Shown: one piece after another, positions 1-64,000 of the stretch | How positions within the stretch are numbered: position 1 is the stretch's first letter | Layout: every line of letters begins with the position of its first letter | Translations under genes and position numbers: made by a program | Assembly: GCA_026390435.1 (NCBI GenBank) | Contig: JAPLFY010000041.1 | Location: forward strand, 54,218 to 118,217 | Direction: 5' to 3' | From: Pseudomonadota bacterium | Lineage (GTDB): Bacteria > Bdellovibrionota_B > Oligoflexia > Oligoflexales > CAIYRB01 | DNA: 64,000 nt | The notes under the pieces: generated by a model | What the model saw: only the letters and a program-made list of their open reading frames with translations | Told to the model about the DNA's origin: nothing | Database searches by the model: none

Positions 1-1314
1 GTTACCAGCTCGAGTATTCATCGCACAAAACGTGGCTAAGTGATCACGCAGAAATTTACTGATCTGAGCCTTAATACTTGTTCCATAGTGAACTGGATTC
101 TGCGGAATCCACCGCAATGCAGCGGCACACCCTATTTCGCGCACACGCAAATTCTCTGGGTTACGCTCTAACATCCGGTTAGCAAATGCTAATTGCATTC
201 CCAGGCTGCGCATACCCTCTAATCGGCGCAAATCATCTAATTCGCTCTCATAAATAAACGTCTTTGGTAACCTTCGCCAATTTACGATCGCAAGAGCGCC
301 GAGCGCCCCCGCTAGAAAGCCCGTCACATGGGCCATATGTGCAACATTTACCAGGCGGAGTCCGCTGAATCCGTTGTCTAGTCCACCAGCTATATCTGCG
401 AGTACAAAGAATAGCGGGAAGCAGTAGCGAACCTCCGCAAAAAATGACGAACCCAAATAAATCCGCCTGGGCAACCAAACGAGAAACCGCATTCGACTAT
501 GAAAGAAGAAGACGTAAAACATCCCCATCATTGCACTTACGTTGGCCGATGCACCCAAGGCAATCGTATCGTATCCAGCGAAGAATTGAGTGTGAACAAT
601 CATCCCTAGACTTCCACCAAGCAAAATAATTGCCAGATAAAGTAATCGATTCGTTCTTTGCTCTGCGTAAATGCCAAATATAAGAAAGGCCAGCAAGTTA
701 CCTAACAAATGGCTTAAACTTCCGTGACGCAGTTGCGACCACGCTACCGAACCAAGATTAATATTCCCTCGCACTAAACACTGTGCGTTCATGCATAAGC
801 GGCGTAATTCCGCGAGATATCGCTGTTCAGCTTTCACATAATTTGAGTACGTTGAAAGTAATTTGACGGCCGGCGACCCAAACGGTTGTGCTGCCGAAAA
901 CGACCAGACCATCTCTTTGTACTTAAAACACAAAGGCGACGCTCCACAGTGACTGAACCGATCACGGAGAGTACTCGCATGACCTTGTTCGTCCCCGAGT
1001 CCCTCAAAATCTTTCTTAGATAATTCGGGGACGCCGTCCCGAATCTTGGTTTTATGGGGGAACCCAGTCCGAATCAGTACCGCATAGCGTTCGCACAGAC
1101 TGGGCTTACCATGTTTACCGAGGCAGTATTCGACAAAAAGTTTACGTGCTGCATCGCGTACACCAGTTTTTGCAGCGGCTGCGAAGATCCCATCAGTGAT
1201 CTTCTGCTCAGAGCGGTCGACTACAAAAGCACCAATCCATACGCTCGCCAACATGAGCGTTACAATTGGCATGCGCCTAAGCTTGGTTCCTAAACCTAAT
1301 GGCAGTATCAGCAT
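1..1314 (-). CDS. Rhomboid-family intramembrane serine protease, 3'-truncated by the window edge
   Basis: The minus-strand frame is open from an ATG at 1314 to position 1 with no stop, so the C-terminus lies outside the window. The start follows a GAAAGGA Shine-Dalgarno. The first ~200 residues carry a hydrophobic segment (about residues 15-30) and then a soluble Cys-containing region. The rhomboid core follows: a HLLGNLLAF segment near residue 200, the nucleophile motif GASA (Ser about 256, codon 547-549) and the last catalytic helix AHVTGFLAG (His about 329, codon 328-330). The Ser/His dyad expected for the family is therefore present. A soluble tail of at least 100 residues follows the membrane core. 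Rhomboids cleave transmembrane substrates inside the bilayer; the substrate here is unknown. The long N-terminal domain is unusual. Confidence 0.85.
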   Translation of the reverse strand, partial: MLILPLGLGTKLRRMPIVTLMLASVWIGAFVVDRSEQKITDGIFAAAAKTGVRDAARKLFVEYCLGKHGKPSLCERYAVLIRTGFPHKTKIRDGVPELSKKDFEGLGDEQGHASTLRDRFSHCGASPLCFKYKEMVWSFSAAQPFGSPAVKLLSTYSNYVKAEQRYLAELRRLCMNAQCLVRGNINLGSVAWSQLRHGSLSHLLGNLLAFLIFGIYAEQRTNRLLYLAIILLGGSLGMIVHTQFFAGYDTIALGASANVSAMMGMFYVFFFHSRMRFLVWLPRRIYLGSSFFAEVRYCFPLFFVLADIAGGLDNGFSGLRLVNVAHMAHVTGFLAGALGALAIVNWRRLPKTFIYESELDDLRRLEGMRSLGMQLAFANRMLERNPENLRVREIGCAAALRWIPQNPVHYGTSIKAQISKFLRDHLATFCAMNTRAGN

Positions 1315-1515
1315 GGGCGTCCTTTCTCTAGCGGGCACGCGCCTTCACTGACTGGTTTCGGAGTTTTCCAAAAAGCCTTTAGGAGATTTTTGAGTTATTG
1401 CTATTTCAACTTTAATTTCAATGGCTTAGCGCAAACCTTACGCGCGGCTATAGACCGCTGGCGCGCAAGCTAGCGGCTATGCGCATCGAATTAGTGTCTT
1501 TACCTGATTAACAGG

Positions 1516-2172
1516 TCATTCCCTAATGACCAGCCGGTCGAGAAGGTGGTTCTGACCGGGAACAACGGGCGGAAAATGCGGTGCGATGATTTGCCCGCAG
1601 CGGGCAATGGCGGCACATAGCCCAGATCCCATTTGACGCTTTTTCAGAGCATTTATTAATATTCCAACCACCTCTACCCAGGTTTCCTGCGGATACTTCG
1701 CCGCAATGGCCTGATCCGCCAGCACGACAGCTCGACGTTCTACCATCGATACAAATAAGAGTATGCCAGTGGCTCTCTTGGTACGGCCGATACCCTCACG
1801 CAGAAACTCGGACTGCGCCCTTCGCCACACCTGCAGTTCAAGTTCGGCACTTGGCGTCAGTAAGCGAGTGAGCACATCCAAACGACCGAGAGCCCAGCCC
1901 AACGCAGCGAGAACCCCAAGGCCAAAGCTCATCTTGAGTACCGATAGATCTAGGTGGAATTCGACGACAACCGCACTGGCGAAAAACCATAGTAACAATA
2001 TGCACACCGTAGCGACATGACTGGTCATCGTCGATTTGTGAACGATCACCGGAACTATCTCACCATCTGTGGCACGTTCTACTTGCTGAATCAGCGAGGT
2101 GATTTGTTCTAAATCGACCGGATGCAACGTGTGTTTTAGCCAAGCCGGAATATAACTTTGGGTATTCACCAT
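1516..2172 (-). CDS. TPM-domain membrane protein (second TPM gene of the lemA operon)
   Basis: 218 residues. The N-terminal stretch with VERATDGEIVPVIV (about 31-44) and the later RATGILLFVSMVERRAVVLAD (about 132-152) are hallmarks of the TPM fold (PF04536, formerly DUF477). Between them lie two hydrophobic segments (about 50-95), so the domain is split by membrane helices. No signal peptide is evident. The ATG overlaps the stop of the upstream TPM gene (2166-2172), indicating translational coupling. LemA plus two TPM proteins is a recurring bacterial gene set. Its role is unclear, with envelope quality control or stress suggested for relatives. Family assignment is good, function unknown. 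Confidence 0.75.
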   Translation of the reverse strand: MVNTQSYIPAWLKHTLHPVDLEQITSLIQQVERATDGEIVPVIVHKSTMTSHVATVCILLLWFFASAVVVEFHLDLSVLKMSFGLGVLAALGWALGRLDVLTRLLTPSAELELQVWRRAQSEFLREGIGRTKRATGILLFVSMVERRAVVLADQAIAAKYPQETWVEVVGILINALKKRQMGSGLCAAIARCGQIIAPHFPPVVPGQNHLLDRLVIRE

Positions 2173-2924
2173 TTTCCCGATGCGCCTCCGCCAGAGAAAC
2201 CGCCACCACCGCCAGAAAATCCGCCGCCGCCACCGGAAAAGCCACCACCACCGCTAGAATAGCCACTGCCACCCCAGTAGAGACCACCGGATCCGATGCG
2301 GCGACCGCGCCCCATGCCCCCTGGACCGCTGCCGCCACCGAAGTAGTGCCTGAGTACAAGGACAATGAGCACCAACATCACCAGCAAGAGGCTCGGTCCG
2401 TGCCTCTGGCTAAGCTGCTCAGGCGCGATATCATCTAATGAAAATCCTGGGTCCGTGTGCTGTAAGATTGCGGCGACACCAGCGACTATACCCGTGGAGG
2501 GATCGCCAGACCTAAAATAGGGGATCATAACTCGGTCGATGATGCGACGGGAGTGCGCATCAGTCAACTGGCCCTCCAGTCCTTGCCCAACCTCAATCCG
2601 AATCGATCTGTCTGCGGCTGAGATTAGAAGCAGCACGCCATTGTCTTTGGTACCAGTGCCGAGCTTCCATGTGTCCGTAACTTTGATGCTCGCCTGCTCG
2701 ATGGGAATGCCATGCAGCTGATCGACCGTCAGCACCACTACCTGACTACCACCCTGGCTCCACAGTGAGCGGAGGGCAGAAGCGAGCTTCTGCTCGGTCA
2801 CTGGGTCCATTAGATGGGCAGTATCCATCACAGGACTAGTTAGTGGCGGCGGCACAAACTCCGCCCGGGCTGCTGGAGCAGCCGCGAGTAACATGCTTGC
2901 CAAGATAAAAAGCAAGGCTCTCAA
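2166..2924 (-). CDS. YgcG-like TPM-domain protein with Gly-rich tail
   Basis: 252 residues. A cleavable signal peptide (about 1-21, ending ARA) is followed by a TPM domain (about 27-150) with the typical VVVLTVDQL, DNGVLLLIS and RIEVGQGLEG blocks. A transmembrane helix (about 178-195) and a Gly/Ser/Phe-rich tail of repeated GGGGF units complete the protein, as in the YgcG group. The start is TTG, overlapping the lemA stop by four bases (TTGA), which fits coupled translation. The product is expected to be anchored in the inner membrane with the TPM domain outside the cytoplasm. Function is unproven; it probably works with LemA and the second TPM protein. Confidence 0.85.
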   Translation of the reverse strand: MRALLFILASMLLAAAPAARAEFVPPPLTSPVMDTAHLMDPVTEQKLASALRSLWSQGGSQVVVLTVDQLHGIPIEQASIKVTDTWKLGTGTKDNGVLLLISAADRSIRIEVGQGLEGQLTDAHSRRIIDRVMIPYFRSGDPSTGIVAGVAAILQHTDPGFSLDDIAPEQLSQRHGPSLLLVMLVLIVLVLRHYFGGGSGPGGMGRGRRIGSGGLYWGGSGYSSGGGGFSGGGGGFSGGGGGFSGGGASGKW

Positions 2925-3538
2925 AACTCTACCTTAGGCGCTGCCTCTACCGCCTTTTGCTCGGTCTCGCTTAACGCCCACTGAGGCATTTTTTCAAAAT
3001 GGTAGAGCAAGGAATTAGTCCAACTAGTAGGGGGCACCGTAATCAAATTATTGAAGTCCTTTATGGCCTCAATATGACGCTGCCTAGCAACAGTGATGCG
3101 GTTTTCGGATCCCTCTAGTTGGGCTTGTAGGTCCCGAAAGTTTTCGTTGGCCTTAAGCTCGGGATAGCGCTCTGTCACTACCATCAGTTTGCCCAGAGCC
3201 TGACTGAGTTGGCCTTGCGCCGCCTGGAACTCCTGCAGTTGCGCCGGCGTGACTTTACTAGGGTCGATCGTAATCGCCGACGCCTTAGCCCGCGCCTCCG
3301 TCACAGCCGTCAAGGTCTCCTGCTCATGCGTGGCATATCCCTTCACCACCTGCACAAGATTAGGTATGAGATCAGCTCGCCTCTTATACTGGTTGGTTAC
3401 TTCAGCAGTGGTCGCTTCCACATTATTTTTGGATTGGGGAATTTGTTGCCAGCCACAGCCGGTGAGCAGGATTGCAGCGCCCAAAAGAGCCGTAGAAAGA
3501 GCCGTAGAAAGAGCCGCACCCAAGGAACGCTTAGCCAT
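2921..3538 (-). CDS. lemA: LemA family lipoprotein
   Basis: 205 residues, the usual LemA size. The signal peptide ends in a lipobox LLTGC (Cys about 28). The conserved start of the mature region is NNVEATTAEVTNQYKRRADL, followed by LIPNLVQVVKGYATHEQETL and a helical body ending in TVPPTSWTN. The ATG is preceded by a strong GGAGG five bases upstream. It is the first gene of a three-gene operon with two TPM genes. A 12-bp tandem repeat in the signal-peptide region encodes a repeated STAL motif, so this part may vary in length between strains. Confidence 0.9.
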   Translation of the reverse strand: MAKRSLGAALSTALSTALLGAAILLTGCGWQQIPQSKNNVEATTAEVTNQYKRRADLIPNLVQVVKGYATHEQETLTAVTEARAKASAITIDPSKVTPAQLQEFQAAQGQLSQALGKLMVVTERYPELKANENFRDLQAQLEGSENRITVARQRHIEAIKDFNNLITVPPTSWTNSLLYHFEKMPQWALSETEQKAVEAAPKVEF

Positions 3539-3578
3539 TTAATCCTCCGCGTCGTGATCCCAAACGCAGAACTTACCA

Positions 3579-4352
3579 CTACCAAGCCCGCGAGCCAATC
3601 GCGCAGAATGCCCGCAGCCAATAGGAACATCCAGGCTGATCAATGGCCTGCTTTAAGCTCATCGCATTCTTAAGTGTCTCAGCATCGCATTCGCTGTCGC
3701 GGTCGCTACAGATTAGATTGCGGACACATTTCTTCGCCGCGCCGTTTTTATCCTGCAACTCTGCCCATACTTGGCTAAGCGACTGCACTGACTTGTCTGG
3801 GCACTGAAAGGTATCTTGATAGCCGTCTGGGCAGAACCTATCAAGCACCATAGCTGCGCAGCCACGGTTTGCCGCTTCTCGCAGCCTCGATGCCGTGCGA
3901 AGGTCACTGCCCGCACACAGCCCCACCTTACCGTTACAAACATAAGAGCCCAAACACCGATCCAGACTGCTGCCTAACTTCCGGGCTTTCGTGACTGTCT
4001 TAATGACGGTTTGGTCAGCTGCAACACAATCATTCACTGCAATTGTGGACTTAGTTACGCTCACTTCGAGCAATGCGAACCCTTTTATGGGTCCCGAACA
4101 GACCACGAGACAGCCGCAAGACTTGGCCTGAAATCCCTGACTCACACAGCTGTCTGCGAAAGCTTTGGGATCCTTGTATTGCTGACAGCTTGCGGGTGGC
4201 TGATCGCAGCTTTGCACCACTCCACTTGGATCGTACCAGCGTTTTTCAACATCTAGGTCTCGACTTTCAGCACCGGGCTTATCGAGACCACGACAATTAG
4301 CCAGCAGCCCGAACAGCAGAAGACTCCAGAAATACTTAGATCGGAAGAACAT
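3579..4352 (-). CDS. Cys-rich lipoprotein with an internal Cys-motif repeat, function unknown
   Basis: 257 residues. A short hydrophobic leader ends LLANC (Cys 20), a plausible but imperfect lipobox. The mature part has 18 further cysteines. Two copies of one pattern are visible in the C-terminal half, roughly C-x5-C-x6-C-x18/19-C-x7/8-C, each with an LxxAxxLxxA helix between the third and fourth Cys. This implies two small disulfide-bonded helical modules outside the cytoplasm. The gene begins two bases after the MltD-like gene stops, with AAAGG upstream of the ATG, so it is likely co-transcribed with it. I do not recognise the family. Confidence 0.75.
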   Translation of the reverse strand: MFFRSKYFWSLLLFGLLANCRGLDKPGAESRDLDVEKRWYDPSGVVQSCDQPPASCQQYKDPKAFADSCVSQGFQAKSCGCLVVCSGPIKGFALLEVSVTKSTIAVNDCVAADQTVIKTVTKARKLGSSLDRCLGSYVCNGKVGLCAGSDLRTASRLREAANRGCAAMVLDRFCPDGYQDTFQCPDKSVQSLSQVWAELQDKNGAAKKCVRNLICSDRDSECDAETLKNAMSLKQAIDQPGCSYWLRAFCAIGSRAW

Positions 4353-4354
4353 AA

Positions 4355-5791
4355 CTAACCTTTCAAGTCACGAATCTTAAGCATCTGACCAGTGGCGACC
4401 GCGTTACGACGAAGGCCATTCATCCGCTTTAGGTCTTGAATCGTCACTCCGAAGCGTCTGGCAATGGAATGCAAACTATCGCCGTTACGCACGCGGTATT
4501 GATGACCGTATTGATGATCGATCGCAGATGCACTTGAAGTTTGCGAAATTTTATCTTGGGTGACTAAGGCCAGTCGCATGCCCGGCGTCAATCGCGAAGA
4601 CTGAAGCCCGTTAATCTGCCGAATGCGTTTCACCGACAACCCATAATTTGATGCGATTCGGGGCAGAGTTTCCCCGCGCTCAACCAAATGTACGGAGGGA
4701 TGTTCTAACTCATTTTTAGCGACGTTTTTCAGCCCGCGAATGCGCATTGCTAACAGTCGAGCGTGTAGCCCTTCCACTTTACTTTGTTCAGCAGCTGGGA
4801 CCCAAATTCTATAGGTACCGGCATCGGGCGGCGTCATCCCTCTTAAAAGATTGGGATTAAAATCTTTCAAAACGCTCACGGGCATGCCGCTCAGTGCGGC
4901 GATATCCGTTAACTTCACTGGCGCCGGCACGGCAACAGTGACAAGCTCTGGCATGGACTCTGGGCTAAGTCCCTCGAATCCATATTTTTGTGGATTGGTC
5001 CCGATCATCGTAGCAGCTATGAATTTAGGAATGTAATTCATAGTCTCATTGGGCAAAACTTTGCGTCGGGCCATCTCCCAAAAATCCCGCGTCTTAGACC
5101 GCATGATCGTGTTCATGATGCGGCCCTCGCCTGCATTGTAGGCGGCAACGGCCAGATACCACGAGTGAAAGACGTTATAGAGATCTTTCATATAGAGAGC
5201 TGCTGCAACCGTGGAACGCAGCGGATCACGGCGTTCGTCGACATAGGAATCGACGCGCAAACCATAACGCCGCCCCGTCTCGCGCATAAACTGCCAGATC
5301 CCCACAGCTTTTGCCCTTGATGTGGCTGAGGTAGCAAAACCGCTTTCAATCATCGCTTGATAATAAATCTCCGGCGGAACACCCTGCTCACGCAAAGCAG
5401 CCATGATCTGCGGTTTATACTTTTCACCACGCTCAAGAAAACGCTGAAAACGCTCGCGATCTTTGACAGTAAAGAAGTCGATCCAACGCTCTACTTCCTG
5501 ATTGATTTCAAGCGGCAGTTTTCCGGCAGTAGCATCAGTGATTTCATCTGGGGTAATCGGACGATTGATTGCATCGCTACTAAATGTGCCGTTTTTCTCA
5601 ATCGCCGCATTTACTGTGTTGATCGGCTGCTCGACAGCAAGTTCATTGTCAGCAACATTTTTCTGAGCAGCATCACTGGCCACTACTTCTTTGACGATCG
5701 GGTCATCGCGTGCCGAAGTGCAGCCGATTAGGAGAGCGGCAGCTGTGATCAGAGTTAATACATAGCGATCGCTAACACAGCGGACTAGCAT
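4355..5791 (-). CDS. MltD-like membrane-bound lytic murein transglycosylase with two LysM domains
   Basis: I chose ATG 5791 because it has AGGA six bases upstream; a TTG at 5812 has no such site. From 5791 the protein is 478 residues with lipobox LLIGC (Cys 24). An SLT goslet domain covers about residues 125-245, with the catalytic Glu in IESGF (about 149), a GIWQFM motif and YNAGEGR. Two LysM repeats close the protein (about 365-410 and 430-475). The enzyme cleaves peptidoglycan between MurNAc and GlcNAc to give anhydro ends; LysM modules bind glycan. It is expected on the periplasmic face of the outer membrane. It is followed directly by the Cys-rich lipoprotein gene. Confidence 0.9.
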   Translation of the reverse strand: MLVRCVSDRYVLTLITAAALLIGCTSARDDPIVKEVVASDAAQKNVADNELAVEQPINTVNAAIEKNGTFSSDAINRPITPDEITDATAGKLPLEINQEVERWIDFFTVKDRERFQRFLERGEKYKPQIMAALREQGVPPEIYYQAMIESGFATSATSRAKAVGIWQFMRETGRRYGLRVDSYVDERRDPLRSTVAAALYMKDLYNVFHSWYLAVAAYNAGEGRIMNTIMRSKTRDFWEMARRKVLPNETMNYIPKFIAATMIGTNPQKYGFEGLSPESMPELVTVAVPAPVKLTDIAALSGMPVSVLKDFNPNLLRGMTPPDAGTYRIWVPAAEQSKVEGLHARLLAMRIRGLKNVAKNELEHPSVHLVERGETLPRIASNYGLSVKRIRQINGLQSSRLTPGMRLALVTQDKISQTSSASAIDHQYGHQYRVRNGDSLHSIARRFGVTIQDLKRMNGLRRNAVATGQMLKIRDLKG

Positions 5792-5993
5792 GTAAGATCC
5801 TGTTGCAATCAACTAATTCAGATGGGATCACACTGAGGAGCTCTGTAGCACCAATGCTAGTAATTCTACCACGAATGGCGGAAACAGGTGGCGATGAATG
5901 GGCTCATCTAGTCTTGATGATTTAGAAATAACGTCTATTTAGCAGGTTTGACTAAACTCATTTTTTCATATCCCAGGTCTCGCGTAGTCCACT

Positions 5994-6025
5994 CAACGCT
6001 GCTCAGAGGCCTCTGATCGGCGTTG
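5994..6025. terminator. Long inverted repeat just downstream of metH
   Basis: Arms CAACGC...TCAGAGG and CCTCTGA...GCGTTG are symmetrical around 6009/6010 with a short imperfect stretch between the two paired blocks. The structure starts three bases after the metH stop codon, a typical place for a transcription end or RNA-stabilising hairpin. No T-run follows on either strand, so it is not a classic intrinsic terminator. Confidence 0.45.
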
Positions 6026-6027
6026 GG

Positions 6028-9000
6028 TCAAACCCGATCGTCGTAACCCAGATTTGGCGCGAGCCAGCGTTCTACTTCCGCAATCGTCATACCTTTGCGT
6101 TGCGCATAGTCCTCAATCTGATCGCGCCCGATCCGACTGACACGGAAATAATGAGCATCAGGATGGGCGAAGTAAAGTCCGCTAACTGAGCTGGGTGGCG
6201 TCATGGCCATAGACTCGGTCAACTGAATGCCCGCATTTTTTTCTACAGACAGCAAATCCCAGAGCAGAGACTTCTCGGTATGGTCAGGACACGCAGGATA
6301 GCCAGGAGCCGGGCGAATCCCCCGGTATTCCTCTTTGATTAACTTTTCGATACTTAGATCCTCGGTCTTACCGAAGCCCCAGTTTTCTCTTGCCTTCTTG
6401 TGCATCAGCTCAGCCATTGCTTCCGCAAAGCGATCTGCCAATGCCTTAGCCATGATGCTGGAATAGTCATCCCCGCGATCTTTGAAAGCGTCGGCATAGG
6501 TGTCCGCCTCGGGCCCGGTGGTCACGGCGAAAGCACCGATGTAATCTCTCTGCGGTACGGACGCAGGAGCGATGAAGTCTGCTAAAGAGAGATAATCGTC
6601 ACTATCTTTTTTTGCTTTTTGCTGCCGAAGAAAGTGCAGTATCTCGAGCTTTTGTTGCCGATTCTCGTCCGCATACACCTCAACATCATCACCCACACTC
6701 GCCGCTGGCCAGAATCCCAAGACCGCGCGGGGCCGAAAACGTTTATTAGCGACGATATCTTTGAGCATCACTTGGGCATCTTTAAACAAGGCGCGCGCCT
6801 GCTGCCCCCACTTCTCGTGCTCAAGAATTCCAGGGTATAGGCTTTTCAAATCCCAGGCCCAAAAGAAGGGCGACCAGTCGATATAGGGGATCACCGCCGA
6901 CAAAGGCAGGTCGTTAAATACTTGAACCCCTAACACCTCGGGACGATCTATTCGGACCTTTGACCAATCTGTTTTAAAGGCTTTGGCGCGCGCTGTTGCG
7001 ATTGGCAATAGGTCACGCTCGTCACTTTGGCCAGCGAACCTTTTCCTGATTTTCTCCTGCTCAGTCCTGATCTGAGCGATATAACCATCGCGCTTGGCTG
7101 GATTGACTAGGTCACTAAGGACATTAACCACTAATGATGCATCAACCACATGGGTCACAAGCCCATTGTACTTGGGCGCGATCTTAATCGCGGTATGAGC
7201 TTTGCTAGTCGTAGCGCCACCAATCAATATGGGGATATCAAAACCTTGGCGCTGCATCTCTGATGCGTTATGAATCATTTCGTCTAGCGATGGAGTGATC
7301 AAGCCACTCATGCCGACGGCAACGGCACCCACTGAACGAGCAGTCTCGAGGATCTTCTCGCAGGAAACCATAACTCCGAGATCGATAACCTCGTAATTAT
7401 TACAACCCAGAACCACGCCCACGATATTTTTTCCGATATCATGCACATCGCCCTTCACCGTCGCGATGACAAATTTGCCCTGTACGCGGGTAACCCTGCC
7501 TTCAGCCGCTGCCTTAAGACGCTGCTCCTCCATAAAAGGCAGGAGGTAAGCGACGGCCTTCTTCATCACACGGGCACTCTTCACCACTTGCGGCAGGAAC
7601 ATCTTGCCGGCACCAAACAACTCGCCCACGACCTTCATGCCGTCCATGAGCGGACCTTCGATGACGTCCAGTGGCAACTCAACTTGCTGGCGCGCCTCTT
7701 CGGTATCTTGATCGATAAAATCAGTAATACCCTTTACCAGAGCATGAGAAAGCCGCTGCTCGACCGTCCCGCTCCGCCAAGATTCTTCTTCTTTTGTTTT
7801 TATTTTGCCCTGGTTTTTGACCGTTTCCGCATAATCAATGAGGCGCTCGGTCGCGTCCGGCCGGAGGTTAAGTAATACATCCTCGACCATAACGAGGAGT
7901 TCTTTATTAATCTCCTCATAAACTTCAAGCATACCGGCATTGACAATCCCCATGTCCAAACCGGCATTAATCGCGTGATATAGAAACGACGAATGCATCG
8001 CCTCGCGGACCACGTTGTTACCGCGGAATGAAAAGGAGATGTTACTCACCCCACCGGAAGTTCTAACACCCGGACAAAGCCGTTTGATTTCTCCAACAGC
8101 CTCGATGAAATCAACCGCATAGTTATTATGCTCTTCCATACCGGTTGCGACGGTGAGGATATTGCAATCGAAGATGATATCTTCTGGCAGCATCCCGAGA
8201 CGTTCAGTCAATAATTTATAGGCCCTGACGCATATCCGCACTTTTTCGTCTTTAGTCGCCGCTTGGCCCTGCTCATCGAATGCCATAACGATGACGGCGG
8301 CACCGTAGCGCATACACAGCTGCGCATGCTTGAGGAAGGTCTCCTCACCTTCTTTCAAGCTGATGGAGTTAACAATGCACTTGCCTTGAACGCACCGTAA
8401 ACCAGCCTCAATCACTGACCATTTTGAACTGTCAATCATAATCGGAACCTTGGAAATATCAGGTTCCGAAGCAATTAGATTGAGAAAGCGCGTCATGCAC
8501 GCTTCACCGTCCAGAAGTCCTTCATCAAAATTCACGTCAATGATATTGGCGCCGTTATCGACCTGCTGACGCGCAACACTCAGAGCAGCGTCAAAATCAT
8601 TAACCTTAATCAACTGTGCAAAGCGTGGTGATCCCGTAACGTTGGTGCGTTCACCAATCATGACAAAGGAGGTACGGTCTCCAGCCAGAGTGAATGGCTC
8701 TAGCCCGGATAAACGAGTAGCAGAAGACACCTTGGGTATCACCCGCGGCGGCATACCACGAACAGCATCGGCAATGGCGCGAATGTGGTCAGGAGTGGTG
8801 CCGCAGCAGCCGCCAACCATGTTGATAAATTTTGACTCGGCAAACTCTTTAAGTTGTCTTGAGGTGTCGGCCGGTTTTTCGTCATAGCCGGTGTCACTCA
8901 GTGGATTAGGCAATCCTGCATTTGGATAGCAACTGATATAACAATCAGCAATTTTTGAAAGCTCTTCGATATACGGGCGCATCTCTCGCGCGCCAAGGGC

Positions 9001-9747
9001 GCAGTTAATGCCCACGCTAAGCGGACGCGCATGCCGGACTGACGACCAAAAGGCACTGATGGTTTGCCCAGAAAGAGTACGTCCCGATGCGTCTGTGATG
9101 GTTACCGACAACATCACGGGAAGACGTTTTCCGTAGGCATCGAAGAACTTCTCAAGAGCGAAGATTGCGGCTTTCAAATTCAGCGTATCAAAGGTCGTCT
9201 CGGGCAGTAATAGATCGACACCGCCCTCGACCAAACCAGCGATTTGGTCGTAGTAAGCATCGACTAGTTCATCAAAAGTAACCGCTCGATAAGCCGGATT
9301 ATTAACATCTGGGGACAGGGAACAAGTGCGATTTGTCGGTCCTATGGCACCAGCCACAAAGCCGGTGCGACCGGGATGCCGACGCTCAAATTCCGCGACA
9401 GCGTCGCGCGCCACGCGAGCAGCTGCGACGTTGAGTTCATGAGCAACACTCTCCAAGGCGTAGTCGGCCTGGGCAATAGTCGTGCTGCTGAAAGTGTTGG
9501 TCTCAATGATATCGGCGCCGGCTTCGAGATACTCTAAGTGAATCGTTTTGATAATGTCCGGACGAGTCAATACGAGCAGGTCATTATTGCCCTTGAGATC
9601 GCGGGAGTGATCCTTGAACCGCTCACCACGAAAATCGTCCTCTTCCAGCTTGTACTGCTGGATCATCGTGCCCATGGCACCATCAATGATGACAATTCGT
9701 TGCGCTAAAATATCGCTCAGCTGCTGCGTAGTCACGTGCTCAGTCAC
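6028..9747 (-). CDS. metH: Cobalamin-dependent methionine synthase
   Basis: About 1,239 residues, full length. Order of modules: homocysteine domain with the zinc cysteines C249 and GGCC (C314, C315); pterin domain beginning [13 protein letters not shown] near 360; cobalamin cap and binding domain with DVHDIG, whose cobalt-ligating His is about 769; C-terminal reactivation domain with [15 protein letters not shown]. The enzyme transfers a methyl group from methyltetrahydrofolate to homocysteine via B12. I prefer the GTG at 9747, which overlaps the maf stop as GTGA; a TTG at 9753 is the alternative. It appears co-transcribed with maf. No cobalamin or SAM riboswitch is visible upstream. Confidence 0.97.
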
Positions 9748-10400
9748 TCCCAAATCGTAAATCCAAAAGACCGGTCTAACGCGGCTACAACATCAGCAAT
9801 CGGCAAACCAACGACATTAGCGTAGGAGCCCTCAATACGCTCGACCATATAGCTGCCGATGCCTTGCGCTGCATATCCACCGGCCTTATCGAGTGGCTCA
9901 CCGCTGCGAATATAGGCGCCAATTTCGGCAGGCTTCAACGTTTTTATCCATACTTTGGTATGCACGGCAAAAGACAAATGCGAGGCATGCGGCATCGCGG
10001 CTGACTGCAATGTCACAGCGGATATGACTGTGTGGGCCCGCCCCGATAGACGGGTTAGCATCTCGGCAGCATGCTCGCTGCTAGTTGGCTTCTCCAGTAT
10101 AGCGCCATCCAAAACTACGATTGTATCGGCACTAATGACGATAAATCCATGCGCATACTCAGCCTTACGCAAGAAGTGCTCGACCACCCAGGCGGCTTTT
10201 TCTTCAGCATTGCGACGCGCGTAAGCGTCGGGCTGCTCACCAGGCATAGGAACCTCTGGCGTCTCGGGCTTACATACGATGTAGGATAAGCCCACGGCAT
10301 CCAAAAGATCGCGCCGCCGCGGAGACGAGCTACCTAGTATGAGCTGTGGTTTAACTTTGCTACTAGCTGAGTCTTTGGGATCCAATGCACGAATCTCCAA
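9744..10400 (-). CDS. maf: Maf-family nucleotide pyrophosphatase
   Basis: 218 residues. The family signature [14 protein letters not shown] lies near residues 20-33, followed by [11 protein letters not shown] with the catalytic Asp and a late GGYAAQGIG block. Maf proteins hydrolyse non-canonical or modified nucleoside triphosphates, such as m5UTP or dTTP, in the cytoplasm. The start is TTG at 10400; no ATG or GTG exists upstream in frame before a stop at 10461-10463. The 3' end overlaps metH by four bases. Confidence 0.93.
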
Positions 10401-10589
10401 GGCCTGAAACGCCTGCGAGCCATGTAAGTGAGCGCCGATGATACTGTAAGTCCCGACAAACTAAAAGCGGTGATGCCGCCTCTGTCGAGACTTACACAGA
10501 GGGAGTTGAGCCCCCCTTAAGATCATCACGGGCATCGTTCAGCTCGAAAAATAGCTCGTTTTTCCAGTGCTTTAGCGCAATCTCTGGAA

Positions 10590-11927
10590 TTAGCGATCAA
10601 ACTCTTTCGTCTCTTTTACAACTCGACTACCGATATCACTGCGCCACCTTGCACTGCGCCAAAGCCCCGCAATTTCGTGCACCCTGTTGTAGGCGGCCAC
10701 CCGAGCAGCGGCGAAGCTAGAACCGCGCGCACTTACGGCCAAGACGCGACCGCTGCCGGTCGCGAAGCCATCACGTCCGCCCCTGCTAACATTGGCGCCG
10801 AAAGTCATGATGTTAGTCTGGACATCGTTGGTAAACAGCTGAGAAGGAAGGACGGCTGCTTGACCCGCATCACTGCCATAAGGATAAGAAGATGCGGCCA
10901 TCACCACAGCTACGGCATAGCGGTCACTTGACGGAGGGCGGCGTGCTGCAGCCAGAGCGGCATCGGGTACGTTTAAACCACATGAAGCAGCCATTAGTGC
11001 AAGCCAATCGCGGTCGTCATACAAAGCCAAAACCTGAGCTTCCGGATCACCTAGCCGAACATTAAATTCTACGACCTGCGGCCCCTTCGTCTCCGACCAC
11101 ATCAAGCCGACGTATAAGCAACCACAATAGTAAATTCCCTCAGCTTTTAACGCCTGCAGCAGAGGAGCGATAACGCGCTCATTTACCAACGCCTCAGCTT
11201 CTTTCGGCAACCAGGGCACCGGAGCATAACAGCCCATCCCACCAGTATTGGGGCCTTCGTCTCCATCCTCAAGGCGCTTATAATCAACCGCAAAGCCGAG
11301 GCCTAGCGATCCATGTGACCCGATAAAGGAGAAGTAAGAACACTCTCGCCCAAGCAACACCTCTTCGAGCACCACAGTGTCTGAGGCCGCGCTCATGTCG
11401 GAATGAAACAATCGCTGGATGCCGTTTTCGACATCAGCTGCCGTGATGCACACGAAAACGCCCTTGCCCGCAGCCAAGCCAGAGGCCTTGAGCACCACCC
11501 CACCGGTAGCCTGTAACATCGCGAGGGCTGCCTCGCGACATTCGGATTCGCCTTTCACTAAGACGTGAGCCGCTGTCGGTATGCCGGCCTTGGTCATGAT
11601 ACGCTTGGCAAATGCCTTTGATGCCTCAAGTTGCGCCGCGGCCTGACGCGGGCCAAATGTCGGAATTCCTGCGGCCGCGAACGCGTCCGCAAGCCCCTGC
11701 GATAGTGGCGCTTCTGGGCCAGAAACCACCAAGTCAATTTGCAGCCGTTTAGCTGCGGCGACTAATTCAGTAAAATCTGCCGTCGCCGGTAAGTCCAGAG
11801 ATTCTCCCAGCCCCTGCATCGCTATATTTCCTGGCCACAGATAAAGCGCCGATAGCAGTTCAGATTGCGACATCTTCCAGGCCAGAGCGTGTTCACGACC
11901 GCCTTTTCCAACCAGCAATATGCGCAT
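10590..11927 (-). CDS. purD: Phosphoribosylamine-glycine ligase (GAR synthetase)
   Basis: 445 residues, close to the usual ~430. The N-terminus MRILLVGKGGREHALAW is diagnostic. ATP-grasp motifs follow: VVLKASGLAAGKGVFV, GPNTGGMGCYAPVPW and EFNVRLGDPEAQ. It catalyses step two of de novo purine synthesis, joining glycine to phosphoribosylamine with ATP. The ATG has GGGAG upstream. No other purine gene is adjacent. A 189-bp gap separates it from maf. Confidence 0.96.
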   Translation of the reverse strand: MRILLVGKGGREHALAWKMSQSELLSALYLWPGNIAMQGLGESLDLPATADFTELVAAAKRLQIDLVVSGPEAPLSQGLADAFAAAGIPTFGPRQAAAQLEASKAFAKRIMTKAGIPTAAHVLVKGESECREAALAMLQATGGVVLKASGLAAGKGVFVCITAADVENGIQRLFHSDMSAASDTVVLEEVLLGRECSYFSFIGSHGSLGLGFAVDYKRLEDGDEGPNTGGMGCYAPVPWLPKEAEALVNERVIAPLLQALKAEGIYYCGCLYVGLMWSETKGPQVVEFNVRLGDPEAQVLALYDDRDWLALMAASCGLNVPDAALAAARRPPSSDRYAVAVVMAASSYPYGSDAGQAAVLPSQLFTNDVQTNIMTFGANVSRGGRDGFATGSGRVLAVSARGSSFAAARVAAYNRVHEIAGLWRSARWRSDIGSRVVKETKEFDR

Positions 11928-12155
11928 TTTGGGGCTCCCTTCCGCACTTGACCATGAATATGTCCGGAACGACTACCGCAGCCTCTCGGTGGATGTCAAT
12001 CCTGACGATGACTTGATCTGGGACTTGCAGCCAGCAGCGCGAAGCCTCTCAGGGTTGCGCAGTCGACTTCAGACGAGTAGTAATGACGATAGCAGCCCCT
12101 GGGCTAGCTGTTAGCTGATCGCAGGGGAGACTGCTGTATCACTGGAGGATCAGTC

Positions 12156-12488
12156 ATGAGAGCGAATGAGTCTTACCGCGAGGCCACAGCAGACCCGCGC
12201 TTAAGCGCTATGCTTGGCGAGTCTCTGCAAATGATGGAAGAGTTGAGCGACCTCACACGCAAACTCGCAAGTGTGAGTAAAGATGCGACAGAATCAACCG
12301 ACGGGCCAGACCGCATTAGCGGCATTGAAGAAGAATTTAAAGTATTCCAGGCGCGCCTTGTCGAACTCACGAGTGAGGGACGTGAAGTAGCGGCTCAGCT
12401 AGACGTGAGTGTCCGTAAAAACCCCTACGTTTACATGGCAGCTGCAGTAGGACTAGGATTTCTGCTGGGAAAGGTGAAGCGGCTGTAG
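12156..12488 (+). CDS. YqjD/ElaB-like (DUF883 family) membrane-anchored protein
   Basis: 110 residues. A long charged helical region (about 1-88) is followed by a C-terminal anchor RKNPYVYMAAAVGLGFLLG, the signature of the DUF883 group. E. coli YqjD and ElaB attach ribosomes to the inner membrane in stationary phase; whether this one does is inference. A strong GGAGG lies seven bases before the ATG. A gene for a two-helix membrane protein follows, like the yqjD-yqjE order in E. coli. Confidence 0.8.
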   Translation: MRANESYREATADPRLSAMLGESLQMMEELSDLTRKLASVSKDATESTDGPDRISGIEEEFKVFQARLVELTSEGREVAAQLDVSVRKNPYVYMAAAVGLGFLLGKVKRL

Positions 12489-12511
12489 GGACCATCGCAG
12501 CGTTAGATGAC

Positions 12512-12781
12512 TTGAGCACCGCTTTGCGCGATAAAACGGCCGGTATTACTGGCCACTGGCAACAGCGAGCAAATCAAGCAGGTGAAGCTTTCATGCGCGT
12601 CATGTTACTGAAAGACTTGTTCACTACGCTGATCGTTGGTGGGATTGCGTTTCTGGGGTACGGCTTGAACCTGCTGATCGCCCAAATCCTGAACCCTGCA
12701 GCCGCGGCAATTTCCACGGCCATTCTCTTTGGAGTCGGCTTAGGATTCGCCCTTTGGATGATGCGTCGAAGCCGACGTTGA
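12512..12781 (+). CDS. Small two-helix membrane protein, YqjE-like
   Basis: 89 residues from a TTG at 12512. Two hydrophobic helices (about 31-55 and 61-82) are joined by a short loop, and the C-terminus is basic (RRSRR). The arrangement and position after a DUF883 gene resemble YqjE of the phage-holin-family group. The start is uncertain because no clear ribosome-binding site precedes the TTG; coupling to the upstream gene 23 bases away is possible. Its 3' end overlaps the convergent AgmX-like gene by about 42 bases. Confidence 0.6.
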   Translation: MSTALRDKTAGITGHWQQRANQAGEAFMRVMLLKDLFTTLIVGGIAFLGYGLNLLIAQILNPAAAAISTAILFGVGLGFALWMMRRSRR

Positions 12782-13657
12782 ATTGTTGTCATTAGTTTTT
12801 GCGGCTGAGCTGGGAATTCCCCCTCCCGGCTTGGCAGCCGAAGAAGGCGCTGGAACCGTTGAAATCGATGGCGTTGCTGGCTTGGACACCGCGTTCGGGA
12901 CCGCTCTTCCAGCTTTGACAGCAGGAGCTTGTGCTGCAGTCGCTGCCTTAGTAGTCGCATTTTGGACCGCACTCAGTGGCTTAGCAGACAAACTTGGGGC
13001 CTCTACTGACAGCTTGTTAACCGCTGGCTGCTGCTTGGTTACAACAGGCTCTACAGCTTGGCGCGGTCTAGGTACACGCGGAGTTGATGTTGCTAGCGGT
13101 TCAGCCGCAATGCGACCGCTATCCGATTTATCAACGTAGTTGAAGTGATAGTGAACTTTGCCATGTAAGTCATTCTTTGCTTGAAAGTGAATTTCACCCA
13201 ATCGCCGAATGACGCATGAAATCGTCGCTAGATCAGTGATTGAGCCGCCAATTCTGACAATCTGACTGACATTACTGCTGGATTTAAGCAAAGCAAACGA
13301 TAACAGCAAATCCCCGGTGAGATTTGGGATTGTCTCAAGCCGATCGGCGTAACAGGCGCGAATCGGTTCGTCGTAAGCCCGCATCACTGAGGCAAGACCT
13401 GCTGCATGTGAGTTGTTGGCTGCCAAATCAATCCGATAAAACATACTAATTTCGCGCCTATATCGATAGGCTGCCAGGGGCACTGGTGCTGGTCCTGTCT
13501 CACGCACAACTTTTGCTTGTGCCGCGCGCGAGGCTGCGATCCTAGCCGCACGGATTTCGAGATCATCTTCCATGTTTTTGCTTGTATTACATGCCCCGCA
13601 AAAAAGAGCGCCAACGAGCACTGAACGGACCAGAGTACATTTGATTTGGTGTCTCAC
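12740..13657 (-). CDS. Lipoprotein with AgmX/PglI-type C-terminal-like domain
   Basis: 305 residues from GTG 13657, which has GGGAGGAG five bases upstream. The leader ends LFCGAC, a lipobox. Residues about 95-175 match the AgmX/PglI C-terminal pattern: IRACYADRL, P-L-TGDLLLSFAL, a GGSITD block, a late C and IHFQA. In myxobacterial and bdellovibrio proteins this domain is related to TonB C-termini and sits in envelope or motility proteins. The last ~120 residues are a low-complexity Ala/Pro/Ser/Thr tail. In most relatives the domain is C-terminal; here it precedes the disordered tail. Function unknown. Confidence 0.7.
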   Translation of the reverse strand: MRHQIKCTLVRSVLVGALFCGACNTSKNMEDDLEIRAARIAASRAAQAKVVRETGPAPVPLAAYRYRREISMFYRIDLAANNSHAAGLASVMRAYDEPIRACYADRLETIPNLTGDLLLSFALLKSSSNVSQIVRIGGSITDLATISCVIRRLGEIHFQAKNDLHGKVHYHFNYVDKSDSGRIAAEPLATSTPRVPRPRQAVEPVVTKQQPAVNKLSVEAPSLSAKPLSAVQNATTKAATAAQAPAVKAGRAVPNAVSKPATPSISTVPAPSSAAKPGGGIPSSAAKTNDNNSTSASTHHPKGES

Positions 13658-13809
13658 TAGCTCCTCCCAGAGGTCACTTAAAAGGCATCGGCCAAGTCCA
13701 TTAGCGACGCGAGGGATTTTTTTTAAATACCTGTAAATATTAAGAATTTTCGACGATCGGGAAAATAATATATCCCGCCTTGAGGAGGTCCAGAGAATTT
13801 CCCTGTGAC

Positions 13810-13839
13810 TTCACTGAGTGCGATATATCGTGATATAAT
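13810..13839 (+). promoter_or_regulatory. Extended -10 promoter candidate for the receiver-TPR gene
   Basis: TGATATAAT at 13831-13839 is a perfect extended -10 element (TG, one base, TATAAT). The -35 region at the right distance (TTCACT) is weak, as is common for extended -10 promoters. It lies about 45 bases before the GTG start at 13884, within a locally AT-rich gap. Confidence 0.6.
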
Positions 13840-13883
13840 TATAAGGAATCCCACCATTTATCTGCAGCCTACGTGAGTCAAAT

Positions 13884-14855
13884 GTGAACTCCCCTATCAC
13901 TCCCAAATCTAGTTGGTTGACGCAGTCTGCTATTGTCATTAGCGAAGTGGATAGCGTTCATATGATGTACAGTCAGCTGACTCAAAAGGCTCACTGGAAA
14001 GTCGTAGAGACAACAAATTCACCGGTTCACGCTATGCAACAAGTGCGTAATGGCGTCGTTAACCTTGTTCTTATCGATGATTCTGTGATGAAACCTAGCA
14101 GCTTTTACGTCCGCCAATTTATCACAGATCCCCAGATGTTATGCACACCTATGCTGGCTTTCTCGCTAGCAGATCGCAGCATTGACGCCGCAGCACTCAT
14201 GAAACTCGGATGCGAGGTGGTCACAAAACCGATAACGCCCGCAACGTTTTGGCCAAAATTCAATGAGCTCATCCGTCGCTGGGAAAGCCCAACCCACACA
14301 ACGCTCAGGAAACTCAGTTATCTGCATACTAAGGTCGCTGACGAGCAGCTACTGCCAACCCTAACCAAACTAATGGCTGAGCAGGAAGTTCAACATTTAT
14401 GCGCTCAGTATATTGCGATCAAATTACGACGACAGAATAGGTTCAAAGAAGCCGAACAAATCCTGCTAAGCGCGATTAAGAAGGCACCAAAGCAGCTGAG
14501 CACAGTCTTGGCATTAGTAGACCTCTACTTTCAGGCTGGAGCTCCTAAAATCGCCTACCAGGTTTTGACTAGTGCTCGAAATACAAATGGTGCAACGCGA
14601 GTGGTAGTCCCCGATCTTGCGCAAGCAGCCATCATGCTCGGACGGATTGACGAGGCTATTGATATTCTTCATCAGATCACTAAAACTGAAAATCCAGACC
14701 CACTTAGCATCGATTTCCTAAGCCGTTTGCTCTATGCTGCCGGGCGCGACAATGAAGCCGAACAACTACTCAATCGCATCAGTAAATCTTTCAAAAAGTT
14801 TCAAAGTGCCTGGCTAAACGCCGAGTCCCCTCCAGCGCTTCCGGCCGCTAGCTAA
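13884..14855 (+). CDS. Receiver-like domain plus TPR repeats protein
   Basis: 323 residues from GTG 13884. Residues ~15-125 follow a CheY-type alternation: AIVISEVDS for beta1 and the acidic pocket, LVLIDD with candidate phospho-acceptor Asp 65, MLAFSLAD, and TKPI with the conserved Lys near 112. Residues ~170-300 are helical repeats of TPR type (RFKEAEQILLSAIKKAP, GRIDEAIDILHQI, GRDNEAEQLLNRI). No DNA-binding or catalytic output domain is seen, so a scaffold role is likely. The next gene, 16 bases downstream, is an ExeA-like ATPase, suggesting a joint role in an envelope or regulatory complex. Confidence 0.7.
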   Translation: MNSPITPKSSWLTQSAIVISEVDSVHMMYSQLTQKAHWKVVETTNSPVHAMQQVRNGVVNLVLIDDSVMKPSSFYVRQFITDPQMLCTPMLAFSLADRSIDAAALMKLGCEVVTKPITPATFWPKFNELIRRWESPTHTTLRKLSYLHTKVADEQLLPTLTKLMAEQEVQHLCAQYIAIKLRRQNRFKEAEQILLSAIKKAPKQLSTVLALVDLYFQAGAPKIAYQVLTSARNTNGATRVVVPDLAQAAIMLGRIDEAIDILHQITKTENPDPLSIDFLSRLLYAAGRDNEAEQLLNRISKSFKKFQSAWLNAESPPALPAAS

Positions 14856-14871
14856 GCCAAATGAGTTATAC

Positions 14872-15939
14872 ATGACGAAATTTTTTGATTACTGGAAAGT
14901 CGAACGCTCCGTATTCCTGAGGCCGGTCGAGCCCAGTGATCTATTTTTAACCGAAGGGCTTCGAGCTGACTTGGATCGCCTCATTTTACTCACGCGGCAA
15001 CCCCAAATACTGACATTAGTCACAGGTTCCAAAGGGACAGGCAAAAGCAGCATCCTAAAATGGATCCACGGGAACATGCCGGTAAGTACCCATGAGACAT
15101 TACTCACTACTATGATCTCCTCAGAAAAAACTCCTGGCTGGCTCACCCCGCGGCTTGGCGAGTTTTTTGGAGTTCCATTACCAGTTGCCGCGGGCGACAA
15201 TCAGTTACGCAGTGTGGTAGCTCAATTCGACGAACTAATTGACGAAAAAAGAAATCTTGTGGTGATGATAGATGCGGCCCATCTCGGCGAAACAACTGCT
15301 GCGTGGCAGGAAGTGACTGGTTTGATGAGTCTACAAGCACTAGCTGGGGCCTGCGTTTCGTTTGTATTATGCGGCGAGCCATTTATCAGAGAATTATTCG
15401 CGACCACACCCGAGCTAGCTACTGCAATGTCTTTTGCAATGGAAATACCCCAACTAACCGCCGAATCAACCAGTTCTTATATTACGCATCGCCTTCGACT
15501 TGCCGATATAACTGCAGAATTCACACCAGAATCTACGGCGCTCATTTTTGCGACGACTGGGGGAATCATTGCTAAAATCAATGCGCTTGCTGAAAACTGC
15601 CTTATGGAGTGCTGCCACTTGGGAACACGCGTGGTCACACCCGAAATCGTCGGCGCAGTCTCGCGCTACATCGGCGGCAAACAGCCAAGCTCTAATCCTA
15701 TCTTAGTCGGCCCGGGCAGTTTGACCACGCCCCTGACGGCGATTTACAAACCTACTCCACCAAAGTCATCTACGCAGCCTGGCACTCAGTCTCCCCTGAC
15801 AGCTAGCGACGACCAGACACAAGCTCAGCAGGCTGCCGTCACACAAAAGGATGCCGCGTCTGTAGACCCGCCAGCACAAGATGCTGCTGGCATCAAACTT
15901 GCTTCCCTATTCAAATCAGAGGCTACCCGCAGACGTTAG
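14872..15939 (+). CDS. ExeA/MshM-like AAA ATPase with altered Walker B
   Basis: 355 residues. Walker A is GSKGTGKSS (52-60). The Walker B region reads VVMIDAAHL (about 130-138), whereas ExeA-type ATPases have IDEAH; the catalytic Glu position is Ala. ATP binding without normal hydrolysis is possible (inference). A helical lid with the family's PQLTAESTSSYITHRL block follows. The last ~90 residues are a Pro/Gln/Ala-rich linker. Relatives assist secretin assembly (ExeA/GspA) or type IV pilus-like systems (MshM), but no secretin gene is in the window. It sits between the receiver-TPR gene and tamB on the same strand. Confidence 0.75.
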   Translation: MTKFFDYWKVERSVFLRPVEPSDLFLTEGLRADLDRLILLTRQPQILTLVTGSKGTGKSSILKWIHGNMPVSTHETLLTTMISSEKTPGWLTPRLGEFFGVPLPVAAGDNQLRSVVAQFDELIDEKRNLVVMIDAAHLGETTAAWQEVTGLMSLQALAGACVSFVLCGEPFIRELFATTPELATAMSFAMEIPQLTAESTSSYITHRLRLADITAEFTPESTALIFATTGGIIAKINALAENCLMECCHLGTRVVTPEIVGAVSRYIGGKQPSSNPILVGPGSLTTPLTAIYKPTPPKSSTQPGTQSPLTASDDQTQAQQAAVTQKDAASVDPPAQDAAGIKLASLFKSEATRRR

Positions 15940-15998
15940 TAGCTGTAACAGTCACTGCCGCGCCGCAGCGGATGAGACTGATTTCATGAAATCGCGCC

Positions 15999-18900
15999 AT
16001 GCAAACGAAACTAAAAAAGCTGATCATTCTGCTTGCCATACTCGGCTTGATAGGCTTCTTTGCGAATTTAGCCGTGGACAATCCGTACACCCACCGACTA
16101 ATTCGCCTGATTCTAAATGAGCAGGTCACAAAGCGCACTAACCTCACCATCAATTTTCAAGCTATCAAAGTCAAGGTTGTACCTGCTGGCCTTGATCTCT
16201 ATGGACTGCAAGTCGCCGCAAATACTAAACCCGACTCGCCGTTTATAACTGTCTCACAAGTGCGTGCCCGCCTTTCATTCTGGAGCCTAATCTTAGGTGA
16301 GTTGCGCTTGGCCAATTTAGAGCTCAATGACCCGACTATACTCTGGCCACCACCAGGAAATCTAAGCAGCTTACTTCGCAGCAGTGAGGATGCTAAAGAC
16401 AGAGACTTTCCAGACCAAAGTAGCGGTACCATCTGGCCTCCAATCGTCGACATTCCAGTCAGTCGATTAGCCCTCATCAACGCCAAAATATTCGTAGAAC
16501 ACCCACTTTTCCAGATACCCGCCACGCCTAAATATCTTTCAATGTCGATCGGTGCCCTAGATGCCACCTGGGAATACAATTCCTGGCGCAATATGAAATC
16601 AACTCTAGACATCAAATCCCTTGACCTGTCTGTCGGGGCCTCGTCCATACTGGAGGCCACCGCTATATCCGGGGAGATTACTTTAAAAGATAAACTACTA
16701 AGCCTCCGAGATCTCAAGATTGATGGAGAACGCTTACATTTTTCCGGCGATGCCAGCGGTGAACTAAGAACAACCGCGGAACAATATCCGAAATTAAAAG
16801 ACATCACATTTACTGCCAACACCATGGGTACAGCCGATATCTCACTATTAGGTTCATTCCTGGACATCCCTGATACGCACGGCATTGTGGATGGCAAAGT
16901 TAAGATCGACGCAACTATTCCGGTTGCTGCCGGCACAAGCAGTAATTTTCAGGTATCTGGCGAAGGCAGGTCGCACGAAGCACGCCTGTTCGGATTCCGA
17001 CTTTTTAATAGTCTGACAAGCTTTATCATCGATGAAAACAGCGTGAAATTGCCAAACTTAGCCATCATCATTGAGGATGCCCGCGTCGCTAAAGGAAGTG
17101 GTGAAATCAAGCGAAACGACGCCTTAGACTTTGACTTCCGCCTAAGCCCTAGCGGCCTCCACCTGGTCGATTTACTGGAGAGTCTTAATGTCGATAGCCG
17201 CCTGGTGGATCTTTCCTTAACGGGACAAGAAGTTCGACTATCCGGAAAAGGCGATCCTTTTGTCCTAAATGGATCCGCGTCTGTCGACTTAACGGACATT
17301 ATCATTCCGTCGCTACCACCAAACAAATCCGCTTTCCCACATTCACCGGAATGTCACGCTGACCTTCGGCTGCTGGTAACTAATGACCAACTTGACTTCA
17401 CAGGCACTCGCGCAAGTTGTCTTCAACATGATTCTCGCTCACTAATAGCAGGCACCGGAACAGAACAGATCGACCGAGCTAAAACTGAGCTGACAATCTC
17501 CGGTGGCTTGCAATTTGCCGCTCCGGGAAAAACCAACATCCGAATCCTAGCACCATCAGCCAACTTAAGACTGGCTGAGTATTTTACACAGCTACCAATG
17601 GCTGGACGAGGGCGGGTAGAAACAAACATCAGCGGCCCTTTTGACCGCCTATCTGTAGACACACACCTCACTCAAGAAGATGTAGCCATCGCCCGCATAC
17701 CACTTGGTTCAGTCGAAGGAGACATAAAATATAAAGATGATCTGGTGAGCTGGGAGAATCTCCGCGCTGAACCTGACGATGGTGGATTGATCAGTTCACG
17801 CAAGGGATCACTGAATATTGGCAATGAAAATTACATACTGAATCTAGAATTTAATGCCGAGGAACTATCTCGAGAGGTTCCACGCGAAATAGCGACAATA
17901 ATTGATCCAGAAAACGACTTTAGCGCGAGCGTTAGAAACCTAAGCGGTCGATTCAATGGCCCCTTATTCTATCCCCTTGCCGGCACCGGATCGTTTGATT
18001 TTTTGATTAAAGACCTGCGTCTAAACGGCGAAACCCTGGCATCAACCGTCGACGGATCAGTAGTCGGCGAACAGAAAGGCTGGCACACGCAAAATCTCGT
18101 GCTGACCCACAATGCCTTGAGTGCAGTAGCTAATATTAACCACAAGCGTGCAGCTCCGTTCTCACCTAACGCTATCACTGACAAGCATAATCCACTGCAA
18201 TTCCTCGGACTGAATGCACAAGACAAATTGAATATCAACTTTCACACTATCGCCAACAAGGGGCCGTTACCTAATAGCGACACTGGCAGCACAGTTTCAC
18301 AGGATCATTTAAGTTTACTCCCTTACATTGGCGATATGGTTAAACCTATTGGATTGAAGGGCAAAATCGTCGCGCAGGGAGATTTCTCTGGCACCACCGA
18401 GTCACTACAGGGCAGCTTTACAGGCAGTGTTGATGAACCGGAAATACTTGGCAGCATGATGACTGCTGTCAATCTGCGAGGTTTTGTCCGCGGCAGTCAC
18501 ATAGATCTTGTGATGAATCATGGCGGCAATGCTCTAGATGGCCGGCTTTCCATGGATCTCTTCCGCGATGGTCTTCCGTACGAATGGTACGTGAGCTGCC
18601 ATCGCATGGACTTACGTGTTCTAGGCGCCCCCCTCTTTCATGATGACCCGCGAAATTATCTATATTTCACGGGCGACTGGCGAATGAAGGGTAAATTCAA
18701 AGACTTTTGGCACTCCATCGGAGAACTCAAGGTCACCGATCTTCGCGGTAATTATGTTCACGATCTGGCAACACAAACGCGCACGATCCAAATCAGGCAG
18801 GATGAACCCGTAAAGTTATTATTTACAGAAAGCGGCTGGCGATTCGAAGGTGACAAGGACCTTTTCCTAAGCGGTAAACATATACAGCTTCGTGTCTCCA

Positions 18901-20315
18901 CCAAAGATAGCAAGCCACCAGAGCGCTTAGGTTTGTTTTTTGAAAGTGTGATAGATGCCGGAATCCTAAAAACATTTGTTCAAGACGTTGATACAGCCGA
19001 AGGAAAAATTAATATCGTGGGGTCTCTATTTGGATCAGCGTCAGACCCCAGGCCCAATATTGAAATAACAGACCTAGCATCCAATCCCCTCATCGCGTCA
19101 ACATGGCGTCCACTATCCATTGGCATAGCCGAGATAAGACCGTCATTCCGCAACATACAATTAAAAGTGAACTATCATGAGGGCCGCCTATTCATCGACA
19201 AATTATCGGCTGAAAAGGGATCAGGCAAAGTAAATGCTTCCGGTACGGTTAGCCTCGGTAAAAATGGCGACGAAGAATCACACTTAGACATCAGCTTACA
19301 GGACGCAACCATCGTTTATCCGGTAGCTTTCATAAAGAATTTTGAATCACAAATAAGTGGAAATTTAGTCGTGTCCGGCCAAGGCATGCCCTATAAACTC
19401 GCCGGAGACATAAATATCAATCGCGCCAGGTCGACCCGAGAGGTCGACATCCGAAGCGAGATCATTAATGCTCTGCGGCAAAAATCAATCGGATCAGCGA
19501 TAGTTTCTGAAAAACCCAAACTTACCTTTGATCTTAATGTCACAGCTAATCAAAGCATAAACATTCACAACCGCAATCTCCAAACACAGCTATCTACTGA
19601 TTTGCGCGTCAAGGGTTCCGACATTAACCCAATACTTTCTGGTCAAATTGAGGTCAATAAAGGCAAGTTCACTTACAAACAGGAATTCAAGATCACTCGA
19701 GGACTTGTCATCTTCGATGATCCCGTCAAACCCGACCCCAGCCTGGACATCTTAGCGGTGAGTGATGTCGACATTTACCGCGTTTATCTCGGCATAAGTG
19801 GCCGAGCCTCAAATCCTAGCATTGAATTCTCTGTCGACCCGCCGACGCGCGAAAATGGCACGGCAATTAGCAAACTTGAAATATTGGTATTACTGTCCCG
19901 CGGCCGACTGCCAGAGGAAAGCCAATCTATGGGGCAGCAGACTCAGAGCGCCGCGACAAGTGAAGCAGCCAATCTTTTACTTGGCCAATTCGAGGAGCCG
20001 GTCGAAAAACTCCTCGATGTTTCCGGCCAAAATGTGGTTAGAAACGTTTACATCGACACCCACCCGGCGCCAGACGGAAGCCCAGTACCACGCCTAAACT
20101 TGCCGTTTGATCTGGGCGAGAATATCGATCTAATACTCCGGACGGATCAAGCGACCAGTCAGGTTTCACTAGAATACAATCTAAATGAGAGTATCTACGC
20201 CTCAGGCGTACACGAAATCTTGCGAAATAAAGACGCTCTCCCAGCCCAAAATACTCCGGGAAACATCGAAGGCGACTCTAGAGTGAACATGAAATTTAGA
20301 TTTTCCTTCGAATAA
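15999..20315 (+). CDS. tamB: TamB-like translocation and assembly module / AsmA-type bridge protein
   Basis: 1,438 residues. An N-terminal signal anchor (about 6-26) is followed by a very long beta-rich region with repeated hydrophobic strand patterns, as in AsmA-like bridge proteins that span the periplasm and carry phospholipid. The C-terminal TamB domain (about 1100-1438) has the typical pattern of a base-of-barrel segment (IVFDDPVKPDPSLDILA) and the closing helix-like ILVLLSRGRLPEES. It ends MKFRFSFE, beta-barrel-like. The partner Omp85 gene lies 6.2 kb downstream on the same strand, with three opposite-strand genes between. TamB helps outer-membrane protein insertion and lipid transport. 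Confidence 0.88.
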   Translation: MQTKLKKLIILLAILGLIGFFANLAVDNPYTHRLIRLILNEQVTKRTNLTINFQAIKVKVVPAGLDLYGLQVAANTKPDSPFITVSQVRARLSFWSLILGELRLANLELNDPTILWPPPGNLSSLLRSSEDAKDRDFPDQSSGTIWPPIVDIPVSRLALINAKIFVEHPLFQIPATPKYLSMSIGALDATWEYNSWRNMKSTLDIKSLDLSVGASSILEATAISGEITLKDKLLSLRDLKIDGERLHFSGDASGELRTTAEQYPKLKDITFTANTMGTADISLLGSFLDIPDTHGIVDGKVKIDATIPVAAGTSSNFQVSGEGRSHEARLFGFRLFNSLTSFIIDENSVKLPNLAIIIEDARVAKGSGEIKRNDALDFDFRLSPSGLHLVDLLESLNVDSRLVDLSLTGQEVRLSGKGDPFVLNGSASVDLTDIIIPSLPPNKSAFPHSPECHADLRLLVTNDQLDFTGTRASCLQHDSRSLIAGTGTEQIDRAKTELTISGGLQFAAPGKTNIRILAPSANLRLAEYFTQLPMAGRGRVETNISGPFDRLSVDTHLTQEDVAIARIPLGSVEGDIKYKDDLVSWENLRAEPDDGGLISSRKGSLNIGNENYILNLEFNAEELSREVPREIATIIDPENDFSASVRNLSGRFNGPLFYPLAGTGSFDFLIKDLRLNGETLASTVDGSVVGEQKGWHTQNLVLTHNALSAVANINHKRAAPFSPNAITDKHNPLQFLGLNAQDKLNINFHTIANKGPLPNSDTGSTVSQDHLSLLPYIGDMVKPIGLKGKIVAQGDFSGTTESLQGSFTGSVDEPEILGSMMTAVNLRGFVRGSHIDLVMNHGGNALDGRLSMDLFRDGLPYEWYVSCHRMDLRVLGAPLFHDDPRNYLYFTGDWRMKGKFKDFWHSIGELKVTDLRGNYVHDLATQTRTIQIRQDEPVKLLFTESGWRFEGDKDLFLSGKHIQLRVSTKDSKPPERLGLFFESVIDAGILKTFVQDVDTAEGKINIVGSLFGSASDPRPNIEITDLASNPLIASTWRPLSIGIAEIRPSFRNIQLKVNYHEGRLFIDKLSAEKGSGKVNASGTVSLGKNGDEESHLDISLQDATIVYPVAFIKNFESQISGNLVVSGQGMPYKLAGDININRARSTREVDIRSEIINALRQKSIGSAIVSEKPKLTFDLNVTANQSINIHNRNLQTQLSTDLRVKGSDINPILSGQIEVNKGKFTYKQEFKITRGLVIFDDPVKPDPSLDILAVSDVDIYRVYLGISGRASNPSIEFSVDPPTRENGTAISKLEILVLLSRGRLPEESQSMGQQTQSAATSEAANLLLGQFEEPVEKLLDVSGQNVVRNVYIDTHPAPDGSPVPRLNLPFDLGENIDLILRTDQATSQVSLEYNLNESIYASGVHEILRNKDALPAQNTPGNIEGDSRVNMKFRFSFE

Positions 20316-20317
20316 GA

Positions 20318-22264
20318 TCAGCGCGCACTATACATTATGATCGTGTTCTCAGCCAAAACCCTCACCTCACTATCGGGGTCGGATTTTGCTAGACGTTCAA
20401 TTGCAGATTTTGCAATCGACATAGTCTGATAATACTCCCCAAGCTGACGGATCAAAGCGGACCGTACCGAGGCCACTGGTTCATTTTGCAATTGCCTAAC
20501 TAACATCTCGCATGACGCCCGGGATGTCGGCTGTTGAGCTATCACTCGCACCACGTTTTGTCGCACTTGAGCGGACGGATCACTCAACATACCCAGTACG
20601 ACCTCACTAGCCGCAGGAGAGGACACATTGCGAAGCGCATTTACCCCAGCTATGCGGGTACTTTCCATAGAATCTTTAAGCAACGGACTAGCCAGATCGA
20701 TCACCCGCGAAGACCCGGTATTTCCTAATACTGCGAGTGCCACAAGCTTTCCATCCAATGTCGTGGCCCGATTGAATTCGCCAACGAAATCATTCGCGAT
20801 CAGATCAGCACGGCCCTGATCTGATTTTTTCAGATGATTGGCGACAGTACCTAGCCCAAGTTGAGCCATGGAACGAACCACTGAATCCGTTGACTTAGTG
20901 AGCGTCCGCAATGCCTGCTCAATTAAAGCGCTGGGCTCCTGCGGCTGACTGAGCAAGCTGATCAAATTACTTGCGAAAGCTGGATCAGAGGCACGAGACA
21001 TGATCTCTTCTACCAGAGTTGATTGGCATTCAAGACACCCAACATAAGCTAGGGCGCTAAGCGACTGCTGCAACCACAGATCTTTTGCCTCCAGCCCCTT
21101 AAGAGTGACTCGGAGTGCTGACAAATTATCATCATTAACGCGAACATATGCGACTAAACGGTCGTAATTTAATCGCTCTTCATTGGCACTAGTTTTTTGG
21201 CCCGCATCGCCCAATTGTCGGAACTCATCCTGAATATCATTTAATTTAGTCTGGCCAAGACGCTCCTTAGCATAAGTCTTTAACTGAGAGACATCCCGCT
21301 TTGGATCTCTTGCCGATGAAGCTGGAGATTCCACTTCATTTCGCCACGCAGTTACATTTGCGTGTGTCTGCAGTTGACGTTTTACGAATCTTAAAGAGTA
21401 CCCGGTCTTTGCGACTGAGACCATTTGCTGAGGTATCTCACCGACTGAAACTGAAGCGGACTCTTGACCATCGATCTGCCGCGCCCATCCAGTTTTACTA
21501 TCAAGATTGAATTTAACTTGGCCATTCAGCACACCTCGCACAGCAGGCGCGGCGCTACCGGCAGTCGAACTAGACATCGTCAAATAGCCCGTCTTTGCCT
21601 TAGTCGCCTGGATGTAGCCGCCACTTTCCGAATCGACATGGTATTCCGCCTGATAAATGCCGCTGCCATCTAATTCCCGCTGAGTCCAATTACGCGAGGA
21701 GGCAGAATCCCCCCAATTAAACTGAAATCCAGCAGCCACCTGCTTCAGCAATTGTTCTGCAAAACGGTCGATATTACTGCTAGTGGAAAAACCAGCTATG
21801 TGACCTTGCTTAGCCAGCGCCACCATCATTCCCCGCTGCAAATCCCTAGTTGTGTCCGCAAGGTCTCGTTCCCCAAGATGACGGCCGTCCTGAGCGAAAT
21901 CTATTTTAATGCCTGGACTAAATCGCATAAGAGTCTGCCAAATATCGGCGCCTTCAGCTACCGCGACAATCTCCAGCACACCTTCGATATCAAGTGAGAT
22001 TGTCCTTGCTGTACCTAGGTTCGCTCCTGCCCCACCATTCTCGTCCATCGTGATATCGCTGTGCATTTTCACATCAAATGATTGCTGGTCATCGATAGCG
22101 AAGGAAATCGAAGCAGGGTGAATGCTATTTGTTTCGTGATTAGGACCAGACGCCACACCAAAAAGTGACATCTTCCTTGCCAGGACCAGGAAAAGTGAGC
22201 CCAATGAGGCGAGCACGACTATAGATATGATTATGGTAGCCTTCTTAGAGCTATTGATCCGCAT
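20318..22264 (-). CDS. Secreted/anchored HEAT-repeat protein with vitellogenin-N-like (LLTP-like) N-terminal half
   Basis: 648 residues with an N-terminal hydrophobic anchor (about 9-29). Residues ~45-290 are beta-rich. Their order resembles the N-sheet of large lipid transfer proteins: a strand SFDVKMHSDITM, then ISLDIEGVLEIVAV, then VALAKQGHIAGF followed by an amphipathic helix (IDRFAEQLLKQVAAGFQF), then DGSGIYQAEYHV and a KAKTGYL strand. Residues ~330-648 are HEAT-type helical repeats (LGNTGSSRVIDLASPLLKD, AGVNALRNVSSP, VRQNVVRVIAQ). Beta barrel then helical array is the LLTP layout. This is inference from pattern, not a search. Its gene is convergent with tamB, two bases apart. Confidence 0.6.
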   Translation of the reverse strand: MRINSSKKATIIISIVVLASLGSLFLVLARKMSLFGVASGPNHETNSIHPASISFAIDDQQSFDVKMHSDITMDENGGAGANLGTARTISLDIEGVLEIVAVAEGADIWQTLMRFSPGIKIDFAQDGRHLGERDLADTTRDLQRGMMVALAKQGHIAGFSTSSNIDRFAEQLLKQVAAGFQFNWGDSASSRNWTQRELDGSGIYQAEYHVDSESGGYIQATKAKTGYLTMSSSTAGSAAPAVRGVLNGQVKFNLDSKTGWARQIDGQESASVSVGEIPQQMVSVAKTGYSLRFVKRQLQTHANVTAWRNEVESPASSARDPKRDVSQLKTYAKERLGQTKLNDIQDEFRQLGDAGQKTSANEERLNYDRLVAYVRVNDDNLSALRVTLKGLEAKDLWLQQSLSALAYVGCLECQSTLVEEIMSRASDPAFASNLISLLSQPQEPSALIEQALRTLTKSTDSVVRSMAQLGLGTVANHLKKSDQGRADLIANDFVGEFNRATTLDGKLVALAVLGNTGSSRVIDLASPLLKDSMESTRIAGVNALRNVSSPAASEVVLGMLSDPSAQVRQNVVRVIAQQPTSRASCEMLVRQLQNEPVASVRSALIRQLGEYYQTMSIAKSAIERLAKSDPDSEVRVLAENTIIMYSAR

Positions 22265-22305
22265 AAGTCCTCACTTGATTCCAAAATTATGTAGGCTGAG
22301 ACCGA

Positions 22306-23694
22306 TCACAATGCGGACTGAGAGTCTGCTGGAAAACACTGATCTTCGGTTTTTAAGATACTCAACTCGTGACTTGTGCCTGCCCAATTGACAAAATTCA
22401 TATCGCCACGCCAACCAAGCGGAAGCTTTCCGAGCGACTTTTCGGGTTTTCCTAGCTGTGCGTACGCAGTAAGTTTTCCACCGAGAACTTCGGTCACCGC
22501 AAGCTTAATATTGCCGTTATAACAGAAGGCTAGCTTGCCATCTTTGTCTTTCGTCAATGCCACTAGACCATTGCCGCTCATTCGTGCGCTTGCAATGCTA
22601 AATACGCCATCAACTCCTGCCTTTGCAAATTTGACATCAGCTCCGCCTTCGAGACTGACCGAGGATGAAATATTAGGACCTATACCGGCGCTGAGGGACG
22701 TGGGCCTCAAGTTATAGTTAACCGGCACGGACCCCTTGATCCGAAATGCCCAGCTTACCCTGAACGGCAATGGGCCGACTGCGAATGTCAATGTGCCTGG
22801 ATAGTTGTGATTGACACTTAGTAGCGATTTATTGAGTGATTTGTCCGGTTCATTTAACGAGATCTCCTTAAATGCCTCCTGGCCAAAAATCTGAATCTGC
22901 AAATTCAGAGAAGCCGCCTGACGCAACTGCAAAGCGTGAGTCTCAAGCTTTGTAAAAATTAATGATCTTTGAACTCCAAATGCCTTACCAGCGACATCGG
23001 CAGAGCTATGCAGCGCCATCCCCTTTTTGTTTCTAACATAAAAATATCCGGTTACTGAGGCTGAAAACTGGTCACTACCAACTCTGTAATTGCGCGCGCC
23101 ACCAATCCAACCGTCCTCGACACTATAACTCTTGGCTATTGCGACATCTTCCTGGTTTGAAAATTTATCCAAGTTCGCCTTCTGTTGTTCGACTACTGAG
23201 CCCAAATCAATCTTTGGTGAAGCCACATCCACAACCTGCAAATTCTGAGATCCCGCCCCGTGGTCGATCACATCTAATAGGTCTATTCCTGCCTGAGCTA
23301 ACATACCGCCTAGGTCGGCAATTTCTTTTAGTGCAACCTCCTTTGCCACAATCTTACACTCGCCAGAAATAGCTATGGCAACGGATCCGATATTGGCTTG
23401 GGCCGATTTATCATCACAGTTTGATGGCAGCCGACCTAACACCGCTTGACTCATGGAACCTGTCCAAGTGAACGGGGCCGCCTTGGGTTTAAAATAATCC
23501 CCGCTGTTGATGCTAGCGTCGGCAGCGCCAACGCTGGAGCTTGGCCCAATAGGACCTGAAACATCGAAGGTACTTACAGCCCCCCCCGGAGCCGAGTCAT
23601 ATATCTTCGACTTTGAGTGTTCCTTACAGCTGCTCAGCAAGGGCACGAAAAGAGATTCAAATGCAAACAACCAAATGAACCGAATCCGATTCAT
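22306..23694 (-). CDS. Lipoprotein of unknown function, beta-rich
   Basis: 462 residues. The leader ends LLSSC (Cys 22). GGAAGAG precedes the ATG. After a Gly/Ser-rich linker the protein is dominated by alternating hydrophobic strands, especially residues ~290-400 (FRVSWAFRIKGSVPVNYNL, SVSLEGGADVKF), suggesting an open beta sheet or barrel-like fold. Six cysteines besides the lipid Cys are visible. It lies 41 bases upstream of the LLTP-like gene on the same strand, so the two products may work together at the outer membrane. I do not recognise a family. Confidence 0.65.
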   Translation of the reverse strand: MNRIRFIWLFAFESLFVPLLSSCKEHSKSKIYDSAPGGAVSTFDVSGPIGPSSSVGAADASINSGDYFKPKAAPFTWTGSMSQAVLGRLPSNCDDKSAQANIGSVAIAISGECKIVAKEVALKEIADLGGMLAQAGIDLLDVIDHGAGSQNLQVVDVASPKIDLGSVVEQQKANLDKFSNQEDVAIAKSYSVEDGWIGGARNYRVGSDQFSASVTGYFYVRNKKGMALHSSADVAGKAFGVQRSLIFTKLETHALQLRQAASLNLQIQIFGQEAFKEISLNEPDKSLNKSLLSVNHNYPGTLTFAVGPLPFRVSWAFRIKGSVPVNYNLRPTSLSAGIGPNISSSVSLEGGADVKFAKAGVDGVFSIASARMSGNGLVALTKDKDGKLAFCYNGNIKLAVTEVLGGKLTAYAQLGKPEKSLGKLPLGWRGDMNFVNWAGTSHELSILKTEDQCFPADSQSAL

Positions 23695-23727
23695 AGCACT
23701 CTTCCTTCATATATTCAGCGAAGCCGA

Positions 23728-26253
23728 TCAGACATGGCGTCCAACGGCAAGAAATACGCAGTCATCGATCACTGGATTATTCGCAATATGGTCCTTATAA
23801 GTCGTCAAGATGTCCTGGTATATCGACTGCGAATTCGAACTTTCGCCCATGATCTTGCGGATATTTCGAGGGGAGATAGATTGACCTGATAAGGATCTAT
23901 TTTTAACCAGACCGTCTGTGTATAAAAATAACGTGTCACCCGGATCAACTTGAAATCTTGAAACGAGACATTGCTCCAAGAATTCAATTTCACCGAGATG
24001 AAAACCGCGCTGCACGAGCGTACGAACTTCCCCATCATGTTTGATATATAAAGGCATGTGAGCGGCATTCAAAAATGATCCCTGGCCAGACTTAATGTCA
24101 AGCACAACGAACGCCATGGTCATCGAACAATTCAAAGGCTTCCCAAAGCGAACTATCGCCGCGTTGGCAGCTCTAGCAAGCTGATAAATAACCTCATCAG
24201 TAGACATGTCTACAGAATCTAATAATGAATTATAGACGGTCCCTAGAGCAGAACTAACCGCCGTCGAGACCAAAATTGCTGATGTGCCGATTGCACTCAC
24301 GTCACCGATCTGCAAATAAAGATGTCCAGCCTTTGAATCATAATGATAACCAAAAAAATCCCCGCCTACGTGCTGAGCCTCTTGGTAAAAAAAATCAATA
24401 TCGATACCAGGTATGTCCTTTTCGCCCTCGTTCAATACACCCGTCCGGTAGGAGGCTGCGATTTCTTTGTCAAAGTCGGTGCGAGACTTAGTTTTAGCTT
24501 CTTCGATATACTCATCGAGAAGAGCCGTTATTCCCGATTTCGCCGATTTTATGCCTGAACTTTTCTTAATGATTTGATCGACGATAGCACTAAAATGAAC
24601 TGAATCGCTTTGCAAGCTTGACTTGGATCTGACAGTCCGAATATCTAGTTTATTGATAATTTCCTGTGTTGGCTCAGAATTCGGCATCGTACTGATGACT
24701 TTACGCTCGGGCCTAAGTGAACTTAACTGCGAAAATTCGTGCACCAAGTGCGATACCTTAGCTTCGCAACCCCACATACTATAAAACTGGCAAGCTTCTC
24801 TTAACTGCTGGCCTGCCAAGACTTCGTCACGCTGTTCAAGGCTAAATCTACCCAGGCATTCTTGAACAAACGCAAGTGGCAGTAAATAACCCGAGTCCCT
24901 CGCTTTGCTTCTAGCCAAACAATAGTAATTAAAAGACGTCTCAACCCTACCGAAGATGCGAGCAATTTCGGCGCAAATCAGGTTCCATGCCCAAGCAAAA
25001 CCCGAGGGATTGGCCTTTGATAGGTAATAAACAAAGCCTATCTCAGCCCGCAACTTGAGCAATTTTCGGTAGGGCCACTGACCCTGAAATCTGAGGGAAG
25101 CAATGTCAGCATAAATCATTAAGATGCGGCATTGGGGTGAAATAGGAACCAAAAGACCGGATCGCTTCTGATTATTTTTTAAATGCCCGTATGCTGACGA
25201 AGCCTCGTCATACTTACCCCAAATGGCAGCGATAGCACCTATCAATGTCCAGTGAAATGAAACACTGATGATGTCTCCATCCGCCTTGCAAGCACGAAGA
25301 AAGAGTTCGTCGGCCCTAATGTCGTTAGATAAATCATTTACGCCAAGCTTTGACTTAGCTAACTGACCAATAGTTTTTGAAAGGAACAACGTATTGCGAA
25401 CAGCAAGTGAGCCAGTACCCCGATGCGCCCACCTAAGTGAGGCATCCGTACATTCTAGAACCTTAGCAAAAGTGTCCCAGGTGAACAGGTCGCTCAGGAG
25501 CTCGCAATCGAGCGAAAAAGCTGTCGTTGATAAATCTACAGAATTTTTTATCGCCGCTAACTGCTGCCCAATCATCTTGGGCGTCAAACGGCGTGGATAG
25601 GTCCAGGGAAATAATAGCCCCTTCCAATCCGTTGAGACATGTGTCTGCCTTTGCTTTAGTCGACTATCCGTCGCCACTCGAGTTGCCAACCGAGCACATA
25701 CTGAAGCGAATGAATATCGCCTGATATACTGCGAATTTTGCATGACACCGAATAAACCGATACTGCGTGATGCCGCTTCACCAAAGCCATGCTTGAGAAA
25801 TCTTCTCACCTGCGTAGCCACCAAAAACGCAGCCAGCATGGGGTCGGTAAAAAAAGACATGGAAATGCTGCGATCGATTTTCTGACTTATTGCAATCTGA
25901 CTTTGATCGATCATCTCAGCCATGGGCACCCTACCCTTGCTACCCTTGCTACCCTTCATGCGCAGAGACACAGAGGTGAGCCACACCTCAAGCAAGACAC
26001 GGCCAAGTGTCGGGTGGCGAGGTATACGGAGCCCCAGTTCTTTGAGATCCATGATTGCTGTGTCGAGAGACTCGGCAACCTCAGCTGGCTCGGTTAGGGT
26101 ATCCGCATCCAAAAACGATGTTAGCTCGGCTGAGAGATGTGACGAGTCGCCGCGATTAGCTGCATCGTTCGGAACCGGCTGGGGTGCGTCTTTCATGGGT
26201 TGCCTGGCAGCGGCAGAGTCACCGCAGAAAGTAACGGAACTCATGTGGGTCAT
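23728..26253 (-). CDS. TPR-like N-terminal region plus SpoIIE/RsbU-type PP2C phosphatase
   Basis: 841 residues. The C-terminal domain (about 600-841) carries the PP2C/SpoIIE metal-binding signatures in order: GGDFFG (Asp about 632), IGDVSAIG, LYTDGL and VIDDCVFLAV. RsbU/SpoIIE phosphatases dephosphorylate Ser/Thr of anti-sigma antagonists. The first ~550 residues are helical with no kinase or sensor motif and look like degenerate TPR-type repeats. No partner STAS or HPK gene is in the window. A 9-bp triplet repeat near the 5' end encodes KGSKGSKG. It starts the three-gene minus-strand group between tamB and the Omp85 gene. Confidence 0.82.
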   Translation of the reverse strand: MTHMSSVTFCGDSAAARQPMKDAPQPVPNDAANRGDSSHLSAELTSFLDADTLTEPAEVAESLDTAIMDLKELGLRIPRHPTLGRVLLEVWLTSVSLRMKGSKGSKGRVPMAEMIDQSQIAISQKIDRSISMSFFTDPMLAAFLVATQVRRFLKHGFGEAASRSIGLFGVMQNSQYIRRYSFASVCARLATRVATDSRLKQRQTHVSTDWKGLLFPWTYPRRLTPKMIGQQLAAIKNSVDLSTTAFSLDCELLSDLFTWDTFAKVLECTDASLRWAHRGTGSLAVRNTLFLSKTIGQLAKSKLGVNDLSNDIRADELFLRACKADGDIISVSFHWTLIGAIAAIWGKYDEASSAYGHLKNNQKRSGLLVPISPQCRILMIYADIASLRFQGQWPYRKLLKLRAEIGFVYYLSKANPSGFAWAWNLICAEIARIFGRVETSFNYYCLARSKARDSGYLLPLAFVQECLGRFSLEQRDEVLAGQQLREACQFYSMWGCEAKVSHLVHEFSQLSSLRPERKVISTMPNSEPTQEIINKLDIRTVRSKSSLQSDSVHFSAIVDQIIKKSSGIKSAKSGITALLDEYIEEAKTKSRTDFDKEIAASYRTGVLNEGEKDIPGIDIDFFYQEAQHVGGDFFGYHYDSKAGHLYLQIGDVSAIGTSAILVSTAVSSALGTVYNSLLDSVDMSTDEVIYQLARAANAAIVRFGKPLNCSMTMAFVVLDIKSGQGSFLNAAHMPLYIKHDGEVRTLVQRGFHLGEIEFLEQCLVSRFQVDPGDTLFLYTDGLVKNRSLSGQSISPRNIRKIMGESSNSQSIYQDILTTYKDHIANNPVIDDCVFLAVGRHV

Positions 26254-26469
26254 GATCCCACTTATATCATATCATTAACTACATCGACCTTCGGAGGAAC
26301 TGGTATAGGGCAGACGCCACATCAGCCTTGAATTCGGATAATTCTGACAATAATGCCGATTGTTCGCTTTTTACCAGGACCCGCCTGCAGGGTTCCCACA
26401 ATCAACATAAATCGGTATTGTTAAGCTTTGGTGGTATGTTACAGCGACTGAGGCGAAAGGCGGACGGCT

Positions 26470-29460
26470 GTGCGAGCTTTTTCATCCCTCGTTGCCTGGA
26501 CGAGTTTTATGATGGCCATGGTGCTGTCGCCGCGAGCAACCGCAGCGACCTGGCGGCCGGTTGATGGCTTAATTCCAGCCTCAGCCCTGGAGCGCCTTGC
26601 CGAGCGTTACCCAACCATTCGCGACGCTAATGAACTTGAAAATCTGCTTCTTGATATCGGACGTCGCCAACAAATGCTGCGTCTGGAAGCAAGATTTGAG
26701 CATGAAACGTGGGTCATTGACGGAACGCCCGCGACTCTAATCGCGGATCTGGAAGTGCGGGTCACTGCCCGCATGATGGCCCAGCTCGTCTACGCATCGC
26801 TGCAAAATTATATTGGACAAGTAGACTCTCCAGAGTCACGGGTTAAAGTCGTCGATGTGGTGCAACGCTTTATGCATCGGCACGGATATCCATGGTCTCA
26901 CACCAATCTGAAAACTAGCGAAAATGAAGAGGGTACGGTCTACGATATCGCTGTAGATGAAGGCACACCCTGCGTACTTGATCGCATCGACATTGGGTTC
27001 AAATTACCTGTTGGAACAAAACTAGATATTAGGCCCGGTGACTCCTGCGACCTGGAACTCGTCGACACAGCTATCAGCGATTTAGAAACTCAACTCCGAG
27101 ATAATGGATACAGTCAGGTTAAGCTCATCTCTCCGGTGATCTCGTTTCACCCTAGACCAGCGACAGCATCTCTGACGATAACGGGGACACTCGGCCAGCG
27201 TATCAGTTATGAAATCGTCGATGATAGCCACAGATTCTTGCTCGACGACCTATTTGGCGACGAAGATCTCACGGCAATTGATCCGACAATAGTCAGTCCT
27301 GATGCTATGACAGCTGAGCTTGCACGACGCTACCGCAACCGTGGATTTCTTGATGTAAGTATCAAAGGACCGACACCCAAGACCGAAAATAGCGATGCTA
27401 TCGTTTACGTTTACCACGTTAATCCAGGCAGACAATATGTGCTCAAGAGCGTCCAATTCGAAGGGGTCACCGTCTTTTCCCAAAAGCAGCTCATGGAAAT
27501 CATTGGAGTTGGCAGACTTTGGCAAAGCTCACAGCCTTATAACTATGAAGAAATTCAGCAAGGTCTCATGGCTCTACGGGCAAAATATCAACAAGAAGGC
27601 TACTGGGATGTCGACATCCATGACCCAGGAACCGGTCAACGCGACAAAGAGACAGGATCGATTCGACTTACGATTGCGGTCAATGAGGGAACATCGAGAA
27701 AACTTGCCGAAGTCAAAATTGTTGGCAACAGGGCCCTGACAAGCGCAGAGATCCTAGATATCCTAAATATGCCTACTGAGGCGCCGGTCGATCGCGCCAA
27801 GATCCTGGATTTTCAGCAGCAACTACGAACTGCATACGTCGCCAAAGGCTACCTTTACAGTGACGTTCAAATAGAATTAAAGGCCCAAGAACGCAAACGC
27901 ACCCGATGGCTTGAGTTACAGGTAAACATAGTGGAAGGTCAGCGCGTACGTTTTGGCGATATCAACATAGTTGGCCTCACCAGGACGCATGAAAAAGTCG
28001 TCCGTCGTGAATTACTGTTCCACAGCGGTGACTGGTACGAGCCAGAATTGATCAGTAATACGCGTCAAGCCTTGAATCGCCTGGGCATTTTCAGATCGGT
28101 TCAGATAGTGCCGACAGATCGAAACGCCATCGCAGATAAAGAACCAGAACTAGATATCAACATAGACATTCGTGAAGGACGCCCTGGTTCAGTCGCATAT
28201 GGTCCTGGCTGGAGCTTAATCCGCGGATGGAACTACGAAGCCGAGGCTGCCTACAACAATATTGGAGGTGTCGGAAGGCAGGCATCTATTCGCGGCTCTA
28301 TCAGCCAAGAGCGAAATCAATACGGTATTGGCCCTCGAACTTTGCTAGGCCGAAAAATTGGTATCGGCTATACAGAGCCATTTGTCTTGAACCTGCCCAT
28401 TGATGCATCAGTACGGTCTAAACAAGAGGCATTTTGGGACGGAAAATTGTGGACACTCAGCTTCAGTGGCGAATTGGAATTTAAGTATAAATTTCGTCGA
28501 TTGTTGCCAAACAGTTTTGTGTCCGCTTTCTATGGACAGAAGATTGCAAATGTCGAAGGTTCGGCACTACAGCTGGCAAACCTTGTCGCTAACAATGAGC
28601 ACGTCGGATCTCTTGGGCTCCGCTTTAATATTGACCGCCGCAATAATCTAAAGTTCCCAACAGCCGGCTACGTCGCCAATACGGAAGCCTCCTGGGCCAG
28701 ATACGAACTCAACGGCGATGTTCGCTATTTCCGTTGGGACATTGGAATCGGCCGCTATTTTGACCTAACAAACGATTCCGTGTTCGCTCTTGGAATTTAC
28801 GGAACTGGCTACGACGATATCCAGCGTAAGGGCAATAAAATAGGGATCCTACCCCAGCAGGAGCGCCTATCATCGGGTGATGACACAGTACGCGGCTTCC
28901 CAATCGCCAGCCTCGGCCCTTTGGTGAAAGCGCCGGTATTTACAGATAACGGCACCTGCAACGTCAATTACAATAGATCTTCCTTGTTCGGGACAAATCG
29001 ACTTTCGATAAAAAGCGAGATTAGGCATAAATTCAGCGATGTCTGGGCCGCAACTGGCTTTGTCGATAATGGGAACGTATTCCTATCACCTGAGCAAATG
29101 AATCGATTCCAGGAAGCTTACAGCGGCCCCGTCGCGGATCCAAACTTAGCTCAGCACCCTAATTGTCGCAACTATGCCCCGGCGCCGGTGCGAACGATCG
29201 AGGATAACTTCGCCTATAAATTTGCAGATCTTGCGCGAAATCCGTCCTATCTTTGGTCGCGAAACTACTATTCCTATGGTGGCTCACTCGACTTTCTCAC
29301 GGCGCTTGGATCGATAAACATTACCTACGGCCTACCTTGGCGAGAGCCTAAGACACAAGCTTGTCGTGACGACCCCAAACAGTGTAACCGAAGGGCACGG
29401 CAAACCGGCCCTTGGTTTAGTCGCGGCGAATTTCTAGTCAACATAGGTGCGCGCTTCTAA
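26470..29460 (+). CDS. Omp85 family outer-membrane assembly protein (BamA/TamA type)
   Basis: 996 residues from GTG 26470, with AGGCGG upstream and a signal peptide cut near ATAA (about 26). At least four, probably five, POTRA modules follow: examples are the blocks ending RYRNRGFLDVSI, LRAKYQQEGYWDVDI, LRTAYVAKGYLYSDV and LNRLGIFRSVQIV. The 16-strand barrel domain (about 600-996) contains the lid-loop motif VRGF and ends in a terminal Phe (NIGARF), the usual barrel signature. Five POTRAs is closer to BamA, but the gene neighbourhood with tamB suggests a TamA role. The barrel inserts or helps insert outer-membrane proteins. Confidence 0.88.
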   Translation: MRAFSSLVAWTSFMMAMVLSPRATAATWRPVDGLIPASALERLAERYPTIRDANELENLLLDIGRRQQMLRLEARFEHETWVIDGTPATLIADLEVRVTARMMAQLVYASLQNYIGQVDSPESRVKVVDVVQRFMHRHGYPWSHTNLKTSENEEGTVYDIAVDEGTPCVLDRIDIGFKLPVGTKLDIRPGDSCDLELVDTAISDLETQLRDNGYSQVKLISPVISFHPRPATASLTITGTLGQRISYEIVDDSHRFLLDDLFGDEDLTAIDPTIVSPDAMTAELARRYRNRGFLDVSIKGPTPKTENSDAIVYVYHVNPGRQYVLKSVQFEGVTVFSQKQLMEIIGVGRLWQSSQPYNYEEIQQGLMALRAKYQQEGYWDVDIHDPGTGQRDKETGSIRLTIAVNEGTSRKLAEVKIVGNRALTSAEILDILNMPTEAPVDRAKILDFQQQLRTAYVAKGYLYSDVQIELKAQERKRTRWLELQVNIVEGQRVRFGDINIVGLTRTHEKVVRRELLFHSGDWYEPELISNTRQALNRLGIFRSVQIVPTDRNAIADKEPELDINIDIREGRPGSVAYGPGWSLIRGWNYEAEAAYNNIGGVGRQASIRGSISQERNQYGIGPRTLLGRKIGIGYTEPFVLNLPIDASVRSKQEAFWDGKLWTLSFSGELEFKYKFRRLLPNSFVSAFYGQKIANVEGSALQLANLVANNEHVGSLGLRFNIDRRNNLKFPTAGYVANTEASWARYELNGDVRYFRWDIGIGRYFDLTNDSVFALGIYGTGYDDIQRKGNKIGILPQQERLSSGDDTVRGFPIASLGPLVKAPVFTDNGTCNVNYNRSSLFGTNRLSIKSEIRHKFSDVWAATGFVDNGNVFLSPEQMNRFQEAYSGPVADPNLAQHPNCRNYAPAPVRTIEDNFAYKFADLARNPSYLWSRNYYSYGGSLDFLTALGSINITYGLPWREPKTQACRDDPKQCNRRARQTGPWFSRGEFLVNIGARF

Positions 29461-29496
29461 AGAATAGTTACGCGAGCCCATGCAATGGATGCGATA

Positions 29497-30996
29497 TTAT
29501 GGCATTAGACCTTTAGCGGTTACGTCGCGAAACGCCGATACAGCTGAGCGAGGAATTCTGCGTTTCATTGGGTCTGTAGGGTCAATGTGAAATAAGCCAA
29601 ATTGACTATGCGTCCCATGATTCCATTCGTAATTATCCATCAGGGTCCAATAGAAATATCCACGGACATCAATACCCTCCTGTAGGGCTTGCCGCGTCGC
29701 TGCTAAGGTACCAAGCAACCAGCGGCGCGGCTTATCCTCATCATTAATTGCGTCACAGCCAGTCTCCGTAACATATAACGGCAAACCATAACGAGACTCT
29801 TCTCGCAAAACTTGCAGCAGTCCATCGGGCGCATTTCGGTCGAAAATTCCGTCTAGCGGATCAAAAGTTAACAACGGAGAGATCCGACTAGATCTACCCG
29901 GAAGAAACTTCGGGGGAGTGAGCCTTACGTAGTAATTGACCCCGACGAAATCTAAGCGACCAGCCAGATCAGGACGATGCACTACCCGACCATTCCAATC
30001 ACGATCCAGACGCCCAAGAGTGATCGCATTCATAAATTGATCATGGAACAAATAGCGCAGATTTTCAGCGACTACCGCATCTACCCGCCTATCGGTAGCA
30101 GGCTTGATTGCAAAAAAGGAGTATGCAATTCCGACGTTGGCGGGTCGACTGCCAGGATTTCGCGACCAAATATCGACACTATGAATGGCATCGTACATTC
30201 TGGCGTGCGCCTCGATCATAGCGAGGTTAGCAACTTTGGCAGCTTCGATGTGCATGTAGACACCGGGTGGATTGGTACGCTCAGGCGTTGGCAATAAATA
30301 GCTGGGAAGGACTACGGCAGAAAATGGCTCGTTCAAAGTTAACCAATCATCGACTTCGGCACCGAATTCCTGCGCAGCAAATGCTGCAAATTTGGTAATT
30401 TCAGCGACTATGCTTTCTCGGCCCGCCCACCCCCGTTTTACGCAAGTGCGCAAGCTAAAGTGACACCCCACAGCGTCATGAATCCAATTGGGCAAAGTGT
30501 AATGGTTGAGCGTCACCAATGGCTGCAGCTTCTGCTCTTGCATCACTTTAAAAAGATCATGGTAATAAGCTAGGGCTGGCGCTGAGGCGAGTTGACGCAA
30601 CTGATCGTACCCATCTACGCCGACCGTTGATTGCGGGAAGATTCGACTCCACTCAAGGGACACTCGCATAGCGTTATTGCCTAATTCCTTGCTGGCTAAG
30701 GCCAAATCATCACGGTAGGTTTCGAGGAATCCAGGCCCTACCTTTGGGGAATCACCGCTCATGAAGAGTAGAGGATCGTGAACGGTCCAGGGGGACGTTA
30801 TCAACTCGTACCAATCGGAGGACCTATCCTCGCAAACCTCGCCGGCGAGGTGCAGGCACCCCATCTCAACTTGAAATCCGGCGATTGCAGTACCCATGAG
30901 AAAGTTGGGCGGTATCGGCATCGGGTCTTGTTCTGCTGCTACCGCTAGGTTAGCGGTTAGTACCGACGCCAAAAGGACCGCGAGCATACTTGCCAT
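29497..30996 (-). CDS. Secreted glycoside hydrolase family 1 (beta-glycosidase)
   Basis: 499 residues with a signal peptide (cut near AVA, about 20). GH1 landmarks are complete: FLMGTAIAGFQVE, NAMRVSLEWSRIFP, acid/base Glu in TLNEP (223), NYY near 355, nucleophile Glu in YVTETG (411) and YFYWTLMDNYEWNHG. The usual TENG is TETG here, a tolerated variant. Extra cysteines (GCLHL, EVC, GCHFS, RTC) suggest disulfides, consistent with export. Substrate probably a beta-glucoside or beta-galactoside. It is divergent from galT-galK, so it may release galactose in the periplasm or outside. GGAG lies upstream of the ATG. Confidence 0.9.
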   Translation of the reverse strand: MASMLAVLLASVLTANLAVAAEQDPMPIPPNFLMGTAIAGFQVEMGCLHLAGEVCEDRSSDWYELITSPWTVHDPLLFMSGDSPKVGPGFLETYRDDLALASKELGNNAMRVSLEWSRIFPQSTVGVDGYDQLRQLASAPALAYYHDLFKVMQEQKLQPLVTLNHYTLPNWIHDAVGCHFSLRTCVKRGWAGRESIVAEITKFAAFAAQEFGAEVDDWLTLNEPFSAVVLPSYLLPTPERTNPPGVYMHIEAAKVANLAMIEAHARMYDAIHSVDIWSRNPGSRPANVGIAYSFFAIKPATDRRVDAVVAENLRYLFHDQFMNAITLGRLDRDWNGRVVHRPDLAGRLDFVGVNYYVRLTPPKFLPGRSSRISPLLTFDPLDGIFDRNAPDGLLQVLREESRYGLPLYVTETGCDAINDEDKPRRWLLGTLAATRQALQEGIDVRGYFYWTLMDNYEWNHGTHSQFGLFHIDPTDPMKRRIPRSAVSAFRDVTAKGLMP

Positions 30997-31078
30997 AACG
31001 GACTCCGCCTAAGCAACGCTGCTAATTGCCGCAGCATTCCTATGTTTACACCAGCCGAATAGATTCAGTCGACTAGCC

Positions 31079-31107
31079 TGATGACTGATTGATTATGTGG
31101 TTATACT
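31079..31107 (+). promoter_or_regulatory. Promoter candidate for galT-galK
   Basis: TATACT at 31102-31107 is a good -10 hexamer (5 of 6) about 100 bases before the galT ATG. The sequence at the expected -35 position is poor (TGATGA), so an activator may be needed. It lies in the 212-bp divergent gap with the GH1 gene. Confidence 0.4.
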
Positions 31108-31208
31108 ATGTGAAATAATAGCGATGCCGCAATAGGCAGGTAGCTTCTATTCAGACCATACCCCGGGAATCTGGTTGTCTTTAAATTAAAAGGGAAAATA
31201 ATAACGCG

Positions 31209-32297
31209 ATGCATAGGCAGCAATTATCTAAACCTGATGGCCGAAAACTGATTCTTTATTCGCGTCGCCCTATGGTCGAAGTCACCCGCGCTCCGTCCCC
31301 GAGGCCAACCGCTGTGGATGCCAACCCTCATTTACGTTGGCATCCTTTGCGTGGTGAGTGGATCACATATGCGTCCCATCGCCAGGACCGGACTTTTCTT
31401 CCTCCACCTGAATACAGCCCGCTAGCTCCAAGTAATGACCCTAACTTTCCCACAGAATTACCACTGGGAGACTATGAAGTAGCGGTCTTTGATAATCTAT
31501 TCCCATCTCTGAGTCTAAGCTCTCACGATGCACCAAAATTACGCGTTCCCACGCGATCTGGCACTGGTCACTGCGAGGTAGTCGTATTCACCCAAGACGC
31601 TAATACTAGCCTGGGACGACTGCCCGTAAGTCATATTGACCTATTGATCGAAGTTTGGGGAGAACGCTACACAGAGTTAGGGAAAATTCCCGAGATCAAA
31701 TATGTCATGCCATTCGAGAATCGTGGCGTCGAGGTTGGCGTAACCCTCCATCATCCGCACGGTCAGATTTATGCATACCCTGTCGTGCCGCCTATTCCCG
31801 CGAAGGAGCTGGAACAGCAGAAGGCCTACCTGGAACAGCATGGCCGTGGCCTACTTGAAGATATGATCACTGACGAGCTACAAGATGCCCGGCGCATGAT
31901 CTTCGCCGGTGAACACGTCGTCGCGTTCGTCCCGATTTGTGCTAGGTATAGCTATGAAATCTGGATTGCGCCAAAGCGCGCAGCCCCTTCGCTTGCCGCA
32001 CTAACGGCAGAGGAGCGCCGCGAACTAGCACTGGCTCTGAAAACAGTATTACTGAAATACGATGGTCTATGGAATAAGCCATTCCCCTATCTCATGGTAA
32101 TCCATCAAGCGCCCACCGACGGCAACGACCATCCTGAAGCTCATGTGCACATTGAGATCTATCCTCCTTACCGGACACAAAATAAACTTAAGTATCTGGC
32201 TGGCACTGAAATCGGGGCGGGATTCTTCGCATCAGACAGTCTGCCTGAAGAAAAAGCGCGAGAGCTGAAGGCGATTCTCATCAACTTGGAATCTTAG
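31209..32297 (+). CDS. galT: Galactose-1-phosphate uridylyltransferase
   Basis: 362 residues. The HIT-superfamily active site [11 protein letters not shown] is at about residues 181-191, the central His-Pro-His carrying the UMP intermediate. Flanking blocks [29 protein letters not shown] and [13 protein letters not shown] are typical of GalT, and [10 protein letters not shown] closes the fold. It exchanges UMP between UDP-glucose and galactose-1-phosphate. The first ~40 residues are longer than in E. coli, so an internal ATG at 31272 is possible, though the first ATG has AAAGGGAAA upstream. galK follows after 11 bases. No galE is in the window. Confidence 0.93.
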
Positions 32298-32308
32298 GAA
32301 GGTCAATT

Positions 32309-33394
32309 ATGTCTTTTGAAAAATCCTTCAATAGTTCGCCTAGCGTAGTACTCACCACCCCCGGACGCGTGAATCTAATCGGTGAGCACACGGACTATAA
32401 TGACGGTTTTGTATTACCAACAGTCATCCCGCAGTCAACCAAGATTGAACTGTCGGCGCGAGGCGGCTCACGAGTACGTGTGGCTAGCCTAAATATGCCT
32501 GCGAGCGGCACAGAGTCCTATATGCTCGGCGAGGAAGTAAACAACGGCGGCTGGCTAGCCTATATTCAGGGAGTCACGCATGTCCTAGCCAAAACAGGAT
32601 TTAAAATCTCCGGATTTGACGCGTTTATTCAATCAACGGTCCCAACCGGTGCCGGCCTTTCCTCAAGCGCCGCTCTAATTGTTGGTTTAATAAAGGCACT
32701 AAGGCTAGCCTACCAACTTGACTTGACTGACAAGGCCATCGCCTTACTAGCACAACGGGTCGAGAATGAATTTGTCGGCGCCCACGTTGGGATTATGGAT
32801 CAAATGGCAGTTAGTCTGGCGGCACCTGGCCAAGCGCTTTTTTTAGATACCAGGTCTCTAGAATTCAAATTGATCAAGTTACCAAAACACCTCGGCCTCA
32901 TCGTCATCAATTCAGGCATTAAGCATAGTAATATCGGCGGCGGTTATAGCGAGCGGCGGCAATCTTGCGAGGAAAGCGCCAAGTTTATGGGCGTGCGCGC
33001 TCTGCGGGACGTAAGTATTGACGACACGCGGAAGATGATGCTGCTATCGCCACTGCTCGCAAAGAGGGCGCACCATGTTATCACCGAGAATGCCCGCGTT
33101 ATTGCCGCTGTTAGCGCTCTTCAGGCCGGGGATCTAACCCGCCTTGGAGCCTTGTTCAAAGAGTCCCATGCCTCAATGCGAGATGACTATGAAGTCTCAA
33201 TCCCAGAGATCGACATACTTGTCGAGATCGCCTGCGCTGACCAAGCGGTGTATGGCGCTCGTTTAACCGGTGGAGGATTTGGTGGCTCGATAGTTGCCTT
33301 AGCGAATGCCCAGGATGCGGCCGCTGCCGCCAAGCGTATCGCCGAACGCTTTGAGCTACGCACAGGCCACAAAGCAACTGTTCTGATCCCCTAG
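32309..33394 (+). CDS. galK: Galactokinase
   Basis: 361 residues, GHMP kinase family. Signature PGRVNLIGEHTDYNDGFVLP lies at residues ~18-38, the ATP loop PTGAGLSSSAAL at ~111-122, and the third motif LTGGGFGGSIVAL near the end. It phosphorylates galactose at C1 for GalT. AGGAAGG sits before the ATG. With galT it forms a two-gene operon; epimerase and mutarotase genes are not nearby. Confidence 0.95.
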   Translation: MSFEKSFNSSPSVVLTTPGRVNLIGEHTDYNDGFVLPTVIPQSTKIELSARGGSRVRVASLNMPASGTESYMLGEEVNNGGWLAYIQGVTHVLAKTGFKISGFDAFIQSTVPTGAGLSSSAALIVGLIKALRLAYQLDLTDKAIALLAQRVENEFVGAHVGIMDQMAVSLAAPGQALFLDTRSLEFKLIKLPKHLGLIVINSGIKHSNIGGGYSERRQSCEESAKFMGVRALRDVSIDDTRKMMLLSPLLAKRAHHVITENARVIAAVSALQAGDLTRLGALFKESHASMRDDYEVSIPEIDILVEIACADQAVYGARLTGGGFGGSIVALANAQDAAAAAKRIAERFELRTGHKATVLIP

Positions 33395-33431
33395 TGTCTT
33401 GCGAATGGCTGATGAATTTTTCTCGAAGCTT

Positions 33432-33448
33432 TGCGCACTAGGTGCGCA
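33432..33448. terminator. Hairpin between galK and the convergent lipoprotein gene
   Basis: TGCGCAC-TAG-GTGCGCA is a perfect 7-bp stem with a three-base loop, 38 bases after the galK stop and before the convergent gene's 3' end. It lacks a T-run, so it is only a candidate for a transcription end shared by both convergent units. Confidence 0.4.
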
Positions 33449-33501
33449 CTTCATTCGACGACAACTCCGCAGCCGAGCAGACACTTGAATAGGGCCCAAG
33501 G

Positions 33502-34176
33502 TCATTGTTGGCTTTGAAAAGCTGGTCGCTCTAGCGTGATTTCTAAGCTACCTAGGTTAGAAGCAGTATTCGATTTTTCAAAATCCATCTTTATTCCCGA
33601 CAACGATCCTGGTGCTATGACTACTTCCATCTGTCCCCGCTCAAATACAGTACCATCGACCGCATCCAATAATTCAACGGTAAGAACATAACGGCCTGGA
33701 GCTAAGTCAATTAGCTTGAGATCTTTAGATTTAGCATCGAATCTCTCGAGATAACGATTCAGCGCAAGTATGTCTCGCCCGCGGTCAGGCAGAATATAAG
33801 TGCTATATTCGTCACACGGATGGCCCGATACCCGGTTTGCCACCCCTTGACTACAATCGTATTCGGGCAAGACCGCCATCGGGTCTAGCGTAACTTGCAC
33901 CTGATTCACCTGAGTCGGCATCATTTTCGGTAGCGTCAAGGACAGCCCTGACTGCAGCTTTAACGGGCGTGACGTACCCTCGCCGACAGAGACCGCAGAT
34001 GACTTCGCAATGATAGCTCCATCGTTTCCTGAGCCGCCCCTTTGGGCTACCCTTTCGGCTGCCTTTGCACCGGGATTTCTCGCTGGCTCAACCATACATC
34101 CACTAAGAGCGAGACCGATCACGAGAAGCCGGAGAGGCAAACGTTGCGTATTTGTGCGCTGAAATAATTCTTGCAC
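33502..34176 (-). CDS. Lipoprotein of unknown function
   Basis: I start this at GTG 34176, which has GGAGG eight bases upstream; the longer frame from 34245 would put 23 extra residues before the leader. The protein is then 224 residues with lipobox LALSGC (Cys about 27). The middle contains a Cys pair (YDCSQG and HPCDEY) and the C-terminal part has a LAPGRYVLTVELLD block that looks like an extracellular beta-sandwich for surface or carbohydrate contact. No family recognised. Its 5' region carries palindromes at 34239-34285. Confidence 0.65.
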   Translation of the reverse strand: MQELFQRTNTQRLPLRLLVIGLALSGCMVEPARNPGAKAAERVAQRGGSGNDGAIIAKSSAVSVGEGTSRPLKLQSGLSLTLPKMMPTQVNQVQVTLDPMAVLPEYDCSQGVANRVSGHPCDEYSTYILPDRGRDILALNRYLERFDAKSKDLKLIDLAPGRYVLTVELLDAVDGTVFERGQMEVVIAPGSLSGIKMDFEKSNTASNLGSLEITLERPAFQSQQ

Positions 34177-34238
34177 GATGGTTTCCTCCAACTGCGGTAC
34201 CGCAATCTGTATTGCTGTTTTGGATGTATCGGCAAAAT

Positions 34239-34285
34239 TACTCAAATACTTGAGTAAAAATAGCCCAAAAATATCTTAAGTATTT
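34239..34285. promoter_or_regulatory. Nested palindromes upstream of the lipoprotein gene
   Basis: TACTCAA-ATAC-TTGAGTA (34239-34256) is a perfect 7-bp inverted repeat. AAATACTT (34244-34251) is also repeated in inverted form as AAGTATTT (34278-34285). The area is AT-rich and lies in the divergent gap before the GDPD gene. A repressor or activator site is possible. Confidence 0.35.
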
Positions 34286-34464
34286 AATTTAATTGAAAAA
34301 TATTGATCATTTCTGTAACGGCGCCGTCAGCTCTTTATAAGAGCTTAAAAAGACTTGGTTACCTTAAAACTGACGAGAAATAACTCACGTCTCCTCCGCA
34401 AGATGCCGAGTCCTTTAAGGTTACGATGCTAAAGTGAGATAAAGCACAAACGAGGCAAGTAAAA

Positions 34465-35364
34465 ATGGAACTAAAAACCTTAGCTCTAATCTCCACTGCG
34501 ACGGCTTGCCTTTTGAGCACCACACCGAGTATCGCCGGTCAGCGGCAAAATATTGACGTTCAAGGGCACAGGGGATCACGCGCCTCGCATCCTGAGAATA
34601 CCTTACCAGCCTTCGCGCACGCTTTAGAAAGCGGGGTGGACACATTAGAACTTGATTTACAATTGACCAAAGACAACCATCTCGTGGTCGCACACGATCG
34701 TCACGTGTCATCAAAATTATGTAGGACCAGCGACGGTCAAGCGATCTCAAAGCCCATACCAATACATAGCCTTACTCTGAAACAATTAAAAACCTATGAC
34801 TGCGGCAACGTTCACCAAGAGGCATTTCCAAATCAAGTATTGGTGCCGCACACAGCAATACCCAGTTTGGCGGAAGTCTTCAGTTTCGTCAGCGAATCAA
34901 CGATTCCGGGCGCCAAATCAGTTAAATTCAATATCGAAATGAAGATAGTGCCACGTTTTGTTGGTGCAAGTTCACACCCAGAACAATTTGCGCAACTGCT
35001 GCTCGATACGGCTAAACAATATGGAATGCTGGACCGCATTACGGTTGAGTCCTTTGACCACCGCTCTCTTCTTGCAATCAAGCACTTAAACTCCAGCGTC
35101 CCCGTCGCCGCATTATTAGGTGACGATCTACCAGACTGGCAGGCAGTTATCATAGCGGCAAAAGCCGACATTATTTCGCCTGACATGGACTGGGTGACCG
35201 CTGAAGCCGTGCAGGCTGCTCACGCCATCGGCGCCCGGGTGATTCCCTACTCTGCCAATCATGAGGAAGACTGGAATTACTTAATGGCATGCGGTGTAGA
35301 CGGCATCATTACTGACGATCCTGCAGCTTTAGTTAACTTTCTAAGAGCTAAAGGACTAAGATAA
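34465..35364 (+). CDS. Secreted glycerophosphodiester phosphodiesterase
   Basis: 299 residues with a signal peptide (cut near IAG, about 25). The GDPD active site is clear: QGHRGSRASHPENTLPAF near 33-50, then ELDLQLTKDNHLVVAHDRHV with the second catalytic His and metal ligands, and NIEMK near 150. It hydrolyses glycerophosphodiesters from phospholipid turnover to glycerol-3-phosphate plus alcohol, here outside the cytoplasm. Nothing adjacent encodes a glycerol-3-phosphate transporter. GAGG precedes the ATG. Confidence 0.9.
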   Translation: MELKTLALISTATACLLSTTPSIAGQRQNIDVQGHRGSRASHPENTLPAFAHALESGVDTLELDLQLTKDNHLVVAHDRHVSSKLCRTSDGQAISKPIPIHSLTLKQLKTYDCGNVHQEAFPNQVLVPHTAIPSLAEVFSFVSESTIPGAKSVKFNIEMKIVPRFVGASSHPEQFAQLLLDTAKQYGMLDRITVESFDHRSLLAIKHLNSSVPVAALLGDDLPDWQAVIIAAKADIISPDMDWVTAEAVQAAHAIGARVIPYSANHEEDWNYLMACGVDGIITDDPAALVNFLRAKGLR

Positions 35365-35410
35365 CGCTGCCTCACTCCGACCTCGCGAAACCGCCGCCTA
35401 TCTCGCCAAC

Positions 35411-35439
35411 TTGACCAGCCGGCCAATTCAATCTAAACT
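35411..35439 (+). promoter_or_regulatory. Promoter candidate for the M28 peptidase gene
   Basis: TTGACC (35411-35416), a 17-base spacer and TAAACT (35434-35439) form a plausible sigma70 promoter. The same TTG is also the first possible start of the downstream frame, so this placement supports starting translation at ATG 35489 instead. Confidence 0.5.
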
Positions 35440-35488
35440 ATATAAAATTTATAAATCTCTTGCGTTACCATGCAATAAGGGGCCGCTG

Positions 35489-36784
35489 ATGCGCCACGGT
35501 ATCCTCTGGGCTGGCCTGAGTCTCGGATCTCATTTAATGACCACCGCTGTGACGGCGACACCTGTAAAGGTGCTGCATGGTGCAGCAAGTATCTACTCGG
35601 TACCGCCGGAGTCTGTACTCTATCACGAAGACGATTTGGTCGTCGTCAGAGACAGCGGCGCCTCATCTTTCGATTTTAATGATCTCTACGTGGTGAATAT
35701 GTCCCATCGGACAGCCTTACCAGATGACATCAGTCAATTTGGCAAAGTCGTACACTTCGAGCCAGCTCGCTTTGCTCTTATGAATCTTGATGAAGGTCGA
35801 GTAGCCGAACTCTCAGGCCGCCTGCACTCCGAGGGCCTTGCTTGCGGCGTTCTGCTTAAGCTGGACGGTAGCGGCATCCAACCGAAAATGGCAACTGCAC
35901 CTAAAGCAATTATCCCGGTCGGAGCGCAGGATAATCGCGCAAGCGCACTAATCACACGAGTAAATGAAAAGAATATCCGCAACGACATTAACGAACTCTC
36001 AGCAATCCCGACAAGGTTTCACAAGTCTGCAACCGGTCGCAACGTCGCTGATTACTTGTTAGGAAAATATAAAGCATTACGTGGCAATAGGTCAGACGTC
36101 ACCGTCAGCACTTTCGACCACGGGTCTGATACAGCGCAGAGGAGCCTAGTTGTCCGCATCAAAGGCAAAGTTCATCCCGACGAAGTCATCGTCCTTGGCA
36201 GCCACCTTGACAGCGTCAACTGGCAAGATGGTGTCAGTCAAAGGGCTCCGGGAGCTGATGATAATGCCAGCGGCACAGCCACCAACTTGGAGATCTTTCG
36301 TATTTTGATGGAAGGACGCGCCGAGCTTGATCGCTCCCTTGAAATTCACGCCTACGCTGCCGAAGAAATCGGCCTTGTCGGCAGCCAAAACATGGCGAGA
36401 GCCTACCGTTCCAAGGGCACTAATATCATCGCCATGATGCAAATTGATATGGACCTCTATAAAGACGCATCCGAGACAGACAAAATCTGGTTCGTAACGA
36501 ACAACACCAATGATGCTTTCAACAATGCCCTGGGTAATCTCGTTGATCTTTATATCGGTCTACCCTGGGAAAAACGCTCTTTAAGTGGCGGTAGCAGTGA
36601 CCATGCAGCTTGGCACCGCGAAGGCTTCGCAGCCGCATTCCCCTTCGAGAATCCGGACAATCATAACCCACACATCCATACTGCGGACGACACCATTGAG
36701 AACTCCGGCGCATTCTCGTTGGCCGCTGGTTTTGCGAAGCTTGGCCTAGCTTATGTGGCGCATTTTGGTGGCGTACTTAAGTAA
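35489..36784 (+). CDS. Secreted M28-family zinc aminopeptidase
   Basis: I start at ATG 35489, which has AAGGGG upstream and gives a clean signal peptide (cut near TAVTA, about 22). The protein is 431 residues. Zinc site and catalytic blocks of M28 are present in order: VLGSHLDS, APGADDNASG, HAYAAEEIGLVGS, MMQIDMD and SSDHAAWHREGF. Such enzymes remove N-terminal residues from peptides outside the cell or in the periplasm. The first ~150 mature residues form a separate propeptide-like region. It is convergent with the bax1-like gene. Confidence 0.9.
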   Translation: MRHGILWAGLSLGSHLMTTAVTATPVKVLHGAASIYSVPPESVLYHEDDLVVVRDSGASSFDFNDLYVVNMSHRTALPDDISQFGKVVHFEPARFALMNLDEGRVAELSGRLHSEGLACGVLLKLDGSGIQPKMATAPKAIIPVGAQDNRASALITRVNEKNIRNDINELSAIPTRFHKSATGRNVADYLLGKYKALRGNRSDVTVSTFDHGSDTAQRSLVVRIKGKVHPDEVIVLGSHLDSVNWQDGVSQRAPGADDNASGTATNLEIFRILMEGRAELDRSLEIHAYAAEEIGLVGSQNMARAYRSKGTNIIAMMQIDMDLYKDASETDKIWFVTNNTNDAFNNALGNLVDLYIGLPWEKRSLSGGSSDHAAWHREGFAAAFPFENPDNHNPHIHTADDTIENSGAFSLAAGFAKLGLAYVAHFGGVLK

Positions 36785-36792
36785 AAGCATGA

Positions 36793-38010
36793 TTAGCCGG
36801 CTGACGCCGCCGCATGACGAATTAAAACCTGCTGTACACTTTTAGGTGTCGGCAGGTTTTTAAATATGAAGCCATGCACCGAAAACCAAGCTGATCCCTC
36901 AAGTACTGGCGCGGTGTCTTTGCCGCTTGCAACATCCTGAGCAACACCGATCACTAGTCGCTGCTTAGAAGTCGTCGCTAATACTTTCAGGCGATTTGCT
37001 AACTGTCCGGCATGCCAACGGTGAAAGATTTCTAAATGAACTTTGCCGCCATCTGCTCCTGTAAAAGTGACATCTGGGAAGCAATAAGACTGCTGCCCTA
37101 ATGCCAGGAACTCTTCACCTATAGTCGCGGAAAATGGCCCCTGACGCTCGTTAAATGAGCTGATAAAAGCAGTCAGTTCAGGCGGCACGAAAGGCGTAAA
37201 TTTCTTGTAATGACTGTGAATCCCAACCCGGTGATCAAGTTCTAAGGTTAAAACCTTGCCACCAATCTTGATCTCGGCGCTCAGTTGCCACTTAGGCATT
37301 TGCAGGATGTAGGGGAAAAACTGCGCAAGGCGCATCCCATAGCTTTGGGAATTCTGGAAAATTTTAAGCGGGCCGCTAAGTTTGCAGACTGTGTCCTTGG
37401 CGGACTCGTCGATGACAGTACTGCTGAGCAAGCGCTGAAACTTCAGGCAGCGAAAAAAATTCCGCTTTTCTGCCAAATTTGCGTCAACAATCCGGACCTC
37501 TACCTCCTGAGCCACGAGCAGAAGACCCTGAATTTGAGCACAATTATAGCGGTGCAAGAGAGCTTCTGGAGTCAATTCTTCAAAGGTCTTAATTTTACGA
37601 AACTCAGCCAAATCAGCATAAAGCCTCTCCTGCATCGAGGCTACGTCTTCACCGATGTGACTCCTCATTGCTGAGTGAAAATCGGCTAAAGTGGGATAGT
37701 CTCCGTCCCGACGCAGCTTCTCCGCAGCCTGTAATAGATCTGTTCGACGGTCGGCAATGACGCCATCTTCTTCAATCTCATCGCAGCGATCGAGCAAGAG
37801 TTTTTTAAATGCTGGCAGCAAAACGTGGTTTAACCACGGGCCACTCTCAATCTCGTCGTCAAGCTCGGTCAGGCGTGATCCAGGCGCTGACTTAAAGGTC
37901 TGAATCAAACCTGCCGCCAATGCCAGCAGCTCTGGATCGTCGACTTTGATCAAAGTCGGATAAATCCGATCTTTGCGACTACGGTAGCGTAGAAGATCCT
38001 TGGTAAGCAT
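36793..38010 (-). CDS. Bax1-like nuclease (DUF790 family)
   Basis: I start at ATG 38010, giving MLTKDLLRYRSRKDRIYP, the family's usual N-terminus; a GTG at 38046 is the alternative. The product is then 405 residues. The PD-(D/E)XK-like core shows SYCFPDVTF followed by KVHLEIFHRWHAGQLANRLKVL, matching the family pattern with conserved Asp and Glu. Archaeal Bax1 binds the XPB helicase and cuts DNA at bubble structures in repair. The gene overlaps the 3' end of an XPB-like helicase gene by 32 bases, supporting the same pairing here. Confidence 0.85.
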   Translation of the reverse strand: MLTKDLLRYRSRKDRIYPTLIKVDDPELLALAAGLIQTFKSAPGSRLTELDDEIESGPWLNHVLLPAFKKLLLDRCDEIEEDGVIADRRTDLLQAAEKLRRDGDYPTLADFHSAMRSHIGEDVASMQERLYADLAEFRKIKTFEELTPEALLHRYNCAQIQGLLLVAQEVEVRIVDANLAEKRNFFRCLKFQRLLSSTVIDESAKDTVCKLSGPLKIFQNSQSYGMRLAQFFPYILQMPKWQLSAEIKIGGKVLTLELDHRVGIHSHYKKFTPFVPPELTAFISSFNERQGPFSATIGEEFLALGQQSYCFPDVTFTGADGGKVHLEIFHRWHAGQLANRLKVLATTSKQRLVIGVAQDVASGKDTAPVLEGSAWFSVHGFIFKNLPTPKSVQQVLIRHAAASAG

Positions 38011-39382
38011 CGTGTTGCCTGCGCCGTTGATTGACGAAATATTCACTAGTTCCCTGCGAGATCACCTCGTAGAGAACCGCCCTCTTGCCTGGCCTAGCCC
38101 TAAGTATTCGACCAAGGCGCTGAACATGCTCGCGCACGGTACCGCTACCAGAGAGCACGATACCGATACTGGCCTCGGGAACATCGACACCTTCATTTAG
38201 AACGCGCGACGTAGCCAACACAGAAATTTCACCACGGCGAAATCCATCGAGAAAAGCTTTGCGTTCTTTAACCTTAGTCTGATGCGTCAATACCGGCACA
38301 AAATATTCCCGACCGATACGGTATGCTAATGCATTGTCATCCGTAAAAATGAGCATTTGCTCACCGCGGTGGCGCCGCAAAATGTCCCAAGTAGCATGTA
38401 ATTTTCCAGAAGCAGCTTGCGCGAGATGCTTTTGCTCGCGATAGGCGCGCATAGCCTCTCGACCATCAGCCGAGCGCGCAGCCATCCGTACGAACTGCAT
38501 CCAATCCGCACCATTATTAAAACGAATGCCGGAGCGCCGCAAAAAATCCGTATAGACACTGCGAGCCTTTTGATAGGCATTTTTTTCTTCATCACTCATT
38601 GGCACCTGAATGCTGTAGACATCATAAGGCGCTAAGACATTGGCGACCATTTGGTGAATCTGAGCTTCGTATACTAAAGGCCCAACTAGATCAAAGATCA
38701 CACTCTCTCTACCGTCTACTCTTTCCATCGTCGCCGATAAACCAAGACGGAAGGGAGCCAAGGAGCCAATAGCGATCGTTTGATATTGCGGAGCAGGCAA
38801 ATGATGACATTCATCGAAAATCAAAAGGCCAAATTTATTACCTAGACGCTCGATATGGATGAGTGCGGAGTCATAAGTTGCGACAGTAATTGGCTGTGGA
38901 TCGTGAGCACCGCCACCGAGTAATCCGATCTTGCATGGCTGCCCAGCATCTTTGAGAAACTTACTAAGCACCTGTTCCCATTGCTGCATCAGATCGATAG
39001 TAGGCACCACCACTAGAGTGGACCTACCTGTCATGACTATTGCCAGAACAGCCATAATAGTCTTGCCAGCACCGGTGGGTAAGGCCACGCAACCAGCCTT
39101 ACCTGCGCTGCTCCATTCCCGCAGTGCGTGCGTTTGGTGCTCACGGGGGATTATGGGCTCTGCCAAGGTCAAATTGAGCGTCTCATAGGCACGAGCGTGG
39201 TCTACTAAAACGTGACCGAGCTCTTTGCACCTAGTCACGATGTGACGATAGGCACGGCCTGGAGCGCGCCACTGCTGTGTACGCTGGTCCCAGGTGACAC
39301 TCGGCAGCTGACCAGCGGCAGGGTCGCTTAAACCGTCGAGCACAAGAGTGCCGCTGTCAAATTCCAATGTAATATTAGCCAT
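37979..39382 (-). CDS. XPB/Rad25-like superfamily 2 DNA helicase
   Basis: 467 residues. A short N-terminal domain (about 1-75) resembles the damage-recognition domain of XPB. Helicase motifs follow: I LPTGAGKT, II DECHH, III SATMERVDGRES, then a thumb-like helical insert (about 260-325), V NEGVDVPEAS and VI RLGRILRARPG. XPB-type helicases unwind DNA in nucleotide excision repair with Bax1. The Bax1-like gene overlaps its 3' end. The ATG has an AGGG-like site that lies inside an inverted repeat (39384-39421). Confidence 0.9.
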   Translation of the reverse strand: MANITLEFDSGTLVLDGLSDPAAGQLPSVTWDQRTQQWRAPGRAYRHIVTRCKELGHVLVDHARAYETLNLTLAEPIIPREHQTHALREWSSAGKAGCVALPTGAGKTIMAVLAIVMTGRSTLVVVPTIDLMQQWEQVLSKFLKDAGQPCKIGLLGGGAHDPQPITVATYDSALIHIERLGNKFGLLIFDECHHLPAPQYQTIAIGSLAPFRLGLSATMERVDGRESVIFDLVGPLVYEAQIHQMVANVLAPYDVYSIQVPMSDEEKNAYQKARSVYTDFLRRSGIRFNNGADWMQFVRMAARSADGREAMRAYREQKHLAQAASGKLHATWDILRRHRGEQMLIFTDDNALAYRIGREYFVPVLTHQTKVKERKAFLDGFRRGEISVLATSRVLNEGVDVPEASIGIVLSGSGTVREHVQRLGRILRARPGKRAVLYEVISQGTSEYFVNQRRRQHDAYQGSSTLP

Positions 39383-39383
39383 A

Positions 39384-39421
39384 TATACCCTGGTGCCAGA
39401 ATGTCTGCGCCCCTGGGTATA
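39384..39421. promoter_or_regulatory. Inverted repeat covering the XPB-like gene's start region
   Basis: TATACCC (39384-39390) and GGGTATA (39415-39421) are perfect inverted copies, 24 bases apart. The first arm includes the likely ribosome-binding site of the helicase gene, whose ATG ends at 39380. A hairpin in the mRNA could limit translation, or the pair could bind a regulator. Confidence 0.35.
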
Positions 39422-39471
39422 ACACAGGTCTCAGGCCCAGTTCAGCCCAAATCTCGGACCAGACCTAGGTT

Positions 39472-40488
39472 CTACCAAGATGCGGGTGGCCAAAAAAAGA
39501 CGTTAGCATTGCGGTAATCATCCGGACTGCGGGTCGTCACCCACAGACGATCTTTTTTATCGATAAATAGGTTGCTCACAGTCTTTAGCTTCGGTGGCAA
39601 CTTGTAGTCTTTGACCTTTGCAACCTGCAAACAGGAATCGTAGCGGAATCCAACCAACATTTGTCGCCGGGCATCACCGATCAAGATCATCCGACGAGAC
39701 TCGCTAACTGCAATTCCTGATATGCCCGCGGGCGTCAATTCGTTAGCTCCGTCTAAGAAACACTGCCGAGTGATCATGCACGCTGAAGGTGCTTCACCGT
39801 CACCACAGGTAATCTCGACGAGAGGAAATCCCGCTATCTTTGTTGCCGCAAGGTAAACATGGTGCCTACCTTTACTCAAAGAAAGGGGCAATGGGGCCAC
39901 CCCAGCCAACTTCCGACCAAGTGTTTTCAACCACTGCACCTTGAACTTGGACCTAAGGCCAGCAGTTTCCACTCGAGTTGGCTCGCCACCGCGATCTACC
40001 GGTGGCTTAATCAAATCCCACGGCATGGACCGCTTGGTCACTTCCTTAAAATCTGTCGTAGCGATCTCGTGAACTGTTGCAGCAGTCCCATCAAATAATA
40101 GAATGCGGTCCTTACTCCAATCTGCAGCCACAAGATCAACGTCGTTTGCACCGGCCGGCAGATACCGCCGAGATTGATTATTCAGGTCACCAAACATTTG
40201 CACGCGGCTCGTCGCATCTGCCTGGTAGGAGGCGGTCACGAAAAATGACTGCGCGTCAGGAACAAGTAAGAGCGCATCTTGGCCAACGAAGAGGCCGCTC
40301 AAATTGGGGGCTATGCTCTCCAGAGACTGCTGCTCAGGTGGCTCGGATAAGTTTTTTATCTCAGCACCGTAACATGGCTGTGTCGCGCAAAAGATAGCGG
40401 AAATTGCTGTAATAACCAGAGCTTCTGATAGCACACCAGACTTTAGAGCACACACTCTTGCAACCTGAGTTCTGAAGACTGTAATCAT
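39472..40488 (-). CDS. Secreted protein of unknown function, possibly a beta-propeller
   Basis: I start at ATG 40488, which has GGAAAGAG upstream; the longer TTG start at 40524 adds 12 residues. From there 338 residues with a signal peptide (cut near CYGA, about 42). The mature part is a series of short strands with Asp-rich turns (DWSKDRILLFDG, SESRRMILIGDARR, IDKKDRLWVTTRSP), as in NHL/SMP-30-like propellers, but repeats are weak. Two Cys pairs are likely disulfides. It is divergent from the HEAT-HEPN gene. Confidence 0.55.
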   Translation of the reverse strand: MITVFRTQVARVCALKSGVLSEALVITAISAIFCATQPCYGAEIKNLSEPPEQQSLESIAPNLSGLFVGQDALLLVPDAQSFFVTASYQADATSRVQMFGDLNNQSRRYLPAGANDVDLVAADWSKDRILLFDGTAATVHEIATTDFKEVTKRSMPWDLIKPPVDRGGEPTRVETAGLRSKFKVQWLKTLGRKLAGVAPLPLSLSKGRHHVYLAATKIAGFPLVEITCGDGEAPSACMITRQCFLDGANELTPAGISGIAVSESRRMILIGDARRQMLVGFRYDSCLQVAKVKDYKLPPKLKTVSNLFIDKKDRLWVTTRSPDDYRNANVFFWPPASW

Positions 40489-40545
40489 TCTATCTCTTTC
40501 CACTACTTTGGAAATGGCCAACAACTATGCAGCGAGAAGGTCTTT

Positions 40546-40574
40546 TTGTAGGCTCTAAACACTGCTGCTATAAT
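40546..40574 (+). promoter_or_regulatory. Promoter for the HEAT-HEPN operon
   Basis: TATAAT at 40569-40574 is a perfect -10 hexamer, with TTGTAG 17 bases upstream (40546-40551). Transcription would begin near 40581, inside the longest reading frame, so translation must start downstream of it. Confidence 0.6.
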
Positions 40575-40631
40575 GTGATCATACGTCAAAAACTTCCGCC
40601 CCCACCATGGTCGGCATTGCGAGGCATCCCC

Positions 40632-43229
40632 TTGGTCAATGATAATCAATCCGTAGACTATGTCACATACCTGCAAATGCGCACTAAGGACGAGCGCTTA
40701 AGCGTCCTTTCTGCAATGGCCAAGGTTGGTAATTATCTGCCGATATCACTGGCGGAAGACCTCCTTGCACTAGACATCACTCACGATGAAAAACTGGAAA
40801 TTTTAGAAAGAACCAGCAGTCGCGACAATTTAGCGCTAGAGCATTTCCTCACCCAACAGGTTGCCAACGCGCCTCAGGAATTAGCGGCTACAGCTCTGCG
40901 GCTTTGGAGCCAGACTACACAAAACCTTTTGTGGTTTAGGATGCTGCAAGTCGTCCAGTCGCCTTTGCTATCTCAACGCCTGTTTTATACCATCATCGAC
41001 TTGGCATTGAGCACTGGTGGTGAGCGGATCATCAATGGAGCCCTAAAAGTCGACGGCATTGAAGAGATGTCAACCGCATTGCACGGCCTTATCCTTCATC
41101 GCGCCTGCCAATGGAACATCCAAAACGATCGTCTCTATGCTTTAGCCCATAGTTGTTTAAACAATGCTTTCAACAGCATGCATCCAGATAACAAGGCAAT
41201 TCCATCAGCGATGGCCTACCTCGGCCGTTTTCATATCGAGGAAATAGAAAACCTGATCAATCGGCCCGACTTCTCCGAACCCTGGCGTGACTTCGCGCGC
41301 GTAATCGTATTTTCTCAAGCGAACCAATCAAAATTGCTGTCCCGCCTCAGCAAATTATTGCAATCCAAAGACAAAATCAATTCCCAGCAGATTGAAGCAC
41401 TTTGGCCAGCGCTATGGAACCGCAGCGAGCTAACGGCAACGACGATCGCAGCAGCAATAAAGCATTACGTCGATGAATTTTTAACAAAAAACGAAAAGTC
41501 CGTCGCCTCGTTCCACTGGGATCTTTTCGCCGGCATCTCCACAACAGTGCTACAAGAAGCTATTGAACAAATTACTGATGACAAGATATTTGCCATAGCC
41601 CTAACCTGTCTCAGTGGCCTGATGCCATCTCCCGCAAGCCCGCACACGGTAGATGTGCTTCGCCAGAGACTGACCAAAGCTGCAGATCCTTCGCAATTAC
41701 TTTCAAATCTGCCACTACGTTTACGCCTGGATTTGACGGATGAAGGGCCGCAAAGAACGGGCAATATCCCTTTCGCTGCCGTAAAAAAAGAACAACTCGG
41801 CACTCTAAACGTCGAGAAAGCTGCCTTCAAAGCTGAGTTCCATGATTACAGCAGAAAGGACGGCGGCAGCGCCTCAGTCTCGTCCGGAACCTCTGAAGAT
41901 CCTGCACAGTTGATGGCACGCAAGCAGTTTTTTCGGTTGGCCTATCTGCAACAAGAGGTGCCTCAGGTTACTGGAGACGACTTCTTTAGCTTGCTGACTG
42001 ATACCTGGAAGTCTCCTACGGAGCAAAAATTGGCACGGCTCTCTACCGTCTCAAGACAAGTCGATGGCATTCTAAAACTTTGCTACATCAACACACTGGG
42101 CAGGTTTAAAGGACACGATGCTGCTGTTCTTAAGTTAATGGACTTCGTTAGATCACCGGATCGAAATTACCTGCTAGCGGTCATCCACGCACTTGGGGAC
42201 ATTGGCACACCAAGATCGGCCCAGGAACTGATCGCAAGTTTAACCCGCCCAAATATCACTGCCGCACTACAAATCGAGGTCTGCACCGCTCTGAAAAAGT
42301 TGGATTTAACTAACCTTCAAAATGAGTTGCACGCCGCGATAAACGATCTCAGTGCACAAAATCAGGACGAAAAAATTGCGCAGGAAGTGCGCGAGATGAT
42401 CGTCAGCCTGCTACAGACATCATTAGATAGCCGGCCAGTAAAAGCGGCGAGCGCTAGTACACCGAAGGTAGAAGTGAGCGATGCCCGACTCGACCAAGAA
42501 CTTGGAGGGAAAATACCTAATTACCGCGAGCTGTCGAGTGAAGTTAAGCGGGCTTTGCGCACGGCACAATTCTTTCATATTCAAACGACGGGAGCCAGCG
42601 CGCCATCGTCCATCGATCTGAGCCCAGTCATTGATATGCAGTACAAATCTCTAGAACTACTATTTCGCGAGACGTACGAGGAACCCTGCTCAGCTCTCAT
42701 TCATGCGGGTGTGCTCCAACGCCGACTAGACATCATCGGTTACGCACGTCCGATTCCACGCGCCATGGATGAATTCGAGCATTTTATCGAAACGCTCCCC
42801 GTCGTCCGTGAGATTCCCTTCTTCAGTAATTTCAAGTTGAGAAAAATGCTGCGCGCCATTTGCCAATTTCGTCCAGGTCGCAGATTCACTCTGGATGGTT
42901 TGAAGGCATTTGCCCTATTCTTCCTCTGCTTTAGTCGCAAAGAATGCCATTACGGACTTAGTAATCTGTTTCCACTTGGCTTCTCATCGGATGCCGATTT
43001 GTTTCAATTCTGTAAGTCGCTGCATGTGTTTCAAGACTTCCGTAATCGCGCCGCTCATGAAGGATTCCATCCAGATGCAGCTAGCGATATCGACGGAATT
43101 TGGCGCATGACCGCGGAAATCGTCCAGATCGTGTTCCACACGAAAAAAGCTCTCGAATTACCACCTCAACGCGACAACGCGCAGTCGCGTGAGCGCGGCC
43201 ACGTTATTATAGAAAAAAAGGTGTCATGA
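40632..43229 (+). CDS. Large HEAT-repeat protein with C-terminal HEPN-like domain
   Basis: I start at TTG 40632 (GAGG seven bases upstream) because a good promoter lies inside the longer frame from 40527; ATG 40677 is another option. From 40632 it has 865 residues. Residues ~50-620 are alpha-helical repeats, clearest at 540-600 (VIHALGDIGTPRSAQELIASL, ALQIEVCTALKKL). The C-terminal domain (about 655-850) is all-helical and contains FRNRAAHEGF, an R-x4-H motif (R804, H809) typical of HEPN RNase or HEPN-like domains. No signal peptide, so cytoplasmic. Its stop overlaps the next ATG (ATGA), although the next product is exported. Function unknown. Confidence 0.65.
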   Translation: MVNDNQSVDYVTYLQMRTKDERLSVLSAMAKVGNYLPISLAEDLLALDITHDEKLEILERTSSRDNLALEHFLTQQVANAPQELAATALRLWSQTTQNLLWFRMLQVVQSPLLSQRLFYTIIDLALSTGGERIINGALKVDGIEEMSTALHGLILHRACQWNIQNDRLYALAHSCLNNAFNSMHPDNKAIPSAMAYLGRFHIEEIENLINRPDFSEPWRDFARVIVFSQANQSKLLSRLSKLLQSKDKINSQQIEALWPALWNRSELTATTIAAAIKHYVDEFLTKNEKSVASFHWDLFAGISTTVLQEAIEQITDDKIFAIALTCLSGLMPSPASPHTVDVLRQRLTKAADPSQLLSNLPLRLRLDLTDEGPQRTGNIPFAAVKKEQLGTLNVEKAAFKAEFHDYSRKDGGSASVSSGTSEDPAQLMARKQFFRLAYLQQEVPQVTGDDFFSLLTDTWKSPTEQKLARLSTVSRQVDGILKLCYINTLGRFKGHDAAVLKLMDFVRSPDRNYLLAVIHALGDIGTPRSAQELIASLTRPNITAALQIEVCTALKKLDLTNLQNELHAAINDLSAQNQDEKIAQEVREMIVSLLQTSLDSRPVKAASASTPKVEVSDARLDQELGGKIPNYRELSSEVKRALRTAQFFHIQTTGASAPSSIDLSPVIDMQYKSLELLFRETYEEPCSALIHAGVLQRRLDIIGYARPIPRAMDEFEHFIETLPVVREIPFFSNFKLRKMLRAICQFRPGRRFTLDGLKAFALFFLCFSRKECHYGLSNLFPLGFSSDADLFQFCKSLHVFQDFRNRAAHEGFHPDAASDIDGIWRMTAEIVQIVFHTKKALELPPQRDNAQSRERGHVIIEKKVS

Positions 43230-44620
43230 TACCTGCCAAAGTTTACGCGCGGTTCTGCTGGGCGCTGCTAATTTGCGGCACCACAGCGTCTTGCATACTT
43301 AGGTCAGTCCAAACTATCCGGCAAGATCAGTCACCGAGTCCTGAGGCCTCTCCTAATACAAATCCAGCACCAACAAAACCCTCTCCTGCACCAACTACCG
43401 GTAGTTCAGCATCGAACCCGTCACCAATTGCCGGACCGTCACCAAGTAGCGGGACACCGGCCACTAGAGTCGACAACAGCACAGATGCTAACGATGTGGT
43501 CAAATATGCACGACTCTGTAAACAGGAACTCGGCATTAGTCATCTGCCGAAACTACCGCCTTGGAATTGTCTCGAAGGCAAGGAATTGCCGGTCACTATC
43601 CAAGATCAGCCGCTGAATGCCAGCAACTATGCACTGCTAACCAGCCATAAAATTGCCTGCGATCACCCGTCTTGGCTTGGGTCTGAGCCTTGTGCAAATT
43701 ATGGCTTTGTCACCCACCGCACCTTGGCACCGAATGTTGAGGCTTATCTAATCTGCCGCGATCAAAAGTTTAGTACTTACAAAGATAGAGCCACGCGGCT
43801 GGCAGATCTCAAGGCCTCATCTGGAGCCGACAGCTTTAACAGCTATTATGCGTTCGACAGTCTAGGCATGATTTGGACCAACACTAAGACAGGTAAAACC
43901 TGTTTTTTCGACTATGTCGGGATGGTCTATGGGGGTTACGTGCCCTCTCCTGATGATGATCATGTGCCTGACTATACGGAGCTCCCTGATCCGAAGCCGC
44001 CAACTGAGTTGGCTACAGGATCGATCATCAGCTCGATCTGGAAGCGCAATGCGCGCGGCACCTGGCGAGCTCCAGACCATATCGGCACCAACGATAGCTG
44101 TACGGTTTGTCATGACACTGGTCCACTCAAAGGGACTCCTTGGATCTCACAGGTCATGGATATCCCATCTAATCCTACGCAAGTTCCGATGTTGGTGGTC
44201 GGCAGTGCGCTGGCTGGCTGGAAGGAAAAATACCCGATTCGAGCGATCTCGACGACCCCGGTTACCGTCAATGGTAAATCTGAGCCACAAATTTGCACGA
44301 CGTGTCACCGAATTGGTAGTCAGTCCACTTGCAAAACCGACCTGGCCTATTCAATAGGATTAGCTATTCCACCCAACGTCCCCACGACTGCGGCGAAAGA
44401 TTTTTTTCACCGCGTTTGGATGCCTCCGGCGGACAGTAGCTGGAAGGGTAAGAGCGACGCCGAATTAAACAAACTATGGAACGACGCCTATGGACCGCAC
44501 ATTAAACGCATGAACTGCTGCTGTAAGAACCCGGACGCCATCAACTGTACGTCGCAAGATATTTTAACGTTTCCGCTACCACGACCAGTCGCTGGTAAAG
44601 GGCCGGAAGTCTGCAATTAA
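43226..44620 (+). CDS. Diheme cytochrome c-like lipoprotein
   Basis: 464 residues. The leader ends TTASC (Cys 23). A Pro/Ser/Thr-rich linker (about 35-90) follows. Two c-type heme motifs are present: CTVCH (292-296) and CTTCH (357-361). More cysteines, including a CCC cluster near 432, may form disulfides or another metal site. The fold is not one I recognise; spacing of the hemes suggests a dedicated domain (about 265-440). Expected on the periplasmic side. It overlaps the HEAT-HEPN gene by four bases and precedes a Cys-rich secreted protein gene. Confidence 0.75.
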   Translation: MIPAKVYARFCWALLICGTTASCILRSVQTIRQDQSPSPEASPNTNPAPTKPSPAPTTGSSASNPSPIAGPSPSSGTPATRVDNSTDANDVVKYARLCKQELGISHLPKLPPWNCLEGKELPVTIQDQPLNASNYALLTSHKIACDHPSWLGSEPCANYGFVTHRTLAPNVEAYLICRDQKFSTYKDRATRLADLKASSGADSFNSYYAFDSLGMIWTNTKTGKTCFFDYVGMVYGGYVPSPDDDHVPDYTELPDPKPPTELATGSIISSIWKRNARGTWRAPDHIGTNDSCTVCHDTGPLKGTPWISQVMDIPSNPTQVPMLVVGSALAGWKEKYPIRAISTTPVTVNGKSEPQICTTCHRIGSQSTCKTDLAYSIGLAIPPNVPTTAAKDFFHRVWMPPADSSWKGKSDAELNKLWNDAYGPHIKRMNCCCKNPDAINCTSQDILTFPLPRPVAGKGPEVCN

Positions 44621-44657
44621 GCCGACCGTCATGAAAAGCTTTGAGGAGAGGGAAAAA

Positions 44658-45191
44658 ATGTCCTTTAAATTATTATTGGCGATCACTATTTTATGCGCAG
44701 GAAGTACACGCCCTAGCCTAGCTGCCGACAATCCACTCGCTAAAGATCTCGTCACTAGCGTGAAAACATTCTGCAATCAATTTGAAGGAATCGCGGCCAA
44801 GCGTTCGTCATCGTCGGCTGCATCCCAATGCATTGAGCTGATCAATTCAGGAGTCAGCCAAGGCAGGTTCCGCTTTGATCGCGTGCAGGCGTCGGTGTGC
44901 CTTTCAGCCCAGACAACTGGTACAACTCTAACAGCCTGCCAGTCGGTATTGACTGGAACTAAAACTATTGGGGATAAATGTGAATCCTCAATTGACTGCC
45001 AACAACCCTACATCTGCATTGGAGCTCAAGCCAGTCAGACAGGTAAGTGCGCCGCTCCTTTGAGCGCCGGCAGCCCATGCGATGACGAATCAGTATATGC
45101 GAGTCAATTTTTTGCAGTGAGCAATAGAGGCGTTTGCGCCAGCGGACTTCACTGCGTCGTTGGCCGCAATCAAATTTGCACGAAGAATTAA
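44658..45191 (+). CDS. Secreted Cys-rich protein
   Basis: I start at ATG 44658, which has GAGGAGAGGG just upstream; the longer frame from 44631 includes that site. The product is 177 residues with a signal peptide (cut near SLAA, about 22) and 12 cysteines in the mature part. The C-terminal ~80 residues (GDKCESSIDC, YICIGAQ, GKCAAPLSAGSPC, GVCASGLHC) follow the Cys-knot layout seen in Dickkopf-like secreted proteins of myxobacteria. It lies 37 bases after the diheme gene. Function unknown. Confidence 0.7.
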   Translation: MSFKLLLAITILCAGSTRPSLAADNPLAKDLVTSVKTFCNQFEGIAAKRSSSSAASQCIELINSGVSQGRFRFDRVQASVCLSAQTTGTTLTACQSVLTGTKTIGDKCESSIDCQQPYICIGAQASQTGKCAAPLSAGSPCDDESVYASQFFAVSNRGVCASGLHCVVGRNQICTKN

Positions 45192-45231
45192 ATCCTAAGC
45201 GCAACGTCGGTCTCAGCCTGATTGCTCGTCC

Positions 45232-46890
45232 TCAGTCAGCGAAGACCGCTGCTTCAAAGGCAGGAAAATCATAGGTTCGGCCTGCTTTTACATCCGCCAT
45301 GGCCGACTCCACTAAAAGCTGTCGCCTCGCGTCTGATTGGCGAGCAAAAATATCTCGTAATACACTGAGACTATAAATAAATTCGTGATCTACTTGCAAT
45401 GCTGCGCGAAGCTCACGCATGGCTTCTGGCATGCGATCCGCATGCACATAAGCTAATGCTAGATTGTGATGAGGCTGAGCAAAGATCCGCCCCGTGTCGC
45501 TGCCCACGGCCAATTCATAGTATTTGATAGCCCGCGCTTCATCTCGCAGGTCGGCATAGTACATGCCGAGGTTATTATAGATCCGCCCCGGATTTTTGGC
45601 GTGATCGATCTCATTTAAGTAAAATGCCTCGATGTTTGCCCACTCGGCACTACGTGTACGAGTGCGTGCCACGGCACTGCATGCCACGACTAACGCCGTA
45701 GCAATAAACAGCGGCTGAGCAACACGACGACGATGCAACCATTTAGTTAATCCCTCGACAGTCAGCGCCAGTAGTAAGGCGATACCGATCATAGGCAGGT
45801 ATAGCCAATGTTCGAGATACATCGCATTCAACGGCACGATCCCACTAAATGGAATGAGCGCTGCTAGTACCATCCCGACGCCCAAGGCTAGGCGAGGGAC
45901 TCGCGCCCCCCAGAATAGAGGCAACAAGCCTAGAAGGATAATCGCACTGCCGAATGCACCCCGAGCATGCATCAGTCCTTCGTAAGCTGTATACGGCTTC
46001 TCATAAAATAGCGCTTTCGGCCAAAAAATCAGACATACGTAGTCCCACAGTACACTCACGAAGGTCGTCAGGCGTAAGATCAAACTCTCCGTATACAAAT
46101 TCGTCGCATCCGTCAGACCTACCGCGTCACCAAACTTAAACAGGGTGAATTTGGCTACCACACTTAAAATAGCAAGAACAATCACGGCACCAGTGATCAC
46201 TACTTGTGACCTGTCTGGCCTCACTTTCCGCGCTAGACATTGAGCTCCAACACTAAGTAGGACGAACGGAGCCAACACCACGGAGTTCTCTTTGGTAAAT
46301 AGCGCCAGAGTCATGAATAAAACAACGGCAATGACCTGTATCCAAGAAAGTCGCTGGCTAGCGTTAGTCGACGCACTAACACTCATTGGTGGAGTCACCA
46401 AAACTAAAGCGACCAACATAAAAAATGTCGCTAATGGATCGGCTAGGCCAGAAATATAGCAAATGGCTTCAGTTTGGACCGGATGCAACAAAAACAGTGC
46501 CGCACCAGTTGCAGCGGGGAATAGACCAAGGCCTAAACGACCTAACCACAATAGAATCAAAATCCCCGATGCGATGTGCAACATCAACGAGACGAGGTGA
46601 TACGGTATCGTCGTGGATTGGCCGTAGTGATGATAAAGCAAAGCATAAACAAGCTGCTGATTTGGCCTATAGAAATTCCCCTTGATCGCCGCACCTTGCG
46701 TCACTGTCGAGGTATAGAGCTCAGGTACATGGTCCAATGAATGAATGAGGCTATTTTTTTGGATGAAGTGTTCGTCGTCAAAGAAGAAGGGCCCATTTAA
46801 ACACGGAGCGTAGCTTGCCACGGTCCAAAGAACTAGAAGCAGGACTACGGCAAATCGAGGCCAATTTTGACGAGCTATGATTTTTAGCAT
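45232..46890 (-). CDS. TMTC-like membrane glycosyltransferase with C-terminal TPR
   Basis: 552 residues, about ten transmembrane helices. The first periplasmic loop has the GT-C acidic motif FFFDDEHF (Asp 38, 39). The block FLLHPVQTEAICYISGLADPLA (about 133-154) is the hallmark of the TMTC/GT105 group of protein O-mannosyltransferase-like proteins. The C-terminal ~120 residues carry two or three TPR units (GMYYADLRDEARAIKYYELAV, LALAYVHADRMPEAMRELR). Donor would be a lipid-linked sugar and acceptor a secreted protein (inference). It is convergent with the Cys-rich gene. Confidence 0.8.
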   Translation of the reverse strand: MLKIIARQNWPRFAVVLLLVLWTVASYAPCLNGPFFFDDEHFIQKNSLIHSLDHVPELYTSTVTQGAAIKGNFYRPNQQLVYALLYHHYGQSTTIPYHLVSLMLHIASGILILLWLGRLGLGLFPAATGAALFLLHPVQTEAICYISGLADPLATFFMLVALVLVTPPMSVSASTNASQRLSWIQVIAVVLFMTLALFTKENSVVLAPFVLLSVGAQCLARKVRPDRSQVVITGAVIVLAILSVVAKFTLFKFGDAVGLTDATNLYTESLILRLTTFVSVLWDYVCLIFWPKALFYEKPYTAYEGLMHARGAFGSAIILLGLLPLFWGARVPRLALGVGMVLAALIPFSGIVPLNAMYLEHWLYLPMIGIALLLALTVEGLTKWLHRRRVAQPLFIATALVVACSAVARTRTRSAEWANIEAFYLNEIDHAKNPGRIYNNLGMYYADLRDEARAIKYYELAVGSDTGRIFAQPHHNLALAYVHADRMPEAMRELRAALQVDHEFIYSLSVLRDIFARQSDARRQLLVESAMADVKAGRTYDFPAFEAAVFAD

Positions 46891-47014
46891 AGGGAGATTT
46901 TAGCGTACTTAACTGAAATCTCAGAGTAAAAAAGTTATGTTAAAAGCTTAAGGCGATCCCCCCGGGATTCATTGAGCCGTTCACCAAAGCGTGATCAGAG
47001 TGGAGACTAATTAA

Positions 47015-47800
47015 GTGCAAATCAACCGAACTAGCGCTGACATCGGTGGCGGCGTAAAAATTCGTTACTCAGTTAGGGGACACGGCTCTCCACTAGTTTG
47101 CATTACAGGAATAAACTCTACTATGGATTTGTGGAGTGAGACTTTCCTCACAAATCTAGCACAGCACTTCCGCGTCATTACCTTCGATAACCGGGGCATC
47201 GGCGGCAGCAGTGGACCCCGCCCGGTCAGCATGACGAGCTTTGCCGCCGACACAGCTGCCTTAATCGAACACCTCGGACTAGAAAAGGTCCACATTCTTG
47301 GCATCTCTATGGGCGGCATGATTGCCCAGCAACTAACCGTCAACCATCCCACGCGCGTGGACCGCCTCGTCTTAGGAGCCACATCTTGTGCCGCTAAATT
47401 CATCCGGCCGCGCCTTGGTGTGTTAGCTGGAACTTTTTTCTACATAGCGCCCCAAATAGCCATTCGGGCTTTAGTATCCCCCGAGTACCTTGAAAATCGG
47501 CCCGACAGAGTCCGCGAGATGGTCGACAACATCAAGCTAGCCTCAGGGGGCTTTAAGGTATTTTTAGACCAGCTAAACGCGATACTTCATTTCGATCTAG
47601 CTGCGGCTATAGAGGTAATAAATTGCCCTACCCTAATCATCACGGGCACTAGTGATAAGCTGATCAACTACGAAAATTCCACATTACTCGCCCAAAAAAT
47701 TAGAGGTGCAGAGCTGATTCAATTTAAAGGCGTCGGCCATATGTTCCCGCGTGAGCGAGCAGTGGAAACAGTAGCAGCGATGAAAGCCTTTCTAGGCTAA
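47015..47800 (+). CDS. Alpha/beta-fold hydrolase
   Basis: 261 residues from GTG 47015, with GGAG upstream. The fold is standard: NRGIGGSSGP loop, nucleophile elbow GISMGG (Ser 98), acid Asp in GTSDKLI (about 211-217) and His in GVGHMF (about 240). The dipeptide after the first strand (TGINS) forms the oxyanion hole. No signal peptide, so cytoplasmic. It resembles 3-oxoadipate enol-lactonase-type hydrolases but no catabolic partner is near, so substrate is unknown. Confidence 0.88.
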   Translation: MQINRTSADIGGGVKIRYSVRGHGSPLVCITGINSTMDLWSETFLTNLAQHFRVITFDNRGIGGSSGPRPVSMTSFAADTAALIEHLGLEKVHILGISMGGMIAQQLTVNHPTRVDRLVLGATSCAAKFIRPRLGVLAGTFFYIAPQIAIRALVSPEYLENRPDRVREMVDNIKLASGGFKVFLDQLNAILHFDLAAAIEVINCPTLIITGTSDKLINYENSTLLAQKIRGAELIQFKGVGHMFPRERAVETVAAMKAFLG

Positions 47801-47822
47801 AGCCGCTACTTATCAGGTTTAT

Positions 47823-48839
47823 TTAGTGCGTGACGCGCGGCGGCAGTGGGCTGCGCTCTGTGGGACTGAGGGGCTGAGGTAGCTCGAAGCTAACCAAAGC
47901 ACCTGGCTCTAGCCTCATGAAAGCCTCATAAAACGCGAACGGACCACGCCCCACCGCAGCTACGAGGCCGCTAAGACCAAGCTCACGCTCTAGGCGACAA
48001 GCCATGTGCGCGCCGGTGAGGGCAAAAATCCGCTGGTTTGCATTAGCCCGCAGCAGATCCTGCCAAATCTCGCGGGGCACTCCTTCCGGGCGCAACATTG
48101 CGCGCATCTCCATAAAATGGGGGCTGACCTCGCTCCGACGCTGCCACGCCATCCTGTCAACGCCATCCTCGGTTAATCGACTCCCGTGCGCCGATACATA
48201 AGTTGCCATACCGTCACGCCACACAGCCGTGAGCAAATGCTTATTCAAGTCCTGAACCGAGTGGACTGATTCTGTCTCCACTGCGGCGACGTTAAGGCCA
48301 AGCGGCGACAACTCAGTATCTGCCCAGTTAATGAGTCCGGACATATAAAGCTCGGTGATCAAGCGCGTCCACGCCACGTATGGAGACTGGGCAGGAGTAT
48401 CGAGCGAAAATCCGAGCACAGGAGCATGCGACTTGTAGGGCCCCACAGCTCCCGCAATGAGCTCAATAACGCGCGGTAGCTCCGCGTCTTGCGGTAGGTA
48501 GGAAACGATCAGGGGGTAGCCCCAACCCACCAACTCTGAGTACCGCGCCAGCAACGCCATCGCCAAAGGCGGCACCGGCGGCAAAGTTGCCAATTCAGCA
48601 CCGAGATGCGGCTCGACCACATGTTTGTAAATCGATCGACCATCGCGGACAGCTACATATCGCATCTGGGGAGCTACGGTACGGCCACCGTCGAGCTCAA
48701 CTTCGGCAGGCCCCACGCCAACCATACCAGCCCCTTGAAGGGGAGGCGATGCTAGGCCCCGTGGTCTCGCAGTCTGACACGACCAGCCCCCGAAGAGGCA
48801 CCAGACGATCAGTAAAATTCTCCAAGATTTCAGGGACAT
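47823..48839 (-). CDS. Lipoprotein of unknown function, possible degenerate zinc-peptidase fold
   Basis: 338 residues. Leader ends FGGWSC (Cys 21). The body is helical, and the segment LLTAVWRDGMATYVSAHGS (about 207-225) resembles the glu-zincin pattern EGLASYVS found after HExxH in DUF2268/DUF5700-type proteins. No HExxH is present; the nearest candidate reads VETESVHSV. A non-catalytic relative is one reading. It is divergent from fabG and convergent with the hydrolase gene. Confidence 0.6.
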   Translation of the reverse strand: MSLKSWRILLIVWCLFGGWSCQTARPRGLASPPLQGAGMVGVGPAEVELDGGRTVAPQMRYVAVRDGRSIYKHVVEPHLGAELATLPPVPPLAMALLARYSELVGWGYPLIVSYLPQDAELPRVIELIAGAVGPYKSHAPVLGFSLDTPAQSPYVAWTRLITELYMSGLINWADTELSPLGLNVAAVETESVHSVQDLNKHLLTAVWRDGMATYVSAHGSRLTEDGVDRMAWQRRSEVSPHFMEMRAMLRPEGVPREIWQDLLRANANQRIFALTGAHMACRLERELGLSGLVAAVGRGPFAFYEAFMRLEPGALVSFELPQPLSPTERSPLPPRVTH

Positions 48840-48963
48840 TTAGGGGTGACTCTGCCTCATACACGACTTTCTTGAGATTGTGCAGCTGCCACTTTAGTGC
48901 TAACTTCTGCGGCACTGATCGTCAAACAAAACAAAACATCAGTCGCAAATAGCGAGGCTGCAG

Positions 48964-49698
48964 GTGAGTCAAAAAGTAGCGTTAGTCACTGGAGGATCAA
49001 GAGGTATCGGCGCGGCATGTGCATTAGCACTGGGACGCGCCGGCTACAAGGTCGCAGTTCATTACCGCTCTGGTGAAGAGGGTGCGCGCGCCGTGGTCTC
49101 CGAGCTACCGAGCGGCCAAGCCGTGACCTTCAAAGCTGACCTCAGTGACCCTGCCGCGTGTCAGGACCTGGTGAAGGCTGTTAAAGAACAACTCGGCTCT
49201 CTCGATGTTCTGGTTAATAACGCCGGCGTCGCTATCGATCAGATTCTTGCTTTTGCAAAACCTGATGACTTCGACACCCTCATCGCGACGAATTTGCGTC
49301 CGGTATTTTTGCTATCCAAGCACGCTGCAAAAGTGATGATCCGGCAACGAAGTGGCCGCATCATCAATCTGTCCTCAGTCGTCGGCCACACCGGCAATGC
49401 TGGGCAAAGCCTTTATGCTGCTACCAAAGCAGCGATCACAGGTTTTACTCAAAGCATCGCCCAAGAGCTCGCGGCAGCTGGCATTCTTTGCAACTGCGTG
49501 GCACCCGGCTTTATTGCCACCGACATGACCAAGGACCTTAAAGAAGAGGTCAAGCAGTCGATCCTGGCGCGCGTCCCGCTCAAACGTTTGGGCACTCCAG
49601 AGGACATCGCCAATGCGGTCGAATTCCTCGCGTCAGATCGGGCCAACTACATCACTGGCACTACGATTCATGTGAATGGTGGCATGTATACCACCTAG
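48964..49698 (+). CDS. fabG: 3-oxoacyl-ACP reductase, short-chain dehydrogenase
   Basis: 244 residues from GTG 48964, with GAGG six bases upstream. Cofactor motif TGGSRGIG (about 9-16), NNAG (about 85), catalytic Ser in NLSSVVG and Tyr/Lys in YAATK. The C-terminal ASDRANYITGTTIHVNGGM is typical of FabG. It reduces 3-oxoacyl-ACP with NADPH in fatty-acid elongation. A FabH-like gene follows after 66 bases, so a lipid-synthesis pair is likely, though paralogues elsewhere may do the housekeeping job. Confidence 0.92.
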   Translation: MSQKVALVTGGSRGIGAACALALGRAGYKVAVHYRSGEEGARAVVSELPSGQAVTFKADLSDPAACQDLVKAVKEQLGSLDVLVNNAGVAIDQILAFAKPDDFDTLIATNLRPVFLLSKHAAKVMIRQRSGRIINLSSVVGHTGNAGQSLYAATKAAITGFTQSIAQELAAAGILCNCVAPGFIATDMTKDLKEEVKQSILARVPLKRLGTPEDIANAVEFLASDRANYITGTTIHVNGGMYTT

Positions 49699-49749
49699 AC
49701 TCTAGGATTCGAACAGCTTAGCACTGGCTCCGCGAATAGCATTAGAGTC
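49698..49749. promoter_or_regulatory. Two-part hairpin between fabG and the fabH-like gene
   Basis: GACTCTA (49698-49704) pairs with TAGAGTC (49743-49749), and inside it ATTCG (49707-49711) pairs with CGAAT (49733-49737), leaving a 21-base loop. It begins at the fabG stop codon and ends just before the next gene's GGTGGAGAG ribosome-binding site. It could stabilise or attenuate the bicistronic mRNA. Confidence 0.4.
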
Positions 49750-49764
49750 CGGTGGAGAGACTTT

Positions 49765-50787
49765 ATGACCTCTAATCATGTAAACAATGCGCCAGTCATC
49801 ACAGGCATGGGGCATTTCTTTCCGTCCACTGTGTTAACCAATAGTTTTTTTGAAGAGCTCGACATCGGTACTTCTGCCGAATGGATTACGGAGCGCGTCG
49901 GCATCCACGAAAGGCGCACCGTACTCGCTGCTGACGATGTCCGACTCCTGCGTCGCGGCGAGATCACACTGGAAGACTTGCGCCAGCAGGGCAGAATTAT
50001 GTCCGTAGGCGAGATGTGCCAAGAGCCTTGGGACATGGCTCGTCAACGCGCAGGCGTTGCATTTAAGGACCCCCATGTGGCCATAGCCGGACTCTCCGTC
50101 CCAGACTGGGATATCCCGGCCAATGCCTGTTCCATTGCGGCCAAGCTCGGCCTAGAATGTACGGCATTTGACGTTAACTCGGCTTGCAGCAGCTTTATTG
50201 TCGATCTACACGTGGCACGGGCACTTTTGACCAGCGGTCAAGCTGCTGAGGCGGCGATCTTCAACGCAGAGCGTTATTCGCTGCGCCTGAATTTCAGTGA
50301 TCGCTCCAGCTGCGTCTTATTTGGTGACGCTGCAGCCGCTACCTTACTGAGTACCGCCTCAGGTGCCCGCGGACTTGCGGTTTTAGACACGATAGTCACA
50401 TCGTCACCTGCTGGTTACCTACACGTCCGCATACCGGATGGCGGCCAGTTTGACCAAAATGGTGCTGCTGTGCAAAAATTTGCCGTGACCAAGACCGTCG
50501 CAATTACGCGCGAAATCCTCGCCCGCAACCAACTCGCCACAGCTGATATCAATTATTTTGTCGCGCATCAGGCCAATTACCGAATGCTCATGTCGGCCTG
50601 CGATAAGCTTGGCTTCAGCCCCGAGCAGCACCTCTACAATGTGGACCGCTTTGGTAATCAGGGTGGTGCCGGCGCTCCCGCCGTCTTGTCTCTAAACTGG
50701 GACAGATTCAAAGTAGGCGACAAGATCGTAGTGGCAGTAGTTGGCTCTGGTTTGACCTGGGCAGCAGCCTTACTGCAGGTAGTTTGA
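49765..50787 (+). CDS. FabH-like 3-oxoacyl-ACP synthase III
   Basis: 340 residues. Thiolase-fold condensing enzyme with the KAS III triad: Cys 141 in VNSACSS, His 268 in AHQAN and Asn 298 in GNQGGAG. ITERVGIHERR (about 41-51) is the KAS III hallmark. A ~25-residue insertion after it (LLRRGEITLEDLRQQG) is not in typical FabH. It condenses an acyl-CoA with malonyl-ACP, possibly for a specialised acyl product together with the adjacent FabG. Confidence 0.85.
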   Translation: MTSNHVNNAPVITGMGHFFPSTVLTNSFFEELDIGTSAEWITERVGIHERRTVLAADDVRLLRRGEITLEDLRQQGRIMSVGEMCQEPWDMARQRAGVAFKDPHVAIAGLSVPDWDIPANACSIAAKLGLECTAFDVNSACSSFIVDLHVARALLTSGQAAEAAIFNAERYSLRLNFSDRSSCVLFGDAAAATLLSTASGARGLAVLDTIVTSSPAGYLHVRIPDGGQFDQNGAAVQKFAVTKTVAITREILARNQLATADINYFVAHQANYRMLMSACDKLGFSPEQHLYNVDRFGNQGGAGAPAVLSLNWDRFKVGDKIVVAVVGSGLTWAAALLQVV

Positions 50788-50828
50788 TCGCCTATAGGCA
50801 ACTGAGCTTAAGGCACTCTGCTTTTGCT

Positions 50829-51935
50829 TCATTCGGACAGTACGATGTTCACACCCGGATAGTTCGGTGCCTGCTCTGGCTCAGCCTCACCCAGGAAGAG
50901 CCAGCGCAGCAGCGCCTGATAAAATCCGAATAATGGAATCTTCCTAGCTATCTCATCGCGAAGTAGCTCGCGCCGCGCCTTGAAGCCGGCATGGCTCTCT
51001 TTAGTCAGATACTCTTGCTCATTGAAATAATTACGCAAGGGCTGAATCTGAATCTCGAATGTTCTACCACCCCAGCGCACGACCGACTTCATCGCCGCCC
51101 AGCCGCTATTCTTGCGGCCATCTTGGGTCAGATAATTTTTGGTTTCCAAATGCTCTAATTTTGCCCGCTCAGCACCTGGTTCAAGGCCGAGGGCAGACAG
51201 CATATCGTCATCCCAAGTCGAATCCAGCAGCGCCCGATACATCGGCATAACATCGGCTGTCGCACCAACGACAATCTTAAGGCCGAATACATCCTTAACA
51301 AACTGGCTCAAATGGCTCATCTGCTTATCACGCCGAACCATGCCGTCCAGGTCAAAAATTTCGTCGACGACTTTGTTCCAGATCTCTTCTTCCGCCTTAA
51401 TCCGACTAATGATCTTTTGAATCCGTAGGCTATTCGGTTCCGTCGGCTGATACTCGACAAAATTTGCGACTAGGGATGCCGGACTCCAAACATCTTTGTC
51501 GATAAAACGCAGCTTCGCCAGCTGACGAGTGCCTAGATCCAAGTCAGAGGTTGAATAGAGATCTTTTGGCGAAAGACCCTGTGACAGCACGAACCGCTCT
51601 TTGGTTGCGTCGATTTCACCTACAACCACGCTACTCAGCTGATAGTTGCTAAGATGCTTTAAACACACGAGCTCACTGAGCTTATGCAAATCCTGCTCGC
51701 CGCGCAAAATCATGGCACTAAATGCGCGACGCACCTCATGCAACTTTTGCCGGGAAAAAACGATGTCGTGTTGATCCTCAGGTCGAGCCCTAAGATGCGC
51801 AAGGATCTTCGTCAAATAATGCACGAACTCATTCAGCAGGGGCTGCCGCGTCACCATCCACAGTGGTGACAAGACCTGCGTCTCGTTCGGGCGAGCAGAA
51901 ATGGCCGAAAGACTTGAAGATTCCACTGTATCCAT
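50829..51935 (-). CDS. Divergent RelA/SpoT-like nucleotidyltransferase-domain protein in the tol operon
   Basis: 368 residues. Residues ~175-320 parallel the RelA/SpoT synthetase domain: SRIKAEEEIWNKV (177-189) for the RxK-substrate motif, VKDVFGLKIVV (213-223) for the DxxGLRI motif, KNSGWAAMK (275-283) where Rel has the NGYQSLH loop, and EIQIQPL (294-300) for ExQIR, then a late His (315). Key changes are Tyr to Trp, His to Lys and Arg to Gln, so ppGpp synthesis is uncertain. No HD hydrolase domain; the first 170 residues are helical and unrecognised. It starts three bases after the tolB stop and is the last gene of the tol operon. Confidence 0.6.
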   Translation of the reverse strand: MDTVESSSLSAISARPNETQVLSPLWMVTRQPLLNEFVHYLTKILAHLRARPEDQHDIVFSRQKLHEVRRAFSAMILRGEQDLHKLSELVCLKHLSNYQLSSVVVGEIDATKERFVLSQGLSPKDLYSTSDLDLGTRQLAKLRFIDKDVWSPASLVANFVEYQPTEPNSLRIQKIISRIKAEEEIWNKVVDEIFDLDGMVRRDKQMSHLSQFVKDVFGLKIVVGATADVMPMYRALLDSTWDDDMLSALGLEPGAERAKLEHLETKNYLTQDGRKNSGWAAMKSVVRWGGRTFEIQIQPLRNYFNEQEYLTKESHAGFKARRELLRDEIARKIPLFGFYQALLRWLFLGEAEPEQAPNYPGVNIVLSE

Positions 51936-51938
51936 AAC

Positions 51939-53381
51939 CTACTGTTCCTGCGGCGGACCCCAGACCGGAGCTTGCGTCTCGAAAAGTCCTGTGTTCAAAG
52001 GACGCTGATTGCTACCGTCCCTATTCATGACGAAGAGCTGCCGAGTCCCCTTAATATCCCTGGTGCCGACACGACTGGATTCAAAGACAATAAGTTGGCC
52101 GTTAGGCGACCAAGATGGGTGCTCATTATCACCTGACTTCAGCGTCAACCGCTCCAGACCAGTGCCGTCTGGATTCATCAGAAACATGTCGAAGCGATTG
52201 ATGTCGCGGTCAAAGCCAGCAAAAGCAATCTTAGACGAGTCTGGTGACCAGGCTGGCGTCGCATTCCACCATCCTGCATAGGTCAAACGCTTGTCATTGA
52301 GCACCCGCACATCCGTATCACCATCCCATTTTAATTCAGCGCGAAAAATATGGGGGTTGCCGAAACGGCCAGAAACAAAAGCCAGCCACTTACCATCTGG
52401 AGAAAAGGCCGGATCGACATCCAGTCCAGGGCCACGAATGAGCGCTCTAGATCTCTTGCCGTCAGGAGTGGTGGAATAAATGTCTGCATCGCCTTCAATA
52501 GAGCCAGTGAATGCCACCAGCTTATTATTTGCAGACCAAAATCCACCACTGTTAAGACCTTTACGGCCGGACAACTTACGCTTTTTACCTGTAGCAATCT
52601 CGTAGATGAATAAATCCGGATTACCGTCTTCAAAGGACGTAAACGTAACAAAGCGGCCATCGCGACTAAATGCCGGCGAAATGTGAGGAGCCTGAGCCGA
52701 CGTGATCGGCTCTGCGTTAGAGCCGTCGAAATCTGCCAGATAAACTTGTTTATAGGACGACCTGACCGCTTTACCAACGAAGAGCAAGCGGGAGGAAAAA
52801 ATCCCTGGCTTACCGGTATACGCTGCCAAAACTCGGTCGGCATAGCGCGCCATGACCTTTTTGACTTGGACAGCAGTAACCTTGGAATACTTCTTACCAA
52901 CCATGAGTTTACGCATCGTGATATCGACGGTACGCAGCGTAATCACAAAATCGCGGCCATCGCGAGCGACGTCGCCAACGGTCAGCGATTCAATACCGTT
53001 CGCTTTCCATGCATTCAGATCGATGCCATCCAGGCCTTGCGATAGCCCTAACGATCCAGACTGGGTCTTGAGACTCTTCTTAATAATTTCCTGGTAACCA
53101 GCGCTGGCCATCACGTTAAACAGGCCAGAAAAATCGAGCAGCCGACTTAATTCGGCAGACGCTTCGTTAGCAATTTTTGCTAGTTCTGGATCAGCAGCGC
53201 CACTTAGGGCCGGGACTGCAGCAACTAAGCGCCGAAAACTGGGATTGTCTATATTCACCGTGAATACAGGCACACCTGCCTGCGCCACCGCCCCACCTGC
53301 GACAGTCAATACCGCCAAGATGGTTAGGGAAAGGCTAAAAAAACGACTCCGGCTTCGCAACCAATTGCTAACTCTAATCAT
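51939..53381 (-). CDS. tolB: Tol-Pal system protein TolB
   Basis: 480 residues with a signal peptide (cut near AVAQA, about 35). The N-terminal alpha/beta domain (about 38-190) includes SAELSRLLDFSGLF, typical of TolB. A six-bladed propeller follows with repeated blocks such as APHISPAFSRDGRFVTFTS, DPAFSPDGKWLAFVS and HPSWSPNGQLIVFES. TolB links the inner-membrane TolQRA complex to Pal and peptidoglycan during division. It follows tolA after 17 bases. No pal gene comes next; a Rel-like gene does. Confidence 0.92.
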   Translation of the reverse strand: MIRVSNWLRSRSRFFSLSLTILAVLTVAGGAVAQAGVPVFTVNIDNPSFRRLVAAVPALSGAADPELAKIANEASAELSRLLDFSGLFNVMASAGYQEIIKKSLKTQSGSLGLSQGLDGIDLNAWKANGIESLTVGDVARDGRDFVITLRTVDITMRKLMVGKKYSKVTAVQVKKVMARYADRVLAAYTGKPGIFSSRLLFVGKAVRSSYKQVYLADFDGSNAEPITSAQAPHISPAFSRDGRFVTFTSFEDGNPDLFIYEIATGKKRKLSGRKGLNSGGFWSANNKLVAFTGSIEGDADIYSTTPDGKRSRALIRGPGLDVDPAFSPDGKWLAFVSGRFGNPHIFRAELKWDGDTDVRVLNDKRLTYAGWWNATPAWSPDSSKIAFAGFDRDINRFDMFLMNPDGTGLERLTLKSGDNEHPSWSPNGQLIVFESSRVGTRDIKGTRQLFVMNRDGSNQRPLNTGLFETQAPVWGPPQEQ

Positions 53382-53398
53382 GATTTGTACGTGCCTCC

Positions 53399-54322
53399 CT
53401 AAGCACCCTTGGGCGAGAATGCCACAGCAATCGGTTGGCCGACAAACTCAGTTGGCGGCCGCGGCAGCGGGACCGATGCACGGACTGCTCGCACTGTATC
53501 GTCATCATAGGCCTGGTTACCAGAAGGTTCTTGCACCCGTAGATCTGTCAGATCACCATTTTCGGCCACAGCTATGACCAGCACTACAGACAGGGCCGTA
53601 CCTTTAATACCTAAAGCCTCAGGTACAGCATAATTGCGCCGGATCGCCTGAGTTAATCTCGAACGGTAAGCATTCATTTTACCCTTAGCGAATGCCGATC
53701 CTGCGGTAGGTCCGTCCTTGCGCAACGCTTCACCAAGTCGGGCAAGCGCATCTTTTTCTGGAGCCTGCATGGTTTTGGCTGTCTTTTGCTCGGCTCTGAG
53801 CCGCTCTAAGGCAGCCCGTTTCAATATCTCGGCGGCGGCTAATTGATTATCCGTCTTGTTTTCGGTCTTTACTTGGACCTCGGGTGCCTTCTCTTCCGGC
53901 TTTGCCACCTTCGCCTCAGCAGGTTTTGGCGCCGGCGTCACAGCCTTAACCTCTGGCACTAGGTCCTCAGGCTTTGGCTCTTCCTTGACGGAAAACTTTT
54001 GCGGCAGCTGGGGCAGCATTTGCACCGGAACTTTTGCTTCCGCTTTAATCTCGGCTTGCGGAAGTGCCGCCTTGGTAGGTTGCGGAGCCTCAAAGTCAGA
54101 AACGACCTCGGCATCCATCGACCATTCGTCCATGTTGATCGCTGGAGCCTTGTTTAACATCTGGAAGGAACTGATCACTAAAACCAGAGTGTGCACAACA
54201 ATCGAAAGTCCGACGAACCACCAAAACAAACGGTCCTGGCCGTTAATTTTGCGAAAAACAGCGAAGTTCGGTCGTGATGCCACGAGCTCCGAGTCAATTC
54301 TTGATGTTTTGGCTTGGCTCAA
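53399..54322 (-). CDS. tolA: TolA/TonB-family protein
   Basis: 307 residues from TTG 54322. One transmembrane helix (about 32-52) near the N-terminus, then a long Pro/Lys/Glu/Ala-rich periplasmic stalk (about 75-200), and a C-terminal TonB/TolA domain (about 215-307) with YRSRLTQAIRRNYAVPEAL and ALSVVLVIAVAENGDL. It transmits proton-motive energy from TolQR to the outer membrane. Position between tolR and tolB fixes it as the operon's TolA. The TTG start has only a weak ribosome-binding site but no better start precedes the helix. Confidence 0.88.
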   Translation of the reverse strand: MSQAKTSRIDSELVASRPNFAVFRKINGQDRLFWWFVGLSIVVHTLVLVISSFQMLNKAPAINMDEWSMDAEVVSDFEAPQPTKAALPQAEIKAEAKVPVQMLPQLPQKFSVKEEPKPEDLVPEVKAVTPAPKPAEAKVAKPEEKAPEVQVKTENKTDNQLAAAEILKRAALERLRAEQKTAKTMQAPEKDALARLGEALRKDGPTAGSAFAKGKMNAYRSRLTQAIRRNYAVPEALGIKGTALSVVLVIAVAENGDLTDLRVQEPSGNQAYDDDTVRAVRASVPLPRPPTEFVGQPIAVAFSPKGA

Positions 54323-54334
54323 GCTTGCCGCCGC

Positions 54335-54787
54335 TTAATGATGATGCTTCGCAGTTTGTTGCGCTTGCGAGTTGGTTAGCATGGCTAGTTTCGTCACGCC
54401 CGCTAACCTAGCCGCACTCATAGCACTGACGACACGGCCATAGGCAACACCGGTGTCAGCGCGGATGTAGAGCTCCTTCTTTTGCCGGGACTCATAAATA
54501 GCCTTAAATTTTGGCTCAAGAGCCACATCAGCAATTTGCTGCTTATCCAGATAATAAGCACCCGCCTTATTAATCGTCAGGATGATGCGGTCCTCGTCGA
54601 TGGCAGTACCGCGGGCTTTGCTCATTGGCAAATCCACCTTGATCCCGCCAATGCTAAGCGGTGCCGTCACCATGAAAATGATCAGCAACACCAACATCAC
54701 GTCCACAAGGGGGATAATGTTGATCTCGGCGAGAGCTTCAGCCTCTTCACCGGAACTACTACCCTGTCCTATCTTTCCGAATGCCAT
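54335..54787 (-). CDS. tolR: TolR (ExbD/TolR family)
   Basis: 150 residues. A cytoplasmic N-terminus precedes one membrane helix NIIPLVDVMLVLLIIFMV with the essential proton-path Asp (29). The periplasmic domain has the family's VDLPMSKARG and LYIRADTGVAYGRVVSAM blocks. With TolQ it forms the proton channel that drives TolA. It follows tolQ by 16 bases. Confidence 0.93.
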   Translation of the reverse strand: MAFGKIGQGSSSGEEAEALAEINIIPLVDVMLVLLIIFMVTAPLSIGGIKVDLPMSKARGTAIDEDRIILTINKAGAYYLDKQQIADVALEPKFKAIYESRQKKELYIRADTGVAYGRVVSAMSAARLAGVTKLAMLTNSQAQQTAKHHH

Positions 54788-54803
54788 ACTGCCTCACTTT
54801 AGT

Positions 54804-55748
54804 TCAAATGCGGCTATCAAGCGGCGACTGCGACCCAGCGGTTGGCGGATTATTGATCGCCCGCGGTTTGTCCGATACCAAGTAGCGCTCAACGATATTC
54901 AAAAAGTCGGCGGTGAACCCCTCGATACTGCCAACTAGGTAGCGCACGCGGGCGGCAAACATATTGTAACCGACTACAGCTGGAATGGCGGCCGCAAGAC
55001 CGAAAGCCGTCGACACCAGGGCCTCGGAAATACCCGGTGCCACAGCCGCTAAACTGGCACTACCTGATTTAGCAATGCCCTCAAACGCGCCCATGATCCC
55101 CCAAACCGTCCCGAAAAGACCGATAAAGGGGCAAGCCGACGCGCTGATCGCAAGCAAAGGCATGAATTTTTCTAACCGGCGCCGCTCGAACATCTTGGAC
55201 TTGGCGAGAGCACGATTAATGTTATCAAGTGCAGCGTTGATGGCGATCTCTTGCGACGCGACCTGTCCGAGGAGTTGACTGCCTCGCACCAATTCAGCGT
55301 AGCCGCTTCTAAATACTTCCCGCACTGGACTATAAGGATACTCTGCCAGTCGACTATTGAGGTCATTGAGCGAGCGGGAATCCCAAAAGCTCTTAGTAAA
55401 GCTCTCGCCGCTCTTAGCCAAGCGTTGCAAATAGACGTATTTAGCAACGATGACGGCCCAAGTCACAACTGACATCGAGAGCAGAATTAGTAGACAGAAG
55501 AACACGATAAATCCGCCCTGAAGGGCGCGCCCAAAAATGCTCGTGCTACCTGTATCAGCCTCAGTAACCGCCTGCGCCGCATTGGCTGCCTGTAGGTTAG
55601 GCGCTGGCTCCATGGTTGCGACATTAGGCTCAGTGCCTGCAGCCAGCGCCACCGGCTGAGAGGTCAAAGCGCCAGGAGACGGCACGGCCGCACTCCACAC
55701 CAGCGCACAGAATAACCAAAACAATACTCGGCGAGCGCAATACCGCAT
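54804..55748 (-). CDS. tolQ: TolQ (MotA/TolQ/ExbB family) with N-terminal signal-like extension
   Basis: I use ATG 55748 (GAGGTGG seven bases upstream); GTG 55754 lies too close to that site. The 314-residue protein has a signal-like leader (about 1-37) and a ~40-residue linker before the canonical three membrane helices (about 76-100, 193-215 and 240-270). Family motif LLAISASACPFIGLFGTVWGIM is intact, as is the AVAPGISEALVSTAFGL helix. The extension is long compared with E. coli TolQ (230 residues), but ExbB-like proteins with leaders exist. It is the first gene of the tol operon. Confidence 0.9.
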   Translation of the reverse strand: MRYCARRVLFWLFCALVWSAAVPSPGALTSQPVALAAGTEPNVATMEPAPNLQAANAAQAVTEADTGSTSIFGRALQGGFIVFFCLLILLSMSVVTWAVIVAKYVYLQRLAKSGESFTKSFWDSRSLNDLNSRLAEYPYSPVREVFRSGYAELVRGSQLLGQVASQEIAINAALDNINRALAKSKMFERRRLEKFMPLLAISASACPFIGLFGTVWGIMGAFEGIAKSGSASLAAVAPGISEALVSTAFGLAAAIPAVVGYNMFAARVRYLVGSIEGFTADFLNIVERYLVSDKPRAINNPPTAGSQSPLDSRI

Positions 55749-55858
55749 GGCCACACCACCTCTTGATAGATGAATCCGCTTAACTGCAACTATAACCGAA
55801 AAAAACCGGCAGTAACAGTGACTAACAGCAGAGACCGAGAGGGCGTGCTGGCTAGGAG

Positions 55859-56344
55859 CTAAACTCGGACACCGTAATCCGCAAAGATCTGGCGGTTCAG
55901 GGCAAGAAAGTCGGCAGCGAAAGCATACTGACTGAGCAAACTCTCATCCCAATGACCGAGGAAGGCCGCTGCAATAAACACTGCCTCGATCGTCGCCAAA
56001 CCAGCGTCAGGATCGCGATTCTGCTTATTGCGGCGCGGGTAAGCCGTCACAAAACCCGGGGGTATCCTCACTAATTGCGGCATGGGCTCGGCCACCTGAC
56101 GGAGCACTGCGGCAAGGCGCTTCCAGGTGCAGTCGATGGCTGAAAGGGTATGCACGGGGCTCTCACGCCGAGGCAGTGCGTCCAGCGACGCACCCTCGGG
56201 ATGCAAGAGCATCTCACCTGCCAAGGCCGGAAGGGGCTTGCCACGATGATACCGTACGATATCCAGATCTGGGTGCCCGGCTAAGGGCAGAATAGTGCAC
56301 TTGTTGATACGCTCGCTGCGATCAACCAAAATTTGAAACCGCAT
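55859..56344 (-). CDS. Tsr3/DTW-like (SPOUT-fold) RNA-modification-related protein
   Basis: 161 residues. The central MLLHPEG and AIDCTWKRLAAVL blocks, then RIPPGFVTAYPRRN, GLATIEAVFIAAAFLG and FAADFLALNRQIFADYG, follow the order seen in Tsr3 (DUF367) and DTW-domain proteins, which transfer an aminocarboxypropyl group from SAM to rRNA or tRNA. The final block is closest to Tsr3; the YPRRN...GLATIEA stretch is closest to DTW proteins. The N-terminal Cys cluster of DTW enzymes is absent. It starts two bases after the hyperacidic gene, so the pair is co-translated. Assignment is moderate. Confidence 0.55.
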   Translation of the reverse strand: MRFQILVDRSERINKCTILPLAGHPDLDIVRYHRGKPLPALAGEMLLHPEGASLDALPRRESPVHTLSAIDCTWKRLAAVLRQVAEPMPQLVRIPPGFVTAYPRRNKQNRDPDAGLATIEAVFIAAAFLGHWDESLLSQYAFAADFLALNRQIFADYGVRV

Positions 56345-56346
56345 AG

Positions 56347-56703
56347 TTAGTCGTCGTCTTCGTCTTCTTCATCGCCGACATCGTCGTCGTGATCGTCTTC
56401 GTCTTCGTCGTCGCTTTCGGGCTGGTCATCATCATCGTCCAAGTCCGCCCCCACGCCAGCTGCACCTTCGGGGAAGGGAATCTCGCGATCGGAATCGTCG
56501 TCGAAATCGGCTTCGTAGACTTCGTCCTCCTCGTCGCCTTCGCGCTCGAGGAATTCCTCTTCTTCTTCTTCGTCCATCTCGTCGATGTCGTGTTCATCTT
56601 CAGCCAAATCCTTGCGGCGCTCGAGCCATTCTTTGGCTTGGTCGTCGGAATCAAAGCCGGCCTTAACGATACGTCCAGATTGGATGTGATAAACCTTCCA
56701 CAC
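56347..56703 (-). CDS. Hyperacidic small protein
   Basis: 118 residues from GTG 56703, with AGGTGG six bases upstream. The first ~33 residues form a small module (WKVYHIQSGRIVKAGF, then QAKEWLERRKDL). From residue ~34 to the end about 53 of 85 residues are Asp or Glu, ending in an Asp/Glu run. The tail must be disordered and strongly negative, as in histone-like or ribosome-mimic chaperones, or DNA-mimics. It precedes the Tsr3-like gene, so binding of a basic partner in ribosome assembly is one idea (inference). Family not recognised. Confidence 0.7.
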   Translation of the reverse strand: MWKVYHIQSGRIVKAGFDSDDQAKEWLERRKDLAEDEHDIDEMDEEEEEEFLEREGDEEDEVYEADFDDDSDREIPFPEGAAGVGADLDDDDDQPESDDEDEDDHDDDVGDEEDEDDD

Positions 56704-56789
56704 TGCGAGCCACCTTCCTGGTTCATTAGGGAATTGTTGCGACGGTCAGATGACGACCACGACCGTGCGGATAACACGAGCCTTATTAA

Positions 56790-56818
56790 TATTCAAACGC
56801 AGACCTTAGGGCTGTCAA
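56790..56818 (-). promoter_or_regulatory. Promoter candidate for the hyperacidic/Tsr3-like operon
   Basis: On the minus strand TTGACA (56818-56813), a perfect -35, is followed after 17 bases by TGAATA (56795-56790), a fair -10. It lies about 90 bases before the GTG start. Confidence 0.55.
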
Positions 56819-57253
56819 GATAGGGGCAATAAATTCAGTCGTTTATGAGGAAAAAATTACCCAGAACAGCAACACACGCACACCCCTCCATGCTACCTTC
56901 GGGTGACCTGCCGTTTACTTTAGCCCTTATTCATTCACTTACGATGAAGCCTAAATCGACATCCATAAATATCAGTAAAATCATATTGTTACCTGAATGC
57001 GCCAACCCACGATTCGCTCACTATCAAATGAGTTCTAGCAGTGATGGTCACAGGCAAGGCTTCGATCCCAAGAGTGGACCAAAAAGTAGCGGGCTTTTCC
57101 GCGCAGTGATCCGACTTGGGACTACTGGACGACCCTGAACTGCTAAGAAGCGTCGATCAGCCTGTTGGCTTTGAATTCAGCGGGCAAGGTCGCCACATAG
57201 CTAGCCAGGAAGCCATCCCGTGCTCGCTAGGGAGAGATTTCTTGAGAAGCTGT
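56819..57253. other. Non-coding stretch between the hyperacidic gene and the EVE gene
   Basis: About 435 bases. Two plus-strand frames of 97 and 81 codons exist here, but the first lacks a ribosome-binding site and recognisable content, and the second runs into the EVE gene on the opposite strand. I see no RNA gene. The only element I support is the terminator-like hairpin at 57081-57102. Confidence 0.5.
57081..57102 (-). terminator. Candidate intrinsic terminator of the citrate synthase-EVE operon
   Basis: Read on the minus strand, GCGG-AAAAGC-CCGC is followed by TACTTTTT. The stem is short (4 bp) but the T-rich tail is right. It lies about 150 bases past the EVE-gene stop. Confidence 0.4.
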
Positions 57254-57760
57254 TTACACCTTTTGCGGCTTACCCAGCTTCAATATCAGTGCTCCATGTG
57301 CCGGACTAACAGGCTGAATGGAGAGCCGCGCGCCGCGCTGCAATACCATCAAACCAAGTAAGCCTGGCTCTTCACGCATCTGACTTAGCAAGACCGGACT
57401 ACGGAAGCGGGCCTTAGCCTGAACGGCCACCATGCACCAGCGCGAGACGCCGTCTTTGAAAGATCTCTCATCGTAGTAGGCACTGCTTGGATCTAGCGCA
57501 GTGTCGTCAGGATGAGCCTCCCTAACGACTGCAGCCAGGCCTACAATACCCGGCTCGGCGCAGCTACTATGGTAGATGAAACACTGGTCACCCAGCTTGA
57601 ATTCATCACGCATGAGATTGCGCGCTTGGTAATTACGCACCCCCTCCCAAGACGAAGTCTGGGCGGGGGATGCGAGCAAGTCATCTAGGCTGAAGGTCAC
57701 CGGCTCCGTCTTCATCAACCAGAAGCGCGGTGACCTTGCAGCGGCGGCTGCCGCTGACAT
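57254..57760 (-). CDS. EVE-domain protein (THYN1-like)
   Basis: 168 residues. After an Ala-rich start come the EVE landmarks: FWLMKTEPVTFSLDDL, WEGVRNYQARNLMRD, GDQCFIYHSS and GIVGLAAVVREAHPD. EVE domains are PUA-like and bind modified bases in DNA or RNA; some are linked to restriction systems. The ATG overlaps the citrate synthase stop (TAATG), so it is translationally coupled to it. No restriction genes are near, so a housekeeping role is more likely. Confidence 0.9.
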   Translation of the reverse strand: MSAAAAAARSPRFWLMKTEPVTFSLDDLLASPAQTSSWEGVRNYQARNLMRDEFKLGDQCFIYHSSCAEPGIVGLAAVVREAHPDDTALDPSSAYYDERSFKDGVSRWCMVAVQAKARFRSPVLLSQMREEPGLLGLMVLQRGARLSIQPVSPAHGALILKLGKPQKV

Positions 57761-59049
57761 TAGGTTCTCTGATTCATAGGAACATAGATACGCTCACTCT
57801 CGCCCGTATAGATCTGACGTGGGCGATCGATGCGGCCTTCACCGTCGCGATGCATTTCCATCCACTGGGCCAACCAACCTGGTAGACGGCCCAGTGCAAA
57901 CATCACTGTGAACATCGGGGTTGGGATACCCATAGCACGGTAAATCACGCCCGAGTAGAAGTCGACGTTCGGGTAGAGCTTGCGATCGACGAAATATGGG
58001 TCGCTGAGAGCTGCCTCTTCCAGGCGCTTGGCGATCTCGAGCAACGGATCCTTGCGGTTCATTTTGGCGAGGATTTGGTCGCAGGCCTTTTTGATTACTT
58101 TAGCGCGTGGATCGTAGTTTTTGTAGACCCGGTGACCGAAGCCCATCAAACGGAAGCCTGAGTTCTTATCTTTGGCCATCGCTATGGCTTTTTTTACGTC
58201 GCCGCCATTGCGATTGATCTCTTCCAACATCTCCATGACTTCTTGGTTGGCACCACCGTGTTTTGGTCCCCACAGCGCTAGAATACCGGCTGCGATGGAA
58301 GCAAAAAGGTTAGCGTCAGACGAGCCGACCATGCGTACGGTCGAGGTGGAGCAGTTTTGCTCGTGATCAGCATGCAGAATGAGCAGCATGTTGAGGGTCT
58401 TCACCATCTCTTCGTCGACTTCGTATGGCTCGGAAGGGACCGCAAACATCATGTAAAGGAAGTTGGCGCAGTAATCGAGCGAGTTTTTCGGGTAGATGAC
58501 TGGCTGACCGATGGATTTTTTATAGGAATATGCCGCAATTGTGCGGATTTTCGAGAGGACGCGCGGCATCAACTGCGCGACTTGCGCATTGTCATGCGGA
58601 TCGAGCCACTCTGGGTAGTAGCTAGACAGCGAACACACCATCGATGACAGAATCGCCATGGGGTGAGCCGTCGATGGATAGCCGTCGTAGAAATGCAGCA
58701 TATCTTCGTGAATCAGGGAGTGACGGGTCAGCATTTCGCGAAAATCATTCAGCTCGACCTGATTAGGCAACTTGCTATTCATGAGGAGGTAGGCTGTCTC
58801 GACGAAGGTCGATTTTTCAGCCAATTGCTCAATTGGGTAACCGCGGTAGCGCAGTATGCCCTTTTCGCCGTCGATAAAGGTAATTTCACTCTTGCAAGCG
58901 CCGGTGTTGCCGTAACCCGAATCTAGGGTGACGTAGTTAGTTTCAGCGCGTAATTTGCGTATATCGATAGCTTTTTCATTCTCAGAGCCAACAACTATTG
59001 GCAGTTGGTAGGTCTTGCCTTCCAATTTAAGTTCCGCGAAGTCACTCAT
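57760..59049 (-). CDS. gltA: Citrate synthase
   Basis: I start at ATG 59049 (GGAGAGGAAG upstream); the longer frame from 59118 adds 23 unlikely residues. The 429-residue protein has the type I/II citrate synthase motifs HADHEQNCSTSTVR, GPKHGGANQEVMEML, GHRVYKNYDPRAKVI and the late DFYSGVIYRAMGIP. It joins oxaloacetate and acetyl-CoA. It is co-transcribed with the EVE gene and divergent from polA, with 134 bases between starts. Confidence 0.96.
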   Translation of the reverse strand: MSDFAELKLEGKTYQLPIVVGSENEKAIDIRKLRAETNYVTLDSGYGNTGACKSEITFIDGEKGILRYRGYPIEQLAEKSTFVETAYLLMNSKLPNQVELNDFREMLTRHSLIHEDMLHFYDGYPSTAHPMAILSSMVCSLSSYYPEWLDPHDNAQVAQLMPRVLSKIRTIAAYSYKKSIGQPVIYPKNSLDYCANFLYMMFAVPSEPYEVDEEMVKTLNMLLILHADHEQNCSTSTVRMVGSSDANLFASIAAGILALWGPKHGGANQEVMEMLEEINRNGGDVKKAIAMAKDKNSGFRLMGFGHRVYKNYDPRAKVIKKACDQILAKMNRKDPLLEIAKRLEEAALSDPYFVDRKLYPNVDFYSGVIYRAMGIPTPMFTVMFALGRLPGWLAQWMEMHRDGEGRIDRPRQIYTGESERIYVPMNQRT

Positions 59050-59183
59050 GTTGCTTCCTCTCCAGTACGACTTAGTTACGGGATATGGTACATAAATACC
59101 CACCGTAAGGCAAACCACTGAAATAGCTTTTGCTTTCCGCTTAACAATGAATTAACTGAGAAAATTAGGCATTCGAGGACTCA

Positions 59184-62042
59184 ATGACACCGCAGCGGCT
59201 TTTTCTTGTCGATGCCATGGCTATCGCCTTCCGGGCTTATTACGCCTTCGGCGTAGGCAGGCCCCTGACCACCTCCGCAGGCCAACCCGTTTCGGCTTTG
59301 TTCGGTACTGCTTTATTTCTCCAAAAACTGCTCACAGAGCAGCGTCCAGACTATATGGTGATCGCTCGCGATATGCGCCAGCCGACTTTTCGCCACGAGA
59401 TGTACCCAAAGTACAAAGCCAACCGCACCGCGATGCCAGAAGACCTAGCGGCACAGATGCCGCACCTGGAGCGGCTCCTTAATGCCTTCGGCTGCCCCAT
59501 GCTGGGCCAGCCTGGCTTTGAAGCCGACGATCTTATCGGCACATTGGCGCGCCGCTGGGCCAGCCCAGACCTGCACGTCTACATCGTCTCTGGTGACAAA
59601 GACTTCATGCAGCTGATCGACGACCACACCTTTCTCTACACACCCAAAAAGGGTGAAGAGGCAACGATCATCGGTCGGCAGGGAGTCTACGATAAATTTA
59701 GCTGTACCCCAGAACAGGTGATCGACTGCCTCGCCTTGATCGGAGATGCATCAGATAACGTACCCGGCGTGCCGGGCATCGGTGACAAAGGTGCAAGCAA
59801 GCTCATTGCCGAGTATGGAAGCCTCGACAAGATCTTGGACAACATCCCTCTCATCAATAACAAAAAGATGCGCGAAGCCCTGCTCAACGGCCGCGATCTT
59901 GCTTATTTGTCGAAGAAATTGGTGACAATCCGTACCGACGTCGAGATCCCACTTGAATTGGCAGACGCGGCTTGCGATCCCTTCACTGCCGTGACCAGGC
60001 AGGAGCTTCGCGACCTGTATGAGGAGCTAGAATTCACTGGGCTGAGCAAGAAAATTGACAACTTACTTCAAGAGCAAAACAAGCAAGCCGTTACCGGTGA
60101 TTCCAATCACAACTCGGACTCCGCCGCACCCGCAATGCCGACGCAGGCACCACGCGCTGACTCCAGCGAGCCAAGCGAGCCGGGGGAGCCAAACACGGCC
60201 AGCAAATTAGAGCCTCGGCGTGCACTCGATACGGTCCTAGGCTACCAATTAGTCAACACCCAGAGCGGACTTTCGGAACTGATTACGATTCTGAATCAGG
60301 CCCGCGTATTTAGCTTCGACACCGAGACCACCGGACTCAACATCAACTCAGATCGTCCTATCGGCATCAGCTTTTCGGTGCAAAGTGGCGCAGCCTTTTA
60401 CCTGACCCTAAATGCAAAGCAGCTAGTCGGCCTCGTACCAGAAGATGTCATTCAACAGCTAGCAACAGTGTTAAACGCGACGGATCCTGTAAAAGTTGGC
60501 CACAATATTAAGTTCGACCTCCAGATGCTCAGCAACATCGGACTTAAAGTTAAAGGTCCGTTTGTCGACACCATGATCTGCGATTGGCTGCTCGATACTG
60601 GCAGTCGCCAGCATGGGCTTGATGCCTGCTGTTTACGCCATCTCAATTACGAAAAAATCAAGACTTCCAGCCTGATCGGCGACCGCGGTCAATTACCGAT
60701 GCTGGCCGCAGACATCCAAGAACTGACACGTTATGCCTGCGAAGATGCTGATTTGACACTGCAGCTTTACCAGCATCTGCTCCCTCTGATCGAAGCCGCT
60801 GGATTAAAACAAGTGCTATTCGATATAGAGATGCCGCTAGTGCCCGTCCTTGCGACTGTGGAACAAAACGGTGTCCATATCGACCGTGGCGAATTACAGC
60901 GTCTGTCTCGTGAGCTTGCAGCCATGAGTGACAAGCTAGTGGATGAGGTGCAAAAGTTAGCCGGTGAGGACTTCAATCTCAACTCGACTAAACAACTTGC
61001 CGAGATTTTATTCAATAAGCTCAAGATTCATGAACAACTCGGCATCAAGAATCTCAAGAAAACTAAGAGTGGCTTCTCTACCGATGAGTCCGTACTTAGC
61101 CGTCTAACGGCTCACCCACTGCCGCGAGCACTGCTTGAATATCGCAGCATCACCAAACTCCAGGGCACATATGTCAACGCTCTGCCTGAGTTGATTGAGC
61201 CCGTGACTGGACGAGTGCATACCTCGTTTCATCAAACAGGTACTGCCACTGGTCGTCTGAGCTCGTCCGCACCAAATTTGCAGAATATTCCGATCCGTTC
61301 AGACTTAGGTCGAGAGGTCCGCAAAGCCTTTACCGCCAGCACCAGTAATCACCGAATTATTGCAGCAGATTACTCTCAAATTGAGCTGCGACTGCTAGCC
61401 CATCTGGCGAATGAAGAAGCCCTCGCACAAGCCTTCGCCAGCGGCGCAGACATTCACCGCAGCACTGCGGCTAAGGTCTTCGGGGTAGCCCCAGAGGCGG
61501 TCACCGACACCCAGAGGTCGCGGGCCAAGGCCATCAACTTCGGCATACTTTACGGCATGGGGGCTAGGCGACTAGCAGCAGAAACGGGCACTACCGTGGC
61601 AGAAGCGGCGGCCTTTATTGACCGTTATTTCGCCTCCTATCCTGGCATCAACGCTTTTATAGATGCGACTATTCGTGAGGCCCGCGCCACCGGCATGACT
61701 CGCACCGTCACTGGCCGCCAAAGACCGGTGTTGGGACTATCTGACAGTAATCAAAGGAATGTGGTCGCCGCGGAAAACATCGCCGTGAACACGAGGATCC
61801 AAGGCAGCGCTGCGGACCTCATCAAAATAGCTATGATCGAGATCGATCAACGCTTAACTCAGTCTAAACTGCAGACTAAGATGCTGCTGCAAGTGCATGA
61901 TGAACTAGTTTTTGAGAGTCCTTGCTCAGAAATTGATATCGTAGTGCCGATGATTAAACGCTCGATGGAGCAGGCCATGACATTATCAGTCCCCCTGGCC
62001 GTATCAGTGGGCGTCGGCAACAACTGGTTAGAGGCGCATTAG
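59184..62042 (+). CDS. polA: DNA polymerase I
   Basis: 952 residues. The 5'-nuclease domain is residues 1-~295 (FLVDAMAIAFRAYYA, GFEADDLIGTLA). A low-complexity Ser/Pro/Glu linker (~300-345) precedes the 3'-5' exonuclease, whose catalytic residues are all present: FDTETTG (D379, E381) and YACEDAD (Y517, D521). The polymerase domain has motif A DYSQIELR (D729), motif B RAKAINFGILYGMG and motif C VHDE (D906). Proofreading should therefore be active, unlike in Taq-type enzymes. GAGG lies five bases before the ATG. Confidence 0.97.
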   Translation: MTPQRLFLVDAMAIAFRAYYAFGVGRPLTTSAGQPVSALFGTALFLQKLLTEQRPDYMVIARDMRQPTFRHEMYPKYKANRTAMPEDLAAQMPHLERLLNAFGCPMLGQPGFEADDLIGTLARRWASPDLHVYIVSGDKDFMQLIDDHTFLYTPKKGEEATIIGRQGVYDKFSCTPEQVIDCLALIGDASDNVPGVPGIGDKGASKLIAEYGSLDKILDNIPLINNKKMREALLNGRDLAYLSKKLVTIRTDVEIPLELADAACDPFTAVTRQELRDLYEELEFTGLSKKIDNLLQEQNKQAVTGDSNHNSDSAAPAMPTQAPRADSSEPSEPGEPNTASKLEPRRALDTVLGYQLVNTQSGLSELITILNQARVFSFDTETTGLNINSDRPIGISFSVQSGAAFYLTLNAKQLVGLVPEDVIQQLATVLNATDPVKVGHNIKFDLQMLSNIGLKVKGPFVDTMICDWLLDTGSRQHGLDACCLRHLNYEKIKTSSLIGDRGQLPMLAADIQELTRYACEDADLTLQLYQHLLPLIEAAGLKQVLFDIEMPLVPVLATVEQNGVHIDRGELQRLSRELAAMSDKLVDEVQKLAGEDFNLNSTKQLAEILFNKLKIHEQLGIKNLKKTKSGFSTDESVLSRLTAHPLPRALLEYRSITKLQGTYVNALPELIEPVTGRVHTSFHQTGTATGRLSSSAPNLQNIPIRSDLGREVRKAFTASTSNHRIIAADYSQIELRLLAHLANEEALAQAFASGADIHRSTAAKVFGVAPEAVTDTQRSRAKAINFGILYGMGARRLAAETGTTVAEAAAFIDRYFASYPGINAFIDATIREARATGMTRTVTGRQRPVLGLSDSNQRNVVAAENIAVNTRIQGSAADLIKIAMIEIDQRLTQSKLQTKMLLQVHDELVFESPCSEIDIVVPMIKRSMEQAMTLSVPLAVSVGVGNNWLEAH

Positions 62043-62043
62043 C

Positions 62044-62841
62044 ATGAGTGATCCACAACTGCCACCATCCGGTACTGTCGCCAATTCCGCCGAGGACCTG
62101 ATCGCCGGTGGTAAAGTGATGTCGATTTGGGACCATCTTTCGGAGCTACGGTCGCGGGTCACCCGCGCCTTGCTGACGGTGTTTGTCTCATTTGGCCTGG
62201 CTCTGGCCTTTGTCGATCCCATCATTAATATTTTGAAGCAACCCTTGCTGGCCGTGCTACCTGCCGGGTCTAAGGGCCTACACTTTACTGGACCTCTAGA
62301 CGTCTTCATGGTCGACATGAAGGTTGCATTTCTAGTGGGCGTCGTGTGCGCTTGTCCATTCTGGCTTTATCAATTTTGGAAATTCTTTGAGCCGGCTTTA
62401 TACCCACGTGAGCGGCGTTTCATCTTGCCCTTCATGCTAGCATCCGTGGTGGTGTTCTGCGTCGGCATTGCTTTCTGCTACTTTTTGATTCTTCCGCTTT
62501 CGCTGAAATATCTAATCGGTCTGGGAATGGAAGTCGGCGAACCCTTGATTACCATCAAGGACTACGTCTCGCTACTAACCGTGCTCATTTTTGGCTTCGG
62601 AGTGGTGTTTGAGATTCCGGTACTTATTGTGCTCTTAGCCATGCTCGACATCATTTCCGTCGAGGCTCTCATTGCATATCGGCGCTTTATCATACTCGCG
62701 ATTCTACTGATTTCCGCGATCATAGTGCCGCCAGATCCGATATCGCTGGTGGCTCTAGCCATCCCCGTATACGGCATGTACGAACTATCGATTGTAGTCA
62801 TCCGCGCATTAAAGCGTCGCGACGCTGGTCAAAGTGGATGA
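62044..62841 (+). CDS. tatC: Sec-independent protein translocase TatC
   Basis: 265 residues, six membrane helices. Conserved N-terminal WDHLSELRSRVTRALL carries the signal-peptide contact region, and FEPALYPRERRFILPF follows the second helix. The C-terminus is basic. It begins one base after polA stops, so the two genes are likely co-transcribed. TatA and TatB are not in the window. Confidence 0.95.
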   Translation: MSDPQLPPSGTVANSAEDLIAGGKVMSIWDHLSELRSRVTRALLTVFVSFGLALAFVDPIINILKQPLLAVLPAGSKGLHFTGPLDVFMVDMKVAFLVGVVCACPFWLYQFWKFFEPALYPRERRFILPFMLASVVVFCVGIAFCYFLILPLSLKYLIGLGMEVGEPLITIKDYVSLLTVLIFGFGVVFEIPVLIVLLAMLDIISVEALIAYRRFIILAILLISAIIVPPDPISLVALAIPVYGMYELSIVVIRALKRRDAGQSG

Positions 62842-63602
62842 AATATTGCTGGCGACAACTCCTCCAAGTAGCAGCCCTGGGGTTCGGGGCCGCACTCGTC
62901 AGCTCTTATGCATTATCTGCTGAAAAAAACGGCAGAGTAGCCACAGACGGAACGATGAAAACAGCCGTCTGGAGTTTCGGTATCACTGGTGCTCAGGAAA
63001 ACCTAAAGGCTGCCGGCAACAATCAATTGATCGGTACTAGTGCCGCTGTTCAAATTGGTTACGGACACATCGCGCGCGACTGGCTAGCTAATTTCAGCGT
63101 TGATATCTTGCAAGGACCGTATCAACCCACCTATGACAGCCAGTTACAAGTTGATCATTCGGGTTTCGGATTTACTGCCTGGACTGGGTTGAGTGCACAA
63201 AACACAAATGTGAGGAGCCCAGAGGGCGGATATGGTTTTGCTCTTGGTCTGAGCTACGGAGCACTGACAGGTCAAATGATGGGACGCAATCGTCGTGACG
63301 ATGGTCAAGGTACTGCTGCTGATCGAGCATTAATCGACTCTTACACAAGCCATGTGAGTAAACTATCCATCATACCAGGTCTGTTTTTCACCTGGCTTGA
63401 TCAGGCCAGGCCGACAGGCAATACCCCTGAACTTTTGATGACCCGCATCGAGGGGATCGTCCTACTGATTGGTGCAGCTACGCCGATTGCAGCAACTTAT
63501 AATACGTCCTACACCAAGGGCACTAACGAAGTTATCCGTGAACACGGCAGCCTCTCTGGCTACAGTATCGTTGTAAATCTCACAGCTTTACTCGGTGTTT
63601 AA
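62838..63602 (+). CDS. Exported envelope protein, probable beta-barrel
   Basis: 254 residues. A signal peptide is cut near YALSA (about 28). The mature part alternates Gly/aromatic-rich strands (SAAVQIGYGHIARDWLANFSVDIL, GFALGLSYGALTG, GYSIVVNLTALLG), which suggests an outer-membrane barrel of eight to ten strands. The terminus is Val rather than Phe. Its ATG overlaps the tatC stop (ATGA). No family recognised. Confidence 0.6.
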   Translation: MKYCWRQLLQVAALGFGAALVSSYALSAEKNGRVATDGTMKTAVWSFGITGAQENLKAAGNNQLIGTSAAVQIGYGHIARDWLANFSVDILQGPYQPTYDSQLQVDHSGFGFTAWTGLSAQNTNVRSPEGGYGFALGLSYGALTGQMMGRNRRDDGQGTAADRALIDSYTSHVSKLSIIPGLFFTWLDQARPTGNTPELLMTRIEGIVLLIGAATPIAATYNTSYTKGTNEVIREHGSLSGYSIVVNLTALLGV

Positions 63603-63613
63603 CTTGCGGCAAG

Positions 63614-63826
63614 TCAACCAGCCTTAGCTACTTTGGGCTCTGCGCTAGGCAGCGCATCCGGCTTAGCGTGGCCGTCGCGCTGCAGCGATGCGTCATCGTT
63701 ATGGTTATTGGCAGGGGTAACTTTCGCCCCCCCATCAGCGACCACTGCAGTCGTAGTTTCTGCCACCGGATGTGGCTGTTCCAGGCGCTTTTTAAGCCTA
63801 GGACCTGGAATCACCACAAGACGCAA
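63614..63826 (-). CDS. Possible small basic/low-complexity protein
   Basis: 70 residues from TTG 63826. The N-terminus is basic and hydrophobic (LVVIPGPRLKKRLEQPHP); the rest is Ala/Asp/Pro-rich like a linker. The same frame is open upstream to a stop at 63893-63895 with no ATG. An ATG at 63904-63906 gives MGLGKFVT then stops in another frame, so the true 5' end is unclear or a frameshift has occurred. Confidence 0.3.
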   Translation of the reverse strand: MRLVVIPGPRLKKRLEQPHPVAETTTAVVADGGAKVTPANNHNDDASLQRDGHAKPDALPSAEPKVAKAG

Positions 63827-64000
63827 AATCGGTTTGGTCCGCCTGGGTGGCCGCGCCGGGAATCTTCTGCAGAAAAGTTTAAGTAACGAACTTACCTAGG
63901 CCCATCGACAAGGCCCTGTTTTCACTGTCGCGCGGTCAAATTTTTGTGAATAGTTATAACTGGTAAGCCGCTTAACTGCCCGGCAGGGCTCTATGAGCCC
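63827..64000. other. Right-edge segment with no supported gene
   Basis: No coding region can be supported. A short minus-strand frame is open from the edge to 63903 but is too short to judge. GGGCTC-TAT-GAGCCC (63986-64000) is a perfect hairpin at the very edge and may end a transcript from outside. AGTTATAACT (63952-63961) is a 10-bp palindrome. Confidence 0.4.

Follow-up and report, generated by a model that had tools for sequence, protein, structure and literature searches.

Large lipid transfer proteins (LLTPs) are best known from animals, where they act as carriers of fat (yolk, LDL and chylomicrons). The carriers that move phospholipids across the Gram-negative periplasm are still argued over, and TamB/AsmA-like proteins are bridges rather than carriers. 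In helix 10 of MTP, L477 and N479 are part of a strongly conserved segment, N479 forms a bond with the C-sheet backbone that keeps the helical domain in place on the lipid cavity, and phospholipid transfer has been suggested as the original activity of MTP (available text of PMC7444587). No bacterial LLTP is described in the literature consulted, which was mostly openly readable and included the accessible portions of PMC10907164, PMC7444587 and PMC1783640.

In this study, two adjacent genes, P0001 and P0002, from the window (the whole stretch of DNA analysed, 64,000 nucleotides) were compared with these systems. If the two bacterial chains were joined, a barrel, a helical array and cavity sheets would follow each other in the order of the MTP large subunit (residues 26-612 and 613-880), and an LGN asparagine would be common to both by position, as judged through lipovitellin and apoB. 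Unlike MTP, which is one chain, the bacterial version comprises two genes and an N-terminal membrane anchor, its N-sheet motif is without cysteine, and its partner half is alike in predicted fold only. It differs from lipovitellin and vitellogenin (1lsh, 9ens) in that the bacterial chain has neither the A and C sheets nor other downstream domains, and in its bacterial host, with no hint of a storage role, and from the N-terminal region of apoB (9bd1, 9bd8) in having no long extension and a separate partner chain. TamB/AsmA-like lipid bridges share the probable envelope location and are a gene neighbour in this genus, but they form a different family from P0001 and are not its general neighbour. 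The whole-chain LLTP architecture was not found, and we classify the pair as a putative split bacterial LLTP-type system.

The LLTP-like gene P0001

The sequence-only reading of this DNA had proposed an LLTP-like gene beside tamB, without giving its strand, which is minus (Table 1). The membrane anchor it described was recovered as a hydrophobic helix, and its beta-rich half in N-sheet order as predicted strands with an internal helix and the quoted blocks (W193..E.DGSGIYQAEYHV to residue 210; KAKTGYL at 222-228). The proposed LLTP layout of a barrel followed by a HEAT-type helical array also held, with 20 predicted helices lying directly after the barrel in the AlphaFold model (mean pLDDT 80.9, pTM 0.50, from the 30-row alignment A1). 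The W..E.D..G...Y pattern is present in distant relatives of P0001 as well; L036, from one of the genus genomes, has 90% identity. The chain stops after the helices, and a C-/A-sheet lipid cavity is absent from the same polypeptide: P0001 ends where the cavity of an LLTP would begin.

Table 1. Positions of the features in the window and, in the last row, of a further conserved gene in other stretches
Feature	Position	Strand	Basis or remark
tamB	15999..20315	+	TamB 127.4 bits; convergent with P0001
LLTP N-module gene P0001	20318..22264	-	648 aa; membrane anchor, N-sheet barrel and helical array
P0001 helical (HEAT-type) array, residues 304-646	20327..21355	-	Pfam, prediction, profile of residues 318-536
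P0001 LGN motif, residues 513-515	20720..20728	-	aligned to lipovitellin ALGNAG and apoB IGNMG
P0001 N-sheet-type beta barrel, residues 59-300	21365..22090	-	predicted strands
P0001 motif W..E.DGSGIYQAEY, residues 193-208	21641..21688	-	alignment to lipovitellin
Helix within P0001 barrel, residues 167-179	21728..21766	-	prediction; inside lipovitellin-aligned stretch
P0001 signal anchor / TM helix, residues 5-32	22169..22252	-	predicted helix and hydrophobicity
Partner gene P0002, predicted lipid-cavity half	22306..23694	-	462 aa; lipoprotein-like
P0002 beta core, residues 196-455	22330..23109	-	predicted fold matching MTP 613-880
P0002 lipobox-like LSSC, residues 20-23	23626..23637	-	sequence
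SpoIIE/PP2C-type phosphatase gene	23728..26253	-	SpoIIE 76.3 bits; 33 bp upstream of partner
Omp85-family gene	26470..29460	+	Pfam; divergent from operon
Third conserved gene	L038:11517-12656; L045:2829-4002; L052:3922-5052; L054:3697-4869		also in L049, L050, L058 and L062

The profile check that had been suggested was carried out with hmmscan instead of HHpred, and Pfam Vitellogenin_N (PF01347) matched P0001 with 40.4 bits (E 1.9e-10), above its cut-off of 24; HEAT_2 reached 60 bits. The Vitellogenin_N match covers the helical part only (residues 364-604 against profile positions 323-585); the N-sheet match was demonstrated through relatives and a barrel-only profile. The own-genome paralogue L002 matches profile positions 1-152 and 232-582, and the relative L011 matches positions 36-536 in a single stretch. 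The barrel-only family profile A5, searched against PDB sequences, placed lipovitellin first (E 5e-6; the next match had 0.018), with the P0001 motif at residues 193-208 standing opposite lipovitellin ...ELQETGVEGICQTTY. Lipovitellin has GIC where the bacterial barrel profile has GkY; its cysteine is one that we take to be part of a conserved disulfide, and cysteine at columns 204 and 227 of the N-sheet motif is absent in all 30 alignment rows.

When the helical profile A7 (residues 318-536) was run against PDB, just two natural proteins, lipovitellin and apoB, ranked among the top 20. The best seven Foldseek matches of the AlphaFold model were all LLTPs; the best PDB matches, among which the earlier reading had suggested comparing lipovitellin and MTP, were MTP (residues 26-612), lipovitellin, apoB and bee vitellogenin, with both domains covered. 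The rmsd of these superpositions is high (10-19 A) and the pTM is 0.50, so that a contact between N-sheet and helical domain is putative.

Vitellogenin_N exceeded its cut-off in 16 of 58 genomes of the phylum and in none of 14 controls, and the barrel profile matched 15/15 family proteins and 0/29 other HEAT proteins, all 29 of which are without a PF01347 annotation. In a small local search, P0001 aligned over residues 54-647 with locus L187 of a second phylum (24% identity, E 7e-24). Judged by these comparisons, the N-module of P0001 is a member of the LLTP superfamily; the protein is not a generic HEAT-repeat protein devoid of an LLTP-specific barrel, and neither an unrelated beta domain nor the lack of a profile match, named beforehand as outcomes that would speak against such a reading, occurred.

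A1 was built without the short ORFs L015, L016, L020 and L023 but with L033 (ABC transporter plus HEAT) and the weak L032, which thereby also entered the model alignment; neither of the two was used for A2, A5 or A7, and A2 additionally excluded L008, L019, L031, P0011 and P0014. A protein search with the A2 profile was swamped by HEAT-repeat matches. Two candidate members were dropped, namely P0035 (a Pyxidicoccus trucidator HEAT protein, considered as a named member), which had no match to the barrel profile, and L163 (G298), which matched the other HEAT proteins P0042 and P0025 better. At L033:93-1802, HEAT repeats seem to be joined in frame to an ABC-transporter ATPase.

The asparagine of the LGN motif, N515, is the only invariant column in the 24-row helical alignment A7. 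It was found in 29 of the 30 A1 rows (the exception being the non-member L033), in 39/39 members of the own phylum that match the barrel profile, and in seven of the eight other-phylum ORFs that reach the position, the eighth having LGD; two further ORFs are truncated. Since profile A7 aligns the bacterial LGN with lipovitellin LGN and apoB IGN, we infer through these two proteins that N515 probably corresponds to N479 of MTP.

The partner gene and its pairing with LLTP N-module genes

The gene 41 bp upstream of P0001, P0002, belongs to a family without a name and had been overlooked in the earlier reading. Its predicted fold, from a weak model, best matches the lipid-cavity sheets of MTP, residues 613-880, and P0002 is thus predicted to encode the C-/A-sheet cavity that P0001 does not have. 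The LLTP interpretation was borne out for the N-module homology and needed amendment for the cavity part, which is missing from P0001 and is predicted in the gene upstream. Profile searches of PDB gave three unrelated matches only for the partner profile A4 (E 0.9-1.9) and no match up to E 10 for the 38-row profile A6, which comprises 26 of the 31 A4 rows and 12 new rows. The own genome gave no match to PF19444, and one of the 14 controls matched it below cut-off; a link of the family to PF09172 was rejected, 1 of 38 at E 0.078 not being evidence. A protein search with A4 retrieved only seven close relatives.

The length of partner ORFs varies between about 260 and more than 1000 aa, and LGFP repeats are present in one of them. 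A strongly hydrophobic N-terminus is present in 14 of 31 partner rows, compared with 27 of the 30 A1 rows of LLTP N-module (LLTP-N) proteins; a lipobox-like string occurs in 5/31 partner rows. The partners of a third group of genomes (L161:7575-10403, L162:1551-4712 and L177:706-3696) have about 940-1050 aa, of which the family match stops near residue 500-550, with a further 450-500 residues lying beyond it.

LLTP-N genes were found in 29 genomes of the phylum, or 28 after removal of G009, whose match was the ABC-transporter/HEAT fusion L033. The partner profile A4 matched 28 of the 58 phylum genomes, and these are identical to the 28 LLTP-N genomes. From the first phylum search, 40 of the 45 other LLTP-N places were fetched for a neighbour check, and the partner was the next gene in 32 of these 40 stretches. 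Across 60 stretches, some of them picked by partner matches, the partner lay beside 41 of 52 LLTP-N genes (34/39 when a barrel match was present), with 32 partners upstream on the same strand, six downstream and three divergent.

Three short LLTP-N genes (L048, L068 and L076; 407-423 aa) have a helical match and no barrel-profile match, with a divergent partner 117-148 bp away. Partners without a recognisable LLTP-N gene were seen in L131, L132, L133, L135 (a 4 kb contig), L142, L143, L145 and L146; one of these is a fourth partner copy in the window's own genome (G000:C143). In eight stretches (Table 1) the partner is immediately preceded by a third conserved gene, which codes for about 380 aa and may represent a third component; its N-terminus is secreted- or lipoprotein-like, and the two members scanned gave no clear Pfam match.

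In a wider draw of relatives, 34 out of 383 genomes had a PF01347 match; the own phylum accounts for 15 of these, and many of the others have short HEAT spans only. Of 193 genomes from the second phylum (that of G085), 59 have PF01347 and 75 have the partner. There, 78 of 94 PF01347 matches starting before profile position 400 lay within 5 kb of a partner, compared with 0/11 of those starting after it, a limit chosen after the list was seen; conversely, 75 of 141 partner matches lay within 5 kb of a PF01347 match. In the third group (the phylum of G349) the partner was found in 6 of 201 genomes and adjoins LLTP-N in L161 and L162. The phyla of G085 and G349 are presumed to be different, since their tallies differ greatly. 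The gene pairing was thus shown in three phylum-level groups.

The tamB neighbourhood

The adjacency to tamB noted earlier is real, the two genes standing tail to tail, 2 bp apart, but it is a local feature. The SpoIIE phosphatase gene is likely in the same operon as the pair in this genus, and the SpoIIE-partner-LLTP operon lies between tamB and the Omp85 gene, on the opposite strand, in four of six genus genomes searched (the window; L036/L042; L037/L041; L040). A TamB cluster was found in 0/37 other clustered stretches (L131-L163 were fetched later and stand outside this count), and two further LLTP-N/partner pairs, L038 and L039, lie elsewhere in the window's genome, in which TamB has a single match; TamB is therefore regarded as a neighbour and not as a defining partner.

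The Omp85 neighbour scored 240.7 bits with the BamA-type model and 49.4 with TamA, both below cut-off, so a TAM label for the locus is uncertain; its assignment as tamA was rejected and it was left as Omp85 family. All four genomes of the genus that have the locus retain the SpoIIE phosphatase gene, for which a regulatory link is possible; the N-terminal region of its product is long and gave no convincing Pfam match.

A proposed two-chain lipid carrier

A split carrier would require just such an asparagine, conserved for holding a sheet that is missing from P0001 itself, and this led us to the two-chain proposal. With P0002 predicted to provide the lipid-holding part that P0001 lacks, the two proteins likely act together, and we consider it probable (roughly 0.7) that the N-module homologue and the predicted cavity sheets of the upstream gene form a two-chain, MTP-like periplasmic lipid carrier. 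Both folds are predicted, and the complex, its location, its cargo and lipid transfer by the pair are proposed. P0001 would likely be anchored to the inner membrane through its N-terminal helix, with barrel and helices in the periplasm, a placement that draws on sequence features only. P0002, likely a lipoprotein in the window's genus, would dock on the helical array via the LGN asparagine, as N479 of MTP docks its own C-sheet, and would bring the two-sheet cavity that encloses the lipid. The cargo would most likely be phospholipid, moved between inner and outer membrane, since phospholipid is present in both bacterial membranes and its transfer is the suggested original activity of MTP (available text of PMC7444587).

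Helical arrays are common protein-binding scaffolds, and homology of an N-module is no proof of lipid binding; a true LLTP relative could thus carry no lipid and instead provide a periplasmic platform on which an envelope or surface protein is bound or assembled, the partner being its cargo or ligand. The wide range of partner lengths and the LGFP repeats of one partner would fit such a role, which we nevertheless consider unlikely, for the best fold matches of the partner are to precisely the missing half, the LLTP lipid cavity, and the conserved asparagine, by position, packs on that cavity in MTP. Less probable still is that the pair is a TamB/Omp85 accessory aiding the delivery of lipid or outer-membrane protein along TamB: the operon between tamB and the Omp85 gene in four genus genomes, the single TamB match in the genome and the link of TamB to outer-membrane lipid homeostasis (available text of PMC8593681) speak for it, but the absence of the TamB cluster from all 37 other clustered stretches, own-genome pairs L038 and L039 included, speaks against it. 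A chance join of generic HEAT repeats to an unrelated beta domain, with the Vitellogenin_N match as HEAT cross-talk, is very improbable and already largely refuted by the barrel-only profile finding lipovitellin first, by the 29 other HEAT proteins without PF01347 annotation or barrel match, and by the second-phylum co-location (78/94 versus 0/11, with the position-400 limit set post hoc).

Beyond the two-chain carrier itself, it is a doubtful, tentative extension that at least three bacterial phyla possess a two-gene vitellogenin/MTP/apoB machine for intermembrane phospholipid, from which the one-chain system of animals arose by fusion. Cultivable hosts are likely to exist, since the second phylum includes many high-quality genomes of 9-13 Mb with the pair, some of them single-contig. 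If true, a bacterial split LLTP would represent a new route of lipid traffic across the Gram-negative periplasm and would provide an outgroup for testing the origin of animal lipoproteins.
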